Source of the DNA: Chitinophaga sancti
GTDB taxonomy: Bacteria; Bacteroidota; Bacteroidia; Chitinophagales; Chitinophagaceae
DNA length: 64,000 nt
Reading direction: 5' to 3'
Assembly: GCF_034424315.1 (NCBI RefSeq)
Contig: NZ_CP139972.1
Coordinates: 8,068,501 to 8,132,500 of the forward strand
Position numbers and translations under genes: made by a program. Shown piece after piece: positions 1 to 64,000 of the stretch; the first letter of the stretch is position 1, and each line of letters opens with the position of its first letter. A model generated the notes under the pieces. That model was not told where the DNA came from and searched no databases. It worked only from the letters and a program-made list of their open reading frames with translations.

Positions 1-95
1 GCATGTATTTAGGTAAAGTTACCAATGAAGTCAAGAAAAGGCCTGTATATATTATAAAGGAATCAAGTTTAACTAAAATTGCCAATTTTATATGA
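1..95 (+). CDS. 3' end of an unidentified gene (partial)
   Basis: An open frame enters from the left edge and reads in phase (from base 3) through about 30 codons to a TGA at 93-95. The TGA overlaps the ATG of the next gene in an ATGA, so the two are translationally coupled and probably belong to one operon. The visible tail ends in KIANFI and shows no motif I can name. Since the next gene is a polysaccharide deacetylase, a cell-envelope sugar gene such as a glycosyltransferase is a reasonable guess, but nothing here proves it. Confidence 0.55.
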   Translation, partial: MYLGKVTNEVKKRPVYIIKESSLTKIANFI

Positions 96-880
96 CTGAA
101 AACAGCCGTTATATTTTACTTTCATTTGATGTAGAAGAATTTGATATGCCTATTGAGTATGATTGTAGTATTACCCTGCAGGAACAACTCACAGAAGGAT
201 GGAAAGGCTTGCAGGCAGTTATGGAGGTCATCAATTTTGCTAAAGTTCCTGCAACGTTTTTCACTACTGCAACTTTTGCCAGCCATTATCCGGAGGCAAT
301 GAGGAAGATGGCGGAAGAACACGAAATTGCCTCACATACCCTATCTCATAGTAATTTTAGAAACTATGATTTGATTGAAAGCCGCATTATACTGGAAAGG
401 ATTACGGGTCGTCCGGTGTATGGTTTGCGTATGCCCAGGATGATGCACGTGGATATGAAGGACGTTAAGCAGGCAGGTTATAAATATGACTCCTCAATAA
501 ATCCTACCTGGATTCCGGGACGGTATAATAATATTGACAAGCCCCGAACAATTTTTACAGCAGATAATATGATACGTATTCCGACAAGTGTATCCCCTAA
601 TTTCCGTATTCCTTTATTCTGGTTAACGTTTAAGAATTTCCCTTATTATTATTTTAAACAGTTGGTCTTGCAGACGCTTGCACATGACGGTTATGTATGT
701 TTGTATATGCATCCCTGGGAATTTACGGATATCAACAGGTTCGATATTCCTAATTACACAAAAAGGGGGAGTGGCAAGTGGCTTTGCGAACGGCTACTTC
801 GTTTAATAAAAGATCTGTCTGGGTCGGCTGAATTTGTTACTATGCACGGCTATCTTAAAGACAGGCATCTTCCGGTTTAG
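92..880 (+). CDS. Polysaccharide deacetylase family protein (NodB-like)
   Basis: Predicted metal-dependent carbohydrate deacetylase of 262 residues that removes acetyl groups from amino sugars of a glycan. The NodB signatures are visible: motif 1 SFDVEEFD with the likely catalytic base D13, the metal-binding H-T-L-S-H of motif 2 at H82/H86, the TFF strand at 55-57 and RMPR at 113-116 as motif 3. A late H-P-W-E-F would be the region of the last catalytic histidine. There is no signal peptide, so it may act in the cytoplasm on lipid-linked or nucleotide-linked sugars, as in exopolysaccharide operons with the DUF3473 type of deacetylase. The start overlaps the stop of the upstream gene by 4 nt, supporting the ATG at 92. 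The substrate is unknown. Confidence 0.85.
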   Translation: MTENSRYILLSFDVEEFDMPIEYDCSITLQEQLTEGWKGLQAVMEVINFAKVPATFFTTATFASHYPEAMRKMAEEHEIASHTLSHSNFRNYDLIESRIILERITGRPVYGLRMPRMMHVDMKDVKQAGYKYDSSINPTWIPGRYNNIDKPRTIFTADNMIRIPTSVSPNFRIPLFWLTFKNFPYYYFKQLVLQTLAHDGYVCLYMHPWEFTDINRFDIPNYTKRGSGKWLCERLLRLIKDLSGSAEFVTMHGYLKDRHLPV

Positions 881-898
881 CCTCCAGGAGATGGCACC

Positions 899-1111
899 TT
901 GAATGCCTATTACCTTACAGTTGCTTATAGAAATGCATTTAAACACAATATTGTCTCCAAATCAATGTTCCTTAAAATTCATATTTCAAATGATGGCATG
1001 GACGCTTTGTTAGTCGAGTTGCTAAAGAATCCGGTTCCCTCTACAGGTCCGGTCCGGGAGAATATTAAGAAACGCTATGCCTTTCTTATGAATGAAGGAG
1101 TGGTTAAATAA
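899..1111 (+). CDS. Small hypothetical protein, possibly a gene remnant
   Basis: A 70-codon frame with a TTG start, preceded by a purine-rich AGGAG at 886-890, only 18 nt after the deacetylase stop. It would encode a mostly helical peptide ending in a charged segment (VRENIKKRYAFLMNEG). No motif is recognised. It could be a genuine small last gene of the polysaccharide operon or the C-terminal scrap of a decayed neighbour; the odd start codon and shortness favour caution. Confidence 0.3.
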   Translation: MNAYYLTVAYRNAFKHNIVSKSMFLKIHISNDGMDALLVELLKNPVPSTGPVRENIKKRYAFLMNEGVVK

Positions 1112-1607
1112 ATGACAATGGCACTTTAAATCCGGGTAAGCAGCATGTTCTCAGATTAGCGGGTATAAACTGCTCACCATACCTGGTTCTTTTAGCTAGT
1201 TGTTAAAAAGTTGTTAATTTTATCATATTTGTGTCTAATTTGAGTAGGATGCAATAGGGCTTGCCTCTGGGGATTTATTCAACCGGAAAATATTACCGGA
1301 TAAGTATTTAAAAGGTTCATAACTACAATCACTTTTGGCAGTTATCCTGTTTTAGGATAGGAAGCGCTAATGACAGTATAATTTATTGATAATCAATTAG
1401 GAATGATTTTTCAAGCTCAGTGGTCCAACCAGATAGCTGGTCGGGGTGTTCGTCTGCTGCCCTGCTAACTGCCCAATATTCCTTAAACGCCCTTCTGTAT
1501 ACAGGACGCCTTTTTCAGGGTGTTATGTCTTTTGTTTTCACTTCAGCCCCGACATGGATAAGGTTTCTTCCGTCTAAAGAAAAAAATAATTTGTTTTGTT
1601 ATTGCTA
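1112..1607. other. Non-coding stretch upstream of purL
   Basis: About 500 bases without a convincing gene. It contains a small hairpin (TATCCT-gtttt-AGGATA, near 1343-1359), a short palindrome ATTGATAATCAAT near 1384-1396 that could be an operator, and a weak TTG / CATATTTG promoter-like pair at 1200-1231. A short frame at 1420-1623 has no protein-like composition. No purine riboswitch core is recognisable by eye. Confidence 0.4.
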
Positions 1608-1615
1608 TAATTTTG
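1590..1615 (+). promoter_or_regulatory. Candidate purL promoter
   Basis: A perfect Bacteroidota -7 element TAATTTTG lies at 1608-1615, 17 nt before the purL ATG. A TTTG at 1590-1593 is only 14 nt upstream, shorter than the usual 17-21, so the -33 box is doubtful. If used, the leader would be about 10 nt. Confidence 0.4.
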
Positions 1616-1632
1616 GCGAATAATTACCAGGC

Positions 1633-4600
1633 ATGATCTATTTTTTTTCGGATAAGTTACACACTGTTTTTGCAGTACAGAAATCACAGGATTTAACAGC
1701 GTTGGATATTTCAAAACTAAGTTGGTTGTTTGGAAATGCACAACTACACCAGGAAAAAGTACTGAAGGATTATTATGTAGGCCCTCGTGCGGCGATGGTA
1801 ACACCCTGGAGTACGAATGCGGTGGAGATCACCCAGAATATGGATATACAGGGGATCGTACGTATTGAAACCTACAACAAGGTAGCTGCTAACTTTACCG
1901 GTTTTGACCCGATGCTGTCTCAGAAATATGCGGAACTGAACCAGGATATCTTCACTATCAGCATTGTACCCGAACCTATTATCGAGATTGAGGATATCGC
2001 TGCCTATAACCGTAAGGAGGGCTTGTCATTAAGCGAGGAAGAAGTTGAATATCTAAATAAGCTGTCTCAAAAAATGGGGCGTAAACTGACCGATTCGGAA
2101 GTATTTGGTTTTTCCCAGGTCAACTCTGAGCACTGCCGTCATAAAATATTTAACGGAAAATTTGTGATTGATGGGCAGGAACAGCCATTGTCCCTGTTTA
2201 AACTCATCCGTAAAACATCCGAAACCAATCCAAACAGTATCGTATCTGCCTATAAGGACAACGTGGCTTTTGTGAAAGGCCCGATGGTGCAGCAATTTGC
2301 CCCAAAACGTCCGGATGTGCCTGATTTCTATGAAGTAAAGGAATTCGAATCAGTCATTTCACTGAAAGCGGAGACACATAACTTCCCGACTACCGTAGAA
2401 CCTTTTAACGGGGCTGCTACCGGTGCCGGCGGGGAGATCAGGGATAGGCTGGCAGGTGGTCAGGGCTCTATTCCATTGGCCGGAACAGCAGTATATATGA
2501 CAGCGCTTTCCCGTCTTACCCAGGACAGGGACTGGGAAAAACACGTGGCAGAACGTAAATGGCTGTACCAGGCGCCTGTAGATATCCTGATCAAAGCATC
2601 AAACGGTGCTTCTGATTTTGGGAATAAATTTGGACAGCCCCTGATCACGGGTTCCCTGTTCACTTTTGAGCACGAAGAGAATGCGGTGACCCTGGGTTAC
2701 GATAAAGTTATTATGCAGGCAGGTGGTATTGGTTATGCCAAGGCTAGTCAGGCTGCTAAGCATAAGCCATCTGTGAATGACAAGGTGGTGATCCTGGGTG
2801 GTGACAACTACCGTATCGGGATGGGCGGTGCTGCTGTTTCATCTGCAGACACCGGGGTTTTTGATTCTGCCATTGAGTTGAACGCCGTACAGCGCTCCAA
2901 CCCGGAAATGCAGAAACGTGTAGCGAATGTGGTGCGTGGCCTGGTAGAAAGTGATCATAATACAATTATATCTATACACGACCATGGTGCCGGTGGACAC
3001 CTGAACTGCCTGTCAGAACTGGTGGAAGAAACCGGTGGCCTGATCGACCTTGATAAACTGCCGGTAGGGGATCCGACCCTTTCTGCAAAGGAAATTATCG
3101 GCAACGAATCCCAGGAACGGATGGGGATCGTGATTGGCCAGGAGAGCATTGAAACCATGCAGCGTATTGCTGCTCGTGAACGTTCCCCGATGTATGTGGT
3201 AGGAGAGGTAACCGGCGACCACCGTTTTACCTTTAAGTCTGCCACCACAGGGCTGAAGCCAATGGACCTGAACATGGCTGACATGTTTGGCAGTTCCCCG
3301 AAAGTATACATGCGCGATAAAACTATCACCCGCAAATACCAGCCGGTTACCTACGATGTAAAACAATTACAGCAATACCTGGAGCAGGTATTACAGCTGG
3401 AAGCAGTAGCGAGTAAAGACTGGCTGGTGAATAAGGTGGACCGTTGTGTAAGTGGCCGTGTGGCTAAACAGCAATGCGCAGGCCCGCTGCAATTGCCATT
3501 GAACAACTGTGGGGTAATGGCCCTCGATTTTCAGGGTCAGCACGGTATTGCCACCTCAATTGGGCATGCGCCGCTGTCAGCACTGATCAGTCCTGCAGCG
3601 GGGAGCCGTAATGCGATTGCAGAGGCATTGTCCAACATCGTTTGGGCGCCGCTGAAGGATGGTATTACCAGTGTATCATTGTCTGCCAACTGGATGTGGC
3701 CATGTAAGAATGAGGGGGAAGATGCAAGATTGTACGAAGCGGTGGTAGCTTGTTCTGATTTTGCTATCGCATTAGGCATCAATATTCCGACAGGCAAGGA
3801 TTCCTTGTCAATGAAGCAGAAATATCCTGATAAGGAAGTGATTGCTCCAGGTACGGTGATCATTTCAGCTACCGGTCATTGCGATGATATTAAGGCTGTC
3901 GTGGAACCGGTACTGCATAAGAACGGTGGCAGCATCTATTACATCAATCTTTCAGGAGATAAATATAAATTAGGAGGATCCTCTTTTGCGCAGATCGTCA
4001 ACAAGATCGGAGACCAGACACCTGATATATTGAACGCTGCTTTCTTTAAGCAGGCATTTGACACCCTGCAGCAGCTGATCAAATCGGGCAAAATACAGGC
4101 AGGTCATGACATCGGTAGTGGTGGTCTGATTGTTACTCTGCTGGAGCTTTGTTTTGCAGACCGTGACCTGGGTGCAAATATTGACCTGAGCGGATTAGGA
4201 GAGCAGGATATCATTGAAATCTTATTTGCTGAAAATAATGGAGTCGTATTCCAGGCTGCTGCTTCAGTAGAAGCGGAGCTGGCAAAAGCAGGTATTGCTT
4301 ATCATAAGATAGGTGAAGTAAGCGCAGCGGCGGCATTAACCGTAAAACATGCAACAGGTAACTATCAATTTGACATTGATCACCTGCGTGATGTATGGAC
4401 GAAGACTTCCTACCTGTTGGATCAAAAACAATCTGGTGCAGTAAAAGCAAAAGAGCGTTTTGATAATTATAAGAACCAGCCACTGAAATTTACTTTCCCT
4501 GCCGGATTTACCGGGAAGAAACCTGCGATAGATAGAACAAAACCGCGGATCAAGGCGGCAGTATTGCGTGAGAAGGGTAGTAATTCCGAGAGAGAATTGG

Positions 4601-5295
4601 CGAATGCCCTTTATCTTGCCGGGTTTGATGTAAAGGATGTGCATATGACTGATCTCATTTCAGGCCGTGAAACCCTGGAAGATATCCAGTTCTTAGGTGC
4701 AGTAGGTGGTTTTTCCAATTCTGATGTGTTGGGTTCTGCTAAAGGATGGGCAGGTGCATTCCTCTATAATCCGAAGGCGAAAGAAGCGATTGAGAAATTC
4801 TTTGATCGTAAAGATACCCTCTCAGTGGGCATCTGTAACGGTTGTCAGCTGTTTGTAGAGCTGGGTTTAATCAACCTGGATCATGGCGAAAAGCCGCGCA
4901 TGCTGCATAATGATAGCCATAAACACGAGAGCATCTTTACATCAGTAACTGTGCAGGAGAATAAATCCGTATTACTCTCCAACCTTGCGGGTAGTACTTT
5001 AGGCGTGTGGGTATCACATGGCGAGGGTAAGTTCGACTTCCCATATGAAGAAGATAAGTACAACATCGTTGGTAAATATGGTTATGAGGGTTATCCGGCT
5101 AATCCAAACGGATCTGGTTTTAACGCGGCTATGCTGTGTGATGTAAGCGGCAGACACCTGGTAATGATGCCACATATTGAGCGTTCAATATTCCAGTGGA
5201 ACTGGGCAAATTACCCGGGTGGACGTAAGGATGAAGTGACTCCGTGGTTGCAGGCCTTTATTAACGGAAGGGAGTGGTTGGAAAATAGAAAATAA
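1633..5295 (+). CDS. purL: Phosphoribosylformylglycinamidine synthase (large single-chain PurL)
   Basis: Fourth step of de novo purine synthesis: FGAR + glutamine + ATP gives FGAM, in the cytoplasm. At 1220 residues it is the long single-polypeptide form, with the FGAM synthetase core first and a class I glutamine amidotransferase domain at the end. In the glutaminase domain the nucleophile is the second Cys of GICNGCQLF (C1071), and the H1181-x-E1183 pair sits in PHIERSIF. The synthetase part shows SEHCRHKIFNG and KAETHNFPTTVEPF, both typical of this family. The gene stands alone with its own promoter and is closed by the palindromic element at 5314-5425. The ATG at 1633 gives the usual N-terminal length. 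Confidence 0.97.
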   Translation: MIYFFSDKLHTVFAVQKSQDLTALDISKLSWLFGNAQLHQEKVLKDYYVGPRAAMVTPWSTNAVEITQNMDIQGIVRIETYNKVAANFTGFDPMLSQKYAELNQDIFTISIVPEPIIEIEDIAAYNRKEGLSLSEEEVEYLNKLSQKMGRKLTDSEVFGFSQVNSEHCRHKIFNGKFVIDGQEQPLSLFKLIRKTSETNPNSIVSAYKDNVAFVKGPMVQQFAPKRPDVPDFYEVKEFESVISLKAETHNFPTTVEPFNGAATGAGGEIRDRLAGGQGSIPLAGTAVYMTALSRLTQDRDWEKHVAERKWLYQAPVDILIKASNGASDFGNKFGQPLITGSLFTFEHEENAVTLGYDKVIMQAGGIGYAKASQAAKHKPSVNDKVVILGGDNYRIGMGGAAVSSADTGVFDSAIELNAVQRSNPEMQKRVANVVRGLVESDHNTIISIHDHGAGGHLNCLSELVEETGGLIDLDKLPVGDPTLSAKEIIGNESQERMGIVIGQESIETMQRIAARERSPMYVVGEVTGDHRFTFKSATTGLKPMDLNMADMFGSSPKVYMRDKTITRKYQPVTYDVKQLQQYLEQVLQLEAVASKDWLVNKVDRCVSGRVAKQQCAGPLQLPLNNCGVMALDFQGQHGIATSIGHAPLSALISPAAGSRNAIAEALSNIVWAPLKDGITSVSLSANWMWPCKNEGEDARLYEAVVACSDFAIALGINIPTGKDSLSMKQKYPDKEVIAPGTVIISATGHCDDIKAVVEPVLHKNGGSIYYINLSGDKYKLGGSSFAQIVNKIGDQTPDILNAAFFKQAFDTLQQLIKSGKIQAGHDIGSGGLIVTLLELCFADRDLGANIDLSGLGEQDIIEILFAENNGVVFQAAASVEAELAKAGIAYHKIGEVSAAAALTVKHATGNYQFDIDHLRDVWTKTSYLLDQKQSGAVKAKERFDNYKNQPLKFTFPAGFTGKKPAIDRTKPRIKAAVLREKGSNSERELANALYLAGFDVKDVHMTDLISGRETLEDIQFLGAVGGFSNSDVLGSAKGWAGAFLYNPKAKEAIEKFFDRKDTLSVGICNGCQLFVELGLINLDHGEKPRMLHNDSHKHESIFTSVTVQENKSVLLSNLAGSTLGVWVSHGEGKFDFPYEEDKYNIVGKYGYEGYPANPNGSGFNAAMLCDVSGRHLVMMPHIERSIFQWNWANYPGGRKDEVTPWLQAFINGREWLENRK

Positions 5296-5313
5296 ACAAC
5301 CGGATATTAATAA

Positions 5314-5425
5314 AAGAGGTTGTATAGAAAGTAACATTACCCGGATTTAATGCGGGTACCTGGTGGCGGGAATTTTTGGTTATGAAATTCTCCATGCCTT
5401 CAGATTACTTTCTGTACAACCTCTT
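5314..5425. repeat. Palindromic intergenic element, copy A
   Basis: A 112-nt element filling the gap between the convergent purL and aldo/keto reductase genes. Its ends (5314-5334 and 5405-5425) are inverted repeats of 21 nt with one G/A difference, beginning AAGAGGTTGTATAG. Inside lie a small hairpin CCCGGATTTAATGCGGG (5340-5356) and a conserved block AAATTCTCCATGCC (5385-5398). A second copy with the same order of blocks is at 28225-28333. It may work as a bidirectional terminator; it could also be a miniature mobile element. Confidence 0.8.
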
Positions 5426-5440
5426 GTTCTTTCAGATCGT

Positions 5441-6457
<1,017 letters not shown>

Positions 6458-6624
6458 TCAAAGGATTGTGGACATGATCAATGAGCCCACTGCCTTTATC
6501 GATTTGATCTTTGTCAGATCATGGGCAGTTGAAGGCATTGAGATCAGTATTTAATTCGTTGACGAAGGTCTGCTCACATGCAGCACCGGTCTGAAGCGGG
6601 TAGGTGTCAAAACCAGGCAGCGGC

Positions 6625-6650
6625 CCCTCACTTTTAATGATTGAGGGGTG
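6625..6650 (-). terminator. Hairpin after the upstream aldo/keto reductase
   Basis: CCCCTCA and TGAGGGG arms surround an A/T-rich loop immediately 3' of the stop of the 6657-7640 gene. There is no clear T-run, so termination would be partial or the hairpin may only stabilise the transcript end. Confidence 0.4.
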
Positions 6651-6656
6651 TCCTGC

Positions 6657-7655
<999 letters not shown>

Positions 7656-7763
7656 CTACAAAATTGCGGAGGAAGGGTGGGCCGTTTTGTATCCGGATTA
7701 CGGGTATTCCTACCAATATTACAGGTTGGGAAGGCGGGGGCAAAAAGGGCTTGCCGAAAGCAG

Positions 7764-7771
7764 TAAATTTG
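7764..7771 (+). promoter_or_regulatory. -7 promoter element of the AraC gene
   Basis: TAAATTTG matches the Bacteroidota TAnnTTTG consensus exactly and lies 20 nt before the ATG at 7792. No good TTTG -33 box is present, which would fit a promoter that needs an activator. Confidence 0.4.
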
Positions 7772-7791
7772 TAGGGATAAAAGAATAAGGT

Positions 7792-8688
7792 ATGGAAGAG
7801 ATTGTAAAAATTACCAGCGTTGCACAATATAATGCTATGCGGGGGCTGACTACCAAACATCCGCTGGTGGCGGTGATTGACATCTCTAAAGCGTTACCGA
7901 TGCCCGCCAGGTCATTTAACATGGGTTTGTATGCGGTGGGGCTGAAAGAATTGAACAATGCACAATTGCGCTATGGAAGGAAGCATTATGACTACCAGGA
8001 GGGCAGTATGATATTTGTTGCACCCGGACAGGTGGTCGGTGTGGAGCCGGGGCTGGAATCATTTACCCCGACAGGCTGGATATTGGTTTTTCATCCTGAC
8101 CTGGTAAATGGTACGTCTTTGGGCAAACGCATGCAGGATTATTCATTCTTTTCGTATGATGTAAATGAAGCGCTTCACCTGTCGGATAAAGAGCGGGGGA
8201 TTGTGATTGATTGCCTCTCAAAAATCGAATATGAACTCGATCAGAATATTGATAAGCATAGCAAAGGATTGATTGCTTCCAATATTGAGTTGCTGCTCAA
8301 TTACTGCGTCCGTTTTTACGACCGGCAGTTCATCACGCGTGATACTGCAAATAAGGGGGTATTGGAGCGGTTTGAACATTTATTGAAAGATTATTTTTCA
8401 TCTGACAAACCGCAGTATGAGGGTTTGCCTTCTGTGGCTTATTGCGCTGAGGCCTTGCATTTATCACCGAATTATTTTGGTGACCTGGTAAAGAAGGAGA
8501 CGGGTAGATCTGCCCAGGAATATATTCAGGCAAAAGTGATCGATGTGGCAAAGGAGAGAGTGTTTGACAGGAATAAATCTGTGAGTGAAATTGCTTACGA
8601 ACTGGGATTTAAATATCCGCAGCATTTCAGCCGTTTATTTAAGCAAAAGGCTGGTCTTACGCCGAATGATTACCGGATGAAATATTAA
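7792..8688 (+). CDS. AraC family transcriptional regulator
   Basis: 298-residue DNA-binding regulator. The N-terminal ~180 residues are a cupin-like sensing domain; the last ~100 hold the two helix-turn-helix motifs of the AraC fold, with LSPNYFGDLVKKETG and the diagnostic SVSEIAYELGFKYPQHFSRLFKQ. It is divergent from the tandem aldo/keto reductases and probably controls them in response to a small molecule. It is clearly paralogous over its whole length to the AraC protein at 58970-59887: both open with a K/TIT-VAQ/EF--RGL---HPL segment, share a QLRYGRKHYDYQEG / KFRYGQQKYDYDEG strand and an IFVAPGQV loop, and both neighbour an NAD(P)-dependent oxidoreductase. Confidence 0.92.
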   Translation: MEEIVKITSVAQYNAMRGLTTKHPLVAVIDISKALPMPARSFNMGLYAVGLKELNNAQLRYGRKHYDYQEGSMIFVAPGQVVGVEPGLESFTPTGWILVFHPDLVNGTSLGKRMQDYSFFSYDVNEALHLSDKERGIVIDCLSKIEYELDQNIDKHSKGLIASNIELLLNYCVRFYDRQFITRDTANKGVLERFEHLLKDYFSSDKPQYEGLPSVAYCAEALHLSPNYFGDLVKKETGRSAQEYIQAKVIDVAKERVFDRNKSVSEIAYELGFKYPQHFSRLFKQKAGLTPNDYRMKY

Positions 8689-8832
8689 ATGAATTTCAAT
8701 TTGATTTCATTTTTTGGGGATGTTGAAATGTTTGTGTGATACTTAAAACTGCTAATTTTCTGCATCTACCCGATAATGATACTTTCATGCAGATATAATT
8801 GGAAATTATAAACTTTCTTGTATAAAGTATTG

Positions 8833-8840
8833 TATTTTTG
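8833..8840 (+). promoter_or_regulatory. Candidate -7 element of the 8951 gene
   Basis: TATTTTTG fits TAnnTTTG exactly. It would give a leader of about 100 nt before the ATG at 8951. No TTTG is found at the expected -33 distance, so this is tentative. Confidence 0.3.
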
Positions 8841-8950
8841 GTGTGGTTAATGACCTGTCGAATTTCTCTACAAGGCTGGTATTTTGCCCCGAATATAGGT
8901 TTTAGTTTATCCCTGAATAGCACCAAATACAAATTTTAAATAAAGCAGTT

Positions 8951-9304
8951 ATGAAAAATGATTTAGAACAAGCGGTAAAAAACCTGATAAAAGGGAATAT
9001 TTCCGGAAAGATTCCAGGATTAGATGGGAGTAAGGATTATTCGATAGTAGAGACGTGTATGACGGATGTGATGGCGATTGCTTATAACCATAATATTGAA
9101 GAGGCGATTGATGATGTTTTTTTATTGCAGGTGCAGATTGGGTTAACATCGGTGTCTAAGCAGCAGATCAGGAACCGGGTGAAGGAGTCTTATCACCTGT
9201 TTCCGGTGGAGATAAAGGCATTTTGTACTTATGTAGCGTTGCAGAAGGGGCGTTCTTCTGATGAGGAGATAATTGACCGGGTTACATCGATTCTTAAAGG
9301 ATAA
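8951..9304 (+). CDS. Hypothetical protein, 117 aa
   Basis: Not recognised. The product is a small, soluble, largely helical protein without signal peptide or membrane segment and with no Cys-rich or nucleotide-binding motif; the only features are an acidic middle (NIEEAIDDVF) and a charged C-terminal helix. It stands alone between an AraC gene and a strong hairpin, with its own likely promoter, so it is a single-gene transcription unit. Composition and codon use look like those of the neighbours, which supports a real gene. Confidence 0.65.
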   Translation: MKNDLEQAVKNLIKGNISGKIPGLDGSKDYSIVETCMTDVMAIAYNHNIEEAIDDVFLLQVQIGLTSVSKQQIRNRVKESYHLFPVEIKAFCTYVALQKGRSSDEEIIDRVTSILKG

Positions 9305-9313
9305 GATTTAATT

Positions 9314-9362
9314 TTTATAAATGAATGAGCCAGGTGAATAGCCTGGCTTATTCATTTATAAA
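9314..9362 (+). terminator. Long hairpin terminator after the 117-aa gene
   Basis: A 21-bp stem (9314-9334 with 9342-9362, one G-U pair) closes a 7-nt loop 10 nt after the stop codon. The core is GAGCCAGG/CCTGGCTT. The outer stem is A/T-rich, so it could work in both directions. Confidence 0.75.
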
Positions 9363-9702
9363 ATCGGGGAGAAAGGAGGAACTGATTAACCTTCGCTATC
9401 ATATAATAATGAAGGCTGCTGTCTATATTCCTCCCAATCCTTTTAACTTCCGGTAATTAATGCTTATGAATATTAAAATACTTACCTAAATGAACCCAAC
9501 TATAATATTTTGCTCAAAACCCATTAATTCAACAGCAACTCAATAGGTAAATCACCCATTCAAATAAAAAAAATTGCGCACGCAAACCTTCATCGAACGG
9601 AGATGAAAGCAAACTTTCCTCTAATCAGGTGAACTTTCAAAGGGTATCACCTCCAGGCGGCTCAACCTTGAGCCGCCCTTTATTTAATTCAAAAACCAGG
9701 CA
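9363..9702 (+). other. Gene-less stretch ending in a terminator; possible small RNA
   Basis: No protein-like frame is present. The stretch ends at a strong rho-independent terminator (9656-9685) that is not preceded by any gene on its strand, which hints at a transcribed non-coding RNA. Local complementarity (CCTTC...GAAGG near 9391-9415) exists but no known RNA family is recognised. Alternatively the terminator belonged to a gene that has since been lost, as the next 600 bases are pseudogene. Confidence 0.3.
9656..9685 (+). terminator. Orphan rho-independent terminator
   Basis: Perfect 10-bp stem GGCGGCTCAA / TTGAGCCGCC with a 2-nt spacer, followed by CTTTATTT. No gene precedes it on the plus strand. 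Confidence 0.7.
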
Positions 9703-10279
9703 CAGAGGAAGCCAACCTGGTGCTTCGTGATGGAATGTACCCCATGACCTTTTTCTGGTACCCAACCGTTTTTTAGCAATAAAGCCTACCATAAGTATGG
9801 TTATGGTCAGTTATTTTGATGCTCCTTTGGCAGATGGCAGGCATGGTATCAGTGAGCTGGCTGCCAGATATCATAGATTGATAGGGCACGTGTCGGTACC
9901 TTTGATTACTTTGATGAAGGTATGGTGGCGATAGCGGTAAGGCGTACTTACCCAGATGTTAGAAAAGATAGGAGTCGCCTCTTCCGGGAACCAGGATATA
10001 AGCGTTTTCGGGGAGAAACTTTCCAGGAGATTGATTCCGGTTTTGCATTTTAAGTAACACCGAATCAGGAACGGGCTCGAAGCTGAACCAACATTTTTAT
10101 TAGTTACCGGTAAAGTAGGTACGAATGTACATCCGGCAGCTGTCTATAGAATGCTTTGATCCTGTCCAAAATAGACTTTGATATGCTGGTGCTACCGGGG
10201 CAAAGTCATACGTACGATGAACTGAATAAAATATATTTTCAAAAGCGATTACGAGAATACTTTAAGTTCCACTTATGAT
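9703..10279 (+). pseudogene. Decayed S9 family (DPP IV / prolyl oligopeptidase-like) peptidase
   Basis: Conceptual translation in shifting frames recovers a row of S9 peptidase C-terminal landmarks in the right order: ADGRHGISELAARY (about 9830-9870), ARVGTFDYFDEGM then AVRRTYPDV where the family has RVG-x-GHSGGG and YPD, a frameshift into KIGVASSGNQD (about 9965-10000), HFLLVTGKVGTNVHPAAVY where the family has the catalytic Asp before NVHP, and finally DFDMLVLPGQSHTYDELNK with the catalytic His, ending at a TGA at 10277-10279. The nucleophile motif GHSGGG is replaced, the Asp is lost and several stops and shifts interrupt it, so it is dead. The N-terminal propeller is essentially gone. Confidence 0.75.
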
Positions 10280-10283
10280 TTAA

Positions 10284-10320
10284 AAAGGCGAGTCTGACAG
10301 GACTCGCCTTTCATCTTTTA
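10284..10320 (+). terminator. Terminator of the decayed peptidase gene
   Basis: Stem AAAGGCGAGTC / GACTCGCCTTT with a 6-nt loop, followed by CATCTTTT, 5 nt after the pseudogene stop. The terminator has survived better than the gene. Confidence 0.75.
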
Positions 10321-10451
10321 TAATAAGCATCCCTCCTCTTCTGAACCTTACATTCCACAATCGCCAAGTACCTTTGAAAACCTTTGCCATTAGGGGAAAA
10401 CCATTTAAGAGCATAAACCATTTATCAGAACAAGCCGCACATTGTTTAGAA

Positions 10452-10634
10452 ATGTCCATTTATAACCAGCCCAGGAGGCGTGTAATCCAGTTTATTTTTA
10501 TCGGTCTTGTACTGCTCATTGTAGCCCGATTATTTGTTTTACAAATAATGGAAAAAAAGTACTCCAAGCTTGCTGATGCGAATTCCGTAGTGCGAAAAGT
10601 CGTCTATCCCAGCAGAGGGATCATCTATTTGTGA
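10452..10634 (+). pseudogene. N-terminal fragment of penicillin-binding protein 2 (MrdA)
   Basis: The 61 codons from the ATG at 10452 read like the start of PBP2: a short cytoplasmic NQPRRR tail, one transmembrane helix (FIFIGLVLLIVARLFVLQI), then KYSKLADANSVVRKVVYPSRGIIY. In intact PBP2 the last motif continues with D-R-x-G; here it breaks to L and a stop at 10632-10634, abutting the stop codon of the next, oppositely oriented gene. The transpeptidase and dimerisation domains are absent from the window. The frame can be extended upstream to 10374, but PBP2 normally begins at the MSIYNQP methionine. It is most likely a leftover of a partial duplication or recombination, not a working gene. 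Confidence 0.75.
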
Positions 10635-13028
10635 TTAATCTGCCTTTACAAATTTTATACTGCTTGTAGTGCCATTCGCTTTTGTCAATGCCAGCAGGTA
10701 GACGCCGTTTGGTAAATGAGAGATGGATAAGGTGATACTTGTTTTAGTCAGCATGTCATCTCTTTTTAAATACGTCTTACCATCCAGGCTGTGGATTTCC
10801 ATTGTTTTCCAGTTGGAGAGCTGGTCAATGGTAATACTTGCACCCGCTGGATTGGGATAAATACGAGGCCCCGTGTTGGTGGATGGATCCGGGTCTAGGG
10901 CCGTGATCACATCTACTTTAAAGCTAAGCTGGTTGCTGGACACTGTTGTTGCGGTCAGACATCCAGCCTGGCTGCTGGTGAGCTGGCAAAGGAGCTTATC
11001 TCCCGTTTTCTTTGGTGTGTACGTAAGTGCTTCAGCAGATGCTTCGTTAATGTCAGACCAGGTATGTGTATTGGTGCTATCCATCCATTGATAGAATGGG
11101 GCACTGCCACCGTTGGTGATGACGGCACGCAGGCTGGTAGATACATATTGCCTGACAGATGTAGTACCGCTGATTGTGATGGATGGTGTGGCAGATGACT
11201 TTACCAGTAGGTGATGTATATTGCTGCTATCATTATCGGCCAGGCAGCGAAACCGATAGCCAGACCAGGCTGGCAATACCTTTGTAAGGGTCAATGTAGC
11301 GGAAGTGGCACCGCTCACATTTACATACCCACTACCTGTATTTTGCTGCCATTGATAAGTGCCGGCATTTCTGCCAGCTGTTAGGGTGGTATTGGCGCCT
11401 TCGCACACGGTGACAGTATCCGTCCTGCCAAAAGAAATATCTACAAGGCTCAATGAAGCAAAGGTGCTGCCTGTACCTACTCTCAGGTAAATATCCAGGG
11501 AATCTACTCCTGTAATGCCTGTGTAGTTGATCGACCTGTCATAGTCAGGGCTCGCGCTGGTACCATATCTTGTTTCTATATTTTTTGCGGCAGTCCAGTC
11601 TTCAGCGGCTAATCTTGTTTCCAGGATCCTTGGGGTCGTAACGGCATCCAGCCTTGCTCCCCACAATTTGAAATTGTAAGTGCTGTTTTTAGCCAGTCCT
11701 TTAATCCTCAGTATTACACCATTCGGATTGATAGAATTATACAGGAACATGTTATCAGATAATGCCGTGGAAGGATAATCACCTATACCAGCTGAGAAGC
11801 CGTTGTTATTGATTGCCCTGGTGGTAGACGACGTATTATAGGTACCATCCGGGGTGCCTATAATTTTCATAGATATGGTGGTGGCACTATCTGCGGTCGT
11901 AATGAGCTGAGTGATGGTTGCACCGTCTTTGAATCCTGCTGATCCACCGCTGCCATACCAGTTGTTCCAATAGTTGCCAAAGGCATCGGGGGAGGCTGTT
12001 GGTTGGCCTATTGCTGTTCCATTCGGCAGTATTGTACTCACACCATCTCCTCCCAGGTCAACGAGGATCCGGTTTGTATTGCGCACTTTTATATTTCCCG
12101 GTGAACTGGCTGGTGTCAATGATACAATATTGGAATAAGCAGCGGCAGATTCAGATCTTACCCTGAAATATTGTGTTGCCGTAAATGTATTTATGTATGT
12201 TTTTTTGACTGTATTAGTGACAGTATCAAATGTGCTCCAGGTAGTTCCATCAGCAGAGGTCTCAATAATATATACGCCTGTTACAGGCTGGAAATAATTC
12301 TTCCACCTTGCAAAAAGACTGTCTGCTATAAACTGGTTTCCGGTGGTATTCAAATGCACGCCATCGCCGGCATCATATATAGAATTGATTGCCGCATCTG
12401 TGCTGGCGGTAGTATTGACTACGGGGGTAAATCCTTCTACATATCGGTTGGGCCATGCTGCCCGTATGCTATCTGCCAGCACTTTTAACTGTGTTTGCAG
12501 GGTTGCATTGAAAGTAGTACGTGGTTGTGTCGTTTCCCAAAAGATGGGAACACCACTGTTCAGGGCTAATCCATCCAGGTACCTGAAGTTCGCCATGATT
12601 GCTGCATTGGTCAGTCCATTGGCCACGTCATTTGTAGGCAGGGAAATGAAAATAAAATCCGGGTTGCTATTCAGTGCACTATCGATATTCTTTCCCGTGG
12701 TACCTCCTAAGCTGGTGGGCATCAGGTTTGCACTGGCATAGCCTGCTACAGCAAGGTTGATCCAGGTAGAACCGGAGGTGTTAGCAGAAAGCCAGGCATT
12801 GATTTTATCTCCCAGGCGATCCGGATAAGATAAGAGATACCCTGCCAGGGTAGATGAGCCTAAACCCACAACACGGGGGCTTGTCGTTAATGTTTTGTCG
12901 TTTGTATTCCAACGTAAGGTAAAGGTGTTATCACTGTTCCTATATACTCCTGCATGTAAAGTGGTATCGTTGGCGTTCACTGTCAAACTGGTCAGGCATA
13001 TCACCAGCAAAAAAAAGTAATACCGCAT
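10635..13028 (-). CDS. Secreted SGNH/GDSL hydrolase with type IX secretion tail
   Basis: Multidomain exported protein of ~797 residues. A signal peptide (MRYYFFLLVICLTSLTVNA) leads to an SGNH esterase domain with the block I Ser in VGLGSST (about S58), block II Gly in NLAVAGY, block III Asn in LPTNDVA (about N133) and the D-x-x-H pair in DAGDGVHL (D222/H225). Fibronectin-like and Ig-like beta domains follow, and the C-terminus carries a RIYPNP...GVYLL type A sorting domain, so it is exported by the type IX system and anchored or released at the surface. Likely it deacylates carbohydrate or lipid esters. The ATG at 13028 is preferred over a TTG at 13040 because the signal peptide starts there and the -7 element ends 10 nt upstream. 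It lies among gene fragments, so it may be a later arrival. Confidence 0.88.
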   Translation of the reverse strand: MRYYFFLLVICLTSLTVNANDTTLHAGVYRNSDNTFTLRWNTNDKTLTTSPRVVGLGSSTLAGYLLSYPDRLGDKINAWLSANTSGSTWINLAVAGYASANLMPTSLGGTTGKNIDSALNSNPDFIFISLPTNDVANGLTNAAIMANFRYLDGLALNSGVPIFWETTQPRTTFNATLQTQLKVLADSIRAAWPNRYVEGFTPVVNTTASTDAAINSIYDAGDGVHLNTTGNQFIADSLFARWKNYFQPVTGVYIIETSADGTTWSTFDTVTNTVKKTYINTFTATQYFRVRSESAAAYSNIVSLTPASSPGNIKVRNTNRILVDLGGDGVSTILPNGTAIGQPTASPDAFGNYWNNWYGSGGSAGFKDGATITQLITTADSATTISMKIIGTPDGTYNTSSTTRAINNNGFSAGIGDYPSTALSDNMFLYNSINPNGVILRIKGLAKNSTYNFKLWGARLDAVTTPRILETRLAAEDWTAAKNIETRYGTSASPDYDRSINYTGITGVDSLDIYLRVGTGSTFASLSLVDISFGRTDTVTVCEGANTTLTAGRNAGTYQWQQNTGSGYVNVSGATSATLTLTKVLPAWSGYRFRCLADNDSSNIHHLLVKSSATPSITISGTTSVRQYVSTSLRAVITNGGSAPFYQWMDSTNTHTWSDINEASAEALTYTPKKTGDKLLCQLTSSQAGCLTATTVSSNQLSFKVDVITALDPDPSTNTGPRIYPNPAGASITIDQLSNWKTMEIHSLDGKTYLKRDDMLTKTSITLSISHLPNGVYLLALTKANGTTSSIKFVKAD

Positions 13029-13037
13029 AGAAGGGGG

Positions 13038-13045
13038 CAAAATTA
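13038..13045 (-). promoter_or_regulatory. -7 element of the SGNH hydrolase gene
   Basis: On the minus strand TAATTTTG, an exact TAnnTTTG match, is followed by CCCC and the ATG only 10 nt later. The context CTAATTTTGCCCC is the same as at 59931-59943. The transcript would be nearly leaderless. Confidence 0.4.
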
Positions 13046-13123
13046 GTCTTTATGTAGAAATAACCTGTAGTAAATGTTGGATGCGAGATAGTTGTTATAT
13101 ATCTGCTCACCTTTGAAAGGAGA

Positions 13124-13306
13124 TTGTTCCATTTTCCCAAACATGCTATAATTAAAGCAGATCCCAAACAGTCCATCGATATAATTGAATTGATTACCGC
13201 CAATACCGGTCAAACAGTCTATGAAGGATCTGCAGTATTCAGTGGCCCTGTAGATAAAGGGAAGAATTGGGTATGGTGGAAGATGGATGTTGGAAATTAT
13301 ATCTGA
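13124..13306 (+). pseudogene. Possible fragment of a glycosidase Ig-like domain
   Basis: A 60-codon frame reading PKHAIIKADPKQS ... TGQTVYEGSAVFSGPVDKGKNW resembles part of the N-terminal immunoglobulin-like domain found ahead of GH9 and similar glycosidases (the stretch from the N-x-P-K-x-A-x-I strand through the TG-x-VVYEG strand). It starts mid-domain, has no recognisable start region and stops abruptly. It is best read as a remnant; the assignment rests on general resemblance only. Confidence 0.3.
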
Positions 13307-13311
13307 TAAAA

Positions 13312-13340
13312 AAATCCCGCCTTATAATGGGGCGGGATTT
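13312..13340 (-). terminator. Terminator of the desaturase gene
   Basis: Stem AAATCCCGCC / GGCGGGATTT with a 9-nt loop; on the minus strand it is followed by a run of seven T. It lies 11 nt after the desaturase stop. Confidence 0.8.
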
Positions 13341-13350
13341 ATATCGAAAA

Positions 13351-14337
13351 TTAGATAGCTACTGATTCTTCTTTTTCTTTTGCAATCTTCACTTTTTCTT
13401 TTCTCATCACTCTTGAATAAAGGGACAATTTCGGATTGAAGATAAACAACCATATCAGCCTGGACCATGACTGATGTGACAGTAATGAATCGTAATAGGC
13501 TGGTGCTTTTGATTTGATCTGTGGCAACTTGTTCCATGGAATGGAAGGGAAGTCATGGTGTTCGTTATGATAGCCTACATTGAAGGCTACTTTATTCAGC
13601 GGACCATAATAGCTGTAAGTCTCCTGTACGGGATCGAGGGTCAGGTAGTGTTCCTGGATCCAGCGTGCACCCAGCGGATGCAGGCCTACTGAGAAGAAGA
13701 AGCTGGCCAGCATAAATACGAATGCTTTTGGACCGATGAGCATGATAATAGCTGCATCGAAGGCAAGCTGAATGATCCAGTTCATCACTACCCAACGGTC
13801 GAACAGTTCAATGTTCAGACGGGCAGTACGGGTAACCTGGAATACCGGGAAGAACAGGAACCACATCATTTTATTGATTGGGTTGTTGCTCACCAGTCTG
13901 GCTTCCCAGAAATCAGGCAGATCCGCATCCAGGTCATGTTCACCCTGGTAAGCGTGGTGCTTGAGGTGATATTTCTGGAAAGAGGCAGAGCTGGCAAAAA
14001 TGTGCGGCAGATTGGCGATCATACCAGCCAGCATATTCGGGAATTTACCTCTGAATATAAGGTTGTGGCTGGATTCATGGATCATTACCCACAGGGCATG
14101 GCTGATGAATGCACCCACCAGGTATGCTGCGCCAAATACCAACCACCAGGAATGATCATTCACCCAGTAAGAAATGGCTACCTGTGCTCCAACGAGCCCA
14201 AGAATCAGGAATATGGTGTATGGATTTTTTCCTACGAGTTCCCTCATCTCCGGGTGTTCTTTAAGGATTTGTCTAACTCTCACATGGTGCGGATTAGGAT
14301 CCGTACTCCAGGTAAAATCTGTAGGCTTGTTAGTCAT
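13351..14337 (-). CDS. Membrane fatty acid desaturase, sphingolipid delta-4 desaturase (DEGS1)-like
   Basis: 328-residue di-iron membrane desaturase with three histidine boxes: HESSHN (H87/H91), HLKHH (H124/H127/H128) and HNEHH (H257/H260/H261), and four hydrophobic segments. What sets it apart is agreement with eukaryotic dihydroceramide delta-4 desaturases outside the boxes: the N-terminal HHVRVRQILKEHPEM segment, the LGLHP-like VGLHPLGARWI, ETYSYYGPLN, FNVGYHNEHHDFPSIPW and the ending APAYYDSLLSHQSW...YSRVMR. It could introduce a double bond into a sphingoid base or a fatty acyl chain. Chitinophagaceae make sphingolipids, so a ceramide substrate is plausible. It sits alone with its own terminator; no serine palmitoyltransferase is in the window. 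Confidence 0.85.
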   Translation of the reverse strand: MTNKPTDFTWSTDPNPHHVRVRQILKEHPEMRELVGKNPYTIFLILGLVGAQVAISYWVNDHSWWLVFGAAYLVGAFISHALWVMIHESSHNLIFRGKFPNMLAGMIANLPHIFASSASFQKYHLKHHAYQGEHDLDADLPDFWEARLVSNNPINKMMWFLFFPVFQVTRTARLNIELFDRWVVMNWIIQLAFDAAIIMLIGPKAFVFMLASFFFSVGLHPLGARWIQEHYLTLDPVQETYSYYGPLNKVAFNVGYHNEHHDFPSIPWNKLPQIKSKAPAYYDSLLSHQSWSRLIWLFIFNPKLSLYSRVMRKEKVKIAKEKEESVAI

Positions 14338-14846
14338 GCGCTGTTTATGGATTGTTTGAATGTTACTGGTTCGTTGTGGTATTCCTTATTCGAATTACGC
14401 TATAGGTCTCACATGCTTCGTCTTAATGTATTGGCAAGGAAATACAACTGGTGGGCAAAATATAAAAAATAATCTATATGCTATTGATATTAGTTCGCCG
14501 CATGTCCAAAATAGTTGAATCTTTTTGTTTTACAAGCGGACTCACACAAAAATTATTGTTATAACTGGCATTTGGAATTTTTATCCTCAAAAGATCCAAT
14601 GGCCTGCGGCGGGTTTTAGGGGAACTTTTTTGAACCCGGCCCCGCTCCATTTGGCTCCAATATCAAAAATGGTTAGATTTGCATTCTCCCATTTAATTCA
14701 CAATACTACTCCCATTACTTAATTCATTGTAAAACAGCTATTTGTATCCGAATACCGGGCACATGATCAATTGTCATACGACATTGTCATGCGATCTGGT
14801 AAAGGAGAATTATTTGTATTAATTTTTACCTAATCGATAAAATCAT
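14338..14846. other. Intergenic region between divergent genes, with a direct repeat
   Basis: Roughly 500 bases separating the desaturase (minus) and the 14847 gene (plus). No convincing gene is present. The one clear structure is a tandem direct repeat ATTGTCATACGA / ATTGTCATGCGA at 14770-14781 and 14783-14794 (period 13), about 55 nt upstream of the plus-strand ATG, where a regulator could bind. Confidence 0.45.
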
Positions 14847-16034
14847 ATGGATAAGCTAAAACTGAAATTACAGGAGTACTATCAGCTTTGTCAGCAAACG
14901 GAATTGCGGACGAAGGCCGGCAGGGAAGAAGCCGGTGGTGCAGTTGTGCTGGAGATGGAGAATGATATTCTACTACAGTTCGGCTTGCCCACATCAAAGC
15001 GTTTTGTGCAGATCCTGCATGACTTTGTAAGTCATCGTCAGCTGAGCGATCAACTGCTGGATTATGTGAGTAAGAAGCTGAGAGCGGCAGCCCGCAGATA
15101 CCTGCTGGCCCCGGTGGTGTCGGACATAGATCAGTTGCAACAAGCCGCCGAACAAAAGCGCAGCCCTTATGACCTGCTGCCTGAACTGGGATACCCTGTC
15201 AATGACTTTTCGATCTTCCTGATCTCGGAAATATTATACCGTCGCAATATGCCGGCCGAAGAAGTGCTGGACGAACTGAAAAAAGCTCAGCAGGGCGATG
15301 TTTGGGATGACCTGCTCTCCCTGAACAATGTAGTGAACTATACCCATCACGAGCTGTACAACCGCCTTCGTATGCAGGACCTCCGCATGATGGACGATTA
15401 CCTTCAGTCTGTACGCCGCCAGGAAAAGGTGAAAGCCTCTAAAAAGGAGACGCCTGATACAGAAGGCTATACTCCTAATTACCGGATGGTGAGCAAAATA
15501 CTGGTAGAAGATATCGTATTTGACGAACACGCAAATCCCAGCCTGATCGGCAAGCTGAAAGCAGGCAGCCGCCTGAGCAAGATTACCATCAGTATGGAAA
15601 TGGCCGCCCTGCACATGGTACTGGTGAGCGCAGGCGAAAAAGGAGTTCAGATCAGCGCATTCCTGAAAAAGTCTAAACAACACCCGCCTGTGATCGATCT
15701 GCGCACAGAACTGGGTGATGTACTCACACTGGACAATTGCTACCTGGAAGTCTACAAACCCCAGTACAAGCGTGGACAGCAATGGGTAGAACCAAGAGAC
15801 AGCGTCTTTTACCTACACAAGATCCTTTCTAAAAAGGAATTTGAAAAGAAGAGTAAAGCAGAAGATGTAAGGCAAAAAATCCAGGAATGCCTGGATCTGA
15901 TCGGTGGGTCTTATGGTTATTACCAGCGGATGCGGAAACTTGGTATTACCGATGAGGAGGCAAAGCTGAGAGCTGGATTGCAGGATGAATTGTTATTTAA
16001 ACTAAGTACATTCCTGCATAAATTAAAAGATTAA
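14847..16034 (+). CDS. Hypothetical protein, 395 aa
   Basis: Not recognised. A soluble, charged, mostly helical protein without signal peptide. The first ~200 residues are helix-rich, with a Lys/Glu-rich linker near 195-205 (VKASKKETPDTEG). The middle, from about 215 to 320, looks like an alpha/beta domain (YRMVSKILVEDIVFDEHA, LSKITISMEMAALHMVL, DNCYLEVYKPQY). The C-terminal ~70 residues are again helical. The length and even codon use argue for a conserved cytoplasmic protein. It is monocistronic, bounded by the direct-repeat region upstream and a strong terminator downstream. Confidence 0.75.
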   Translation: MDKLKLKLQEYYQLCQQTELRTKAGREEAGGAVVLEMENDILLQFGLPTSKRFVQILHDFVSHRQLSDQLLDYVSKKLRAAARRYLLAPVVSDIDQLQQAAEQKRSPYDLLPELGYPVNDFSIFLISEILYRRNMPAEEVLDELKKAQQGDVWDDLLSLNNVVNYTHHELYNRLRMQDLRMMDDYLQSVRRQEKVKASKKETPDTEGYTPNYRMVSKILVEDIVFDEHANPSLIGKLKAGSRLSKITISMEMAALHMVLVSAGEKGVQISAFLKKSKQHPPVIDLRTELGDVLTLDNCYLEVYKPQYKRGQQWVEPRDSVFYLHKILSKKEFEKKSKAEDVRQKIQECLDLIGGSYGYYQRMRKLGITDEEAKLRAGLQDELLFKLSTFLHKLKD

Positions 16035-16095
16035 GCTTGGGGAATGGCCAACGCTTCAATTAAGAGACTAACCTTCGCACCATACACATCAAAAA

Positions 16096-16126
16096 GGGGC
16101 TTCCATGCGGAAGCCCCTTTCTTTTT
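16096..16126 (+). terminator. Rho-independent terminator
   Basis: GGGGCTTCC / GGAAGCCCC with a 4-nt loop followed by TTTCTTTTT, about 60 nt after the 14847-16034 gene. Confidence 0.85.
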
Positions 16127-16416
16127 AGTTGGTTTTTGATCCTTTGATAACAAGAATCCTGGTTGTGTTCCCCCTATATTGCAATTAGATTATTTTCACA
16201 TGACAATCTTAACCTTAACCCTTAACTCCCAGATCCAGATACCCTGCGCAGGATATCTGGAACCCGGAAGTAAAGGACAACGTGCTTTTGCTTTTATCCA
16301 TACAAACATAGCGCTTAAACAAATTGGACTTGGTTAATCCATAGTTAAACCCTTAGTTAATACCTTGTTAAACCAATCATTTTGACACTATATCGTTTAA
16401 GACGATCATTTAGTAG
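16127..16416. other. Intergenic region with a 26-bp palindrome and phased GTTAA repeats
   Basis: Between convergent genes, yet richer in structure than such a gap needs. A palindrome runs from CCAGATA (16235) to TATCTGG (16260), 24 of 26 positions symmetric around CG, with CCTG/CAGG inside. A TTAACC-TTAACCC-TTAAC run sits at about 16209-16225. Four GTTAA units start at 16333, 16344, 16356 and 16367, spaced 11-12 nt, one helical turn. None of this matches a family I know. Confidence 0.5.
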
Positions 16417-17511
16417 TCATTCCATGAAATCTCTTTCCAGCAAATAGCGGTAGGGATCATAGGCATGATGTACGAAAATGTTCTTGCCATCGAAGGGGAA
16501 TTTAGTGTCGTAATCCGCTGTAGGCCTAAGGATGATGGGAACGCCCGCAGGGGCGTAATTATGACTGTGTACCAGTGCAGGCAGTTTATATTCTGGCAAA
16601 GTTTTTTTCACAATCGTATACAGGCGCTTACCTAATACTCTTTGCATACGTCGGCTGGCTCTTTTACTACTGTTGTCCAGACGGCCGAACATATAATTCA
16701 CTACGATTCTGACGGGGAGTGATTGTTTACGCACCGCACTTTTGATATACATAAAAGGATTCGGGTTATTGAAATCCCGGGTAGTCTGTAAAGAGAATGG
16801 CGATTCAGGCACCCAGTCGCGGGTATTCACGATCCTGAATCCCCAGCCATTGCGGGTAATGAAGTCGTAGTCGTAGGCGTAGTATAAGTTCCCCGGTTTA
16901 GGTGCAGCGCTGCTGTAGGTTTTGAAGCGAATATCTTTTGGAAAATCGGGATCGTCGATGTACTCCAGGTAGGAACGGAGCAGGAACGAAATGGCACCGC
17001 CCTGACTATGGCCGGTGATGATAAAATCGTGTATACCCTGTTTGTAACAGTCTTTGATCTTTGCCACTACATCGCCGGCCAGCGAGGCGACGGCCAGGGT
17101 CCAACCGGCATGTACATACGCATTGCTGTCTTTGGCGAAGCGATATTTGAATTGAGTGCTGTCATTCAACCGGAAGGTTCCAATGGCGGGAATCATGCCG
17201 GCATGGAAGTTTTCCAGCCAGGATTCTTTATTGCCTACGGTACCGCGTATACAAATCACGGCCACCTGATTATGGTAGGTCCAGAGATCCCAGCGGTTGT
17301 GCAGTCCGGTTTCTTTGGACCGGTAAATGAGTTTGGAATCTTCAGGTGGTAATACCTTTTTGGTCCAGGGGGTATCTGCGGTCAGGAAGCAGACCGCCAG
17401 CATGTCTGCGTATTCTTTAGGGTCAAATCCCGGTTTGAGGTGCTGACCGTAGCTGGTATTCCAATAGAGGCCCAGGATGGGCAATAGCAATAGTAATCCC
17501 TTTCTAAACAT
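16417..17511 (-). CDS. Exported class 3-type lipase
   Basis: Alpha/beta hydrolase of about 364 residues with an N-terminal signal peptide (FRKGLLLLLPILGLYWNTSYG). The nucleophile elbow is ITGHSQGGA (S169), preceded by a VICIRGT strand that corresponds to the oxyanion-forming region of fungal-type class 3 lipases, followed by the FKTYSSAAPKPGN segment with the usual small residues before the catalytic Asp (NTRDWVPE). The likely catalytic His is near VHSHNY. It would hydrolyse acylglycerols or other esters outside the cytoplasm. The ATG at 17511 is chosen because it begins the signal peptide; an upstream start at 17586 would run into the terminator hairpin of the preceding gene. Confidence 0.85.
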   Translation of the reverse strand: MFRKGLLLLLPILGLYWNTSYGQHLKPGFDPKEYADMLAVCFLTADTPWTKKVLPPEDSKLIYRSKETGLHNRWDLWTYHNQVAVICIRGTVGNKESWLENFHAGMIPAIGTFRLNDSTQFKYRFAKDSNAYVHAGWTLAVASLAGDVVAKIKDCYKQGIHDFIITGHSQGGAISFLLRSYLEYIDDPDFPKDIRFKTYSSAAPKPGNLYYAYDYDFITRNGWGFRIVNTRDWVPESPFSLQTTRDFNNPNPFMYIKSAVRKQSLPVRIVVNYMFGRLDNSSKRASRRMQRVLGKRLYTIVKKTLPEYKLPALVHSHNYAPAGVPIILRPTADYDTKFPFDGKNIFVHHAYDPYRYLLERDFME

Positions 17512-17567
17512 CAGCGATGGTTTATAAATTAATAGAACAATGCAAGAATATTGCCGTTTAAATTGAC

Positions 17568-17597
17568 AAAGGTCACAGTTGTGCAACTGTGACCTTT
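17568..17597 (-). terminator. Hairpin between two minus-strand genes
   Basis: 14-bp perfect arms AAAGGTCACAGTTG / CAACTGTGACCTTT around TG, directly after the stop of the 17601-17984 gene. The stem is strong but the T-run beyond it is short. Confidence 0.7.
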
Positions 17598-17600
17598 AAA

Positions 17601-17984
17601 TTATTTATCATTTGGGTATTTTCGAAATGTAAACGGATATATTTTATTTCCTTTTTTCAATATTAAAGTATCAGAGAAAGCTGGTTTGATAACAGAATCT
17701 CCAATTTCAGCAGTTCTTTCAAACCAGAGATGTGCATCCGGCAAGAATACGTATTTGTAAACGTAGCCAATATCGATCCCGGTTCCTGTACCTGATCCAC
17801 GTACATAGCTCAGTGTACCCCTGATATTGCTTTCATTGAACTTTTTAAAATGTCGTTGATTGATCCAGCCGCCATAGGTCTTCATGGTTGTAATCATCGC
17901 AAAAAGAATGATAAAAAAGAGAAAGACGCCTTTGAAGTTTTTCCAGATCACTAACCGGAAAAATAACCTGATAGTAGTCCACAT
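17601..17984 (-). CDS. Hypothetical single-pass membrane protein
   Basis: About 127 residues from the ATG at 17984. One strong transmembrane helix near the N-terminus (FKGVFLFFIILFAMITTM) and a ~90-residue extracytoplasmic domain with beta-rich pattern (GTGTGIDIGYVYKYVF, TLILKKGNKIYPF). No known family is recognised. The frame extends upstream to 18104, but that would cross the terminator of the neighbouring gene at 18018-18053, so the downstream start is preferred. Terminators on both sides make it a single-gene unit. Confidence 0.6.
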   Translation of the reverse strand: MWTTIRLFFRLVIWKNFKGVFLFFIILFAMITTMKTYGGWINQRHFKKFNESNIRGTLSYVRGSGTGTGIDIGYVYKYVFLPDAHLWFERTAEIGDSVIKPAFSDTLILKKGNKIYPFTFRKYPNDK

Positions 17985-18017
17985 AATACCATTCAAATTA
18001 CAATAAATTGACCCAAT

Positions 18018-18053
18018 AAAAAAACGCTCCGACCACAGGCCGAAGCGTTTTTC
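18018..18053 (-). terminator. Terminator of the macroglobulin/TonB-plug gene
   Basis: On the minus strand AACGCTTCGG...CGGAGCGTT followed by a run of T, 17 nt after the stop at 18070. Confidence 0.8.
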
Positions 18054-18069
18054 TAAAATAAGTTGGCGC

Positions 18070-20514
18070 TTAATACAGCTGTTCCACACGACCCAGTGTA
18101 CCATCTTCAGCCATACCTTCTACTACTACTCTGAACCTCCTGGTGAAGTCATTATTGTAGAAAGAAATACGTGCTGTATGTGTCAGGGTATCTGCTACCA
18201 GGTTTGGATTCCAGTACAGTGTGAGACGTTTATCCTGCAGGATATGAATCTCTTTACGTACGGTATAATCAGGTGCATAGAATTCTTTCACGATATCGTA
18301 ACCTGCTTTGCGGTATTTTTCAAATCCATGTGTATCGACATCAGATTTGCTGTCACCACCACGTCTCAGGTACACGGCGATTGCACCGCCACTGCCACCA
18401 AAACCACCTGCGAATGTAGGACGCAATACCTTGATGAAGGCCACGTCCTGGATGTTGATATTATTCAACATCGCTACGTTGGTTGGCATTTCATTCAGGA
18501 ATAGTACCGGAGCGCCACCACGCCATTGCATAGCAGGAGCAGTAGGATCGGTCATATTGATTGTGAGACCCGGTACCTTGGATTGCAGGTACTGGAAAAT
18601 GCTTACTGAACCGTTCTCGGTTTTAGTCAGGTCAAAGCCATAACCATCGCCCGCGTTGAACATACCGGTCGTATAGCGTTGCTCTACTACTTCAGTTCTT
18701 GTCAGACGTTTATCCTTTACATTATATTCCTGCAGGAAGATCGGTTTCTGCTGAATGGATCTGGTCACTGCATTGTTTTCGTTTACGGTATTCAGGAAGC
18801 TGGTCAGCACGGTGTTTTCAATCGGCTGTGGCTCTCTGAAAGGATAAGGCATAACTGCGGAAGTCTGGGTTTCAAAGAAGTGAGGTTCAAATTTCACGTT
18901 CACGTCTTTCCAGGCTTTATTCAGATCGTTTGCACGGTAGAATACATTGATGGTATCTACGAACTGCAGGCGGTCTACTGCAAATTCCCCTTTTTCATTC
19001 GTTGTTACAGAAGAGAAAGCGGTAGAGGTATCTACCGGCTGTTTCAGGATGAAATCCACTTTACCGTTACCCAATGGAGCAGTACCCTTGTTGATGGTAG
19101 CCACACCTTTCAGCAACAAGCCCTGTTCGTAAGGATACTTGATTTCTGGCAGGTAATTGTGCAGAACCTTTTCCCAGGTAAATCTTCTCCAGCCATTGGT
19201 CATCATGACCAGGTCCAGGCCCTGCATGGTAGCAGGATCCATATCCTTGAAGTACTGAGCCGGATTAGCGATATAACCTTTCAGGTCAGAAGTCATCAGC
19301 AGGTTAGAGATAATGTTGTTCTGATCTTCACTGAGCACTACGTTGTCAGCATCGGTGATTGATACGGATAAGCTGGTGAGCAGGGTATCAGGCACTTTGA
19401 TTTCGAATACATTCTTCTGTCTTGGCTGGTTGTTCAGTTTTAAAGTACTTAAAGCCAGTTGCAGACGATCCGGTTTACGTACAAAAGCCAGGCGTTCTGC
19501 CATTGGCATACCATCACTGCTGAAGATGGTGAACTGTACGATACCCGGAGGGAGAGCCGCAGTAGGAAGGAAACCGCTCAACTGACCTTCAGCTGCATTC
19601 AGCTTAGCTTTGTATATAACGTGTTGTTGCATCTGTGCTACAATCAACATATTGTTATATATCGGATTATCTTTGGTAGCAGGTAAAGTCTGGTAGAAAA
19701 TGCGTGTACCCTTATTGAATATTTTAAGTCCCACACCCGCTGCCTTCAATACTGGCAGCAGTACAGTTTTTTGTTGTCCTTTTGGTGTTTGAACGATGGC
19801 TTTATAAGTTTCACCTGCAACCGGTGTCAGGTCAAACATCCCCATACCGTCGCGTGTTGTTTTGATCAATGCAACTGTTTCACCCTTCAGGTTCTGCACA
19901 ATACCATTTACTTCGATCGGGTAACCTAACTGGTCAATCGCCTTGAATGCAATACGACCGCCCACACCTACGATCGCATTACCCCCTTCAGGGAAAAATT
20001 GAACAGCGAAGTCATTGCCAGCTGGTTTAGATGGCAGGTTGCCCGGGTGAGCAGAATCAAAGATCACGATGTCCTTGTAGAACAGGAATTCAGGATCAAA
20101 GTTCAGCATCCAGGCAGTATAAGCACGGATCTGGTATTGACCAGCCGGCATTGTTTCTGGAACTACAAATGCACCGGAACCAGTAGCCCCACCCAGAGAA
20201 ATAAGTTTCTTCTGAACTATCTTCCCACTCTTATCGATCAATTCAACATACAGGTTGGTTGCGGAGAGAGAAGGCTGGCCTTGCAACAGTACATAGGCTT
20301 TGAACCAGATAGTTTCACCGGCACCATAGTAATCTTTGTCTACCTGCAGATAAACCTTTTCCTGCGGAAAACGTTTGCTGTACTGTTCCAGGGCTTGCGT
20401 AATTTTATCCTGCCATTCATCGGCGGGATAAAATGCAAGGGCTGCTGTAATACCCATCAGACACAATGGGAGCAACCACTTTAAGCGATTCTTTTTAGAT
20501 TTCACAGATTGCAT
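18070..20514 (-). CDS. Macroglobulin (MG2)-like outer membrane protein with TonB plug domain
   Basis: An 814-residue envelope protein. After a signal/anchor segment (LKWLLPLCLMGITAALAF) comes an alpha-2-macroglobulin-type beta domain: the segment YLQVDKDYYGAGETIWFKAYV is the MG2 signature. Several beta domains follow, and near residue 600-700 a TonB-dependent-receptor plug: SIFQYLQSKVPGLTI, PVLFLNEMPTN and INIQDVAFIKVLRP with the Gly-rich GGFGGSGGAIAVY. No transporter barrel follows. Such hybrids are common in Bacteroidota but not understood; they may assist TonB-linked import or surface proteolysis control. The ATG at 20514 is preferred over upstream methionines because the -7 element at 20545-20552 would lie inside a longer frame. 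Confidence 0.8.
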   Translation of the reverse strand: MQSVKSKKNRLKWLLPLCLMGITAALAFYPADEWQDKITQALEQYSKRFPQEKVYLQVDKDYYGAGETIWFKAYVLLQGQPSLSATNLYVELIDKSGKIVQKKLISLGGATGSGAFVVPETMPAGQYQIRAYTAWMLNFDPEFLFYKDIVIFDSAHPGNLPSKPAGNDFAVQFFPEGGNAIVGVGGRIAFKAIDQLGYPIEVNGIVQNLKGETVALIKTTRDGMGMFDLTPVAGETYKAIVQTPKGQQKTVLLPVLKAAGVGLKIFNKGTRIFYQTLPATKDNPIYNNMLIVAQMQQHVIYKAKLNAAEGQLSGFLPTAALPPGIVQFTIFSSDGMPMAERLAFVRKPDRLQLALSTLKLNNQPRQKNVFEIKVPDTLLTSLSVSITDADNVVLSEDQNNIISNLLMTSDLKGYIANPAQYFKDMDPATMQGLDLVMMTNGWRRFTWEKVLHNYLPEIKYPYEQGLLLKGVATINKGTAPLGNGKVDFILKQPVDTSTAFSSVTTNEKGEFAVDRLQFVDTINVFYRANDLNKAWKDVNVKFEPHFFETQTSAVMPYPFREPQPIENTVLTSFLNTVNENNAVTRSIQQKPIFLQEYNVKDKRLTRTEVVEQRYTTGMFNAGDGYGFDLTKTENGSVSIFQYLQSKVPGLTINMTDPTAPAMQWRGGAPVLFLNEMPTNVAMLNNINIQDVAFIKVLRPTFAGGFGGSGGAIAVYLRRGGDSKSDVDTHGFEKYRKAGYDIVKEFYAPDYTVRKEIHILQDKRLTLYWNPNLVADTLTHTARISFYNNDFTRRFRVVVEGMAEDGTLGRVEQLY

Positions 20515-20544
20515 GTGGAAACTTATTTGCGACAATATAGTATA

Positions 20545-20552
20545 CAAAAATA
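20545..20552 (-). promoter_or_regulatory. -7 element of the macroglobulin/plug gene
   Basis: Minus-strand TATTTTTG, an exact TAnnTTTG match, about 30 nt upstream of the ATG at 20514. The surroundings are very A/T-rich, which lowers specificity. Confidence 0.4.
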
Positions 20553-20695
20553 TAATATGCAAAATAATATGAAAAAATAATATATGCAAAAAATAGGACT
20601 AGTGTTTTATAAACTAAATTGTTATAAACTTTCTTAGGATATTGCAGGCCGAAAAAGGTTAAGAAAATATCAGTTTAACGATCAGGTATAATTAA

Positions 20696-21925
20696 ATGAA
20701 AGACAATAGATTAGTAGTTATCGGGGGTGGAGCAGCTGGTTTCTTCTGTGCTGTAAATGCCGCCAGAATGGCAAAGTCACTGGAAGTCATCCTGTTAGAG
20801 AAAAGTAGCAAGCTGCTTTCAAAAGTAAAAGTTTCAGGTGGCGGCAGGTGTAATGTGACCCATAATGCCCCCGATATATTATATATGTCAAAGCGTTATC
20901 CACGGGGGCAGCATTTTGTAAAGAAGTCTTTTGGGCATTTTTTCGTGCCCGATACGATTCAATGGTTTAAAGAAAGAGGGGTGTCTCTCAAGGCGGAGCC
21001 CGATGGGCGTATGTTTCCTGTCACCGATAGCTCGCAGACCATCATCGACTGCCTGCTTAAAGAAGCGGAGAAGTACAAAGTGCAGATCAGGACTAACACA
21101 GCGGTAAGTGGCCTGGAGAAAACAGCAGATGGCTGGAAAGTATGGCTGGATGATGAAAATGCTATTGAAACGAAATTTGTATTTGTTGCAGCCGGTGGCT
21201 ACCCGCAGGCTGATAAATTCGGATGGCTCCAGGCTACAGGTCACGGGATTGTAACACCCCTGCCATCCCTGTTTACCTTCAATATGCCGGGGAATCCCAT
21301 TATCTCCCTCATGGGAGTAAGTTCGGTGGCTGTTGTGAAAATTGCGGGTACCAAATTGCAGGAACAGGGTCCTGTGCTCATTACGCATTGGGGATTGAGC
21401 GGCCCTGCTATTTTGCGCACCTCTGCCTGGGGCGCAAGAGAACTGGCAGATTTGAATTACCAGTTTACCGCCATTGTGAACTGGTTGCCTGATCAGAATG
21501 AAAACAGTCTGCGGGAACAGCTGCAAAGTCTCCGTTTTGAACTCGGCGGACAAAAGATCTACAACAAAAATCCTTTTGGCCTGCCTCAGCGCCTCTGGCA
21601 ATTTATGCTGGAACAATCCGGCATCGCAGAAGATGCGCGTTGGGCAGATCTGCCTTCCAAAGAACAGCATAAACTCATCAAACAGGTAGTTGCGATGGAA
21701 TGCCCGGTGAAAGGCAAAACAACTTTTAAGGAGGAATTCGTGACCTGTGGCGGGATTAAATTGTCAGAAATCGATCCGAATACCATGGAGAGTAAGTTAT
21801 GTCCGCAATTGTATTTTGGTGGTGAAGTGATGGATGTGGATGGGATTACAGGGGGATTTAATTTCCAGCATGCATGGAGTAGTGGCTACATTGCGGCTCA
21901 AACTATTGCAAATAAAATGGGCTGA
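20696..21925 (+). CDS. HI0933/BaiN-type NAD(P)/FAD-dependent flavoprotein
   Basis: 409-residue flavoprotein. The N-terminal dinucleotide-binding motif VVIGGGAAGFFCAVNAAR is followed by the family hallmark KVKVSGGGRCNVTHN, and the C-terminus has GGEVMDVDGITGGFNFQHAWSSG, the closing FAD-binding signature of this family. The enzyme class includes the bile-acid reductase BaiN; most members have unknown substrates. It is a stand-alone gene divergent from the macroglobulin/plug gene across a 180-nt A/T-rich region, and shares a bidirectional terminator with the convergent dNK-folK pair. Confidence 0.9.
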   Translation: MKDNRLVVIGGGAAGFFCAVNAARMAKSLEVILLEKSSKLLSKVKVSGGGRCNVTHNAPDILYMSKRYPRGQHFVKKSFGHFFVPDTIQWFKERGVSLKAEPDGRMFPVTDSSQTIIDCLLKEAEKYKVQIRTNTAVSGLEKTADGWKVWLDDENAIETKFVFVAAGGYPQADKFGWLQATGHGIVTPLPSLFTFNMPGNPIISLMGVSSVAVVKIAGTKLQEQGPVLITHWGLSGPAILRTSAWGARELADLNYQFTAIVNWLPDQNENSLREQLQSLRFELGGQKIYNKNPFGLPQRLWQFMLEQSGIAEDARWADLPSKEQHKLIKQVVAMECPVKGKTTFKEEFVTCGGIKLSEIDPNTMESKLCPQLYFGGEVMDVDGITGGFNFQHAWSSGYIAAQTIANKMG

Positions 21926-22081
21926 CCCGGTAGCAATCCGGGTACCATGCGTTTGTCCGCTTCATAATCTTTTGCTTCGTTTTATGGTATAGTGCAAAGC
22001 AATATAATTTATTATCGAATAGAAAGAATTGATAGGCAAGGTTAACGTTTTTTAACTAGCATCCCTGGTTTTAAATCCCTT

Positions 22082-22124
22082 CTAACAAAAACGCTTTTGC
22101 CGTAAGCAAAAGCGTTTTTGTTAG
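22082..22124. terminator. Bidirectional terminator
   Basis: 19-bp perfect stem with AAAACGCTTTTGC / GCAAAAGCGTTTT core and a 5-nt loop between convergent genes; T-runs on both strands. Its right end includes the stop codon of the 22121-22744 gene. Confidence 0.9.
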
Positions 22125-22744
22125 AAATAGTTTATACCAGGAGGATAATCCTGTTCCAATGCTTTTAGCAACCTGTCAAAATCTTTCGGATTTTTCATAA
22201 AATCCACTTTCGTCGTATCCACCATCAGTGTTTTTACCGGATGCTGCCTTATATACTGCATATACACATCCTGCAAATTCCCCAGATAACTATCGGGTAT
22301 CGACTGCTCATATAACCTGTTTCTATCTTTAATATTTTGCTGCAACCTTGTAATTGGCGCATTTAAAAATATCAGCAATTCCGGTTGTAACAACTGCGGA
22401 TTAATAATATCAAACAGCTTCTGGTACAGGTTATACTCCTCATCTTTCAGTGTTACTTTTGCAAACAACAGGCTTTTTATAAAAAGGTAATCCGATATAA
22501 AAAAGTTGTTGAACATGTCCTGCGTCTGCAACATCTCTTTCAGCTGTTTATACCGCTCTGCCATGAAAAACAGTTCCAACGGAAAAGCATACTGTTGTGG
22601 TTTCTCGTAAAACTTAGGCAAAAAGGGATTATCTGCAAACTCCTCCAGGATCAGTTGTGCACCAAAATGCTTTGCCAGTCTGGTAGCCAGTGTCGTCTTT
22701 CCAGCGCCTATATTTCCTTCAATTGTAATGTATTTATAATTCAT
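22121..22744 (-). CDS. Deoxynucleoside kinase
   Basis: 207-residue cytoplasmic kinase that phosphorylates deoxyribonucleosides for dNTP salvage. The P-loop GNIGAGKTT (10-18) opens the chain; EEFADNPFLPKFYE gives the catalytic/substrate Glu, followed by LELFFMAERYKQ, and KDRNRLYEQ is the lid-type region of the dNK/dGK family. Length and layout match bacterial deoxyadenosine/deoxyguanosine kinases; which base it prefers cannot be read. Its ATG overlaps the stop of folK by 4 nt, so the two are co-translated. Confidence 0.9.
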   Translation of the reverse strand: MNYKYITIEGNIGAGKTTLATRLAKHFGAQLILEEFADNPFLPKFYEKPQQYAFPLELFFMAERYKQLKEMLQTQDMFNNFFISDYLFIKSLLFAKVTLKDEEYNLYQKLFDIINPQLLQPELLIFLNAPITRLQQNIKDRNRLYEQSIPDSYLGNLQDVYMQYIRQHPVKTLMVDTTKVDFMKNPKDFDRLLKALEQDYPPGINYF

Positions 22745-23241
22745 CTGCCTTGCTCCTGTAACTGATATTTATGGGCTGGTAATGTATCCGTACATGCTGC
22801 CAGCAGGGCGCTGACGTCTTTATGTAGTATCGGGTGTATCCAATCGGGAGAAATTTCCGCCAGGGGCACCAGTACAAATTGCCTGTTTGCCATTTGCGGA
22901 TGTGGCACCCTGAGGTCTGGCAAATCGATCACCGCATCATTAAAAAAGATGATATCTATATCTATGATCCGGGCTCCCCACTTCTGCTGGCGTACCCTTC
23001 CCAACTGCCGTTCTATATCCAGGACGGTCTCCAACAGCTCCTCAGCTTCCAGGGCAGTAGAGATCTGCAAAGCCTGATTCAGGTAGTCCGGCTGTTGAAC
23101 ATGCCCCCACGCAGCGGTTTCATACAATCCCGATTTTTTTTCCACCTTACCCGCCCGCTTATCTATTTGCATCACAGCCTGTTGCAGGTTCTCCGTGCGA
23201 TTGCCCAGATTACCACCTATAAGTAATATTGCTTTATTCAT
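22741..23241 (-). CDS. folK: 2-amino-4-hydroxy-6-hydroxymethyldihydropteridine diphosphokinase
   Basis: Transfers diphosphate from ATP to hydroxymethyl-dihydropterin in folate synthesis. The 166-residue chain has the full HPPK signature set: GGNLGNRTENLQ at the N-terminus, LLETVLDIERQLGR, the metal-binding DIDIIFF, and RVPHPQMANRQFVLVPLAEI. It is the first gene of a two-gene unit with the deoxynucleoside kinase (4-nt overlap), a grouping seen often in Bacteroidota. A minus-strand TACTTTTG at 23257-23264 is a good candidate for its promoter. Confidence 0.95.
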   Translation of the reverse strand: MNKAILLIGGNLGNRTENLQQAVMQIDKRAGKVEKKSGLYETAAWGHVQQPDYLNQALQISTALEAEELLETVLDIERQLGRVRQQKWGARIIDIDIIFFNDAVIDLPDLRVPHPQMANRQFVLVPLAEISPDWIHPILHKDVSALLAACTDTLPAHKYQLQEQGR

Positions 23242-23256
23242 GTATCTTCAACGGCC

Positions 23257-23264
23257 CAAAAGTA
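23257..23264 (-). promoter_or_regulatory. -7 element of folK
   Basis: Minus-strand TACTTTTG, exact TAnnTTTG, 15 nt before the folK ATG. No clear -33 box. Confidence 0.4.
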
Positions 23265-23275
23265 GACATAATCTT

Positions 23276-23283
23276 TATTTTTG
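23276..23283 (+). promoter_or_regulatory. -7 element of sppA
   Basis: TATTTTTG, exact TAnnTTTG, 29 nt before the sppA ATG. It lies back-to-back with the folK element, 11 nt apart, so the two promoters overlap. Confidence 0.4.
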
Positions 23284-23312
23284 GGAAAAGCAGTTTTCCT
23301 TAATCTCAAAAT

Positions 23313-25067
23313 ATGAATAGTTTCTTTAAGATCTTTTTTGCCAGCTTACTTGCACTTGTTGTCGTTGGTGCTTTGGGATTCTTCATTTTGCTGGGACTGA
23401 TTGGTAGTGCTTTATCGTCCGATAAAGTAGTTATTTCTCCTAATGGTGTGCTGGTACTGGAAACATCCCAGGAGCTCAGTGAACAGAAAGTGGCCAACCC
23501 GCTCAGCATGCTCTCCAGGAAAGATGGTGGCACACCCGGATTGTTCGATGTGATCAGGCTGATTGACAACGCAGCCCAGGATGATAATATTAAAGGTATT
23601 TACCTGAAAACGGAAGGCAATGCCAATGGTTTTGCTACCAACCAGGAATTCAGGAATGCACTCACCCGCTTCAAAGCTGCTGGCAAGTGGATTTATGCTT
23701 ATGGCGAAAATATGAGTCAGCAGAGCTACTTTGTTGCTTCTGTAGCAAACAAGGTATACCTCCATCCCAAGGGTGGTCTGGACTTCAATGGTTTCTATTC
23801 CCAGGTTACCTTCCTGAAAGGGTTGCTTGAAAAGCTGGAGATCCAGCCGCAGATTTTCTACGATGGCCGTTTCAAAAGCGCTACTGAGCCGCTGCGCGAA
23901 ACGGAAATGACCCCCGCTAACCGTATTCAAACCAATGCCTACCTGAGCGAACTGTATAGCAATTTCCTATATAATATAGGCCAGAGCCGCAAGATTGATA
24001 CGGCTACCTTACATCAATACGCCAACGATGGAGCTATTCAGAGTGCAGATGATGCCGCCCGCTATAAGCTGGTAGATGGTTTGCGCTACGATGACCAGGT
24101 CATGGATGAGATCAGAAGCCGGTTGAGCCTGAGCGGTAGTGACAAAGTGAACTTCGTGACCCTGAGCAATTACCAGACTGCCAATGAGCACCGTTTCAGA
24201 GATAACAATGCAAAGATTGCCCTGATCTATGCGCAGGGTAGTATTGTGGGCGGCGATAGTGAAAAAGAAACCGTGATCAGCAGTGATCGCTATATCAAAC
24301 TGATTAGGGAAGCCCGTCAGGATAAGGATATCAAAGCCATTGTATTCAGGGTGAATTCGCCGGGTGGAAGCGCTCTCGCTTCAGAAAGCATCTGGCGTGA
24401 GCTGACCCTGGCAAAGAAAGATAAACCGGTGGTTGTATCCATGGGTGATTATGCTGCTTCCGGGGGGTACTATATCTCCTGTATGGCAGATTCGATCTTT
24501 GCAGAGCCCAATACACTCACGGGGTCCATCGGCGTATTTGCCGTGATTCCGAACCTGGGTAACTTCTTTAAAAATAAACTGGGTGTTACTTTCGATGGTG
24601 TGAAAACCGCACAGTATGCTGATCTGGGTACAGCCAGCCGCCCGATGACGGATGCTGAAAAGCGTTTTATTCAGAATGGTGTGGATACGACTTATTCCGT
24701 GTTCAAGACCAGGGTGGTGAATGGCCGAAAACTGAGTGGCGCTGTGGTAGACAGTATTGCACAGGGCCGTGTATGGAGCGGTGTACAGGCAAAGGAATTA
24801 GGATTGGTAGACCGTATTGGTGGTATCCAGGATGCAATTGCCTGTGCCGCGAAAATGGTACATGCCGGATCTTATAAAGTAAAGGAATATCCGGAGCCTC
24901 AGGGTGGACTGGAAAAGGTATTGAGAAGCCTGGGAGGCGATATGCAATCCAGCATGGTGAAAAAGGAACTGGGTGAAAACTATGCCTTGTACGAACAGGT
25001 GAAAAGGATCAGGGAAATGAACGGTCAGATCCAGGCCAGAATCCCCTTTGACATTGAGATCAGATAG
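23313..25067 (+). CDS. sppA: Signal peptide peptidase SppA, 67K type
   Basis: Membrane-bound serine protease that degrades cleaved signal peptides. It has an N-terminal membrane anchor (IFFASLLALVVVGALGFFILLGLIG) and the tandem crotonase-like halves of the long, E. coli-type enzyme (584 residues). The Ser/Lys dyad is visible: K188 in GRFKSATEPL in the first half and S383 in YAASGGYYIS in the second. DSIFAEPNTLTGSIGVF follows, as in the family. It is divergent from folK with overlapping promoters and ends in a clear terminator. Confidence 0.95.
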   Translation: MNSFFKIFFASLLALVVVGALGFFILLGLIGSALSSDKVVISPNGVLVLETSQELSEQKVANPLSMLSRKDGGTPGLFDVIRLIDNAAQDDNIKGIYLKTEGNANGFATNQEFRNALTRFKAAGKWIYAYGENMSQQSYFVASVANKVYLHPKGGLDFNGFYSQVTFLKGLLEKLEIQPQIFYDGRFKSATEPLRETEMTPANRIQTNAYLSELYSNFLYNIGQSRKIDTATLHQYANDGAIQSADDAARYKLVDGLRYDDQVMDEIRSRLSLSGSDKVNFVTLSNYQTANEHRFRDNNAKIALIYAQGSIVGGDSEKETVISSDRYIKLIREARQDKDIKAIVFRVNSPGGSALASESIWRELTLAKKDKPVVVSMGDYAASGGYYISCMADSIFAEPNTLTGSIGVFAVIPNLGNFFKNKLGVTFDGVKTAQYADLGTASRPMTDAEKRFIQNGVDTTYSVFKTRVVNGRKLSGAVVDSIAQGRVWSGVQAKELGLVDRIGGIQDAIACAAKMVHAGSYKVKEYPEPQGGLEKVLRSLGGDMQSSMVKKELGENYALYEQVKRIREMNGQIQARIPFDIEIR

Positions 25068-25090
25068 AATGGATGCTTAAAATATAATTA

Positions 25091-25119
25091 AAACCTGCCC
25101 GCTGTGGCAGGTTTTTTTA
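25091..25119 (+). terminator. sppA terminator
   Basis: AACCTGCC / GGCAGGTT with a 6-nt loop and a run of seven T. Confidence 0.9.
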
Positions 25120-25177
25120 CGCAACTTAGCTAAAACAATAGTAGTTTTATGCGATTTTTTAGCAACTAAATAGGCGT

Positions 25178-26281
25178 ATGGCGGTGAAATACAGTCAGGG
25201 GACAGCGTTGCTGGCCATGGCAAAAGCAAGTTTGAAAGCAATATTGAGAAGTCCATCGGCGGTGGTATTCAGCCTGGGTTTTCCATTAGTGATTTTACTT
25301 TGTTTTGGCTTTATCGGGGATAGTACCGTATCTGTAAAAGTAGGGGTGGATAGTGCGACCGATACCCACAGTTACCTGTACCAGCAGCTATTGAAGGAGA
25401 AAAGCCTGAAGCTGGTGACGGATAAGACAAATGCAGAACTGGCGTCTGAACTGAAAAAGGGGCATATCACGGCTATCCTGAAAGTAAAGGAATTACCCGC
25501 TACAGATAATATCCCTTCCAATACTGTTCAGGTCTATACTTCTACAGCTGCTGTGGAGAAAATAGGCGTATTCAATGCTATTCTGAATGGCGTGATCAGG
25601 AATGCGGATGCAAAATATTATAGTCATGCATCTGTGGCAAGGATAGAACCGCTCATTACCTTGCCGGGTCGTCGTTATACTACTATAGACTTTATCCTGC
25701 CGGGTTTACTGAGTTTTTCCCTGTTGAGTGCTGCGGTATTCAGTACAGCTTTCCTGTTTTATGGATTGAGGCAGACATTGGTTTTAAAACGTTTCTTTGC
25801 TACGCCAATCAGGCGCTTACATATAGTATTGGGTGAATCCCTGGCCCGCCTGGTATTCCAGATCTCCGGCGCTATCCTCATCATTGCAATTGGTTATTTC
25901 TTTTTTGGATTCACACTGGTGAACGGCTGGAGTACTTTTTTTGAAATGCTGATACTGACTGCGCTGGGGGTAGTGGTATTTATGGGCTTTGGCTTTGTGG
26001 TGAGCGGACTTGCCAATAGTGAGAGCACGATACCCTTGTTTGCTAATATTATTACGCTGCCACAGTTCCTGCTGGCAGGTACCTTTGTTTCTGTAGATGT
26101 GTTTCCTACCTGGCTGCAATACATTTGTCGTATTATGCCACTGACTTACCTGAATGATGCTTTCCGAAAAGTGGCGTTTGAAGGCCTGCACCTGTGGAAT
26201 CTCTGGTTGGAACTGGGAGTGATCGGACTATGGGGTGTGATTATTTATGCCTTGGCAGTGCGGGTTTTTAGATGGGAGTAG
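25178..26281 (+). CDS. ABC-2 type transporter permease
   Basis: 367-residue integral membrane protein of the ABC-2 (DrrB/NatB-like) export family: one N-terminal helix (SPSAVVFSLGFPLVILLCFGF), a ~140-residue extracytoplasmic domain, then five helices from about 165 on, including the family motif region PLFANIITLPQFLLAGTFVSVDVFPTWLQ. No ATPase gene is adjacent on either side, so it must pair with a subunit encoded elsewhere or be an orphan. The substrate is unknown; relatives export drugs, sodium or polysaccharides. Confidence 0.87.
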   Translation: MAVKYSQGTALLAMAKASLKAILRSPSAVVFSLGFPLVILLCFGFIGDSTVSVKVGVDSATDTHSYLYQQLLKEKSLKLVTDKTNAELASELKKGHITAILKVKELPATDNIPSNTVQVYTSTAAVEKIGVFNAILNGVIRNADAKYYSHASVARIEPLITLPGRRYTTIDFILPGLLSFSLLSAAVFSTAFLFYGLRQTLVLKRFFATPIRRLHIVLGESLARLVFQISGAILIIAIGYFFFGFTLVNGWSTFFEMLILTALGVVVFMGFGFVVSGLANSESTIPLFANIITLPQFLLAGTFVSVDVFPTWLQYICRIMPLTYLNDAFRKVAFEGLHLWNLWLELGVIGLWGVIIYALAVRVFRWE

Positions 26282-26400
26282 TGGTGGTAATGAACTTTGC
26301 TCAAAAGTTTTTATTTGCCATGTAAGGAAAATAAACCGAACCGCGACACTATTGGAGTTTTCAGCTGGGAATAGTCATGTTTTTTTCCTAACTTTTAGGT

Positions 26401-26952
26401 ATGCAAGCCTTTTTTATTCTCCTGGGCGCTTTGGCGGTGATCATCCCTGGGTGTTTCATAGTAAGCCTGTTTTTACCGGCTACCGTGAAGGTTGTGCGTG
26501 TCAGAGTCATTCCCGCCACTCCGGCTGCCGTATTCCAACAACTCAATATTGTCCATAACTGGGAAAACTGGTCACCCTGGCACCAGATAGATTCCCACAT
26601 GAAACTGCTGTATACCGATACCGAAAGTGGAGTGGGGGCTGCCTATAGCTGGGAAAGTGAGAACAGGCAGATTGGCAAGGGGGCCATGATGATCACGAAT
26701 TCCCGGCAGGATGAGTTCATTGCTACAGATATGCATTTTATGGAACAAAGACTGGCGAAGGCGACTTTTAAGCTGGAACCGGTGGCTGGTGGCACAACAG
26801 TTACCTGGACCATGACGGCGGAACTGGGGCATAATCCTTTTAAAAAGTTTATGGGTTTGCTGATGGATAAATGGGTGGGAAAGGATTTTGAGAAGGGCCT
26901 GGCAAATCTGGAGGCTGTTTTGACAAATAAGCAGCTCTCTTTTGAAAAATAA
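26401..26952 (+). CDS. SRPBCC family protein with N-terminal membrane anchor
   Basis: 183 residues: an N-terminal hydrophobic anchor (FFILLGALAVIIPGCFIVSLFL) then a polyketide-cyclase/START-like ligand-binding domain, recognisable by PATPAAVFQQLNIVHNWENWSPWHQ and GVGAAYSWESENRQIGKGAM. These domains bind hydrophobic ligands; the function of the anchored Bacteroidota forms is unknown. A paralogue follows at 27032-27577 with the same architecture. Confidence 0.85.
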   Translation: MQAFFILLGALAVIIPGCFIVSLFLPATVKVVRVRVIPATPAAVFQQLNIVHNWENWSPWHQIDSHMKLLYTDTESGVGAAYSWESENRQIGKGAMMITNSRQDEFIATDMHFMEQRLAKATFKLEPVAGGTTVTWTMTAELGHNPFKKFMGLLMDKWVGKDFEKGLANLEAVLTNKQLSFEK

Positions 26953-27031
26953 CGAGAAGTATTTTGATCATCTTTTCTCCTTTCCCAAAATAGAACGAGA
27001 TTTGCATCCTTAACAGTCTGGATTTGTTCAT

Positions 27032-27577
27032 ATGCGATTAATTAAACTAGCCGTGATTAGCGCCGTCCTTTTCGGTGGGCTGCTTTTCCTTATATCCCTA
27101 TTATTACCTTCCAAAGCGATTGTAGAACGTTCTGGCGTTATAGATGCACCGATGTCTACTGTTTATGCGCAGCTCAATGATTTAAGTAAATGGCCGGCCT
27201 GGAACCCATGGGCTACCAACGAAACCGCACAGGATAAGCAGTTCTCTAACCCCGCAACGGGGCAGGGGGCTTATTTCACCTGGCATGGCATACAACATGA
27301 AGATCGTATAACCGGGAAAGTAAGTATTGAAGAAAGCCATCCTGATAAAGGGATCAAATACAAGATGACATTCAATGCGATGCGTCCTGTGGATGCATTC
27401 TTTGAAATCAAGCCCGCGGCTGATGGTAAAGCAACCGCTATCATGTGGCGACTGGAAACCCACCTGGGATACTGGCCCTGGTGGAAATTACGTGGATTCC
27501 TGGCAGATAGACTCACCGGCCCACAGCTGGAAGCCGGGCTGACACAATTAAAGACCATTTGCGAAACAGAGAAATAA
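27032..27577 (+). CDS. SRPBCC family protein with N-terminal membrane anchor (paralogue)
   Basis: 181 residues with the same plan as its neighbour: anchor (AVISAVLFGGLLFLISLLL), then DAPMSTVYAQLNDLSKWPAWNPW, GQGAYFTWHG and a closing KLRGFLADRLTGPQLEAGL helix. The pair is a tandem duplication (78-nt gap) that has diverged strongly. A hairpin after this gene ends the unit. Ligand unknown. Confidence 0.85.
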   Translation: MRLIKLAVISAVLFGGLLFLISLLLPSKAIVERSGVIDAPMSTVYAQLNDLSKWPAWNPWATNETAQDKQFSNPATGQGAYFTWHGIQHEDRITGKVSIEESHPDKGIKYKMTFNAMRPVDAFFEIKPAADGKATAIMWRLETHLGYWPWWKLRGFLADRLTGPQLEAGLTQLKTICETEK

Positions 27578-27594
27578 CTGTTTAAAAAGATAGT

Positions 27595-27629
27595 AAAGGG
27601 CTTTCCTGTCTATGGCAGGAGAGCCTTTA
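27595..27629 (+). terminator. Hairpin terminator after the SRPBCC pair
   Basis: AAAGG(G)CTTTCCTG / CAGGAGAGCCTTT with one bulge and a short A/T-rich tail. Confidence 0.6.
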
Positions 27630-27706
27630 ACATTATTATAAAATACACAAACGGTAAGGACCGCTCCCTCTTTATGCAGTAATTTTCCATAAATTTTCTA
27701 TTCTTT

Positions 27707-28204
27707 ATGAAACAATTCCTCTTAATCATTGCATTGCTGGCCTCTACAGGCAGCCTTGTATCTGCACAGGAAAAAAAGCCGGCTAGTCCTCGTGTAACTG
27801 CTGAAGGAAAAAATGTAAAAGTTGCTTATGGTCAACCTTCTAAGAAAGGAAGAGTGATCTTCGGTGAACTGGTGCCTTACGACCAGGTATGGCGTCTGGG
27901 TGCCAACGAAGCAACTGAAATCACTTTTGCCAAAGATGGTAGCTTCGGTGGTAAAACCGTAAAAGCAGGTACTTATACCCTGTTCGCTATTCCTACCAAG
28001 GCTGAGTGGACATTCATTCTGAACAGCAACCTGAAACAATGGGGTGCTTACAAGTATGATTCAATCAAAGTAAACAACGTACTGGAAGCAAAAGCACCGG
28101 TTACTAAAACCAAAGCACCGGTTGAAAAACTGACAATCACTTTGCCAGCAGGTAAACTGGTAGTAGAATGGGATGAAACCCATGTGGAAGTGCCAGTGAA
28201 GTAA
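27707..28204 (+). CDS. Exported DUF2911 domain protein
   Basis: 165 residues with a signal peptide (FLLIIALLASTGSLVSAQ) and one DUF2911 domain: SPRVTAEGKNVKVAYGQPSKKGRVIFG, then the diagnostic WRLGANEATEI and TYTLFAIPTKAEW. Proteins of this family are periplasmic or secreted and common in Bacteroidota; their role is not known. The gene stands alone and converges on the TonB receptor gene, with palindromic element B between them. Confidence 0.9.
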   Translation: MKQFLLIIALLASTGSLVSAQEKKPASPRVTAEGKNVKVAYGQPSKKGRVIFGELVPYDQVWRLGANEATEITFAKDGSFGGKTVKAGTYTLFAIPTKAEWTFILNSNLKQWGAYKYDSIKVNNVLEAKAPVTKTKAPVEKLTITLPAGKLVVEWDETHVEVPVK

Positions 28205-28224
28205 TGAGCAATTTATTTTATTGA

Positions 28225-28333
28225 AAGAAGGTTGTATCAAAGCGAAATTTCCCGGATTTAATCCGGATGGCAGAGAGAGTTTTGAATAATAAAATTCTCA
28301 ATGCCATCAAATTTCTTTGGATACAACCTCTTT
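28225..28333. repeat. Palindromic intergenic element, copy B
   Basis: Same element as at 5314-5425. Terminal arms GGTTGTATCAAAG and CTTTGGATACAACC pair almost completely and continue into AAATTT on both sides. Inside lie a perfect hairpin CCGGATTTAATCCGG (28252-28266) and AAATTCTCAATGCC (28292-28305). Where the arms differ from copy A (AGAAAG versus CAAAG), the opposite arm differs to match, which points to selection on the stem. A run of T follows on the plus strand. Confidence 0.8.
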
Positions 28334-28335
28334 TT

Positions 28336-30213
28336 TTATAGATTCCATTTAACCGACACGTTTATTTGCCTGCCATCCACAGGCCCCCACAGCGCCACAA
28401 AAGAAGGATCACTTTCCGATCCTGTATATAATGGTGTATGCTTTCCCTGTCTTACATCAAACAGGTTCTCACCATTCAATACCAGTGTTACATGACCACC
28501 TATTTGTCTTGAAACCATTGCTGCCCAGAACCAGTAGTTGGGTGCCTTTACATTGTTATATAGATACTGATGGCCATTCCAGCTACTCTCCACACCCATG
28601 CGCCATTTGTCTGCTATTTCATATGCCAGCGTAGCGGCAAATTTATCCTGCGGTGCAAATGGAACATACGTATTATCTGTCTTAGCAATTGTATGATTAT
28701 AACCCAGGTACAATTCCACATCATCCAAACTCATTCTCACATAAGTATCTGTGCCCACACTACGCATTGGAGCAGCCTGTGTTTGCAGCTCATATAAATT
28801 ATCACTTGTCAGCACCGGCAGAATTGGATGCTTCACATACGAATAGTAAAATGCCTGGTTCAATATGAGGTCCAGTTCCCCGATTGTCGTATGATAGTTT
28901 GCATCAAAGTTCAGGCCCTTGCTTCTCTCTGCCTTCAATCCATCCGGCATGGGAGCAAGTGTTTTATACCCGAGTAATTGTGTTTGCGTAGTAAAGATAG
29001 CAGCAGTTTTATACCCTGTGCCTGCACTTAAACGGATGGAGAGATCAGTGATCGGTTTATACACCATTGCCAGTCTTGGTAAAAGGAACCAGCCATATAC
29101 ATTGTGGTGGTCTGCACGCAATCCGCCTTCTACCATCAGCTGCTTCGTAATGTTAATTCCATGCTGCGCAAAGAAGCCAACTGTATTGTAAGTATAATTA
29201 CGAATACGGCTGCTGTCATTATTCCTGGTGTAGGCTTCACTGGTATTGTTCATACCAAAGACAGCGCCATGCCATTTATAACTGGCTTCCGTATACGTAT
29301 TCAGTTGTCTGCCCTGCAACAGGAAATTTCCTTCCGTATGCAGCAGATGATAAAGGCTGGCATTACTCTTAATGGTAAATGCCTTATGTGCCAGTTGTAG
29401 GTCTAAGCTATTTCGATTACTATTATTCTTCTCGGTATAAAAAGCCCCACCACCAGTACGTTGTTCAAAGGTGCCCTGGTAAGCGGCGGTAAATGTCGTT
29501 GAAGGATCCAGGTACCAGAAGAACTTCGGATGCACCAGGTATTGTCTTAACTGTGGTACATCACTAAATCCATCTTTGTTTACATCTGTTGCATTCTGGT
29601 GTGTGACGCCGCCAAAGAAGGTAAGCCCTGTCCGCTTAAATTTCTGGGAATAAAAGATGTTCGCATTGTTTTCTTTTAGAGTGCTCCTGTTTATTAACAC
29701 ATCCAGCGTAGGTTTATTGCCTGGTGTCCTGGAAATAAAATTGATCATCCCAGCAATGGCGCCTCCACCATATAAGGTAGATACAGAGCCTTTGATGATT
29801 TCAATCTGTTTAAGATCCAGCGGCGGGATAGCCAGTACGCCAAAATTACCGCTCAACCCTTCGTACAGGGGAAGGCCATCTCTCAGCAGCTGGGTATATT
29901 TTCCATCCATCCCCTGCATGCGGATGGCATTATTGCCACTGATGGCGGATGTATTTTGTATATGGATTACGCTCAGGTCGCCCAGTATACCGGCTACATT
30001 AGCGGGCTTGATACCGCTTTCTTCCTGCATTTCTTCAGGTCCTAATACTTCCACTTTCATGGGCAGGTCCTCAATGCGGCTATTGGTACGGGTGGAGCTA
30101 ACGACTACCTCGTGAATCTGGACAATCTTAGTGGTATCAGGGATTACCCTGGTGGTATCCTGTGCCATCAAACCAAGAGGTGCCAGTAATATGATCAGCC
30201 ATGAAAATTTCAT
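28336..30213 (-). CDS. TonB-dependent receptor
   Basis: 625-residue outer membrane receptor: signal peptide (FSWLIILLAPLGLMAQ), a plug domain from about residue 45 (LPMKVEVLGPEEMQEESG, NAIRMQGMDGKYTQLLRDGLPLY, IEIIKGSVSTLYGGGAIAGMI) and a beta-barrel of about 450 residues closing at ...QINVSVKWNL, with the terminal aromatic-rich strand typical of barrels. No carboxypeptidase-like N-terminal domain, so it is the BtuB/FepA-like, not the SusC, type. It is the last gene after a response regulator and histidine kinase in the same direction (49-nt gap), so its expression is probably under that two-component system. Substrate, perhaps a metal complex, is not determinable. Confidence 0.92.
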   Translation of the reverse strand: MKFSWLIILLAPLGLMAQDTTRVIPDTTKIVQIHEVVVSSTRTNSRIEDLPMKVEVLGPEEMQEESGIKPANVAGILGDLSVIHIQNTSAISGNNAIRMQGMDGKYTQLLRDGLPLYEGLSGNFGVLAIPPLDLKQIEIIKGSVSTLYGGGAIAGMINFISRTPGNKPTLDVLINRSTLKENNANIFYSQKFKRTGLTFFGGVTHQNATDVNKDGFSDVPQLRQYLVHPKFFWYLDPSTTFTAAYQGTFEQRTGGGAFYTEKNNSNRNSLDLQLAHKAFTIKSNASLYHLLHTEGNFLLQGRQLNTYTEASYKWHGAVFGMNNTSEAYTRNNDSSRIRNYTYNTVGFFAQHGINITKQLMVEGGLRADHHNVYGWFLLPRLAMVYKPITDLSIRLSAGTGYKTAAIFTTQTQLLGYKTLAPMPDGLKAERSKGLNFDANYHTTIGELDLILNQAFYYSYVKHPILPVLTSDNLYELQTQAAPMRSVGTDTYVRMSLDDVELYLGYNHTIAKTDNTYVPFAPQDKFAATLAYEIADKWRMGVESSWNGHQYLYNNVKAPNYWFWAAMVSRQIGGHVTLVLNGENLFDVRQGKHTPLYTGSESDPSFVALWGPVDGRQINVSVKWNL

Positions 30214-30262
30214 GCAACAAAGGAAAACATTAAAATTGGGGAAAATCTGGAGGAATAAATAA

Positions 30263-31540
30263 TTAATGATGGTGCCTGTCTGGCCGGATAATGAAATGAT
30301 GTTGATGCTCTTTGTAGATATAATACACTTTCAGGTTATTCGTATCCGTAATCTTCTTTACGATTGCCAATCCTAATCCATTACTGTTCTCCAGGTTAGA
30401 AGCATTCTTCTTAAAGCGCTGAAACAATTGTGGAGCAGGAATAGGAGGATATTCACTGGTATTGCAGATGCTGAACAATTGTGTTGTGAGCTGTATGGTG
30501 ATGGCCCCTTTGGGATAATTATATTTAATTGCATTGCCCAGCAAATTACTGATCAGTGTATCTGCCAGTAAAGGATGCAGTAACAAAGAAAGATCCCCGC
30601 TGATATCCGTACTTACCAGCAGATCCTTATCCTTTATCAGTTCTTCAAATAAACGCAGGTGCTTTTGCAATACTGCATGAATGCTGATATTCCCGGCCGG
30701 AACAAACTGCTTGTTACCGATCTTAGCCATGAACAGGAGGTTATGATTCAGGTGCGATAACCGTTGCAATGCTTCATGTGTCTTTGCGATAGACCGCATT
30801 TGATCAGGCTGTAATTCTTCATCCTGTAACAGGAGCTCCAGCCTGTTTTGCGCAATGGCCAGGGGCGTTTGCATTTCATGGGCAGCATCTTCGGTCAGTT
30901 CTTTCATGATCACAAAATCATGGTAGATCCGTGATGTGGCATTTAACAATACCTCATTTAACCTATTGAATTCAGTAACTGTTGTATCCGGAAATGAAAG
31001 GTCATGCATCTCTTCCAGCTGCAATTTCTCCATCTTGTCCAGCGACTGGTAGAATGGTCGCCAGATACTCCGGCTGATCAACCTGTTCACCAATATAGTG
31101 AACAACAGTAAACCAATAAAAGCCAGTGCCATCACCAGCGCAATATTCTTAATCAGGTCGTCTTTTTCAATGAGCGATTTCCTGATTGTAAGGGAATAAA
31201 ATTTCTCTCTTATGCGGATTACCTGTTCCAGCTGCCTGTACGGCACTTCTTTGTGCTCTATCTCCTGGTACTGCATGATCGTTTTCAGCAGGGGCTGTGC
31301 ATCAGCCGGGCCATCAGCCGGATGTATACTAAACTCCGGTGTCGTAATCCGGAACACCGGACTATTATCCGGAATAGAATTAAAATAAACCAGCCATTGA
31401 ATCTGGTCATTTACCAACTCTTCATCCATCTCTTTCTTCAGCTCTTTATCAAACTGATGGTAGAGATAGATGCCGCCAGCAGAAAGCAATGGTAGCATGA
31501 TCAGCAGGAACCAGATGGTATTTTTAGTGAGGAGTTTCAT
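30263..31540 (-). CDS. Sensor histidine kinase
   Basis: About 425 residues. Two transmembrane helices (IWFLLIMLPLLSAGGIYLY and ALVMALAFIGLLLFTILV) flank a ~110-residue periplasmic sensor. The DHp helix has the phospho-acceptor His in ELTEDAAHEMQTPLAIAQ, with LLGNAIKYNYPKG (N box) and NGLGLAIVKKI (G box) for ATP. It ends in the His-rich DRHHH. The ATG at 31540 sits 1 nt after the response-regulator stop, so the pair is translationally coupled; a longer frame to 31600 would overlap that gene by 59 nt. It presumably senses an envelope signal and drives the adjacent TonB receptor gene. Confidence 0.92.
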   Translation of the reverse strand: MKLLTKNTIWFLLIMLPLLSAGGIYLYHQFDKELKKEMDEELVNDQIQWLVYFNSIPDNSPVFRITTPEFSIHPADGPADAQPLLKTIMQYQEIEHKEVPYRQLEQVIRIREKFYSLTIRKSLIEKDDLIKNIALVMALAFIGLLLFTILVNRLISRSIWRPFYQSLDKMEKLQLEEMHDLSFPDTTVTEFNRLNEVLLNATSRIYHDFVIMKELTEDAAHEMQTPLAIAQNRLELLLQDEELQPDQMRSIAKTHEALQRLSHLNHNLLFMAKIGNKQFVPAGNISIHAVLQKHLRLFEELIKDKDLLVSTDISGDLSLLLHPLLADTLISNLLGNAIKYNYPKGAITIQLTTQLFSICNTSEYPPIPAPQLFQRFKKNASNLENSNGLGLAIVKKITDTNNLKVYYIYKEHQHHFIIRPDRHHH

Positions 31541-31541
31541 A

Positions 31542-32213
31542 TTATTCGAAGCGGTATCCTGTGCCATATACCGTTTTGATATGGTCAGGAGCACCGGCAT
31601 CCATTAATTTACGGCGCAGATTTTTGATATGTGAATATATGAAATCGTAGGAACCTGCCATGTCATATTCATCGCCCCAGAGATGAGAAGCGAGGGCTGA
31701 CTTGGTAATGACGCGGTTTTGATTGGCAATGAAATATAATAGCAACTGGTATTCCCTGGCCGTTAATTCTACTGGTTTCTGGTGAACCATTACCGACTTG
31801 GATGCAGGATTCACCTGTATATCCTGGAAGATGATACTGGTATTGCCACCAAAATGCTTGCGGCGTAGCAGGGCATTGACCCGTGCACTTAGTTCTGATA
31901 AATGAAAAGGTTTGGTGAGATAGTCATCGGCGCCCAGGCCCAGACCATTGAGTTTATCTTCCAGGGAGTCTTTGGCGGAGATGATAATAATACCGGCATC
32001 GGAGCGGATCTGTTTCAGTTCTTTCACAATATCAAGGCCGCTGCCGTAGGGAAGCCCGATATCAGCAATTATACATTCATATTCGGCATCGCTGATCTTT
32101 TGAATGCCTTCCCGGAAGTTAGTGGCTACTTCACAAACGTAGCCTTGTTTTCCGAGGTATTGAGCTATTGATTCCTGTAATGCCTGTTCGTCTTCTATAA
32201 TCAGAATGTTCAT
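31542..32213 (-). CDS. OmpR-family response regulator
   Basis: 223 residues: receiver domain with acidic pocket (IEDEQ) and phospho-acceptor D51 in IIADIGLPYGSG, the switch Ser in IIISAKD and Lys in YLTKPFH, then a winged-helix DNA-binding domain (VELTAREYQLLLYF ... SHIKNLRRKLMDAG ... TVYGTGYRF). It is the first gene of the RR-HK-TonB receptor row and is the cognate partner of the kinase that starts 1 nt after its stop. Confidence 0.95.
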   Translation of the reverse strand: MNILIIEDEQALQESIAQYLGKQGYVCEVATNFREGIQKISDAEYECIIADIGLPYGSGLDIVKELKQIRSDAGIIIISAKDSLEDKLNGLGLGADDYLTKPFHLSELSARVNALLRRKHFGGNTSIIFQDIQVNPASKSVMVHQKPVELTAREYQLLLYFIANQNRVITKSALASHLWGDEYDMAGSYDFIYSHIKNLRRKLMDAGAPDHIKTVYGTGYRFE

Positions 32214-32225
32214 AACTAAAAGGTA

Positions 32226-32265
32226 CGAAAAAAATGGGGCCCTGCTTAGTGTGCAGGAAGCCCCG
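32226..32265 (-). terminator. Terminator overlapping the end of the AarF-like gene
   Basis: On the minus strand GGGGC-tt-CCTGC, a loop containing the stop codon, then GCAGG-gcCCC and ATTTTTTT. It separates the TetR-AarF pair from the two-component genes. Confidence 0.7.
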
Positions 32266-33547
32266 TTTTAATATTCGCTTTGAGATCGCTTAGAATAGAA
32301 TACAAGCCGAAGTAGGTTCTGTTCACATACAGGCTATGCCTGGACCCACGCGCTACTTTCGATTCTTTCACTTCTTTCAGGTTGGCTACATAATCCATAT
32401 AAGCATAGATCTCCTGGAAATAACGTTCATCGCCAAAATCAAATTCCGGTACTGTGAACGGCAGTGTCAACATGTCGATCATCTTCTGGAACAGGGTAGA
32501 GAAAAATGCAATTTCTTTCTCCGAGTCCTCAGGATGGATCATTTCCAGGCTGGTATAAATTTGTTTCCGTCGCTCCTCGTCTTTCAATATCTCTTTATCC
32601 GTGAGCAGGAAATAATTGATATAAAAGTCTTCCGGTATCTCCTTGATACATCCGAAGTCGAAGATGCCGATGGTGCCGTCTTCCCGCATGAGGAAATTGC
32701 CCGGATGAGGATCTGCGTGCACCTTTTTCAACTGATGTACCTGGAACTGGTAAAAATCCCACAGCGCCTGTCCGATCTTATTCCTGGCCTCCTGAGATGG
32801 ATTTTTAAGTAAAAACTCCTTCAGGTGGTAGCCCTGGAGCCAGTCCATGGTAATGATCTTTTCGCTGGACAGTGCCGGGTAATAGTTTGGGAATACCAGG
32901 TTTGGAATATGTGCGCAAAGACTGGATACTTCCATCGATCGGGTCAGTTCCAGTTTGTAATCTGTTTCTTCCAGCAGTTTGCTCTCAATCTCATCAAAGT
33001 ACTTGTCCATATCCACCTCGTTCATACCTACTATGCGCATGGCAAAGGGCTTCACGATGCGGAGATCGGATTTCACACTGCTGGCTACCCCGGGGTATTG
33101 GATTTTGATGGCCAGTTCTTTGCCCCATTTGGTTGCTTTATGTACCTGCCCGATGCTGGCGGCATTGGCAGCCTTTACATCGAAGGTGTCGTACAGTTCT
33201 GCGGGTGTTTTGCCTAAGGTCTTGACGAAGGTATTGACCACCAGCGGGCCTGAAAGGGGAGGGGCGCTGTACTGCGACATCGCAAACTTATCAGTATAGG
33301 CCTTGGGCAGCATGCCCTTATCCATACTCAACATCTGCGCTACTTTCAGTGCACTGCCTTTCAGGTTGCTGAGCGTGTCGTAAATATCTTCCGCATTGTC
33401 AGCATGAAGTTCTTCCCTGCTGATACTGGGATCAATCAGTTTCTTGGTATAGTGTTTCAGGTAATTGGTTCCAACTTTCAATCCTGTGGTCACAAAACGA
33501 CTCGCTCTTTCCACTTTTCCCGTAGGAATATTAGTTTGCTCTTTCAT
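32246..33547 (-). CDS. ABC1/AarF (UbiB-like) atypical kinase
   Basis: 433-residue protein-kinase-like ATPase of the ADCK/UbiB family. Visible landmarks: KGSALKVAQMLSMDKG corresponding to the KxGQ-type N-terminal extension, AASIGQVHKATKWGKELAIKIQYPG (A-rich loop in place of the usual Gly-rich loop, plus the catalytic Lys), VHADPHPGNFLM (catalytic loop) and IFDFGCIKEI (metal-binding D). The family is linked to quinone synthesis and lipid handling, but many bacterial members are uncharacterised. It follows a TetR gene by 15 nt, a co-transcribed pair. Confidence 0.9.
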   Translation of the reverse strand: MKEQTNIPTGKVERASRFVTTGLKVGTNYLKHYTKKLIDPSISREELHADNAEDIYDTLSNLKGSALKVAQMLSMDKGMLPKAYTDKFAMSQYSAPPLSGPLVVNTFVKTLGKTPAELYDTFDVKAANAASIGQVHKATKWGKELAIKIQYPGVASSVKSDLRIVKPFAMRIVGMNEVDMDKYFDEIESKLLEETDYKLELTRSMEVSSLCAHIPNLVFPNYYPALSSEKIITMDWLQGYHLKEFLLKNPSQEARNKIGQALWDFYQFQVHQLKKVHADPHPGNFLMREDGTIGIFDFGCIKEIPEDFYINYFLLTDKEILKDEERRKQIYTSLEMIHPEDSEKEIAFFSTLFQKMIDMLTLPFTVPEFDFGDERYFQEIYAYMDYVANLKEVKESKVARGSRHSLYVNRTYFGLYSILSDLKANIKTGLPAH

Positions 33548-33562
33548 TACCTTTTTTCTCCT

Positions 33563-34189
33563 CTACTTCTTGGTGAACATAAATTTGCCGAAGTCCAGTA
33601 TACTGTCAAGCGTACCCGAGCTGATGAGCTGGAAACTGAGGTTCACAGCTTTCTCGATCGCGGCGTCTGTCAGCTCAAACTTTTCTGAATCATCTTTGAT
33701 CCAGTAGTTCAGCACGAAGAGCGCCTGCACCCAGAAACCATGTACGTATTGACTGGAAATGAATTTTCTTTCTTTTACTTCGCCGGACTGATAACCTTCC
33801 TGGATCAGGCCTTTGGCATACTCGTAAAACGCATCTTTGAACTTTTCCAGCCTGTTTTCATGATAACCGGGAATATGGAATTGTTCTTTCTGCAGCAGAA
33901 TGTAGCTTCTGTCTTCTTTCAGTTTCTGTACCCAGAGGAAGTAGAAGGTGAGGAGCTTTTCGCGGGAAGAATAGCCCAGATAGGTATCGTCAGCTCTCAG
34001 CTTATCAAGTGTATCTGTAAAGAAGGATAACCAGATGTCTTTTTCGACCGCATCGAAGGATGCATAACTATCGTAAAAGGTACTTTCGGAAAGACCTAAT
34101 TGCTGACAGAATATGTATACAGAAACTGGTTTTTTCCCGTTTTCAAGCCAGTAATTTTTATAGGCTTCGCGAATGAGTTTATTTTCCAT
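33563..34189 (-). CDS. TetR family regulator
   Basis: 208 residues. The N-terminal helix-turn-helix is IREAYKNYWLENGKKPVSVYIFCQQLGLSESTFYDSY (positions ~5-41, given in part), followed by an all-helical ligand domain. It leads the TetR-AarF pair and its promoter carries an inverted repeat between the -33 and -7 boxes, so autoregulation is likely. The HTH sequence is divergent from classical TetR, as usual for the Bacteroidota 'TetR plus ABC1 kinase' pairs. Confidence 0.8.
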   Translation of the reverse strand: MENKLIREAYKNYWLENGKKPVSVYIFCQQLGLSESTFYDSYASFDAVEKDIWLSFFTDTLDKLRADDTYLGYSSREKLLTFYFLWVQKLKEDRSYILLQKEQFHIPGYHENRLEKFKDAFYEYAKGLIQEGYQSGEVKERKFISSQYVHGFWVQALFVLNYWIKDDSEKFELTDAAIEKAVNLSFQLISSGTLDSILDFGKFMFTKK

Positions 34190-34209
34190 GATTCAGGGTT
34201 TAAATTGTC

Positions 34210-34238
34210 CAAAATGCCTTCCAGGCAGGTATATCAAA
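34210..34238 (-). promoter_or_regulatory. TetR-AarF promoter with an internal operator-like palindrome
   Basis: Minus-strand TTTG (34235-34238) and GCATTTTG (34210-34217) are 17 nt apart. Between and partly over them lies TGCCT-tcc-AGGCA (34215-34227), well placed for a repressor dimer. Confidence 0.5.
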
Positions 34239-34273
34239 TTTACGATAGAAAGGCAATATGAATTGTTAATATC

Positions 34274-36913
34274 TTATAGCTTGTTTATATCCATGACAGT
34301 CAGTACCTTGCTCCTGGTCAGCACGATGAATTCTCCTCTCTCACTACCTTCTATTACTGATTCCGGCTCTTCTTCCAGCCTGATCTCATGCTCCAGTTTC
34401 AGGTAGGCGCCATCCACTTTGAAAATACTGGCCAGCTGGTCACCCACTGCTACCACATAGCCTCCGGGAATCCAGGCCATAGACACTACCCGGTGAGATA
34501 CCGGCACGGGGGCCTCAATGATGCCCATTTCCTGCTTATTAACCATGATGGTAATCAAGCCCATTTTTGTCAGGCCAAACAAAACGGTGGATACCATCGG
34601 TACTGCAGCCAGCATATAAACAGGAGGTGCCGGTTGCAGACAGGTACAGTTTCCCTTTTCATCTGAGCAATATAAGGTGCCCTCCAGCAGGAAATAATAG
34701 TATCCACCCCGCTGGAAAATAGTTGTTGGCTGTGGCCTGTCTTCAGAAAGGATGCTGGCATTATCTAATGTACAGGTATACTGGCTGTCCAGCTCTCCAT
34801 CCCCAGTAAAATGCCAGATCCCTAATGTGTGTTCATTGAGGGCAAACTGGGTCACAGCACCGGCTACTTTTGCAACGAAGCCGATTACATGCTGCTGCAG
34901 GAAATTGGGGAAACTCACACTTATTCCATATTTAAAATGCGAGTTTGCGGGCAGGATTTTCGGCTGATCTTCAAGGTCATTTTCCTGGTTCAGGTAAACC
35001 ATCAGCCTGTTGGTTTCCGGGAAACCGCTTACAATGTATTCAAACATCGGGATCAGGGGCATCGGCCATAGGTACTGTTCTATTTCAAACTCAGGGCTGA
35101 TACGCAGCAGGTAAAATGAATGTACATTGATACCGATGATGAACAATTGCAGGTTATGCCGGCACATACCTGCCCAGGTAATACCGGGAGGCAAATTGAT
35201 CCGTCTGCCGTTCACCTTTTTCTTTGATGGGGTCAGTACAGTACCCTTGTAGCGGAACAGGTCGGCTGGTAGTTGTTTATCATCCGGCAGCAACTGTTTC
35301 AGTAAAAACAGGTGCTGGGTATTTCCATGTTTTACCTGGTCACTGATGATGTGTATGCTAAGATCGGTAGTGGTTTGTTTTACAGCATGCGCGGTATGCT
35401 TATTGTTTACAACCAGCATCACCTGCAGGAACGCGGTCAGTTGTTCAGGACTGCTTTTCTGGTATACTTTCCTGATGTGCAATGGCAATTGCTCAGGTGT
35501 ATGTTTGTTCACCACATCAAAGTACTTATCCAGGTAATCGCCCGGGCGGTTAAATCCGTTCCATCCCCTGTACAATAAGCGCAGGGCTTCGTCAGGGGCA
35601 TTCAGTTTTTGCTCCAGGATGAATGCTGCTTTCATCAGGTCATTTTCCTGCTGGGCAGCCAGTACACTCTTCCTGTAATAATTGCCGGCCAGGTCTGCCT
35701 GTTCGAGTTTTACATACAGGTCACCCACCTTTTCAAACATATCCAGCTCCTTATAAATTTCGATCGCTTCCAGCAGTAAGCCTCCCTGTACCAGGCATTC
35801 TGCTGCCGGCAAAGGTCTGTTCAGGTAATCCTTGTATAAGGCAGCCGCCTCTCTGAAAAACCCTCCCTGCACCAGTGCTTTCGCTGCCAGGTTATAATCC
35901 TGTAAAAGGTGTGCATAGATATAGGCAGCCTGTTTGTAATCTTTTTTCTCTATAGCCTGCTGGGCAGCAAGCATATATTTTTTGTGCAGTTGTTCATAGT
36001 ACCTGTTTACATCCCAGGCATCCACAGGGCCACCGCCACCAGCCAGGCCACCAAGCGTGAAATGTGCATCTTTTTTGGATAAAGAGGTAGATGGAGGTGC
36101 TATGCCTCTGCCGGCATGTTGGGAGCCTAAGGGGATGGCATATTGTAAAGCCTCGCCCAGGTTCTCGTCGAACATGTTGAGCAGGCGTTCCAGTTCTTTA
36201 TCTCTTTTTTCCTGCAGGTTTTCCAGCTGATGTTGCATCCACTGGTATACGCCGTTGCGCTCCTTATTTTTTCCTCTGCCTATCAGCCGCATGAATGCTT
36301 TGAGCAAAGCTGCTTTTATTCTTTTAATCCCTTTCAGCGGCGGTGCATCCATGGGTATTTCATTCAGGGGCCTGGTCTCTACGCTGTTCTTCAGCATGTC
36401 TATCACCGGTGCTTCTTCTTTTCTCCGTACGTTGATCATACGCAAGGGGGCCATAGCTGGCATACCCGGATGCGCCATATCCCATGAATGCTCAATAAGT
36501 GCCGGCAATTCCAGCAGGTCTTTGAGTGATACCAGGTCTGCTGCTGTAAAACCAAAGAAGCCTGCCTGTGGATGCATGACCTGCCATTCCCATACCAGCA
36601 GATCTGCCATCTCGCTGATACTGAGCGCCGGCAATAACCTGGCATGAACAGGTATCAGCAGTTTCCTGCCAATGATCGTATAGGGATGTGCGATACTATC
36701 TGCAGCCGGAATATGTTTGGGGTGAAATACGACCATCATACCCACAGGGGCCATGCTGGATTTACTTTCCGGCAATAGCATACAGGTGAGTGAACCCGGG
36801 GGTACATCCCATCGCTGGATTTCGGCAAACCACTCCGCAGGAGTATTTCCCCTGATGTAAGCGCCCTGTACAGGATGACAAACGGATGGATCATATGTAA
36901 GTTGCAATATCAT
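34274..36913 (-). CDS. MoxR-vWA-associated solenoid / beta-propeller (bpX-type) protein
   Basis: 879 residues, last gene of the five-gene ternary operon. From N to C: a globular domain (1-180), a basic linker (KGIKRIKAALLKAFMRLIGRGKN begins near 194; part quoted), a charged helix, the segment GEALQYAIPLG (about 253-263) and a Gly-rich GGLAGGGGPVDAWDV (about 288-302) typical of this group, then TPR-like helices at about 302-470 (YKQAAYIYAHLL, FREAAALYKDYL, LLEAIEIYKEL) and a beta-rich C-terminal half (540-879) consistent with propeller blades. No enzymatic motif. It probably scaffolds or selects targets for the MoxR ATPase. It overlaps the upstream gene by 4 nt. The propeller is inferred from strand pattern, not from a blade signature. 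Confidence 0.7.
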   Translation of the reverse strand: MILQLTYDPSVCHPVQGAYIRGNTPAEWFAEIQRWDVPPGSLTCMLLPESKSSMAPVGMMVVFHPKHIPAADSIAHPYTIIGRKLLIPVHARLLPALSISEMADLLVWEWQVMHPQAGFFGFTAADLVSLKDLLELPALIEHSWDMAHPGMPAMAPLRMINVRRKEEAPVIDMLKNSVETRPLNEIPMDAPPLKGIKRIKAALLKAFMRLIGRGKNKERNGVYQWMQHQLENLQEKRDKELERLLNMFDENLGEALQYAIPLGSQHAGRGIAPPSTSLSKKDAHFTLGGLAGGGGPVDAWDVNRYYEQLHKKYMLAAQQAIEKKDYKQAAYIYAHLLQDYNLAAKALVQGGFFREAAALYKDYLNRPLPAAECLVQGGLLLEAIEIYKELDMFEKVGDLYVKLEQADLAGNYYRKSVLAAQQENDLMKAAFILEQKLNAPDEALRLLYRGWNGFNRPGDYLDKYFDVVNKHTPEQLPLHIRKVYQKSSPEQLTAFLQVMLVVNNKHTAHAVKQTTTDLSIHIISDQVKHGNTQHLFLLKQLLPDDKQLPADLFRYKGTVLTPSKKKVNGRRINLPPGITWAGMCRHNLQLFIIGINVHSFYLLRISPEFEIEQYLWPMPLIPMFEYIVSGFPETNRLMVYLNQENDLEDQPKILPANSHFKYGISVSFPNFLQQHVIGFVAKVAGAVTQFALNEHTLGIWHFTGDGELDSQYTCTLDNASILSEDRPQPTTIFQRGGYYYFLLEGTLYCSDEKGNCTCLQPAPPVYMLAAVPMVSTVLFGLTKMGLITIMVNKQEMGIIEAPVPVSHRVVSMAWIPGGYVVAVGDQLASIFKVDGAYLKLEHEIRLEEEPESVIEGSERGEFIVLTRSKVLTVMDINKL

Positions 36914-39234
36914 GTCAATTTCAGATGATCTATGTAAGGTTGGATGTATGATTCATAAAAAGTATGCGCGGGTATGAGCCCCGCATTTTTTTCACCTGTA
37001 AAATATTGGTAACCGCAACAGGCACCATCAGCTGCCCAGCAGGCAGTGGGCTTGTTTTGTATCATGACCAGCGTAATTTCCCGCACGTTCGGATCCTGGC
37101 TGCGCAGGTGGAGTAAGCCCCTGGAGTCCATCCATGCCTCCACGCTATTGGTCAGTACATACCTGGTAATGCGGATCTGTGTTCCCGGAATCGTACTCTC
37201 CTGGCCGTTAAGATTCGGAACGATATTATTTACCGTCGTCCAGCTTTCAAACGATAACTTGTTTGTATGGTGACGCAGTTCCATATGGTTGATGGCCAGT
37301 CTGCCCGAAGGACTTACTTTGATACTTTTTACCTGCTTATACATATTGTATCCGCAGTTGATGATCTTCTTCAAAATCCTTAAATGCTCTGCCCTGGCCA
37401 TTGGATCTTTCGCACCTGTATACCTCTGTCCTGGTTGGATCTGTAATGTATCAACAGGGAGCCTGTATGATTCCCGTTCATCGGTGATGTAGAAGTTTTT
37501 GTCGTCGTAAATTACTTTGACCATTCCTTTCAATACAAGGTTAATCACATGATGCGAGCAGGTTCCTATACTTGTATTCAGGTAATACAGGTGCAGTGCT
37601 TCCTTGTGATTGAGCAATACATAAATGGTACCCTGTTCACTATGTCCAAATGCGTAGGCGTTGGATTTGGGCAGATCATTGCTGATCTCTTTCGCGCCAT
37701 TGGCAACAGATTTCCAGTACAACAAGCGATGATCTTCTGTAATCGCTACACCGCCAAAAACGCCGGCATTATAGTAATAATAATGCAGTTGCATGGAGCT
37801 GAACGGGAAATACAGGGGTGCTTCCTGCTGATGTAAAAATGCTGGTAAACCATGTGCCGCCGGCAATATATTTGTCGTTGTAAGTATAGAATCCAGGTCA
37901 TACACTGCGTGATTCAGCAGGTGCCGGTGACCTTTGGTATAATGAAAGAGCTGTACCTTGCCTGCCCTGTTTACGAGGATCAGGTAACCATTGCATTTGC
38001 GGATCAAAGCAAAAGCTTCCTGGAAAGAAGCGGTATGAAAAAGCTGTTCATCTGTTATCAGGAAGAATTCCTGTTGTTGCTTTTGCAATACATTTTTTGC
38101 AAAAGCCGTTAAGCCGGCAGCACTATTCAGTTCTGGTGACAACAATTCCAGTGCACTGCTTACACCTGCTTTGGTGCCCAGTTGCAGGGGCGTGTAGTCA
38201 TAACCAGTCAGCGCATAAGCCGGCATTTCTCCTTTTTTATTTTGAAGGGAACAGGCCAGTGCCGCAGCCATGGCCAGTAAGCGGGGCGTTCCCCACATTT
38301 TGATACTGGTATCTACCAGTAGAAAACGTTCCGGCTGATAATCGGAGGGCAGTTGTTCTCTGCGTAAATAAAGTGCTTCGTTATTTGCCAGTCTCACCAT
38401 CAGCGACAATTCATCATGCGCTAATTCACTTAGTAATAGGCGGTCGAAATTCCCCCTGTTACTGATGTCGGACACACCACCAAATAACTGGTCACTGCTT
38501 CCATGTGCATGCATCGGAATATGCAGGGCGGCAATCATTTGCCTGGTCAGTCTTGTAAAACCAGTTGTAGCAGGATCACTTTCCAGTTCTGATAAGAGAT
38601 CTGTTTGTGGTGGCTCTGGAATTACTACCGGCAAGGGTTTGGGCAGTTCACTTACGCCCGTTTGCAACTTCAGGAGCAGTTCATCTCTGCTGCCGATTGC
38701 CTTGTAAATAGCTGCGAGGTATTGCAGGTCTACTTCAACAATAAATTTGCTGAGGGGTACAGGTGCCAGGATATTGCTATCCAGTCTGCCACTATTGAAA
38801 TTATCTAAGATGTTTCCTGCTATTTCACTGCTCACGCTGGGCGCAACAGCAGAACACAGGGTTTGTAATAAATGTGTTTTTTTGCCACCGAGCCAGCTGC
38901 GGTCAGGCAGGGAACCCAGTATTTGCAGCAGGTGAAAGGCTTCCAGTATCCAGGGATGATCCTGCTGGTAGTTGATGTTTAGTTCCCGGAAGATGTCGGT
39001 CAAAATGCGCTGTGTCCTGTGGGGATCCTTTTTGGCCGTAAGGAGTAGCAGCAGTGCTCCCAGAGGAGGAAAGCAATCTTTCAGTTCCGCCAGTACTTCC
39101 ATGAGCGATGACCTGTAAACCAGGGTCGTTCCATCCCGCCATTCAATCACTTCCCCACCATCTGCCCAATGCCAGAAGTAATCGTGTGCCGATTTGAAAT
39201 AGGCGGTGGTTTCAAGGGTTTGCTTATAGTACAT
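36910..39234 (-). CDS. vWA domain protein of the MoxR-vWA-beta-propeller system
   Basis: 774 residues. A helical N-terminal part (1-240) leads to DISNRGNFDRLLLSELAHD and RLANNEALYLRRE (about 256-293), the block that precedes the vWA domain in MoxR-linked proteins. The vWA begins at RFLLVDTSIKMWG: the MIDAS DxSxS is changed to D308-T-S310-I-K312, so metal binding may be weakened. Next come LAMAAALACSL and EFFLITDEQLFH, the fourth-strand Asp region. The C-terminal ~330 residues are beta-rich and propeller-like. In these systems the vWA protein is the adaptor that couples the ATPase to its client. It overlaps the neighbours by 11 and 4 nt. Confidence 0.75.
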   Translation of the reverse strand: MYYKQTLETTAYFKSAHDYFWHWADGGEVIEWRDGTTLVYRSSLMEVLAELKDCFPPLGALLLLLTAKKDPHRTQRILTDIFRELNINYQQDHPWILEAFHLLQILGSLPDRSWLGGKKTHLLQTLCSAVAPSVSSEIAGNILDNFNSGRLDSNILAPVPLSKFIVEVDLQYLAAIYKAIGSRDELLLKLQTGVSELPKPLPVVIPEPPQTDLLSELESDPATTGFTRLTRQMIAALHIPMHAHGSSDQLFGGVSDISNRGNFDRLLLSELAHDELSLMVRLANNEALYLRREQLPSDYQPERFLLVDTSIKMWGTPRLLAMAAALACSLQNKKGEMPAYALTGYDYTPLQLGTKAGVSSALELLSPELNSAAGLTAFAKNVLQKQQQEFFLITDEQLFHTASFQEAFALIRKCNGYLILVNRAGKVQLFHYTKGHRHLLNHAVYDLDSILTTTNILPAAHGLPAFLHQQEAPLYFPFSSMQLHYYYYNAGVFGGVAITEDHRLLYWKSVANGAKEISNDLPKSNAYAFGHSEQGTIYVLLNHKEALHLYYLNTSIGTCSHHVINLVLKGMVKVIYDDKNFYITDERESYRLPVDTLQIQPGQRYTGAKDPMARAEHLRILKKIINCGYNMYKQVKSIKVSPSGRLAINHMELRHHTNKLSFESWTTVNNIVPNLNGQESTIPGTQIRITRYVLTNSVEAWMDSRGLLHLRSQDPNVREITLVMIQNKPTACWAADGACCGYQYFTGEKNAGLIPAHTFYESYIQPYIDHLKLT

Positions 39235-39931
39235 GGCGCAGGGTTTCGGCAGTGAGCCTTACGGCGCTGCGGGTGACGTGAAGAAAGGAGGTATCCGGGA
39301 GCATTTCATACTGACCATTGACATGAAAGAGCAAAAAATGTGTTCTGGCGGCTTCCATTTTTTCTATGAGCAGTGACCGGATCACCGGTGGATCGAAATC
39401 ATATCCCGCAGGCATCAGGAGCCTGTCTCTGAGTGTATACGAAGTACCTGGTATTGGAGGTAGCGGCACCCCGGCTACCAGCACGCGCGCATTAGCAGAA
39501 GCTGCAAAGCGCAGGTGTCGCAGCCTGATCTGTGGTGCGGAAGCAATGTATGTTTCCAGTACACGCATTTCCGTTAGTATGGCAAAACTTTCTTCGTCAC
39601 GCTGGCAGGGAGCTAATTTTACAGCATGTTTGGAAGTGACATAAGCCGGCAGACCGGATGCTGGCAGACTTACCGGAATAAATTCGGTCAATGGTTGCCA
39701 TTCCAGGCCCGGCAATGTCAGGTCTGGCGTCAGTGCCCCATGGACAAAGAGCCGGTTAAAGGCATCCAGTTTCCAGGTACGCAATGCGGGTAACTGGCGA
39801 AAAGCATGGTCCGCCATCCCTTTTACCCAGATCTGATCCTGGTACCATGCTGCCATCATATCTGTACGTGTACGCAGCTGCGCAAGCACTTTGATGTCAG
39901 CGGGCAATAATGTAATTACACTTTCAGTCAT
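39224..39931 (-). CDS. Small partner protein of the ternary system
   Basis: 235 residues, no signal peptide or membrane helix. Not recognised by a motif, but position between the MoxR ATPase and the vWA gene, with overlaps of 1 nt (TGATG) and 11 nt, ties it to the complex. The visible pattern is N-terminal helix, several short strands (FIPVSLPASGLPAYV, RVLVAGVPLPPIPG) with Pro-rich turns, and a C-terminal HFLLFHVNGQYEMLP. It probably corresponds to one of the 'bpX' domains that accompany MoxR-vWA pairs; which one would need a profile search. Confidence 0.6.
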   Translation of the reverse strand: MTESVITLLPADIKVLAQLRTRTDMMAAWYQDQIWVKGMADHAFRQLPALRTWKLDAFNRLFVHGALTPDLTLPGLEWQPLTEFIPVSLPASGLPAYVTSKHAVKLAPCQRDEESFAILTEMRVLETYIASAPQIRLRHLRFAASANARVLVAGVPLPPIPGTSYTLRDRLLMPAGYDFDPPVIRSLLIEKMEAARTHFLLFHVNGQYEMLPDTSFLHVTRSAVRLTAETLRHVL

Positions 39932-41079
39932 CAGTTAGTCTGCATGATCTTTTCCCACAATTGATCTATCGGTGCTAATACAAAGTTCTTCTGTGTATCG
40001 TTATTGATCCATTCGCAGCGGTCATTAAGGTAGCGAAGCCTGTCTTTGATCAGTGCTCTTTCGGCAGGAGAGGTGTCAGCAGCTTCCCATTGTGTGGTCA
40101 TGTGCTGTACTTCCTTATAGATAGCATCTGCATCAGGTGCACTGTTGATAACGGCTCTTGGGTGAGCGCCGGGTTGTTGCTCATCGTTTGCCACAAGGGC
40201 AGTATTGACGATGGCCGCAATGAGTTCCTGCTGTTCTTCTGTATCCCAGATATAACGCAGCACCCACATATCCGAGAGGATAGCGGTATTTCTTTTGCAG
40301 AGGACAGCGCTGGCAGCAATGAGGCGTTGTAATTTCACGGCTCTTCTGTCAGAGATCTGGATACCTGCATTGCGCAGTTGTTGTATCAAAGTGATATAGG
40401 CTGCTCTGATACCAGAGAGGTCTATGGTGGTGGTAATGTTTTGCAGGGTTCTTACATCATCCGCACTGATCCTGGGAGGTGTAGCGCTATCCGATTGCTC
40501 CAGTTTCCAGCCTGCCTGCAATACCTTTTCCAGGTCCGCAGGATCTACGTTGTCACAATGTACCCTGAGCAGGAAACGGTCAAAGAGCGCCTGCAGTGCT
40601 TCATCTTCGGGCAGGTGGTTACTGGCGCCGATAAAGAGCAGGGCAGGAAGTGCTTTGGTTTCCTTTCCTCTTCTGAATATCTTTTCGTTGAGTGCCATGA
40701 GCAGGCTGTTGAGGATCGCGCTGTTGGCATTCAGTAGTTCGTCCAGGAATACCAGGGAGGCTTCGGGCAGCATACCTTCGGTGTTGGTCACGAGGTCTCC
40801 TTCCCGCAGCTTGCGGATGTCAAAAGGTCCAAACAGCTCATTGGGTTCAGTGAATCGGGTTAGCAGGTATTCGAAGGTTTTACCTTCCAGTAAGCTGGCA
40901 AGCGCACGTACCATGGCACTTTTAGCAGTACCCGGAGGGCCAAGTAAAAAAAGGTTCTCCCTGCCGGCGAGGCAAATGCCCATCAGGTCTATGATGTCAT
41001 CTTTTCCAACAAAAGTCTTTTTCAGGTGCTGTAGGACATCGTTGAGCTTATCTACCAGCGGGGTTGTGGGTAAGGTCAT
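39931..41079 (-). CDS. MoxR-type AAA+ ATPase (RavA-like)
   Basis: 382-residue AAA+ ATPase, the motor of the system. Walker A is GPPGTAKS (47-54); Walker B is SLVFLDELLNAN with D113/E114; sensor 1 lies in LLFIGASNHLPEDEALQALFDRF and the arginine-finger segment follows; ISDRRAVKLQRLI is the sensor 2 region. The RavA-like features are the FTEPNELFGPFDI insert and NEKIFRRG. MoxR proteins act with vWA partners as chaperone-like remodelers that insert metals or assemble complexes. Its start overlaps the previous gene's stop (ATGA) and its stop overlaps the next start (TGATG). Confidence 0.93.
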   Translation of the reverse strand: MTLPTTPLVDKLNDVLQHLKKTFVGKDDIIDLMGICLAGRENLFLLGPPGTAKSAMVRALASLLEGKTFEYLLTRFTEPNELFGPFDIRKLREGDLVTNTEGMLPEASLVFLDELLNANSAILNSLLMALNEKIFRRGKETKALPALLFIGASNHLPEDEALQALFDRFLLRVHCDNVDPADLEKVLQAGWKLEQSDSATPPRISADDVRTLQNITTTIDLSGIRAAYITLIQQLRNAGIQISDRRAVKLQRLIAASAVLCKRNTAILSDMWVLRYIWDTEEQQELIAAIVNTALVANDEQQPGAHPRAVINSAPDADAIYKEVQHMTTQWEAADTSPAERALIKDRLRYLNDRCEWINNDTQKNFVLAPIDQLWEKIMQTN

Positions 41080-41711
41080 AATATAAATTCATTAATAACT
41101 GTATCGAACTGAGGCCAGAGTATAGCAGCATGTGTTCCCAGGGCTGCCTGTACAAATGGCAGGTTTTCAGGCAAGCGGCATTGAGACAGGTTCCTTGCCT
41201 GGATAATCCTGTCAGTATATGCCTGCCTTAATGAAGGATGCTCATTAATGGCAGACAGGTCTACCTGTTCGGTTAAAGGAATGGCGGCGGCTGAAAATGG
41301 CCATTGATGAGCGGTTTGATAAAACCGGGCGATCAATGGATCTTCCGGTGAAAGGCCTTTGGCCAGCAGGAACAAATCCGGCAGATAACGCAGGGTCAGG
41401 TCTGCGGAATAGATCGCTGCAGCAGTTCTTTCACCTTTATAAGCGGGTAAATGGGTTTCCAGTAATGAAGCGTCCAGGTTGCGTAATAATATGAACTGTA
41501 CGGTGGTGTACAGGTAGCCTGCAGCCCAGCGTGCTGCTTCCATATCCAGTGCAGGAGCGGTATACGGCATCTCGCGGCAATCATCTTCATAATATTGTTG
41601 CAGGTGAATAGCAGCTGTACGCAGGTCGGCTTCTTCAAAAGAGAGCAGATCCGCGGCAACAGTTACATTTCCTTCGTTAATCAGGCCAGATATGAATTCA
41701 GTTAGTTCCAT
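41076..41711 (-). CDS. First gene of the ternary operon, helical partner protein
   Basis: 211 residues, all-helical in appearance and without known motifs (LTEFISGLINEGNVTVAADLL, AAIHLQQYYEDDCREMPY quoted in part; TVQFILLRNLD). It is the promoter-proximal gene and overlaps the MoxR ATPase by 4 nt, so it is made in step with it. It may be the alpha-helical member of the bpX set. No effector domain (nuclease, protease, TIR, membrane pore) is visible, which matters because conflict systems usually have one. Confidence 0.6.
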   Translation of the reverse strand: MELTEFISGLINEGNVTVAADLLSFEEADLRTAAIHLQQYYEDDCREMPYTAPALDMEAARWAAGYLYTTVQFILLRNLDASLLETHLPAYKGERTAAAIYSADLTLRYLPDLFLLAKGLSPEDPLIARFYQTAHQWPFSAAAIPLTEQVDLSAINEHPSLRQAYTDRIIQARNLSQCRLPENLPFVQAALGTHAAILWPQFDTVINEFIL

Positions 41712-41790
41712 TTCAACATTATACCCTTCATATAATATTTAATGAAGATACTAAGGAGATAGCAACTTTACAATAAATATGATAGCCGGA

Positions 41791-41821
41791 TTGTAATTTG
41801 TCGATAGCTTTTTTAATTTAG
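41791..41821 (+). promoter_or_regulatory. Promoter of the DUF1080 gene
   Basis: TTG (41791-41793), 20-nt spacer, TAATTTAG (41814-41821; 7 of 8 to TAnnTTTG), about 20 nt ahead of the ATG at 41842. The opposite promoter for the ternary operon must lie in the same 124-nt gap but no exact match is seen. Confidence 0.45.
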
Positions 41822-41841
41822 AGAATTAAATTTTAGTGATC

Positions 41842-42609
41842 ATGCATAAGACAATGTTAGCAACAGTAGCGGCTGTTGCACTTTCGACCACGTTATTTGC
41901 GCAGACCAAACCCGAAGACACAGAAATGTGGGAACCAGTCCCTGCTGTGGTAACCCCCGGTAAGATTAACACAGACGCACCTTCCGACGCAATTATTTTG
42001 TTCGATGGCAAGACCCTGGACCAGTGGGTATCTGTCAAAGATCCTTCCCAGCCGGCAGCCTGGAAAGTATCCGGAGGAATTTTGACTGTGGATAAGAATA
42101 CCGGAAATATACAAACGAAAAGGTCTTTTACGAATTACCAGCTGCATATTGAATGGCGGGTGCCAAAGAATATTAGCGGTACCGGACAGGGTAGGGGAAA
42201 CAGCGGCCTGTTTTTGGCTTCCACCGGCCCTGGCGATGATGGTTATGAGCTGCAGGTATTGGATAACTACAATAACAAGACCTACGTAAATGGTCAGGCA
42301 GGTAGTATCTATAAGCAAACTGCCCCACTGGTAAATGCCAACAAAAAGCCCGGTGAATGGCAGACTTACGATGTGATCTGGACAGCTCCCAAATTCAACA
42401 CTGATGGCTCTGTACAAAGTCCTGCCCGTGTGACCGTATTCTTCAACGGTGTGCTGGTACAGAACAATGTAGCGCTGCAGGGGCCAACCAAATACATTGG
42501 TAAGGCATCTTACGAAAAACCACACGGTGCCTGCCCGATTAAATTACAGGCACATGGGGACAAGAGTGAGCCGCTGAGCTTTAGAAATATCTGGATCAGG
42601 GAATTATAA
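41842..42609 (+). CDS. Exported DUF1080 / 3-keto-disaccharide hydrolase family protein
   Basis: About 255 residues: a signal peptide (KTMLATVAAVALSTTLFAQ) then the concanavalin-like beta-sandwich of the DUF1080 family. Marks are ILFDGKTLDQWVS, FTNYQLHIEWRVPK, GNSGLFLAS and GYELQVLDNY. Some family members hydrolyse 3-keto-glycosides; others only bind sugar. A GTG six nt upstream is an alternative start, but the ATG gives a standard signal peptide. It is divergent from the ternary operon and closed by its own terminator, so it is not part of that system. Confidence 0.9.
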   Translation: MHKTMLATVAAVALSTTLFAQTKPEDTEMWEPVPAVVTPGKINTDAPSDAIILFDGKTLDQWVSVKDPSQPAAWKVSGGILTVDKNTGNIQTKRSFTNYQLHIEWRVPKNISGTGQGRGNSGLFLASTGPGDDGYELQVLDNYNNKTYVNGQAGSIYKQTAPLVNANKKPGEWQTYDVIWTAPKFNTDGSVQSPARVTVFFNGVLVQNNVALQGPTKYIGKASYEKPHGACPIKLQAHGDKSEPLSFRNIWIREL

Positions 42610-42615
42610 TCTATT

Positions 42616-42651
42616 AAAAAGCGCTTTTGCCACACCGCAAAAGCGCTTTTT
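42616..42651. terminator. Terminator after the DUF1080 gene
   Basis: 15-bp stem AAAAAGCGCTTTTGC / GCAAAAGCGCTTTTT with a 6-nt loop. Confidence 0.9.
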
Positions 42652-42667
42652 CCATCCACCCCTCAAT

Positions 42668-42699
42668 TTTGCAGCTTCACCTTTATTTCTATAATTTTA
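42668..42699 (+). promoter_or_regulatory. Promoter of the LytS/LytTR pair
   Basis: TTTG (42668-42671), 20-nt spacer, TAATTTTA (42692-42699; 7 of 8), about 28 nt before the ATG at 42728. Spacing fits Bacteroidota promoters well. Confidence 0.5.
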
Positions 42700-42727
42700 A
42701 ATCATCCATGCTGCAAATTTGTGCTCA

Positions 42728-43693
42728 ATGAAACGACAACTCTACATATACAGTTCTCTCTTTATTACCCTGGCACTTAATATTCCCAAGCTCTTTACGC
42801 TGAGAGAAAATACACCTTTAGCGCATTTCGTTCCCTTCAACCTGTCTGAAGTTATTTTCCAAACGTGTTTGAACCTTATCTTTTGTTTTATTATTTTCTT
42901 CATTAGTGACACGCTGAAGATCACTAAAGTATTCACGCATTTAGTGAATCTTATCGTTCTCATGATCTTTTTTACCATCGGTCTCACGATTCAGAAGAAT
43001 CTTTATGGTGCGGGCTATTTCCTGCCGGGGCGTGGTTTAGGGATTAAGCTGATCCTTACCGTTATTTTAGTATTGATAGAGGTACGGATTGTGGATATTC
43101 TGCGGCAAGCCCGTCAGAAGGAACTGGAAAATGACCGGCTGCGCAACGCTCACCTCAAGGCTGAACTGGGTTTACTGAAAGGCCAGCTCCAGCCACATTT
43201 CTTTTTCAATGCCCTCAGCAGTCTCTCCGGGGTAGTGCGTGAAGACCCTGCAAAGGCACAGTATTATATCAACCAGCTCTCCCGTTTTTTCCGCTATTCA
43301 TTGCAAAAGGAAGATACGGGTTTGGTTGATTTAAAGGAGGAGATCAGCGCGGTCAATTCCTATGCAGCTCTCCTGAAAATGCGGCATGAAGAGGGTTTTC
43401 AATTGATAATAGACATTCCGGAAGATCAGCAGCATCGCCGCCTTCCCCATATGTCACTACAGCCTTTGGTAGAAAATGCTGTCAAGCACAACAAATTACC
43501 CCTGGTTCTGGAAATTTCCCTGCAGGAAAAATATTTGATAGTAAAAAACAACCTGCAGCCCGTTCACTTTCCTGAACCCGGTACAGGTATAGGTTTAGCA
43601 AATCTGAATGAAAGATATAAGATCCTCCTTCAGCAGGAGATCAGTATCAACAAAACAAGTACAGCATTCATCGTAAAACTACCCCTGCAATAA
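42728..43693 (+). CDS. LytS-type sensor histidine kinase
   Basis: About 321 residues. Four N-terminal transmembrane helices (from about 9, 43, 71 and 105), a short coiled coil (RQKELENDRLRNAHLKAEL), and the His_kinase signature LKGQLQPHFFFNALSSLSG with the phospho-acceptor H157. The ATPase part has QPLVENAVKHN and GTGIGLANLNERY. No separate periplasmic sensor, so it probably senses the membrane or a ligand in it. It is followed after 6 nt by its LytTR regulator. The ATG at 42728 is preferred over a TTG three codons upstream. Confidence 0.93.
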   Translation: MKRQLYIYSSLFITLALNIPKLFTLRENTPLAHFVPFNLSEVIFQTCLNLIFCFIIFFISDTLKITKVFTHLVNLIVLMIFFTIGLTIQKNLYGAGYFLPGRGLGIKLILTVILVLIEVRIVDILRQARQKELENDRLRNAHLKAELGLLKGQLQPHFFFNALSSLSGVVREDPAKAQYYINQLSRFFRYSLQKEDTGLVDLKEEISAVNSYAALLKMRHEEGFQLIIDIPEDQQHRRLPHMSLQPLVENAVKHNKLPLVLEISLQEKYLIVKNNLQPVHFPEPGTGIGLANLNERYKILLQQEISINKTSTAFIVKLPLQ

Positions 43694-43699
43694 ATACTT

Positions 43700-44443
43700 A
43701 TGGCATTACGTGTAGCGATCATAGAAGACGAACCAGCCACTGCCCGCAATCTGCGGCACATGCTCCAGGATATTGCGCCGGAAGTGGAAGTGCTCACTAT
43801 TCTTCCCGGTATAGCTGAATCCGTAACCTGGCTCAATAACAATATGCAGCAATGCGAACTCCTGTTCATGGATGTGCGGCTCAGTGATGGCCTTTCTTTC
43901 GAGATCTTCAGCCAGGTGAATGTCACGCTTCCTGTTATCTTCATCACGGCTTACGATGATTATGCCCTGCAGGCATTTAAGGCAAACGGGATAGATTATA
44001 TTCTTAAGCCTTTCGATGAAAGTGAACTGAAACAAAGCTTACAGAAATTTAAGCAGTTGCGCGAGCCAGCCAATATTCAACAACTGGCCGCACAATTTAA
44101 AACATACAAACAGTCCTTTCTTGTACACAACCGGGATAAGCTCATTCCCCTCACGGCCGCCAGCATTGCCTGGTTTTATACTGCCAATGAACTGGTGTAT
44201 GCCGGTACGACTGACAATAAGCAGTACATCATTGACTTTACCATGGAACAGTTGCAACAACAGCTGGACCCTGCGGTATTTTTCAGGGCCAACCGGCAGT
44301 TTATTGTACAACGCAGTGCTATTCAGGAGGTTGATTTTTATTTCAATGGCCGGCTGGCCCTGAAAGTGCATCCGGCCGCCAAAGAACAGATCCTGATCAG
44401 CAAGGCCCGTGTACCTGAATTCAAGAACTGGATGAATGTGTGA
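43700..44443 (+). CDS. LytTR-type response regulator
   Basis: 247 residues: receiver domain (acidic pair in IIEDEP, phospho-acceptor D58 in LLFMDVRLSDG, Lys in YILKPFDE) and a LytTR DNA-binding domain (FLVHNRDKLIPLTAASIAWFY quoted in part, then VFFRANRQFIVQRSAI). It is the partner of the LytS kinase just upstream. The downstream tandem lipoprotein genes in the same direction are possible targets, though a 135-nt gap separates them. Confidence 0.93.
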   Translation: MALRVAIIEDEPATARNLRHMLQDIAPEVEVLTILPGIAESVTWLNNNMQQCELLFMDVRLSDGLSFEIFSQVNVTLPVIFITAYDDYALQAFKANGIDYILKPFDESELKQSLQKFKQLREPANIQQLAAQFKTYKQSFLVHNRDKLIPLTAASIAWFYTANELVYAGTTDNKQYIIDFTMEQLQQQLDPAVFFRANRQFIVQRSAIQEVDFYFNGRLALKVHPAAKEQILISKARVPEFKNWMNV

Positions 44444-44578
44444 TTCTCAATCATTTGCAAAACAGTGTTACGTATAGTATAAAATATTTCTATTTTAATT
44501 CGTTCAATTGCTTTTATATGAAGAAAATTTATACTAACTAGCACTACCTATTTTTCATTCCCTATAAATTGTGATTCT

Positions 44579-45340
44579 ATGAAAACACACCGTCAGTCAT
44601 GGCACGTTCGTAAAATGGCGCTTTCCCTTGCATTGATCTCGGGTATGGCCTTAATAGTATCTTCCTGTAAGAAAGATGAAGATGATGGTACTATTTCTAC
44701 TGAAGAAATGGTTGAAGCCGTTAGTCAGACCTTCACTACCCAAAGTGGTGGTGTTATTAGTGTGACCAATTTATCTTCCGGTATTGTAAATGATGTAAAG
44801 AACGCTGCTGCAACAGGCAGATTTGCCGATCAGTGCAATATTCCCCATAGCAAAAACCTGACGGGTGCCAGTGCTGATACTGCCACCAAATATGTCTGGA
44901 GTTATGGCCTGAGCGTTAACTGGCTCCTGAATTGTACAGAGAAAGTACCTTCTGTGTTTGATATAAATATTGCAGGTAAAGCGCTCTATGATCTTCCCCG
45001 TATGTCATCAGAAGATAGCGTGACTAACAAAATCACGGTTACTAACCTGGAAGATAGTGCCATGTACAAAATGACATTGAATTATTCCCGTGTAGGTACG
45101 CAGCAGTCAAAAATTGGCAAGATGCACAAGTTTACCAGTACGGTAACTATCAAGTCTACCAATATGTACCTGAACAAGACTACACTGAAAATAGCTTCCG
45201 GTACGGCGACTGTAAGTATCCATGGAGAAGGCTCCGGTGGTAAATCATTTACATTGTCAGGTTATCTGACCTTCTCAGGAAATGATGCCGCTTCCCTGGT
45301 GCTGAACGATACGAAGTACACCGTGTCCTGGATCAAATAA
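44579..45340 (+). CDS. Lipoprotein of unknown function (first of a tandem pair)
   Basis: 253 residues with a lipoprotein signal peptide: SGMALIVSSCKKDEDDG, Cys within a usable lipobox and followed by acidic residues, a pattern favouring surface export in Bacteroidota. The mature part is beta-rich, ending in ASGTATVSIHGEGSGGKSF and TKYTVSW. It is homologous to 45557-46330 in the same places (KSTLQIVSGTAKLKISG, GKSFSYEG). No fold is recognised. Its own terminator follows. Confidence 0.75.
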   Translation: MKTHRQSWHVRKMALSLALISGMALIVSSCKKDEDDGTISTEEMVEAVSQTFTTQSGGVISVTNLSSGIVNDVKNAAATGRFADQCNIPHSKNLTGASADTATKYVWSYGLSVNWLLNCTEKVPSVFDINIAGKALYDLPRMSSEDSVTNKITVTNLEDSAMYKMTLNYSRVGTQQSKIGKMHKFTSTVTIKSTNMYLNKTTLKIASGTATVSIHGEGSGGKSFTLSGYLTFSGNDAASLVLNDTKYTVSWIK

Positions 45341-45368
45341 TAGAAATTTGTGACAACAGTATACAATC

Positions 45369-45398
45369 AGCCTCCGCCTTTTGGTGGAGGCTTTTTTA
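45369..45398 (+). terminator. Terminator of the first lipoprotein gene
   Basis: AGCCTCC / GGAGGCT with a 10-nt loop and six T. Confidence 0.85.
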
Positions 45399-45556
45399 TT
45401 GATGACTGATAAGCAGTTATTTATTCACAGCCACAATAAAGGATTTACATCATTCGTTTATATTAATGTTTTAATATATATTAGCATTCGAAAAAGGGGG
45501 GGAACAATAACAACAAACTCCTTTTTCCTATATTCTAAACTAAACAAAATTCATCT

Positions 45557-46330
45557 ATGAAAAGAACGAGCAACCCCTTGTTGCGCAGTAAAACTGCCCT
45601 GTATTTCCTGTGTGTAGCAGCAGGTATTTCTGTATTTGCACCAGCCTGTAAAAAGGATGACAAAGAAAGCAGCGCACCAGCTGTAAGCCAGGCAGAAGTA
45701 GCCGCTGCAGTGAATACCGCGGTAACTAACGGTGGTGTTGTTGCGCAAACAGAACAGGCTGCACAAACTGCTTCTATGTACATCGCTACACGTAAAGCTG
45801 CAAAAGTAACTACCGATGATTGCGGTTATAGTGACAATGGCGAAATCAAGTTTGCAACAGAACCTAATACCGTTCCTTATCTGAGCATCAACTACACTTA
45901 CGATTTCCAACTGAAATGTGATGCGAATAAGAATTTCCAGGCATTCCATTTCGATTTTGGTGGTAAGACTGTTTATACAGATAAAAAGATGTCTGTAGCT
46001 GATACTTCAACTGCTAATTTCGATATCACTGGTCTGAGCGACGACAGCAAACCATGGGTATTCAACCAGACATTTAAAAACAGAGCTGGCCTGGTTTCCA
46101 AGGATGCTTCTACTCAATCTTTCTACAGTGTAATTGATTATACAGCAGCAGATGTAACTGTTAGTAAATCAACATTACAGATCGTATCCGGTACAGCTAA
46201 ATTAAAGATTAGCGGTACAAATGCTGCTGGTAAATCTTTCAGCTACGAAGGTCAGATCGTATATAAGGGTAACAAAAAGGCTGTATTCACTGTCACTGGT
46301 GGTAGCAGCTTTGACCTGACATGGAATTAA
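45557..46330 (+). CDS. Lipoprotein of unknown function (second of a tandem pair)
   Basis: 257 residues; signal peptide with VAAGISVFAPACKKDDKES, a weaker lipobox (A-P-A-C) but the same CKKD start as the paralogue. The mature domain repeats the plan of 44579-45340: an N-terminal helix (AEVAAAVNTAVTNGGVV), a Cys-bearing middle (TTDDCGYSDNGE) and C-terminal beta strands. A bidirectional terminator separates it from the convergent DUF4397 gene. The duplication suggests a dosage or variation role at the cell surface; function is unknown. Confidence 0.75.
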   Translation: MKRTSNPLLRSKTALYFLCVAAGISVFAPACKKDDKESSAPAVSQAEVAAAVNTAVTNGGVVAQTEQAAQTASMYIATRKAAKVTTDDCGYSDNGEIKFATEPNTVPYLSINYTYDFQLKCDANKNFQAFHFDFGGKTVYTDKKMSVADTSTANFDITGLSDDSKPWVFNQTFKNRAGLVSKDASTQSFYSVIDYTAADVTVSKSTLQIVSGTAKLKISGTNAAGKSFSYEGQIVYKGNKKAVFTVTGGSSFDLTWN

Positions 46331-46344
46331 TTTTTCCAACCTAT

Positions 46345-46380
46345 AAAAAAAAGCTCACGCTTATGGCGTGAGCTTTTTTT
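46345..46380. terminator. Bidirectional terminator
   Basis: AAAAGCTCACGC / GCGTGAGCTTTT with a 5-nt loop and A/T-runs on both sides, between convergent genes. Confidence 0.9.
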
Positions 46381-46400
46381 GTGTCTCATTGCATGCGCGC

Positions 46401-47105
46401 TTATTTATTCTCCATCACACTAACAGATAGAGGCTGTTCAGTCAGCACATTGTTCCCCACCAGGCCAATCGCCGCCACAGTATAGATTTTTCCTGCGGTG
46501 AGCACTACATCACTCTTTGTTACGACTGCTGTACCACTTGTAGCGTCAGACAGTTTCAGGGTATATGTACCTGCTGCCATCTCTTTGAATTCACTCACAG
46601 ATTTATAAGCGTTGTTGTTGAATAACAAGCTGTCGCTTACAAAGAAATTTACCGCACCTAAATTGGTAGAAGCATGTACAAAGCGGATCTTCGCTTTACC
46701 TGAAGCAGGTGCATCCAGGTTGTCTTTCGTCAGGATTCCTGTTGCACTGTTATCACTGGTTTTACCAGTCGTGAACAGGGAATAATTACCACCTTCAAAC
46801 TTTACCGGCAGTGATAATACTGTGTTACCGGACAGCGCATTTTTGAAGTCGTAGGTTGCTTCGCCATTGGCAACACTCAGATAAGCAGTAGCAGTGTTGT
46901 AATCAATAACAGAAGAATTGATCTTACTGTCACCTTTGTATACATTCACATTACCTGCATCGGGGAATACATTCACAATCTTAACAGTTGCATCCGGTTC
47001 AATCGCAGTATCGTTGTCATCTTTGCTACAGGAAGAAAAAGTTACAAGTCCTGCAAGTGCGAAAGCGGCTAACAAACGGCTGCTGGCATGATTCAGCATA
47101 GTCAT
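46401..47105 (-). CDS. DUF4397 domain lipoprotein
   Basis: About 234 residues. A lipoprotein signal peptide (LLAAFALAGLVTFSSCSKDDND) is followed by a DUF4397 beta domain: VKIVNVFPDAGNVNVYKGD, and a second strand set AKIRFVHASTNLGAVNFFVSD, the two half-repeats typical of this family. Such proteins are surface or periplasmic and resemble anti-sigma-linked or adhesin modules, role unknown. The start at 47105 (MTML) or 47099 (ML) gives the signal peptide; a longer frame to 47162 adds an unlikely charged leader. Confidence 0.85.
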   Translation of the reverse strand: MTMLNHASSRLLAAFALAGLVTFSSCSKDDNDTAIEPDATVKIVNVFPDAGNVNVYKGDSKINSSVIDYNTATAYLSVANGEATYDFKNALSGNTVLSLPVKFEGGNYSLFTTGKTSDNSATGILTKDNLDAPASGKAKIRFVHASTNLGAVNFFVSDSLLFNNNAYKSVSEFKEMAAGTYTLKLSDATSGTAVVTKSDVVLTAGKIYTVAAIGLVGNNVLTEQPLSVSVMENK

Positions 47106-47254
47106 ATTCGGTCTTTTTTTTAAAATTGAAAATATAAGTTGACTCTGCACCCTAAAAAACATAAACTATGCCATGCGATTTAACAGGGTTTTAGCAATTA
47201 GCACTATTGGCTTTTTTACACATTTTGTAGTGGAATTCCTCAAAGCAGGTAAAG

Positions 47255-47283
47255 TTGTTTAACCATTTAATTCCTTATTTTAG
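47255..47283 (+). promoter_or_regulatory. Promoter of the RsbQ-like gene
   Basis: TTG (47255-47257), 18-nt spacer, TATTTTAG (47276-47283; 7 of 8 to consensus), 30 nt before the ATG at 47314. Confidence 0.45.
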
Positions 47284-47313
47284 CTAACCGGATATAACCC
47301 CCCGTTATTATAT

Positions 47314-48117
47314 ATGCACACAGTTAAGGAGAAGAATAACGTTCACATTCGTGGTAAAGCCGACGCTGCGCAAACCATCATCTTCGGCCATGGCTTTGGC
47401 TCAGACCAAACAGCATTTGAACCCCTGGTAAAGGCTTTTGAAGCAGATTATAAGATTGTGCTCTTCGACAATGTGGGTGGTGGCAAGGCAGATATCAATG
47501 CCTTTAGTCCATCCCGCTATAGCAGTATACAGGGTTATGTAACGGATCTGGGCGACCTGCTTCGGGAGCTGCAACTGTCGGATATAATATATGTAGGCCA
47601 TTCTGTGAACGGGATGATAGGCCTGCTCTCCGCTATTAAATATCCATCTTATTTTAATAAACTGGTACTGCTGGGTAGCAGCCCCCGCTACCTGAACGAG
47701 CCTGAAAGTGGCTATATAGGCGGGTTTAACATGGAAGCCCTGGAGCAACTGTACCACGCTATGAGCACAAATTACTATGCCTGGGCAAGCGGCTTTGCCC
47801 AACTGGTGGTGCAGAACCACGACAGACCTGAGCTGGCAGCCAGTTTTGCCAAAAGCTTATCCTCTATCCGGGCAGATATTGCATTGTCTGTGGCAAAAGC
47901 TATCTTTGAGATGGATCACCGGAGTGATCTGGGTAAATCCAGCATCCCTGCTATGATTGTGCAAACCACAGAAGATCCGGCAGTGCCGAAGGTAGTAGGA
48001 GCCTATATGCATCAGCATATTCTTAACAGTCAGCTGGCTACCGTGGATACCGAAGGGCATTTCCCCCATGTGAGTGCACCGGAAGAAGTGATCAGTATTA
48101 TTAAGTCCTTTATATAA
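47314..48117 (+). CDS. RsbQ-like alpha/beta hydrolase
   Basis: 267-residue hydrolase of the RsbQ / KAI2-D14 family. Catalytic triad: S97 in VGHSVNGMIGLL, D221 in TTEDPAVP and H249 in EGHFPHVS. Agreement with Bacillus RsbQ extends well beyond these, e.g. FGHGFGSDQTAFEPL, VLFDNVGGGKAD, GGFNMEALEQL, NYYAWA and VVGAYMHQHI. In Bacillus, RsbQ supplies an unknown small hydrophobic ligand that activates the PAS domain of the phosphatase RsbP. Here the next gene, 13 nt downstream, encodes a sensor-like protein, so the pairing is kept. Likely cytoplasmic; the ligand is unknown. Confidence 0.92.
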   Translation: MHTVKEKNNVHIRGKADAAQTIIFGHGFGSDQTAFEPLVKAFEADYKIVLFDNVGGGKADINAFSPSRYSSIQGYVTDLGDLLRELQLSDIIYVGHSVNGMIGLLSAIKYPSYFNKLVLLGSSPRYLNEPESGYIGGFNMEALEQLYHAMSTNYYAWASGFAQLVVQNHDRPELAASFAKSLSSIRADIALSVAKAIFEMDHRSDLGKSSIPAMIVQTTEDPAVPKVVGAYMHQHILNSQLATVDTEGHFPHVSAPEEVISIIKSFI

Positions 48118-48130
48118 ACAGCTATTTACA

Positions 48131-48955
48131 GTGACACGCTGGGAAAGAACTGCGCTTACATTTATCAGTCAGACGAGTGATTGGGACAGGAACAGGGATA
48201 GTACTTCATTCATTCCCTTCAGTATATCCCTGCTGCGGGAATTGTTTGGGGCCTATAGCTCCCTGCTACTGGATTTTGAGGATGCTTATACCGCCAAGGT
48301 AAAAGCAGCGAGCCCGTCATACCTGAATGATCTGATCCTGAACCCGGGTCCGATCATCGCATTGCTGGAGCAGCATCATTTTAAGGCAATATACTGGGCA
48401 CAGATACCTGAAAGAAACCCCTTTGATGATTTGCTGCAGGCGCTTTCTTCGGCCGTTATATTGCCTGTAAAAGCGCATGGTGTGAATGGAGTGATCCTGT
48501 TTGGATGGAGTGAACCGCAGATTTTTGATGCCCCGGCAAGGGAGTCACTGGAGATTATCCAGGGGCGCCTGAGGGAGATCTTACAGCAATCTTATAACCA
48601 GCGCGTGCTGAGCGGTACTATGTTGCGCTTTACAGCTATCATGCATGCTATGCCACAGGCAATCGTGTTCATTGGGAATGATGGACATTCCGGTTGGGTG
48701 AATGCGGCTGCTGCAAGTCTTTTGCAACTGGAGCGATCCGGAGAGCAGCCTCCTCATGTTTTATCTGCTGTGATGGGGCAATTGATTAATAGTGCGGAGA
48801 ATAAGGAGCATATTAATAATGAAGCCCTGCAGTTGTTTATGTCACCGGATAATCAAATGAAAGATATGAGATGGGAGATACCCGGGAATACGCTATCAGT
48901 ATCCTGCATGCCGGTAGATGGAATCGGGCGACTGTGGGAATTTAAGAAATTGTAA
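48131..48955 (+). CDS. GAF/PAS-like sensor protein paired with RsbQ-like hydrolase
   Basis: 274 residues with a GTG start 13 nt after the RsbQ-like gene. The first ~150 residues resemble a GAF-like domain (FKAIYWAQIPERNPFDDLL, GVNGVILFGWSEPQIF, followed by a helix SLEIIQGRLREIL). From about 170 a PAS-like module follows (LRFTAIMHAMPQAIVFIGNDG, GWVNAAAASLLQL). There is no PP2C phosphatase, kinase, GGDEF or DNA-binding domain, unlike RsbP, so the output must be passed to another protein. Domain calls are from pattern only. Confidence 0.7.
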   Translation: MTRWERTALTFISQTSDWDRNRDSTSFIPFSISLLRELFGAYSSLLLDFEDAYTAKVKAASPSYLNDLILNPGPIIALLEQHHFKAIYWAQIPERNPFDDLLQALSSAVILPVKAHGVNGVILFGWSEPQIFDAPARESLEIIQGRLREILQQSYNQRVLSGTMLRFTAIMHAMPQAIVFIGNDGHSGWVNAAAASLLQLERSGEQPPHVLSAVMGQLINSAENKEHINNEALQLFMSPDNQMKDMRWEIPGNTLSVSCMPVDGIGRLWEFKKL

Positions 48956-48981
48956 AGAGCGGCCCAACCAGGCCGCTCTTT
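48954..48981. terminator. Bidirectional terminator
   Basis: AAAGAGCGGCC / GGCCGCTCTTT with a 6-nt loop between convergent genes; overlaps the stop codon of the plus-strand gene. Confidence 0.85.
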
Positions 48982-48983
48982 AT

Positions 48984-51392
48984 TTAATTACTGATTTCAT
49001 CCTTCGCACTTAGCTTCCACTCATTATCATAAAATCCTGCTGTCTTCACTTCCGTTTCTTTTCCTTTTAATAACTCCACAGAGAAGATCATATAATCCGG
49101 GAATCCACTTCCGCCCGCAAAATACTGGTTCGCTTCCGCAGCACGCATTCCTTTCAAACCCGTACCACCAATTACCGCTACTGCAGCAATCTTACTATCC
49201 ATTCTCGGGTACATAAAATATCCCGCCAGCGCATCGCCGGTATAATTCTTATCACCCACAGAGATCTTTCCCCTGCTCATTTGCACCGGTGAATTTTTCA
49301 TCAGCAAAGAATAGGCTTTATTAGTTGTCGCATTGCCATAAATGATCACACCTCTGTCAGCATAATCGCCTGCTTTGAAATCCTTGTCAGCTACGATGTC
49401 TACAGCACCATTGCCCCTGTAATACCAGGTTTCCGCATCGTATCGCGCCTTATTCAATGACCAGGCATTTTCCTCAGCAGTACCAATTGTACCATATACA
49501 AATACCATCCGGTGATTGAATGCTTCTTTCAGCGTACCATTTCTTACAATACCTTTATCTGTATCTGCAGGGGCCTTGCCGATGCTCCACTGTGCACCAT
49601 GTTGCAGGTACAAAACTTTTTCACCACCATTATATTTAATGGTTTGTCCATCCAGCACAATGTCTCCTGCTCCAAAATCTTTCAGGTCCAAAGCCAGCAC
49701 CTGTACATTTTCTGTCGTACCACTAACGTTATTACCTGTACGGCGTAATTTCACACGACTGTATGCCAGTGCATGTTGTTGCTGTAATACCTGTACCCAA
49801 TGATATTTGGAAGAGATGGCAGTACTCGCCGTGGTGAAGTCTATCTCCTTTACACTACTATCCGCAGGAATTGTATGCCATTTGAAATAAGAGAATAAAG
49901 GACCCCAGTCTACACAGGTATCTCCATACCAATGTTCGCCGCCCGGATATTCATAATAACTGAAATCAGGATGGAAATTTGCCAGGATCTTTTTCATTTG
50001 CCTTGCATAGTCTACAGATACTACACGATCACTGTCACCATGCAAGATGTATACACCGCCTGCTTTATAGTTATTCGCTAATTTGAAAGTATTGCTTGGA
50101 TTGCTGGCTCTCAACAGGATCTCTTCGGTATTATTCTTTGGTGAATCAGGGATCAGCCCATCGGCAGAACCATAGCCCATTAAAGTAGGATAACCGGAAC
50201 AAGGCGCAATCGCTGCCCATTTACCAGGGAAGGTAGCACCTAAAATCCAGGTACCATGACCTCCCATGGAATGCCCTGTCAGGTAGATCCTTTCAGGGTC
50301 TGGTTTAAATTCCTGTGTGGCGATGTTCAGCACTTCCATTGCATCGAGTCTGCCCCAGTCTTCCCAGTTAAAACCGCGTGGCCTTCTGTTGGTTGGTGCT
50401 GCCAATACACCCCAGTCTTTGTATTTATAGGCGTTGGCCTGGTTGATGGCCTGAACTTCTGCACCATGTACGGAGAGGAACAACGCAGGAGCCTTACCAC
50501 CAGGATTTAGTTGCGGAGAGATGGCATAGTATTGCACACTGCCATCAATACCACTTACGAAAGTACTGCTGTAATGCTCACTGGCATTCACGGTTTTCAG
50601 TGCCATTTCTTTATGATCGATCACTTTGTTCTGACTGCTCAGTGCTAATGCTACGCTGTTATGATCGCTGGCAGCGGCAGAAGCATCCATCATAAAACCA
50701 ACTTTACGTGTAGCCAGTGGCGCTATATCTGGCAGGGTAGTGGTCAGTGTTTTTCCCTGTACGGTAGCCTTTATCTGCAGGCCTTTCAGGGCTTTGTCCG
50801 AAGTATTGATCACGACAACTGCAGCCCAGAGACCACTGTTATCTTTGCCTTTTACGATAAAGGGCATGGTAGAATCAGCGACGCTGAGATAAACAGGTTG
50901 TGCAGGGAAAGTTAATTTTGCACGCAGGCCTTGTCTGCCCCAGCCCTTCATGGTACGGATGTAGAATTCATTCACACCCTGTTTCAGTTGAACAGGTGTA
51001 AACATCCATCCATAACGATACATATCACCGGCATGTGGTACACCGTTTACATACACCATCGAGTGGCCGGCAATGTTTAAGATGGCCGTTTGTGCTTTAG
51101 GAGAATTGTAGGTTACATAAATGTAGCCATTGGTCAATGCTTTTCCGGAGAAAGCGCCGTCTTCACCGGCAGTAACGGTTTGCCAGTGCTCACCGTCGAA
51201 TGAATTGCTGCCATTGGTAGGTGCCTGCAATGAACCGTTGCTGAAGGCATAAGCTAATTGATCCGTGAACAAAGCTGTTCTGCCATATTGATGACAGGGG
51301 CCGCTCATCAGGCCTTCTTTAAAAACATATCCATCCTGTGCAAAGAGGGCGTTTCCCGCCAATAGTGCCAGGGCTAAAAATAATCGCCGCAT
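48984..51392 (-). CDS. Large exported esterase / prolyl oligopeptidase-like hydrolase
   Basis: 802 residues with a signal peptide (RRLFLALALLAGNALFAQ). The N-terminal half is beta-rich and contains a lectin-like portion (YVTYNSPKAQTAILNIAGHSM, FYIRTMKGWGRQGL). The alpha/beta hydrolase domain spans about residues 290-510: oxyanion segment ALFLSVHGAEVQA, nucleophile ITGHSMGGHGTW-type elbow (YLTGHSMGGHGTW), Asp in ILHGDSDRVV and His in YPGGEHWYGD. A further beta domain follows. It resembles PHB-depolymerase-like or feruloyl-type esterases attached to large scaffolds. Substrate unknown, presumably a polymer ester outside the cell. Confidence 0.85.
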   Translation of the reverse strand: MRRLFLALALLAGNALFAQDGYVFKEGLMSGPCHQYGRTALFTDQLAYAFSNGSLQAPTNGSNSFDGEHWQTVTAGEDGAFSGKALTNGYIYVTYNSPKAQTAILNIAGHSMVYVNGVPHAGDMYRYGWMFTPVQLKQGVNEFYIRTMKGWGRQGLRAKLTFPAQPVYLSVADSTMPFIVKGKDNSGLWAAVVVINTSDKALKGLQIKATVQGKTLTTTLPDIAPLATRKVGFMMDASAAASDHNSVALALSSQNKVIDHKEMALKTVNASEHYSSTFVSGIDGSVQYYAISPQLNPGGKAPALFLSVHGAEVQAINQANAYKYKDWGVLAAPTNRRPRGFNWEDWGRLDAMEVLNIATQEFKPDPERIYLTGHSMGGHGTWILGATFPGKWAAIAPCSGYPTLMGYGSADGLIPDSPKNNTEEILLRASNPSNTFKLANNYKAGGVYILHGDSDRVVSVDYARQMKKILANFHPDFSYYEYPGGEHWYGDTCVDWGPLFSYFKWHTIPADSSVKEIDFTTASTAISSKYHWVQVLQQQHALAYSRVKLRRTGNNVSGTTENVQVLALDLKDFGAGDIVLDGQTIKYNGGEKVLYLQHGAQWSIGKAPADTDKGIVRNGTLKEAFNHRMVFVYGTIGTAEENAWSLNKARYDAETWYYRGNGAVDIVADKDFKAGDYADRGVIIYGNATTNKAYSLLMKNSPVQMSRGKISVGDKNYTGDALAGYFMYPRMDSKIAAVAVIGGTGLKGMRAAEANQYFAGGSGFPDYMIFSVELLKGKETEVKTAGFYDNEWKLSAKDEISN

Positions 51393-51493
51393 AAAATTGA
51401 TTTATACGGAACAAAATAGAGAGCGGACTGAAGAAATGCATGTAGTATTTTGCCTGATACGGGTGTAATTTGAAGAGTGGTAATTTTGGGGCC

Positions 51494-52360
51494 TTATGCG
51501 GGTATTAACACTAATAAACATTGGGCCATGATCGCTGCTTTCACAGTTTTTACCTTGCCCAGGTATTCACCATCTACCTGGAAATGCGCCTTTCTTTTAG
51601 TTAATATTGTTACCTGGTCAGCCTGTATCACTTCTGTTTTTCTCGGATCGAAAGGTTTGAATCGCCTGATCATCTTTAGCAATTCCAGTATTGAAAGCCG
51701 CCTGATAATCACTACTTCAAACAAGCCGTCGCTGAGATTGCCATCGGGGTTGATACTTACACCTGTGCCATATCTTCGCGCATTTGCCAGCACGATCATA
51801 AATGCTACTCTTGTTAGCGAAACCTGTGCATTCCGGATCTGCACCTGCAGGGATTGCCTTTGCCAGAGTGTTTTAAATGAAGAGAGTGCATAGCCCAGTT
51901 TACCACGAATCCCGCCCTGTTCAAAGTTCCTGACCAGCAGCGCATTGAGCCCCAGATCTCCCAGGTGTATACAGATCTCGTTTTCATTGATGCGAATGGC
52001 ATCAATTGTCTGTACCTTTCCATCCAGGATGATCTGCATGGCCTGTTCAAAGTTTTCAGGAATAGACAATTCCGCGGCCATGCCATTAGCAGAGCCGGCA
52101 GGAATAATGCCCATCGGTATCCGGGTGTGGAGTAACTGTTCTGCTACTGCCTTCACGGTGCCATCACCCCCTACGGCCACTACGCGATCCGGGTGCCAGT
52201 GCCGGATGCTCTTTTTCAGCTCCTGCCCGGAGGCTGGGCCGCCGAATATGCAAATTTCAATCGTTTCAGTCCGGTCTTTAAAAAAATTCCTGATCAATGT
52301 GGCGTGATCGGCCTTCTTTTTGCCGCCCGAAACTGGATTGATCACAAAGAGTAGCCGCAT
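51494..52360 (-). CDS. Diacylglycerol/lipid kinase (DagK/YegS family)
   Basis: 288-residue cytoplasmic lipid kinase. The N-terminal INPVSGGKKKADH and the catalytic-domain loop VVAVGGDGTVKAVAEQL (GGDGT) mark the family, with GIIPAGSANGMA as the second nucleotide-binding element. It would phosphorylate diacylglycerol or a related lipid to a phosphatidic acid. It is divergent, with a 42-nt gap, from an App1-type phosphatidate phosphatase gene that would catalyse the reverse reaction. Confidence 0.93.
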   Translation of the reverse strand: MRLLFVINPVSGGKKKADHATLIRNFFKDRTETIEICIFGGPASGQELKKSIRHWHPDRVVAVGGDGTVKAVAEQLLHTRIPMGIIPAGSANGMAAELSIPENFEQAMQIILDGKVQTIDAIRINENEICIHLGDLGLNALLVRNFEQGGIRGKLGYALSSFKTLWQRQSLQVQIRNAQVSLTRVAFMIVLANARRYGTGVSINPDGNLSDGLFEVVIIRRLSILELLKMIRRFKPFDPRKTEVIQADQVTILTKRKAHFQVDGEYLGKVKTVKAAIMAQCLLVLIPA

Positions 52361-52402
52361 AGGTTGCTATTTGTATCCTTTTAATACAAAATCAGCGCCT
52401 GA

Positions 52403-53383
52403 ATGACAGCATGGAATAAATTTCTACATTGGATGGGTATGGAGGGCTGCCCTCACATCAGGGTTTACAATGGTTTTGGTGGGGCAGAATACCTTGAAAT
52501 CTATGGTCATGTACTTGCCATAGGTCCGCGACCTGTTACGCGCTATAGCCGCTTCTTTCTCGTCAATATGTTTGCCCTGTTGCGTTTGTTTTGGGTAAAG
52601 CCCCTGGCCGGTATTAAGGTAATGCTGGAATGGGAGGGAATGCCGGTCACTGCTATAACGGAGAAAGATGGCTTCTTTCACCTGCAATGGCAGCCTGTCG
52701 CCATGCCGGCAGCAGGGAGGTACGAGGTGGTGGTAAGGATGGCAGATGTGGCGTCCTCCTCCGCTACCGGTGTAGTTATTATTCCACATCGCACACAATA
52801 TGGATGCATCTCAGATATTGATGATACCTTTTTAGTTTCTCATTCTGCAAAGATTTTTAAACGCCTCCAGGTATTGTTTACCCGCAATGCCCGCACAAGG
52901 AAACCATTCAAAGGTGTAGTCAGGCATTACCAGTTATTAAGTCTGGGTAATAATCCATTCTTTTATGTTTCCAGCAGTGAATGGAACCTGTATGCATATA
53001 TCAGGGAATTCATCCGTTTCAATGGCTTGCCGGATGGTGTATTTTTATTGAACCAGTTAAAACCATTAAGTCAATTATTGAAGAGCGGGCAAAACAAGCA
53101 TAAGACGAAGTTTACCCGTATTACCCGTATTCTCAAGCATTATCCAGATATGCGATTCATATTACTGGGCGATGATACGCAGGAGGATCCCAATATTTAC
53201 AAGGCATTGGTCGACCACTTTGGTGCGCAGATCATAGCAGTGTACCTGCGCAAAGTACGTAACAGCAAGGCGATCGCCACCAGCGAGGTGGTGCAGGCTA
53301 TGCAGGATAAGGGAATTGCAGTTTGTTATTTCGAACACAGCGAAGAGGCTATCGCACATTCACAACGCATAGGATTAATATAA
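52403..53383 (+). CDS. App1-type phosphatidate phosphatase (DUF2183)
   Basis: 326 residues. The catalytic DxDxT of the HAD-like App1 domain is D138-I-D140-D-T142 in GCISDIDDTFLVSHS. Further App1 marks are RKPFKGVVRHYQLL, FFYVSSSEWNLYAYIREFI and LLGDDTQEDPNIY. The N-terminal ~130 residues form a beta-rich domain preceding the catalytic part, as in yeast-like relatives. It would dephosphorylate phosphatidic acid to diacylglycerol. No transmembrane helix is seen, so it acts at the membrane surface. The divergent lipid kinase suggests a PA/DAG control module. Confidence 0.88.
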   Translation: MTAWNKFLHWMGMEGCPHIRVYNGFGGAEYLEIYGHVLAIGPRPVTRYSRFFLVNMFALLRLFWVKPLAGIKVMLEWEGMPVTAITEKDGFFHLQWQPVAMPAAGRYEVVVRMADVASSSATGVVIIPHRTQYGCISDIDDTFLVSHSAKIFKRLQVLFTRNARTRKPFKGVVRHYQLLSLGNNPFFYVSSSEWNLYAYIREFIRFNGLPDGVFLLNQLKPLSQLLKSGQNKHKTKFTRITRILKHYPDMRFILLGDDTQEDPNIYKALVDHFGAQIIAVYLRKVRNSKAIATSEVVQAMQDKGIAVCYFEHSEEAIAHSQRIGLI

Positions 53384-53427
53384 GAAATTGATTTTAGGCA
53401 TGTTAATTGTGCCTGAGGCATCGTTTT

Positions 53428-54159
53428 ATGAAACGTATCATCCTCACGATATTCACCATATTTTTATGCGGTACTGCTTTTGCACAGTTCAGCGATTCGG
53501 TACATTACTACGGCAAGTTCGCATCTACAGGCTCTATCAACAAGACAAACGATGTGAATGCATACCTGCTTAGTAATATGTTCAAAGTAGGTGTGAGCAA
53601 GAAAAAGATTGTCATGAATGGTTCGGGCAGCTGGGTGTATGGAGAGTCTAACAGGGAACTGACGAACAATGATTTCTCTTCTTCGCTTGACTTCAGTCTA
53701 TTCCGTGCCGTGAGACAAATTTATTATTGGGGATTGGCGAACTACGATAAAAGTTTTTCACTGAAGATTAATGATCGTTTCCAGGTGGGCGCGGGTATTG
53801 CTTATAATTTCCTGGACAGGAAGACGGCGTATCTCTCCGTGAGTGATGGGTTTATCTGGGAGAAAGGAGATTTGTTTATAGAAGATACGATACATGATGT
53901 ATACGATGCGGTGCGTAATTCATTCCGTGTGTCGTACAAGTTTGTATTTGCGAATATGATCACGATAGATGGTACGCAGTTTTTTCAGCCGGATATTACT
54001 GATATCAGTGATTACAACCTGAAATCGGTGAATAGTATCGCATTTAACCTGCGAAAGTGGCTGGCAATTACAGCATCGATGACGTATAATAAAGTAACGC
54101 GAACGGGGAGGGAGAACTTGTTATTTACATATGGGTTAACGTTAGAAAAATATTTCTGA
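53428..54159 (+). CDS. Exported DUF481-like beta-barrel protein
   Basis: About 243 residues with signal peptide (KRIILTIFTIFLCGTAFAQF) and alternating beta strands through to an aromatic C-terminus (LLFTYGLTLEKYF), the pattern of a small outer membrane barrel of the DUF481 type. The ATG at 53428 starts the signal peptide; a frame start at 53407 adds a charged leader. It follows the App1 gene by 44 nt on the same strand and may share its transcript. Function unknown. Confidence 0.8.
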   Translation: MKRIILTIFTIFLCGTAFAQFSDSVHYYGKFASTGSINKTNDVNAYLLSNMFKVGVSKKKIVMNGSGSWVYGESNRELTNNDFSSSLDFSLFRAVRQIYYWGLANYDKSFSLKINDRFQVGAGIAYNFLDRKTAYLSVSDGFIWEKGDLFIEDTIHDVYDAVRNSFRVSYKFVFANMITIDGTQFFQPDITDISDYNLKSVNSIAFNLRKWLAITASMTYNKVTRTGRENLLFTYGLTLEKYF

Positions 54160-54185
54160 GGTCCGCGCATTGCGAACCTCAGAAA
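54153..54185. terminator. Bidirectional terminator
   Basis: TTTCTGAGGT / ACCTCAGAAA around a CGC-rich loop between convergent genes; the left arm includes the stop codon of the DUF481-like gene. Confidence 0.8.
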
Positions 54186-54191
54186 ATATAA

Positions 54192-55484
54192 TTATCTCGC
54201 AGCCTGTTGTGGCCTTGGTTTGTGCTTCTTAGGCGCGTTTACACTTCCTTGCCTGTTCCTGTGGAATCCACCACCACCGCCTTGTGGTTTCTTTTTAGGC
54301 CTGTTCTGTTGCATAGGAGCTCTTACAGCTTCCATGCCTACCAGTGCATCATGGAAGGGTTGATCTTTCACAACAGGAATTTCCCTGTTGATCAGTTTCA
54401 GAATATCCTTCAGGAATGGTTTTTCTTCTTCTTCACAGAAGGAGATTGCGATACCATTTGCACCAGCACGGCCGGTACGGCCAATTCTGTGTACATAGGT
54501 TTCTGGTACATTCGGCAGTTCGAAGTTCACCACGTGTGTGAGTTCATCAATATCGATCCCTCTTGCTGCAATATCAGTAGCAACCAGTACGCGTGTCTGA
54601 CGTGATTTGAAATTATTCAGTGCACGTTGTCTGGCGTTCTGTGATTTATTGCCATGGATTGCTTCGGCAGGGATCCCTACGCGAACCAGGTCTTTCACCA
54701 CTCTGTCAGCACCATGTTTGGTACGGGCAAAAACGAGCAGTGTTTTGATGGCATCATCTTGCAGGATATGTTGTAAGAGGTGACGTTTATCGTTCTTCTT
54801 TACATAATATACTGATTGCGTAATGGTTTCAGCAGTAGAAGAAACCGGGGTTACTTCCACCTTTGCAGGATTTTTCAGGATCATAGCAGCCAGTTTCTGA
54901 ATTTCTGGCGGCATGGTCGCGGAGAAGAACAAGGTCTGTCTGTCTGTAGGCAGCTTGATGATCACGCGTTGTACATCGTGTACAAAACCCATATCCAGCA
55001 TACGGTCAGCTTCATCCAGTACAAAGAATTTAATATCCCTGAGTGTGACAATATTCTGACTAATGAGGTCGAGCAAACGACCAGGGGTTGCAACTAAAAT
55101 ATCCACCCCTCTGCGCAGGGTTTCAACCTGTGGTACCTGAGATACGCCACCAAAGATCACCTGATGTTTCAGGGGGAGGTATTTACCATAAGCCTGGAGG
55201 CTTTCCTGGATCTGTATCGCGAGTTCGCGGGTAGGGGTGAGGATTAATGCGCGGATGGGTCTGGGTCCTTTCTGAACGGCAGGCGTAGTTTCAGCCAGCA
55301 GTTGCAACAATGGAATGGCAAAAGCGGCAGTCTTACCGGTACCGGTCTGGGCACAGCCTAACAGGTCTCTTTTGTCCAATACATATGGAATAGATTGTTG
55401 CTGTATAGGGGTTGGCTCAGTGTAACCTTCGTCCTTCAACGCCTTCAGCACGGGCTCAATGAGCCTCAATTGATCAAATGACAA
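54192..55484 (-). CDS. DEAD-box RNA helicase, RhlE type
   Basis: 430 residues with all DEAD-box motifs: Q motif [21 protein letters not shown], Ia [14 protein letters not shown] ([14 protein letters not shown]), III SAT (LFFSATMP), [20 protein letters not shown] and [13 protein letters not shown] basic Gly/Pro/Gln-rich tail follows (residues ~390-430), the RNA-binding extension of RhlE proteins. It would unwind structured RNA in ribosome maturation, mRNA decay or cold adaptation. No clear promoter is seen in the 250 bases before it. Confidence 0.95.
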
Positions 55485-55736
55485 AATCGTATATTTTTAA
55501 TGATAAATATTTTTGGTAAGGCTATCAATGCAAGTTTGATACGTTACCCGCCTTACTCGCAAGCCTGTAGAGGAAGAGAATAAAAGTAATGCGAAGGTAC
55601 GGTAAATTATTTAAATGCTCCTCTTTGATTGTAATGAGATGATTTTTGGCTCGCCAAATAATAAATCTGTATAATGAAAAAGCCTATCCATACACCAAAT
55701 GTGACGCGTTTGGAGATAAGTATATAAATTGCGATT

Positions 55737-56849
55737 ATGAACATGGAACCTCAGACATTGATAGAACAGCCGAATGGAAGGCATACCTTGTATGCAGCGG
55801 TAGAGCAGGATGATCGTACAGCTTATTTTTACCTGTTCCCGGCAGAATTACAGAGTAAGAAATATAAAATGCGCGCCTGCTGGCTGCGCAATTTGGCACC
55901 TGCCCCGGAGGTAAAGGACGTAGCGGCCATGCATAATGGTACGGCACCTATGTTACAGGCTAAATACTGTAATCATCCGGATGGGAAGGAACCGCTGAAA
56001 GCGGAGTTATTAGAGATTGTATGGCTGCCTGAAGATGATGGCGCCGCTGTGTTATATGATGGTGAAATACTGGGTGTGATTCCTGGATGGAGCCTGTATG
56101 TGGATGAAGCGGTATCTTATGCGGCAGATTGTATTGGCGTGGAAGGAGATGATTTCCTGGTATTGCCATTGGGTGATGCTGAGTCTAACCTGCAGTATGC
56201 GCGTGTAGGGGAAGCCGTTGCATTCAGAAATCAATGGAGTAGTGTGGACGAACCCGCATGGCCGCAGATCCAGGAAAGTTTTATCAATTGTTATGAAGCG
56301 CAGTTTGGAAAGATGCTGCAGTATTTTGCCATGGATAATAATGAATGGCCGCCAATGGCGATGGGGAAATTTGAGAAGGATAATATTGTATATTTCCTGA
56401 CGATGGGTGCAAGTATTCGTCCGATGCCATGGGTGTCTTATTTATACAATGATACATCAGCGGCATATAGGAGAATGGAATTGGCACTGGCAGTAGATAA
56501 AAGTGAATTCTCAGAAGAGGAGATCATGAAGATGGCGGATAGTATAGCCACGATGGCAGATATTCCATGGCGGCATATCAGCTGGCTGGGAGAGGGGCAT
56601 ACAATCGGTTCTTCAAAATTGCCGGAGCCTTATGAGAGTATGATCCTGTCATCTGCTTTGTACAATGGTGAGGCATTTGAGGTGCCGGAGATGTATGGCG
56701 ATAAGGTGAATTTATTCTGGGCTAGCCCGGTAATGCAACAGGAGAGAGAGTTTGCGCACAGGAAACCGAATGGGGGGTATGAGCTGCTGGAGATCATGAT
56801 CCAGAAGGATGCGACGCATGTAGTGAAAAAAAGGAAATCTGTATTATAA
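55737..56849 (+). CDS. Suppressor-of-fused (SUFU) domain protein
   Basis: 370 residues, cytoplasmic. The C-terminal ~180 residues fit a bacterial SUFU domain: NIVYFLTMGASIRPMPW with the strand pattern of the family, the helical stretch MELALAVDKSEFSEEEIMKMAD, then ISWLGEGHTI and YESMILSSAL. The N-terminal ~175 residues form a separate alpha/beta domain, not recognised, with LPLGDAESNLQYARVGEAV at its end. Bacterial SUFU proteins often act as immunity proteins in polymorphic toxin loci or as peptide-binding modules; no toxin gene is adjacent here. Divergent from the helicase gene. Confidence 0.75.
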   Translation: MNMEPQTLIEQPNGRHTLYAAVEQDDRTAYFYLFPAELQSKKYKMRACWLRNLAPAPEVKDVAAMHNGTAPMLQAKYCNHPDGKEPLKAELLEIVWLPEDDGAAVLYDGEILGVIPGWSLYVDEAVSYAADCIGVEGDDFLVLPLGDAESNLQYARVGEAVAFRNQWSSVDEPAWPQIQESFINCYEAQFGKMLQYFAMDNNEWPPMAMGKFEKDNIVYFLTMGASIRPMPWVSYLYNDTSAAYRRMELALAVDKSEFSEEEIMKMADSIATMADIPWRHISWLGEGHTIGSSKLPEPYESMILSSALYNGEAFEVPEMYGDKVNLFWASPVMQQEREFAHRKPNGGYELLEIMIQKDATHVVKKRKSVL

Positions 56850-56860
56850 AATGATAAGTG

Positions 56861-56892
56861 ACCGGCTTCTTTTTTGGGAGCCGGTTTTTTTT
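56861..56892 (+). terminator. SUFU gene terminator
   Basis: ACCGGCT / AGCCGGT with an 11-nt loop and eight T. Confidence 0.9.
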
Positions 56893-56895
56893 GTT

Positions 56896-57009
56896 ATGAA
56901 TAGTGTTTATTATTTTAAAAAAACACCTACTGAACAGGAAATTGATAATTTCCGGTCTTTGCGTGAATATACCCGGATTGATTCCGTTCGCTTTTATTCC
57001 AGGGAATAA
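56896..57009 (+). CDS. Very short ORF, 37 aa
   Basis: An ATG only a few nt after the SUFU terminator opens a 37-codon frame (MNSVYYFKKTPTEQEIDNF...VRFYSRE). The amino acid composition is protein-like, but there is no ribosome binding site, promoter or family match. It may be a remnant of a larger gene or chance. Nothing convincing lies between it and the gene at 57199. Confidence 0.2.
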   Translation: MNSVYYFKKTPTEQEIDNFRSLREYTRIDSVRFYSRE

Positions 57010-57198
57010 CTAAACTTCAACTTTGACCACAGATACCCGCAGCCATCAGATCTTTAAATGGGAAATGAAGTCTATTGCATTCAGGAAGAAGGGTTTATAT
57101 CAAACCCAAAATATAATTTAGCATCAGGCCCTTGTGCGTGTACGTTCTTTGCAATAAATGCGTTAAATTCAGAGAGCTTCTTCACCCTAAGATAATGT

Positions 57199-57693
57199 AT
57201 GACAGAGCAAACTACCATATTTGATGACTCCTTTGGTACCGGATTAAAGATTCGCCGTTTTGCACTGATGCCACTTTTCCTTAAGATCTATTTGGTACTC
57301 TTCTCTATTTATGGTATTTACCAGGTTTTTGGCCAGTCTTATTATATGTATAAGATGATCCATTTTTATGTAGAGCAGGACTTGTTTGGCGTGAGTGATG
57401 TAAGGATTACAATTATGCTGGCCAGAAGCTTTTTAGGAGCTGCTGTCCTTGTGACAATGCTCCTTTCCCTGTGGATGGAATGGAAATGGGCGATCCGGTT
57501 TAACTGGGGAGTACTGGTATACTGGACTTTAATGTCGGTGGTCGACTATGTATACGGAAATGGGTATGGGTATTACCTGGGAATTATCGCATTGGTGCTG
57601 GCACCATATTACTCGATGCTGTATCATATTCAAAAGCGATGGGAGCGGGATGCGGTTTCCGGGAGAGAGTTAAGACAAGGTAAAAACAATTAA
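57199..57693 (+). CDS. Hypothetical multi-pass membrane protein, 164 aa
   Basis: A small inner membrane protein with four predicted helices: MPLFLKIYLVLFSIYGIYQVF, FLGAAVLVTMLLSLWM, FNWGVLVYWTLMSVVDYV and YYLGIIALVLAPYYSML, and a charged C-terminus (RWERDAVSGRELRQGKNN). No family recognised. The organisation and codon use are those of a real gene; no partner is evident. Confidence 0.65.
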   Translation: MTEQTTIFDDSFGTGLKIRRFALMPLFLKIYLVLFSIYGIYQVFGQSYYMYKMIHFYVEQDLFGVSDVRITIMLARSFLGAAVLVTMLLSLWMEWKWAIRFNWGVLVYWTLMSVVDYVYGNGYGYYLGIIALVLAPYYSMLYHIQKRWERDAVSGRELRQGKNN

Positions 57694-57826
57694 GTAGATG
57701 TGGTTCATTTTTCGGAAGATAAATTCGTAAGCAATGAATTTAAAAAAAATTGGAAGAATGCAGGGGATAATTGTTGGTTGATAATTAAATGATAGGTGCT
57801 GACGTTTATATCGAATAACTTTAGTT

Positions 57827-58159
57827 ATGAATTGGAAATCTTTCGCTATTTATTTTGTGTTGTCCATCATCTGGAGCTTGCTCTTCATAAATCTGGCGGG
57901 TCAGGACGCCCGGGATTTGATTTTACTCATCATGGCTGGCTGGTTTTTCTATACCCTTCTATGGTTATGTCTCACAATTGTCATCAGGCTCACCGGTTAT
58001 TCATCTAATCGTTTAGTATTACTCCTTCCTTTGCTCCTGAGCCTCATTGGCTATGTCATATTTGATAAACACACCTTTCGTTTCATTGCAGGCTTGTTAG
58101 CTGTTTGCGAGCTTGCGCTATTATATTCCTTCAGACCTACCGTTCCCAAAAATCAATAA
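57827..58159 (+). CDS. Hypothetical multi-pass membrane protein, 110 aa
   Basis: Very hydrophobic, four helices (SFAIYFVLSIIWSLLFINL; LILLIMAGWFFYTLLWLCL; LVLLLPLLLSLIGYVIF; FIAGLLAVCELALLYSF) and short polar loops. No known family. It could be a small integral membrane accessory. It precedes the SDR gene by 87 nt and may be read into it, but no function follows from that. Confidence 0.6.
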   Translation: MNWKSFAIYFVLSIIWSLLFINLAGQDARDLILLIMAGWFFYTLLWLCLTIVIRLTGYSSNRLVLLLPLLLSLIGYVIFDKHTFRFIAGLLAVCELALLYSFRPTVPKNQ

Positions 58160-58246
58160 AAAGGAGATTTGGCTTCAATAATCATAGACACGGCGATAGC
58201 AAAGTTCTGCTGATACAGGACCTTTGCCTTATCAAAATCGCCCATC

Positions 58247-58951
58247 ATGAAACATGTACTTGTTACTGGTGCCAACAAGGGCATCGGCTTTGAAATTGCA
58301 AAGCAAATGGCTCAACTCGGCTATTACGTCTACCTTGGTTGTCGTGACGAACAGAACGGCACTGCCGCTATCAATCGCTTAAAATCCGAAGGCTTAAGTA
58401 ATATCGAATTTCTGCAGATCGATGTTGCGGACCTTGCTTCTGTGCAACAGGCAGCTGCAAAAGTACCTTCACTGGATATATTGATCAATAATGCCGCTAC
58501 CTCCGGTCCGAAAATGCAAAACATTTCCGCCTGTGATATTGCAGCCCTAAAAAGCACCTTCAATACAAACTATTTCGGTGTCATCCAGACCACCCAGGCA
58601 TTCCTGCCTTTATTGAAGAAAGCGCCATTGCCTGTTATCGTAAATGTCTCCAGTGAACTTGGTTCCCTTGCTATGCAAACCAGCAGGGACCGCGCTGTAC
58701 ACTGGGATAATTACCACGCATACAGTGCTACTAAGACAGCCCTGAATACATTCACCATCAACCTTTCACAGGAATTACGTAATTTCAAAATTAATAGTGT
58801 AACACCTGGTTTTACGGCCACTGATCTGAACAATTTCACTGGTCCTAAAACTGCCGCAGAGGGGGCATTGCCTATTGTTCGCCTGGCTACGATCGGAGAA
58901 GATGGGCCAAGCGGACAGTTTTTCCGCCAGGAAGGAGAAGTAGCCTGGTAA
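58247..58951 (+). CDS. Short-chain dehydrogenase/reductase
   Basis: 234-residue classical SDR. NAD(P)-binding VTGANKGIGFEIA (about 5-17), the structural NNAAT, and the catalytic Y159-x-x-x-K163 in YSATKTAL, with Ser in NVSSELGS. The end, EGALPIVRLATIGEDGPSGQFFRQEG, resembles carbonyl-reductase-like plant/animal SDRs. A carbonyl substrate is likely but not known. An AraC regulator follows 18 nt downstream, so both are on one transcript; the regulator probably controls this gene. Confidence 0.92.
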   Translation: MKHVLVTGANKGIGFEIAKQMAQLGYYVYLGCRDEQNGTAAINRLKSEGLSNIEFLQIDVADLASVQQAAAKVPSLDILINNAATSGPKMQNISACDIAALKSTFNTNYFGVIQTTQAFLPLLKKAPLPVIVNVSSELGSLAMQTSRDRAVHWDNYHAYSATKTALNTFTINLSQELRNFKINSVTPGFTATDLNNFTGPKTAAEGALPIVRLATIGEDGPSGQFFRQEGEVAW

Positions 58952-58969
58952 CATTAATATCCTGCAATT

Positions 58970-59887
58970 ATGAAAGAGAAAGAATTACATCGTATCACCA
59001 CTATTGCTGAATTCCACCGCATTCGCGGGCTACAGCCGCCTGCACATCCGTTGATCAGCGTGGTGAACTATGCAGATGTCATTCTGTCTCCGGAAAATAA
59101 TCATATCAACTGGATGCTTGACTATTACTCCATCTCCCTCAAGCGAGACGTGGTGGTGAAATTCAGGTACGGACAGCAGAAATATGATTATGATGAAGGT
59201 ATCATGTATTTCATTGCTCCTGGTCAGGTCTTCAATATCGAAGTGCCGGTGCCCCTGGGAGAGGAGCAGGCTAAAAGATCCGGATGGATGTTACTCCTCC
59301 ACCCGGATTTTTTCTGGAATACAGCCTTGTCAAAAAACATCAAACAATACGAATATTTTGGGTATGCTACTAACGAAGCGCTCTTCCTGTCTGAGAAGGA
59401 AGAGGCCACTATAATAAATATCATCCAGAATATCCGGCACGAATACAATAGCAATATTGATAAATTCACGCAGCAGATCATCGTCTCTCATATCGAAACA
59501 CTCCTGAACTACGCGGACCGGTTTTATAACCGTCAATTCATCACCAGGAAAATTACCAATCACCAGGTATTGGAAAAATTGGAAGCATTGCTTGCCAGTG
59601 AAGGTTTGTTCGCCGATGGCATTCCTTCCGTACAGCTCATCTCGGAAAGATTAAATATTTCCCCTAATTACCTGAGTAGTCTGCTGAAGAATCTCACCGG
59701 GCAAAGCACTCAACAACATATACAGAACAAATTGATCAACATTGCAAAGCAGAAGCTTTCGACTACTGGTTTATCCGTAAATGAAGTGGCCTATGAGTTA
59801 GGATTTGAACATCCACAGTCGTTCAGGAAGTTTTTTAAGGCGAAGACGAATATGTCGCCTGTGGAGTTCAGGGAGTCGTTTAATTAA
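58970..59887 (+). CDS. AraC family transcriptional regulator (paralogue of 7792-8688)
   Basis: 305 residues: N-terminal cupin-like sensor, C-terminal double helix-turn-helix (LNISPNYLSSLLKNLTG and LSVNEVAYELGFEHPQSFRKFFKAKTN, quoted in part). It matches the 7792 protein along its whole length, including KFRYGQQKYDYDEG and IAPGQV. Unlike that one, it lies downstream of and in line with its oxidoreductase. The common theme suggests a family of sensors for related carbonyl compounds, an inference from gene context. Confidence 0.92.
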   Translation: MKEKELHRITTIAEFHRIRGLQPPAHPLISVVNYADVILSPENNHINWMLDYYSISLKRDVVVKFRYGQQKYDYDEGIMYFIAPGQVFNIEVPVPLGEEQAKRSGWMLLLHPDFFWNTALSKNIKQYEYFGYATNEALFLSEKEEATIINIIQNIRHEYNSNIDKFTQQIIVSHIETLLNYADRFYNRQFITRKITNHQVLEKLEALLASEGLFADGIPSVQLISERLNISPNYLSSLLKNLTGQSTQQHIQNKLINIAKQKLSTTGLSVNEVAYELGFEHPQSFRKFFKAKTNMSPVEFRESFN

Positions 59888-59931
59888 CCTTTATTAGAAC
59901 CACAATCATTTTTTAATCTCCTTTTATTCTC

Positions 59932-59939
59932 TAATTTTG
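59932..59939 (+). promoter_or_regulatory. -7 element of the small-lipoprotein cluster
   Basis: TAATTTTG, exact TAnnTTTG, in a ~45-bp sequence almost identical to the promoter at 62859-62888 (shared TTTATTCTCTA ahead of the -7 box and GC-CC-CATT after it). It lies 57 nt upstream of the 59996 start. Confidence 0.55.
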
Positions 59940-59995
59940 CCCCGCATTCCTCTAGTCATGATTAAAGAGACTTTTCTCTGTTAAATACCTGTTTC

Positions 59996-60088
59996 ATGAA
60001 AATTAAAATCCTGTTACCTGTCCTTTTGGACATTTTATGTATTTCTTGTAATCCCGATAAAGGAATCTTTAAAATTTTCATCCAATGA
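59996..60088 (+). CDS. Tiny lipoprotein signal-peptide ORF, 30 aa
   Basis: ATG at 59996 reads MKIKILLPVLLDILCISCNP and 10 more residues to a TGA at 60086-60088 that overlaps the next ATG (ATGA). The first 18 residues look like a complete lipoprotein signal peptide with Cys18 in a lipobox, leaving only 12 mature residues. Either it is a micro-lipoprotein, a leader that couples translation to the next gene, or the 5' end of a longer lipoprotein broken by a frameshift near 60085. Confidence 0.45.
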   Translation: MKIKILLPVLLDILCISCNPDKGIFKIFIQ

Positions 60089-60477
60089 AGCCGGATACAA
60101 ACAGCATCAATCAGAATGGGATGTTCACCGACCGACCTAATACTTTCTTCAACGATTTTTCTTTCAAAGAAGCGACACATAATACTTGTGTTCTCTTAAT
60201 CTATGCCGGCTGGAGCAGTTTTGCCAGGGCTGCAAAATCGCTCCTGGTAAACTCCCTTGCTGAATTCCCGGATATTGAATTATTCATTTTGGATAATGAT
60301 GAGAAGGATACGTTTAATTACATGATAACAAATGACTTGTTCTCACATGGTTGGGGGGAGACTTATTGGATACAGGATGGTCAGATTGTATCGGCTGTCA
60401 AAAGATATCCTGTTAGCATGGAAGATTTAATCAGTAAGCATCACCTGTTAGCAACGAAAAGTGATCTCACTGAATGA
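60085..60477 (+). CDS. Thioredoxin-like protein lacking the cysteine pair
   Basis: 130 residues. The strand-turn-helix TCVLLIYAGWSSFARAAKSLL is reminiscent of a thioredoxin active-site segment, with W-S-S-F where W-C-x-x-C would stand, followed by DIELFILDNDEKD and, near 95, a WIQDGQIVSA strand like the thioredoxin cis-Pro/beta region. Redox activity is therefore unlikely. It overlaps the genes before and after it by 4 nt each. If the tiny ORF before it were originally fused in frame, it would be an exported lipoprotein. The fold call is by eye. Confidence 0.55.
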   Translation: MKPDTNSINQNGMFTDRPNTFFNDFSFKEATHNTCVLLIYAGWSSFARAAKSLLVNSLAEFPDIELFILDNDEKDTFNYMITNDLFSHGWGETYWIQDGQIVSAVKRYPVSMEDLISKHHLLATKSDLTE

Positions 60478-61049
60478 TCAAAAAAATTACACTGCTGATA
60501 GTCGCGCTGATAGTTGTAAGTCTCGTGATTATTATTGAAGGCTCCATTCCGAAAATGTTTGCCCGGAAAAAGATGATAAAGCTTTTTACGGAAAATGAAA
60601 AAGCATTTTTGGACCTGGAGACTTTCTTTTTATATAATACCAACCAGGAGAAATTAAAGACAATTGAGTTTGGTTTGGATGACGGTAGGGGAACGGTCAG
60701 CTTTTATGTTGGACTGGATTCTGTTCCGGAGGTATTAGGTAATTTAAATGAAACGCTTACATCACCTGCACTTGAGCCTGCGCTTGCCTATATGGGTTGG
60801 ACGTTTGAAAGACTTCGTGTTTTAGGAGCGAAACTGGAAAGAATTAAATGTCATCATATTATTTTTACGAGAAAGGAGGATGGCGGATATGTAATAGCCT
60901 TGAGCCCGGATCAGACAGGGTATGATTTTTTCTCTTTTTACCTGCTTGACGCTCCTATTAGGAATAAGGAATATGATGGTCCTATCGGGGAATCTGATTT
61001 TGGGAAACGGGTTGGGCTTTTATCCAATGCCGGATTTAGTTCAGAATGA
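60474..61049 (+). CDS. Hypothetical membrane-anchored protein, 191 aa
   Basis: One N-terminal transmembrane helix (ITLLIVALIVVSLVIIIEGSI) and a soluble alpha/beta domain that contains KTIEFGLDDGRGTVSFYVGLD and a C-terminal GPIGESDFGKRVGLL. No known family. The start overlaps the stop of the preceding gene by 4 nt. Just past its stop, in the same frame, there is a decayed copy of its C-terminal end (61080-61151), showing that the 3' end was duplicated. Confidence 0.6.
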   Translation: MIKKITLLIVALIVVSLVIIIEGSIPKMFARKKMIKLFTENEKAFLDLETFFLYNTNQEKLKTIEFGLDDGRGTVSFYVGLDSVPEVLGNLNETLTSPALEPALAYMGWTFERLRVLGAKLERIKCHHIIFTRKEDGGYVIALSPDQTGYDFFSFYLLDAPIRNKEYDGPIGESDFGKRVGLLSNAGFSSE

Positions 61050-61079
61050 GTATGCTGAAAGGTGTAAATTAAGAAATCT

Positions 61080-61151
61080 CACGGTGGGCATATCAGTGAA
61101 ACTGATTTTGGGAAACAAGTTTTTCTTGATTTTGTAGGTGAGTATTATTAA
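61080..61151 (+). pseudogene. Remnant of a duplicated C-terminus
   Basis: In the same reading frame as the preceding gene the sequence GGHISETDFGKQVFLDF (to the TAA at 61149-61151) is a clear match to that gene's GPIGESDFGKRVGLL. No start or upstream coding sequence survives. It overlaps, on the other strand, the last ~19 codons of the FAD monooxygenase. Confidence 0.6.
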
Positions 61152-62397
61152 TCAAAATTTTTTCGACAGGTAGATTTTCGGATACAGGCGCGTTCCCTGC
61201 TGCAGATTCATTTGTAGCTACTGGCACAAGTGGATACTCCTTCATCTCAATTGAATTCGCTACCCGTGTAGGCATTTCAATCATCATATTCTTCCAGGGT
61301 GTATAAGGCAGCACCTTCCACATCTGCTGACTCATCCAATGTTTAAACCGTGTACGGGGAACAAACCAATCTACACCATCCGCCATGCCCTGGCAGCTAT
61401 CTGCAAATCCTCTCATCTCTGTTTCGTAATTACTGAAGGCCTTCCGGTAATCATGCTGCATCAGTTCTCCTGCCAATATATACGCTCCCATTACCGCTGC
61501 ACTGGTACCCATTCCTGTCATCGGCGAAGGGCAATGTGCCGCATCTCCAATCAATGCTATCCTGCCTTTTGACCAATGATCCATTTTAATCTGGCTCACG
61601 GAATCAAAATAGAAATCGTCTGACTGATCCATATATTCCAGGAGCTGCGGCACGTGCCAGGGGGTGTTCTCAAATACCTGCCTGATAATTGCTTTTTGTT
61701 TGCCTGTATCTTTCCGATCGTAGTAAAATGGGGCGGAGCTAAAGTAGAAACTGGCCTTTGCTTCTTTGCCATCTTTGGCCCCGAATATGCCTACACGCTT
61801 GCCGGGTTCTGAATAGTAAAGTCCATCCATACCGACATTGGCAAAATTCGGAACCGTAAAGATGGCGATGTATATACCTAAAAATGAGGAAAACTTCCGC
61901 TCATGCCCAAAGGCCAGCGCGCGTACTTTGGAATGTAATCCATCCGCGCCTGCTACTAAATCATAATGTGCAGGAGCGTGGTGTTTAAATGTCACCTGCA
62001 CACCGTCTTTGTCTTCATTCAGTGTGGCGATGGAATCGTTGAATATATAGTTGACGTTGTCTTTTGTTTTATCGTACAGGATCTTCACAAGATCACCCCG
62101 CATGATCTCCAGTTCTCCACTGGTGAAGCCATCGGGAAAGCGGGCGATCTTCTTATTATGTTTATTGACCAGGGTCACCTTGCCTGTCCTGGTCTCGTGT
62201 TTTTTGATATCATCGAGCAGGTCCATTTTCTCCAGTACTTTCAGTACGGTACCCCTGAAATCAATCGCATAGCCACCCGCTCTGATGGTAGGGGCCTGTT
62301 CCACGATGGTCACCTGCCATCCGTATTTGCTCAGCCACCAGCCAAGCACCGGGCCGGCGATACTTGCGCCGGATATGAGTATGTGTTTTGCTTTCAT
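61093..62397 (-). CDS. FAD-dependent monooxygenase
   Basis: 434 residues of the PHBH / TetX-type flavin monooxygenase group. FAD-binding motif ISGASIAGPVLGWWLSKYG at 8-26 (GxGxxG-like, with Ser), the middle DG motif GADGLHSKVRAL, and the GD motif RIALIGDAAHCPSPMTGMG. It would hydroxylate an aromatic, quinone or antibiotic substrate using NAD(P)H and O2. The last ~40 residues (after EMKEYPLVPVA) are polar and atypical for the family, and the final part is encoded in antisense to the 61080-61151 remnant, so the natural end may have been lost and replaced. No regulator is adjacent. Confidence 0.88.
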   Translation of the reverse strand: MKAKHILISGASIAGPVLGWWLSKYGWQVTIVEQAPTIRAGGYAIDFRGTVLKVLEKMDLLDDIKKHETRTGKVTLVNKHNKKIARFPDGFTSGELEIMRGDLVKILYDKTKDNVNYIFNDSIATLNEDKDGVQVTFKHHAPAHYDLVAGADGLHSKVRALAFGHERKFSSFLGIYIAIFTVPNFANVGMDGLYYSEPGKRVGIFGAKDGKEAKASFYFSSAPFYYDRKDTGKQKAIIRQVFENTPWHVPQLLEYMDQSDDFYFDSVSQIKMDHWSKGRIALIGDAAHCPSPMTGMGTSAAVMGAYILAGELMQHDYRKAFSNYETEMRGFADSCQGMADGVDWFVPRTRFKHWMSQQMWKVLPYTPWKNMMIEMPTRVANSIEMKEYPLVPVATNESAAGNAPVSENLPVEKILINNTHLQNQEKLVSQNQFH

Positions 62398-63040
62398 GGT
62401 GTAAAAGTAGGGGCGTGAGGAGAGGGGGGAAAGGAGGTTTAGGTAAAGGGGAATGGAATTGCCGGTAAAGGGTGGGTTTGCACCGGCGAAATGCTTTCAT
62501 CAGGAAATGAGGTAGTTAACCATTTGCGGACGCTGCATTTATGCTGTTTGTTGAAGATTATTTATCATTGACAACTATCATTAATTTTTTAGGCCAAAAG
62601 AATGTTAAGATTTTATTTATTCTATTACCTTCGCATAGCTGCTTTAGAAGTTGTCATTGTTCGTGTAACAGATGCGCTGATAAAGTAGTCCTTATACCTG
62701 ATTGAGGATCATAAGAATAATAATGTACTAAGACGAGATAATACAGTATTGAAAAATAATGATGGATAAATTATCCTTAAATGAGAGGACAGAATCGGGT
62801 AAGTAGCATTAGCTCTCTAAAGCCATTGGATGTGCTCTATTGTTAAATTCAATTAGATTTTGTAATCTTCATTTATTCTCTACTTTTGCACCACATTTTA
62901 TTTTAACCTAATCTGTCAGAGAAGATCCTCAACCCGTTTTTTTAAAAAAATACCTATGTCATAGTTGATTTTTCAGGAATGATCACTTAACTCGAATACC
63001 CTTAATTCGTATTCCCAATCACAACTGGTTAAATAACAAG
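62398..63040. other. Non-coding stretch upstream of the terminal gene
   Basis: No convincing gene in either strand. It contains a third, weaker promoter-like copy (TTTATTCTATTACCTTCGCA at 62615-62634, -7 TACCTTCG), a perfect 13-nt palindrome GGATAAATTATCC (62764-62776), and the strong promoter at 62859-62888. The 150-nt leader between that promoter and the next gene could carry regulation. Confidence 0.4.
62859..62888 (+). promoter_or_regulatory. Canonical Bacteroidota promoter of the terminal gene
   Basis: TTTG (62859-62862), 18-nt spacer, TACTTTTG (62881-62888): both boxes perfect. It shares a ~45-bp context with the promoter at 59900-59945. The leader to the TTG at 63041 would be about 145 nt. 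Confidence 0.65.
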
Positions 63041-64000
63041 TTGAAATCTCTATTCATAATATTACTCTTCCTCAGCACAGGAAGCCTGGTTGCTTATGCG
63101 CAATTACAGCGTAGTACATCGTTGCCCGGTGCTCCCGGCAAAGGGCCAATCGTTGCATTCCCACGTGGTATCAGGCAATCATCCGGTGAGGTCGTCTATT
63201 TATTAGCGACTGATACTGGTGGTAATGTAAACCTGGTACCTCTACACGGGAACCAGCACTTTGATACAACTGTCCGGGCACGTTTACCCCAAAAGCCGTT
63301 CCTGACGGTGCACGGTAATGTGATGTATGACTATTACTACCAATCCGGCCTTGATACTCCCTTTCAGCAGAAAGATATTTATCAGCACACAGTTCAAACC
63401 TATCTCGACTTTACGATAAGAGATCAATATCCGGTACGTGTTGGGTTTACAACAGCAAGAGGCAATTCAGCCCTGTTCCGCAATATCACGGGCCTGAATA
63501 TGCAATATACAAGCCGTGACTTCAGAAATTTGTTATATGACAGGTTGCAGCATTGGGATGCACTGCAAGTGGAACAGTTAAAACAATTGCAACTCGAAAA
63601 AAGTAAGCTGAATGACAGGGCATTAGAATATTATCGTTTGCAGGAGTGGTTATCTTCCCCAGCACAACTACAACGATTAGTCGAAGCCCGTGAACAAAGA
63701 CTTTATGGAAAACGGCCCCGAACGGATTTAGGCGTAGATTCTATCCGCGGACTACCGCAGACGCCTTCTTTACCTAAGATTCCTTCCATGCCGGAATTGC
63801 CTTCAGTCAATATGTTGCTGCGTTACAAAGGGCATGTTAGAGATTCTTCGCTAAACCGCATGCCTGGCGATACCAGTTTTGAGGCACTTTATGAAACCCG
63901 AATGCGCCAGCTTGATTCTCTCCGTCAGCGCCTTGGCGTAATGGATAGTGCTTACCATGCGCACGAAGTCCAGGTTGGTAATCTCAAAGGCGATATGATA
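63041..64000 (+). CDS. Exported protein of unknown function (partial, runs off the end)
   Basis: An open frame with no stop before the window ends. The TTG at 63041 is followed at once by a good signal peptide (KSLFIILLFLSTGSLVAYAQ), and no ATG lies in frame between it and the stop at 62966-62968, so TTG is the likely start. The first 320 residues show an N-terminal beta-rich domain (RVGFTTARGNSALFRNI) and, from about 175, a helical, coiled-coil-like region with many Gln, Leu and Lys. Large surface proteins of this sort occur in Chitinophagaceae near giant repeat proteins; nothing here identifies a function. Confidence 0.7.
   Translation, partial: MKSLFIILLFLSTGSLVAYAQLQRSTSLPGAPGKGPIVAFPRGIRQSSGEVVYLLATDTGGNVNLVPLHGNQHFDTTVRARLPQKPFLTVHGNVMYDYYYQSGLDTPFQQKDIYQHTVQTYLDFTIRDQYPVRVGFTTARGNSALFRNITGLNMQYTSRDFRNLLYDRLQHWDALQVEQLKQLQLEKSKLNDRALEYYRLQEWLSSPAQLQRLVEAREQRLYGKRPRTDLGVDSIRGLPQTPSLPKIPSMPELPSVNMLLRYKGHVRDSSLNRMPGDTSFEALYETRMRQLDSLRQRLGVMDSAYHAHEVQVGNLKGDMI

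Follow-up and report, generated by a model that had tools for sequence, protein, structure and literature searches.

Background

A beta-propeller class of MoxR-vWA ternary systems has been predicted by comparative genomics, and a role in biological conflict was proposed for it (Kaur et al. 2020, PMC7159879). As characterised in the relevant passages of that paper, the MoxR protein often carries the P-loop variant GXXXTAKS, and the vWA protein has a propeller of approximately four blades after the vWA domain, with long helical N-terminal and beta-rich C-terminal regions in ~62% of cases. The third component is described there as combining TPR and propeller with a membrane-spanning segment and a highly variable N-terminal region. 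Our literature search of open-licence papers found no experimental study of the class. In the NorQ-NorD pair, the relevant text states that a finger of NorD (residues 403–448) plugs the pore of its MoxR ring, NorQ (PMC13036017, PMC9976466), and describes this finger as beta-sheet-stabilised (PMC9976466).

Gene layout and family membership

The locus lies on the minus strand at positions 34274–41711 of the window (the whole 64,000-nucleotide stretch of Chitinophaga sancti DNA that was analysed) and consists of five genes in series, with overlaps of 4, 1, 11 and 4 nt:

41076–41711, minus strand: gene 1, bpX4 protein, 211 aa (Pfam bpX4 1.1e-57, 195 bits)
39931–41079, minus strand: gene 2, bpMoxR AAA+ ATPase, 382 aa (Pfam bpMoxR 3e-103; RavA in PDB 3.1e-42)
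39224–39931, minus strand: gene 3, bpX2 protein, 235 aa (Pfam bpX2 9.8e-56)
36910–39234, minus strand: gene 4, vWA protein, 774 aa (Pfam bpX0 and bpX1; AlphaFold2 mean pLDDT 81)
34274–36913, minus strand: gene 5, third component, 879 aa (Pfam bpX3 6.7e-42; AlphaFold2 mean pLDDT 84)

All five products matched families of the bpX class (in gene order: bpX4, bpMoxR, bpX2, bpX0 and bpX1 around a divergent vWA, and bpX3), and the non-ATPase proteins scored far above the Pfam cut-offs: bpX4 195 bits (cut-off 27), bpX2 190 (24), bpX3 144 (27) and, within the vWA protein, bpX1 77 and bpX0 61 (27 each). The ATPase reached 343.7 bits with the bpMoxR model PF20030 (cut-off 27); this model also exceeds its cut-off in 12 of 14 control genomes, and its weight therefore rests on the score margin and the neighbouring genes. 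The matches place the locus in 'subsystem 4' of Kaur et al. (PMC7159879). The sequence-only reading had taken it for a complete "ternary" member of the class; completeness and membership stand on the five Pfam matches, while a five-component unit is the better description and the conflict role remains a proposal of the literature. In a comparison of the products with PADLOC-DB 2.0.0 no model matched strongly, and the two matches obtained were weak ATPase ones (best 0.0013).

The exact overlap lengths recur only in the four genomes nearest to the window; the remaining 24 maps display other spacings, the first junction being anything from an overlap to a 251 nt gap (values are approximate, the first possible start having been taken for each ORF, and three junctions have none). 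The serial overlaps, from which balanced translation had been deduced and a single complex suspected, are thus real, but they vary among relatives and are therefore weak evidence for stoichiometry. Conserved gene order is the stronger evidence. A promoter and terminator scan 5' of the operon revealed nothing beyond chance level.

The MoxR ATPase and the vWA protein

The ATPase carries both Walker motifs intact, as the sequence-only reading had stated, with LVFLDEL as Walker B and the following Walker A:

40918–40941, minus strand: GPPGTAKS, an instance of the P-loop variant GXXXTAKS described by Kaur et al. (sequence)

GXXXTAKS is kept in all 29 proteins of the genus set and in 70 of the 72 of a wider set, which shares some genomes with the first. 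The closest solved MoxR by sequence is RavA (PDB profile search, 3.1e-42); identity with RavA was rejected at 172.6 of the 681 bits required by the NCBIfam RavA model.

Pfam and AlphaFold2 together gave the order of parts in the vWA protein:

38671–39132, minus strand: bpX0 helical domain, residues 35–188 (Pfam, AlphaFold2)
38938–39039, minus strand: hypervariable helical patch of bpX0, residues ~66–99 (alignment, shuffle test)
38335–38517, minus strand: conserved block DISNRG..DRLLLSELA, residues 240–300, putative MoxR-pore finger (conservation, pLDDT)
37870–38334, minus strand: divergent vWA, MIDAS-like D308-x-S310-x-K312 (AlphaFold2, alignment)
37243–37818, minus strand: partial beta-propeller of about four blades, residues 473–664
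36922–37149, minus strand: bpX1 domain, residues 696–771 (Pfam)

Sequence and AlphaFold model agree with the earlier placing of the DISNRG block ahead of a vWA-like fold. No other part of the protein is as conserved as this block, which holds 21 of the 50 invariant columns (82 sequences). Its pLDDT is 32–49, i.e. it is unfolded alone in AlphaFold, and the same values apply to the four 10-residue blocks with the highest conservation in the protein, which lie ahead of the MIDAS-like strand. The block thus occupies the position of the NorD finger (the order finger, then MIDAS strand, was derived for NorD from residue numbers and the text of PMC13036017 and PMC9976466) and for this reason is read as a putative finger for the MoxR pore, with which both position and conservation fit. 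Against this reading, AlphaFold places weak helices in the block, unlike the beta-sheet-stabilised finger of NorD.

D308 of the MIDAS is invariant, and 80 of the 82 aligned proteins have Lys or Arg as the third ligand. A canonical DxSxS, as in the NorQ-NorD pair, was therefore rejected, and metal-dependent binding of the NorD type seems unlikely. Of 35 family members, 12 match ivWA (PF19997) in their vWA region; the window's own copy does not. Neither the whole vWA protein nor its vWA region gave a credible match in the search with PDB sequence profiles. Foldseek with the whole model gave propeller-dominated lists with TM-scores below 0.3, in which the absence of MoxR-partner vWA proteins carries no weight.

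The third component

According to Pfam, which names bpX3 only, and AlphaFold2, gene 5 encodes bpX3, a linker, a TPR-like solenoid and a propeller, in this order:

36416–36907, minus strand: bpX3 domain, residues 3–166 (Pfam)
36278–36328, minus strand: amphipathic basic helix of the linker, residues 196–212 (hydropathy; low-confidence model helix)
36011–36040, minus strand: conserved linker GGGGPVDAWD, residues 292–301 (sequence; conserved in alignment)
35240–36007, minus strand: TPR-like alpha solenoid, residues 303–558 (AlphaFold2)
34277–35221, minus strand: seven-bladed beta-propeller, residues 565–879

The solenoid, GGGGPVDAW linker and beta-rich half seen earlier were all recovered, the last being a predicted propeller of 28 strands (seven blades of four). 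Foldseek with the whole model returned a long list, mostly of propeller proteins, and PDB profiles gave a single weak row (LST8 propeller, 0.0017). The linker helix has a hydrophobic moment of 0.62 and a charge of +6, and some relatives have a membrane-span-like stretch at the same place: linker hydropathy peaks at 0.73 in the window, without a span, and KD19 reaches 2.96 in relatives. Column identity among 26 genus members is 0.445 for bpX3, 0.232 for the linker and 0.234 for the propeller; the linker varies, and bpX3 does not stand out as variable.

Gene order, distribution and inheritance

Gene order is conserved well beyond this strain. In Chitinophaga it is the same at 29 of 29 loci (two genes were recovered by tblastn, and the last gene is broken at one locus). 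At 80 cross-phylum loci, the genes present always follow one order; all five occur at 64 of these loci, and at 54 of the 57 lying away from contig ends. A supposed bpX4-MoxR fusion in L201 (689-aa ORF) proved to be merely an upstream extension of the MoxR frame.

The operon is present in 29 of 79 Chitinophaga genomes, with bpX2 and bpX3 co-occurring in the identical 29, and in 10 of 395 genomes; its occurrence is patchy. Two sites are empty, with all five genes absent and no detectable remnant. In 12 of 14 other, more distant genomes with the operon at the window's site (site A), the vWA and bpX3 products are only 33–45% identical to those of the window beside rpoB identities of 96.7–98.5%, so we considered in-place replacement by foreign operons. 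This was rejected, because site-A operons form a single clade with support 1.0 (based on four proteins of the five, from the 29 genus loci plus 25 of the other 80). The operon at site A is inherited vertically, with these two clean absences, and such descent at one locus is unusual for a mobile defence system, which speaks against use in conflict.

Divergence and genomic neighbourhood

Between the window and its nearest relative, the bpX2, vWA and bpX3 products differ by 16–17% and the flanking genes by 2–4%. Median dN/dS is 0.16 for the vWA protein, 0.14 for the bpX3 protein, 0.13 for bpX2, 0.10 for bpX4 and 0.067 for MoxR, as compared with 0.043–0.060 for six flanking genes. All values are far under 1, which reflects purifying selection; whole-gene positive selection was not found. 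Divergence is concentrated in both propellers, the linker between bpX3 and the TPR region, and the bpX0 helical patch, in which 26 of 30 residues differ between window and nearest relative (a count that none of 500 shuffles reached); synonymous change is saturated there in the pair W000-L059, and thus no ratio is given. Across relatives, the five parts appear to form a fixed unit in which the motor stays constant and the recognition surfaces change fast, a split that is not absolute, since MoxR and bpX2 also have local hotspots in some pairs.

PADLOC (1e-8) gave no sign of defence-gene enrichment: 29 models were matched in 119 flank proteins and 95 in 119 proteins from 20 random Chitinophaga stretches, counts of models rather than proteins (single proteins match many models; DpdF, PtuA), which limits the conclusion to this wording. 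The control is Chitinophaga only, and the flanks come from several phyla (120 proteins drawn from 245 eligible at 43 chosen loci, one contig-edge ORF being left out). The 786 flank proteins formed 538 clusters, the large ones confined to Chitinophaga site A or Niastella; outside these same-site clusters no flank family occurs at more than 9 of 80 loci, i.e. no conserved partner gene was found. Beyond site A and Niastella, 23 clusters reach at least three loci; the ten scanned comprise a response regulator, histidine kinase, ABC ATPase, sigma factor, aminotransferase, FMN reductase, HSP70, AraC regulator, DUF1963 and Tpt1/KptA phosphotransferase. Phage records yielded no match to the operon, viral contigs none that was confirmed, and one plasmid (Hymenobacter yonginensis) gave a match.

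Interpretation and alternatives

The analysis established class membership, gene order, the pattern of conservation and the predicted folds of two proteins, and from these we infer, with a probability of roughly 0.55 for the reading as a whole, a complete five-component remodelling machine of the beta-propeller MoxR-vWA type. The MoxR protein would form a hexameric ring; the DISNRG-LLLSELA block would fold only on contact with the ring and plug its pore as a finger, as NorD does in NorQ. ATP turnover would then rotate or stretch the vWA protein against the third component (bpX3-TPR-propeller), whose amphipathic helix may bring it into contact with the membrane. Target recognition would fall to fast-changing surfaces on bpX0, both propellers and the linker, motor and finger remaining constant, with bpX2 and bpX4 as probable constant core subunits of the complex. 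Because none of the five genes encodes a known enzymatic effector domain, the machine would act by remodelling or sequestering the target it binds. Chitinophaga tropicalis, whose third component has no propeller, counts against this reading. The machine's most likely use would be to recognise targets that vary and are probably foreign or invading; a role against invaders is plausible, with indirect signs both ways (hotspots versus flanks with no sign of an excess of defence genes, no phage copy found and gene-level purifying selection).

The strongest competitor, which we consider possible yet clearly less probable, is that the operon is no conflict system and instead encodes an accessory chaperone, comparable to RavA-ViaA, NorQ-NorD and CbbQ-CbbO, for the maturation of, or cofactor insertion into, a single variable complex of the cell (a surface, envelope or respiratory one). 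In the relevant passages of PMC7159879, characterised MoxR-vWA pairs act in assembly, maturation and metal insertion, one perhaps in peptide degradation, and vertical inheritance at a fixed site, purifying selection and the absent defence-gene context fit as well. It is weakened by the lack of a linked client gene (flank families at no more than 9 of 80 loci, the ten scanned mostly of common types), by the patchy occurrence (29/79 and 10/395 genomes) and by the 16–17% divergence of three products against 2–4% in the flanks. It is improbable that the operon extends to the downstream TetR (33563–34189) and ABC1-kinase (32246–33547) genes, regulating or serving it: both adjoin it and are co-oriented at site-A loci, but sites B and C have different neighbours and a TetR homologue (1e-30) occurs in 77 of 79 genus genomes, the operon in 29. 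A chance cluster of unrelated genes with superficial motif likeness, in favour of which nothing was found, is refuted by strong Pfam scores for five genes and cross-phylum order.

Within the reading as a five-component remodelling machine, we advance only tentatively the stricter proposal of an obligate five-subunit AAA+ machine without enzymatic effector, its output being forced remodelling or trapping, and its specificity coming from the bpX0 patch and two propellers via one near-invariant finger. If an immune-like role were true, this would be a defence machine acting through chaperone force alone. The class itself was already known; new here are the order and completeness across loci, the inheritance, the candidate finger and the divergence map. 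The function can be tested directly, given a complete five-gene copy in a genus with cultured strains, close relatives with naturally empty sites, a candidate pore finger and a map of the variable patches.

Comparison with other MoxR systems

The locus resembles subsystem 4 in the match of all five proteins, the GXXXTAKS motif, the divergent vWA, the absence of a conventional effector, the short propeller after the vWA, and the TPR and propeller of the third component. It differs in three respects. The relevant text of PMC7159879 speaks of ternary systems with extra linked genes in 'a subset', whereas bpX2 and bpX4 show the same constancy as the other components in the subgroup sampled here. 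The same text places high variability N-terminally in the third component, whereas here the linker and C-terminal propeller vary most and bpX3 is fairly conserved; a variable N-terminal region is a reported tendency and no membership condition. Finally, the window's third component has no membrane span by hydropathy.

FtsH ternary systems share the ivWA matches (12 of 35 members) and, as reported in PMC7159879 (Kaur et al. 2020), the GXXXTAKS variant; assignment to them was rejected, as no FtsH-type protein was found in the scan of ten products (the five of the operon and five from neighbouring genes). RavA of the E. coli pair RavA-ViaA is the closest solved MoxR by sequence, so the analogy drawn in the sequence-only reading is a fair one, but the NCBIfam RavA score is 173 of 681 bits and the vWA protein has no credible PDB sequence match. 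NorQ-NorD is the better mechanistic template: as described in the relevant parts of PMC13036017 and PMC9976466, it likewise pairs a MoxR AAA+ protein with a vWA partner that has, besides an N-terminal domain and a linker, a segment before the MIDAS strand, the position of NorD's finger. In contrast to NorD, the vWA here is not C-terminal, being followed by a propeller and bpX1, its MIDAS is degenerate, three further proteins are present, and no linked client enzyme was seen.

Identification of the operon

The sequence-only reading had recognised a MoxR-vWA-beta-propeller operon, and correctly so: the operon is a real and complete member of this known class. It had also given the five ORFs and the overlaps between them exactly, and the translated products carry the DISNRG..DRLLLSELA block, the GGGGPVDAW linker and Walker motifs that are intact. 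A profile search of the five products against Pfam returned bpX4, bpMoxR, bpX2, bpX0 with bpX1, and bpX3, each over its cut-off.

34274-41711, minus strand: five genes encoding bpX4, the bpMoxR ATPase, bpX2, the vWA protein (774 aa; bpX0, conserved block, divergent vWA, partial propeller, bpX1) and the bpX3 protein (third component; bpX3, linker, TPR-like solenoid, C-terminal propeller)
34190-34273, reverse strand: TAAATTTG element, ahead of the TetR gene

The bpMoxR model alone lacks specificity, being over its cut-off also in 12 of 14 control genomes; the bpX2 and bpX3 models matched none of the 14. The RavA (NCBIfam) match was far under its cut-off, and PADLOC gave two weak ATPase matches and nothing else. 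The genome holding the operon is a single contig of 8.42 Mb; among named records, C. silvisoli has the nearest vWA protein (83%).

Kaur et al. 2020 (PMC7159879) describe the beta-propeller class as subsystem 4, count it in 118 organisms (44 of them multicellular) and term it enigmatic, without conventional effector modules. The wider MoxR-vWA idea was taken up in later papers; our literature search found no experimental work on the beta-propeller type. Useful additions of the present analysis are the constancy of the five genes, the finger reading of a block in the vWA protein, and a variable bpX0 patch.

Gene order and distribution

In the genus, bpX2 is present in 29 of 79 genomes and bpX3 in the identical 29. 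The gene order extends beyond this strain: bpX4-MoxR-bpX2-vWA-bpX3 was kept in all 29 loci (two genes, absent from the ORF map, were found by tblastn). The draft genome G037 has its third-component gene in three separate ORFs (L043:4777-7183), through either decay or an assembly error. In a phylum sample, bpX2 was detected in 10 of 395 genomes, the window's genome counted.

GTDB genomes were scanned with an alignment of the vWA protein of this subgroup, and the resulting counts cover this subgroup, not more distant variants of the class. The scan confirmed 153 stretches, of which the best 80 loci were kept; these 80 come from Bacteroidota and Planctomycetota and from two bins, one of Acidobacteria and one unassigned. 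All five genes occur in 64 of the 80, and in 54 of the 57 loci lying away from contig ends (margins of 1500 bp upstream and 1000 bp downstream). The order of the genes present was kept in 80/80, two of which show the vWA gene alone. Of the 57, three lack some of the genes: L214 (vWA only), L221 (vWA and bpX3 only) and Niastella soli (L192), where vWA and bpX3 domains share one 1153-aa ORF and MoxR and bpX2 are missing; the last locus has probably decayed.

Outside same-site clusters, no flanking family recurred in more than 9 of the 80 loci. Genes for HSP70 (L167, L177, L184, L196), DUF1963 (L175, L183, L186, L197) and Tpt1/KptA (L174, L175, L200) lie near the operon in a few genera, at 3-4 loci each, too few for partner status. 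A Hymenobacter yonginensis plasmid (L242:6459-14295) carries five consecutive genes, the vWA homologue among them, whose sizes match those of the operon; their annotations are an AAA ATPase and four hypothetical proteins, and homology was compared for the vWA protein only (34% identity).

History of the operon in Chitinophaga

The operon occupies three sites in the genus: site A, that of the window, in 19 genomes, site B in 8 and site C in 2. An rpoB tree was built from 76 genomes, leaving out G046 (short ORF), G064 (not fetched) and G072 (no match); in it, the clade containing site A has 21 members, 19 of them operon-bearing. When four of the proteins were concatenated and a tree built from 29 genus loci and 25 others, all site-A operons formed one clade (local support 1.0), with site B as sister (0.973) and site C elsewhere. 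The operon at site A is thus inherited in place and at times absent as a unit; sites B and C represent separate events or relocations. The two members of the rpoB clade that lack the operon, G042 and G067, retain the genes on either side, at distances of 365 and 624 bp, and no operon remnant could be detected at these empty sites.

The TAAATTTG element, a candidate promoter on the Bacteroidota consensus, is also found in both empty-site genomes; thus the downstream TetR-ABC1 unit probably has its own promoter.

In two related Chitinophaga genomes (L051, L056) the vWA proteins, 597 and 602 aa long, have no bpX0; G067, their sister genome, is without the entire operon.

Variability among the components

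Mean column identity in the genus was 0.74 for MoxR (29 rows), 0.54 for bpX4 (28), 0.48 for bpX2 (28), 0.37 for the vWA protein (27) and 0.35 for the third component (26). Residues 223-300 of the vWA protein reached 0.64; the two propeller regions, one in the vWA protein and one in the third component, fell to 0.23-0.25. The four genomes nearest to the window's are 99% identical to it in rpoB, 93-98% in three compared flanking genes and 91-95% in bpX4 and MoxR, and just 80-84% in the bpX2, vWA and bpX3 products. Median dN/dS values, taken over 13-14 pairs in which some genomes recur, were 0.16 (vWA), 0.14 (bpX3) and 0.13 (bpX2), against 0.043-0.060 for the flanks.

A bpX0 patch near residues 66-99 was a hotspot in 6 of the 8 pairs having bpX0 (the window's genome is in two of the six). 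In the nearest pair 26 of 30 patch residues differ, with better conserved sides, and the patch is an ordered helix in the predicted structure (pLDDT about 88-91). Weaker hotspots lie near MoxR 195-227 (three pairs) and bpX2 100-126 (one pair). Extreme N-terminal hotspots in some pairs arise from differing start choices and were discounted.

The constant motor, variable recognition parts, patchy presence and lack of a client gene favour a system directed at variable targets, and we put a conflict-type use of the operon at about 0.5. A less likely alternative is that the operon helps, in an accessory role, to mature a variable host complex. Fixed-site inheritance, purifying selection, the absence of any phage-borne copy among those found and the lack of any sign of defence neighbours in the flanks make a typical mobile defence system less likely.

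Comparison with known systems

In an alignment of 82 relatives, conservation along the vWA protein peaks at residues 251-290, which make up its four best-conserved 10-residue blocks (mean pairwise identity 0.78-0.94; pLDDT 32-49 in all four); of the 50 invariant columns in the protein, 21 fall within residues 240-300. A motif pattern for the block matched 104 of 109 proteins (genus and wider set, with some genomes common to both), and the block keeps a recognisable form as far away as Planctomycetota and the Acidobacteria bin. Such extreme conservation without a fold of its own suggests that the block folds on a partner.

D308 is invariant in 82/82 aligned vWA proteins, which have T, S or C at position 310 and, in 80/82, K or R at 312; planctomycetal copies often carry G at 310. 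The metal site has probably been lost or altered. The ivWA of FtsH systems resembles the vWA region in part of the family (12 of 35 regions, best 1.1e-4), but not the window's own copy, which gave no match.

According to Kaur et al. (PMC7159879), the third component contains a membrane-spanning segment. In the 23 of 68 family members listed, the linker has a strongly hydrophobic stretch (up to 2.96) in some and none in others; that of the window's copy has a basic amphipathic helix. In Chitinophaga tropicalis (L045:12873-14591), as in L149, the third component stops at 572 aa, and no propeller remnant precedes the next gene, 103 bp on from the former. Since 12 of the 84 homologues found measure 549-599 aa, the propeller-less protein may be a natural form.

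In Paracoccus, a NorD finger (residues 403-448) is reported to insert into the NorQ pore, and its deletion to stop iron insertion (PMC13036017); this binding mode has been proposed for MoxR-vWA pairs in general, with finger and MIDAS residues joined by one beta-strand (PMC9976466). The conserved block of the window's vWA protein is in the corresponding position and, by analogy with NorD, may be a pore finger.
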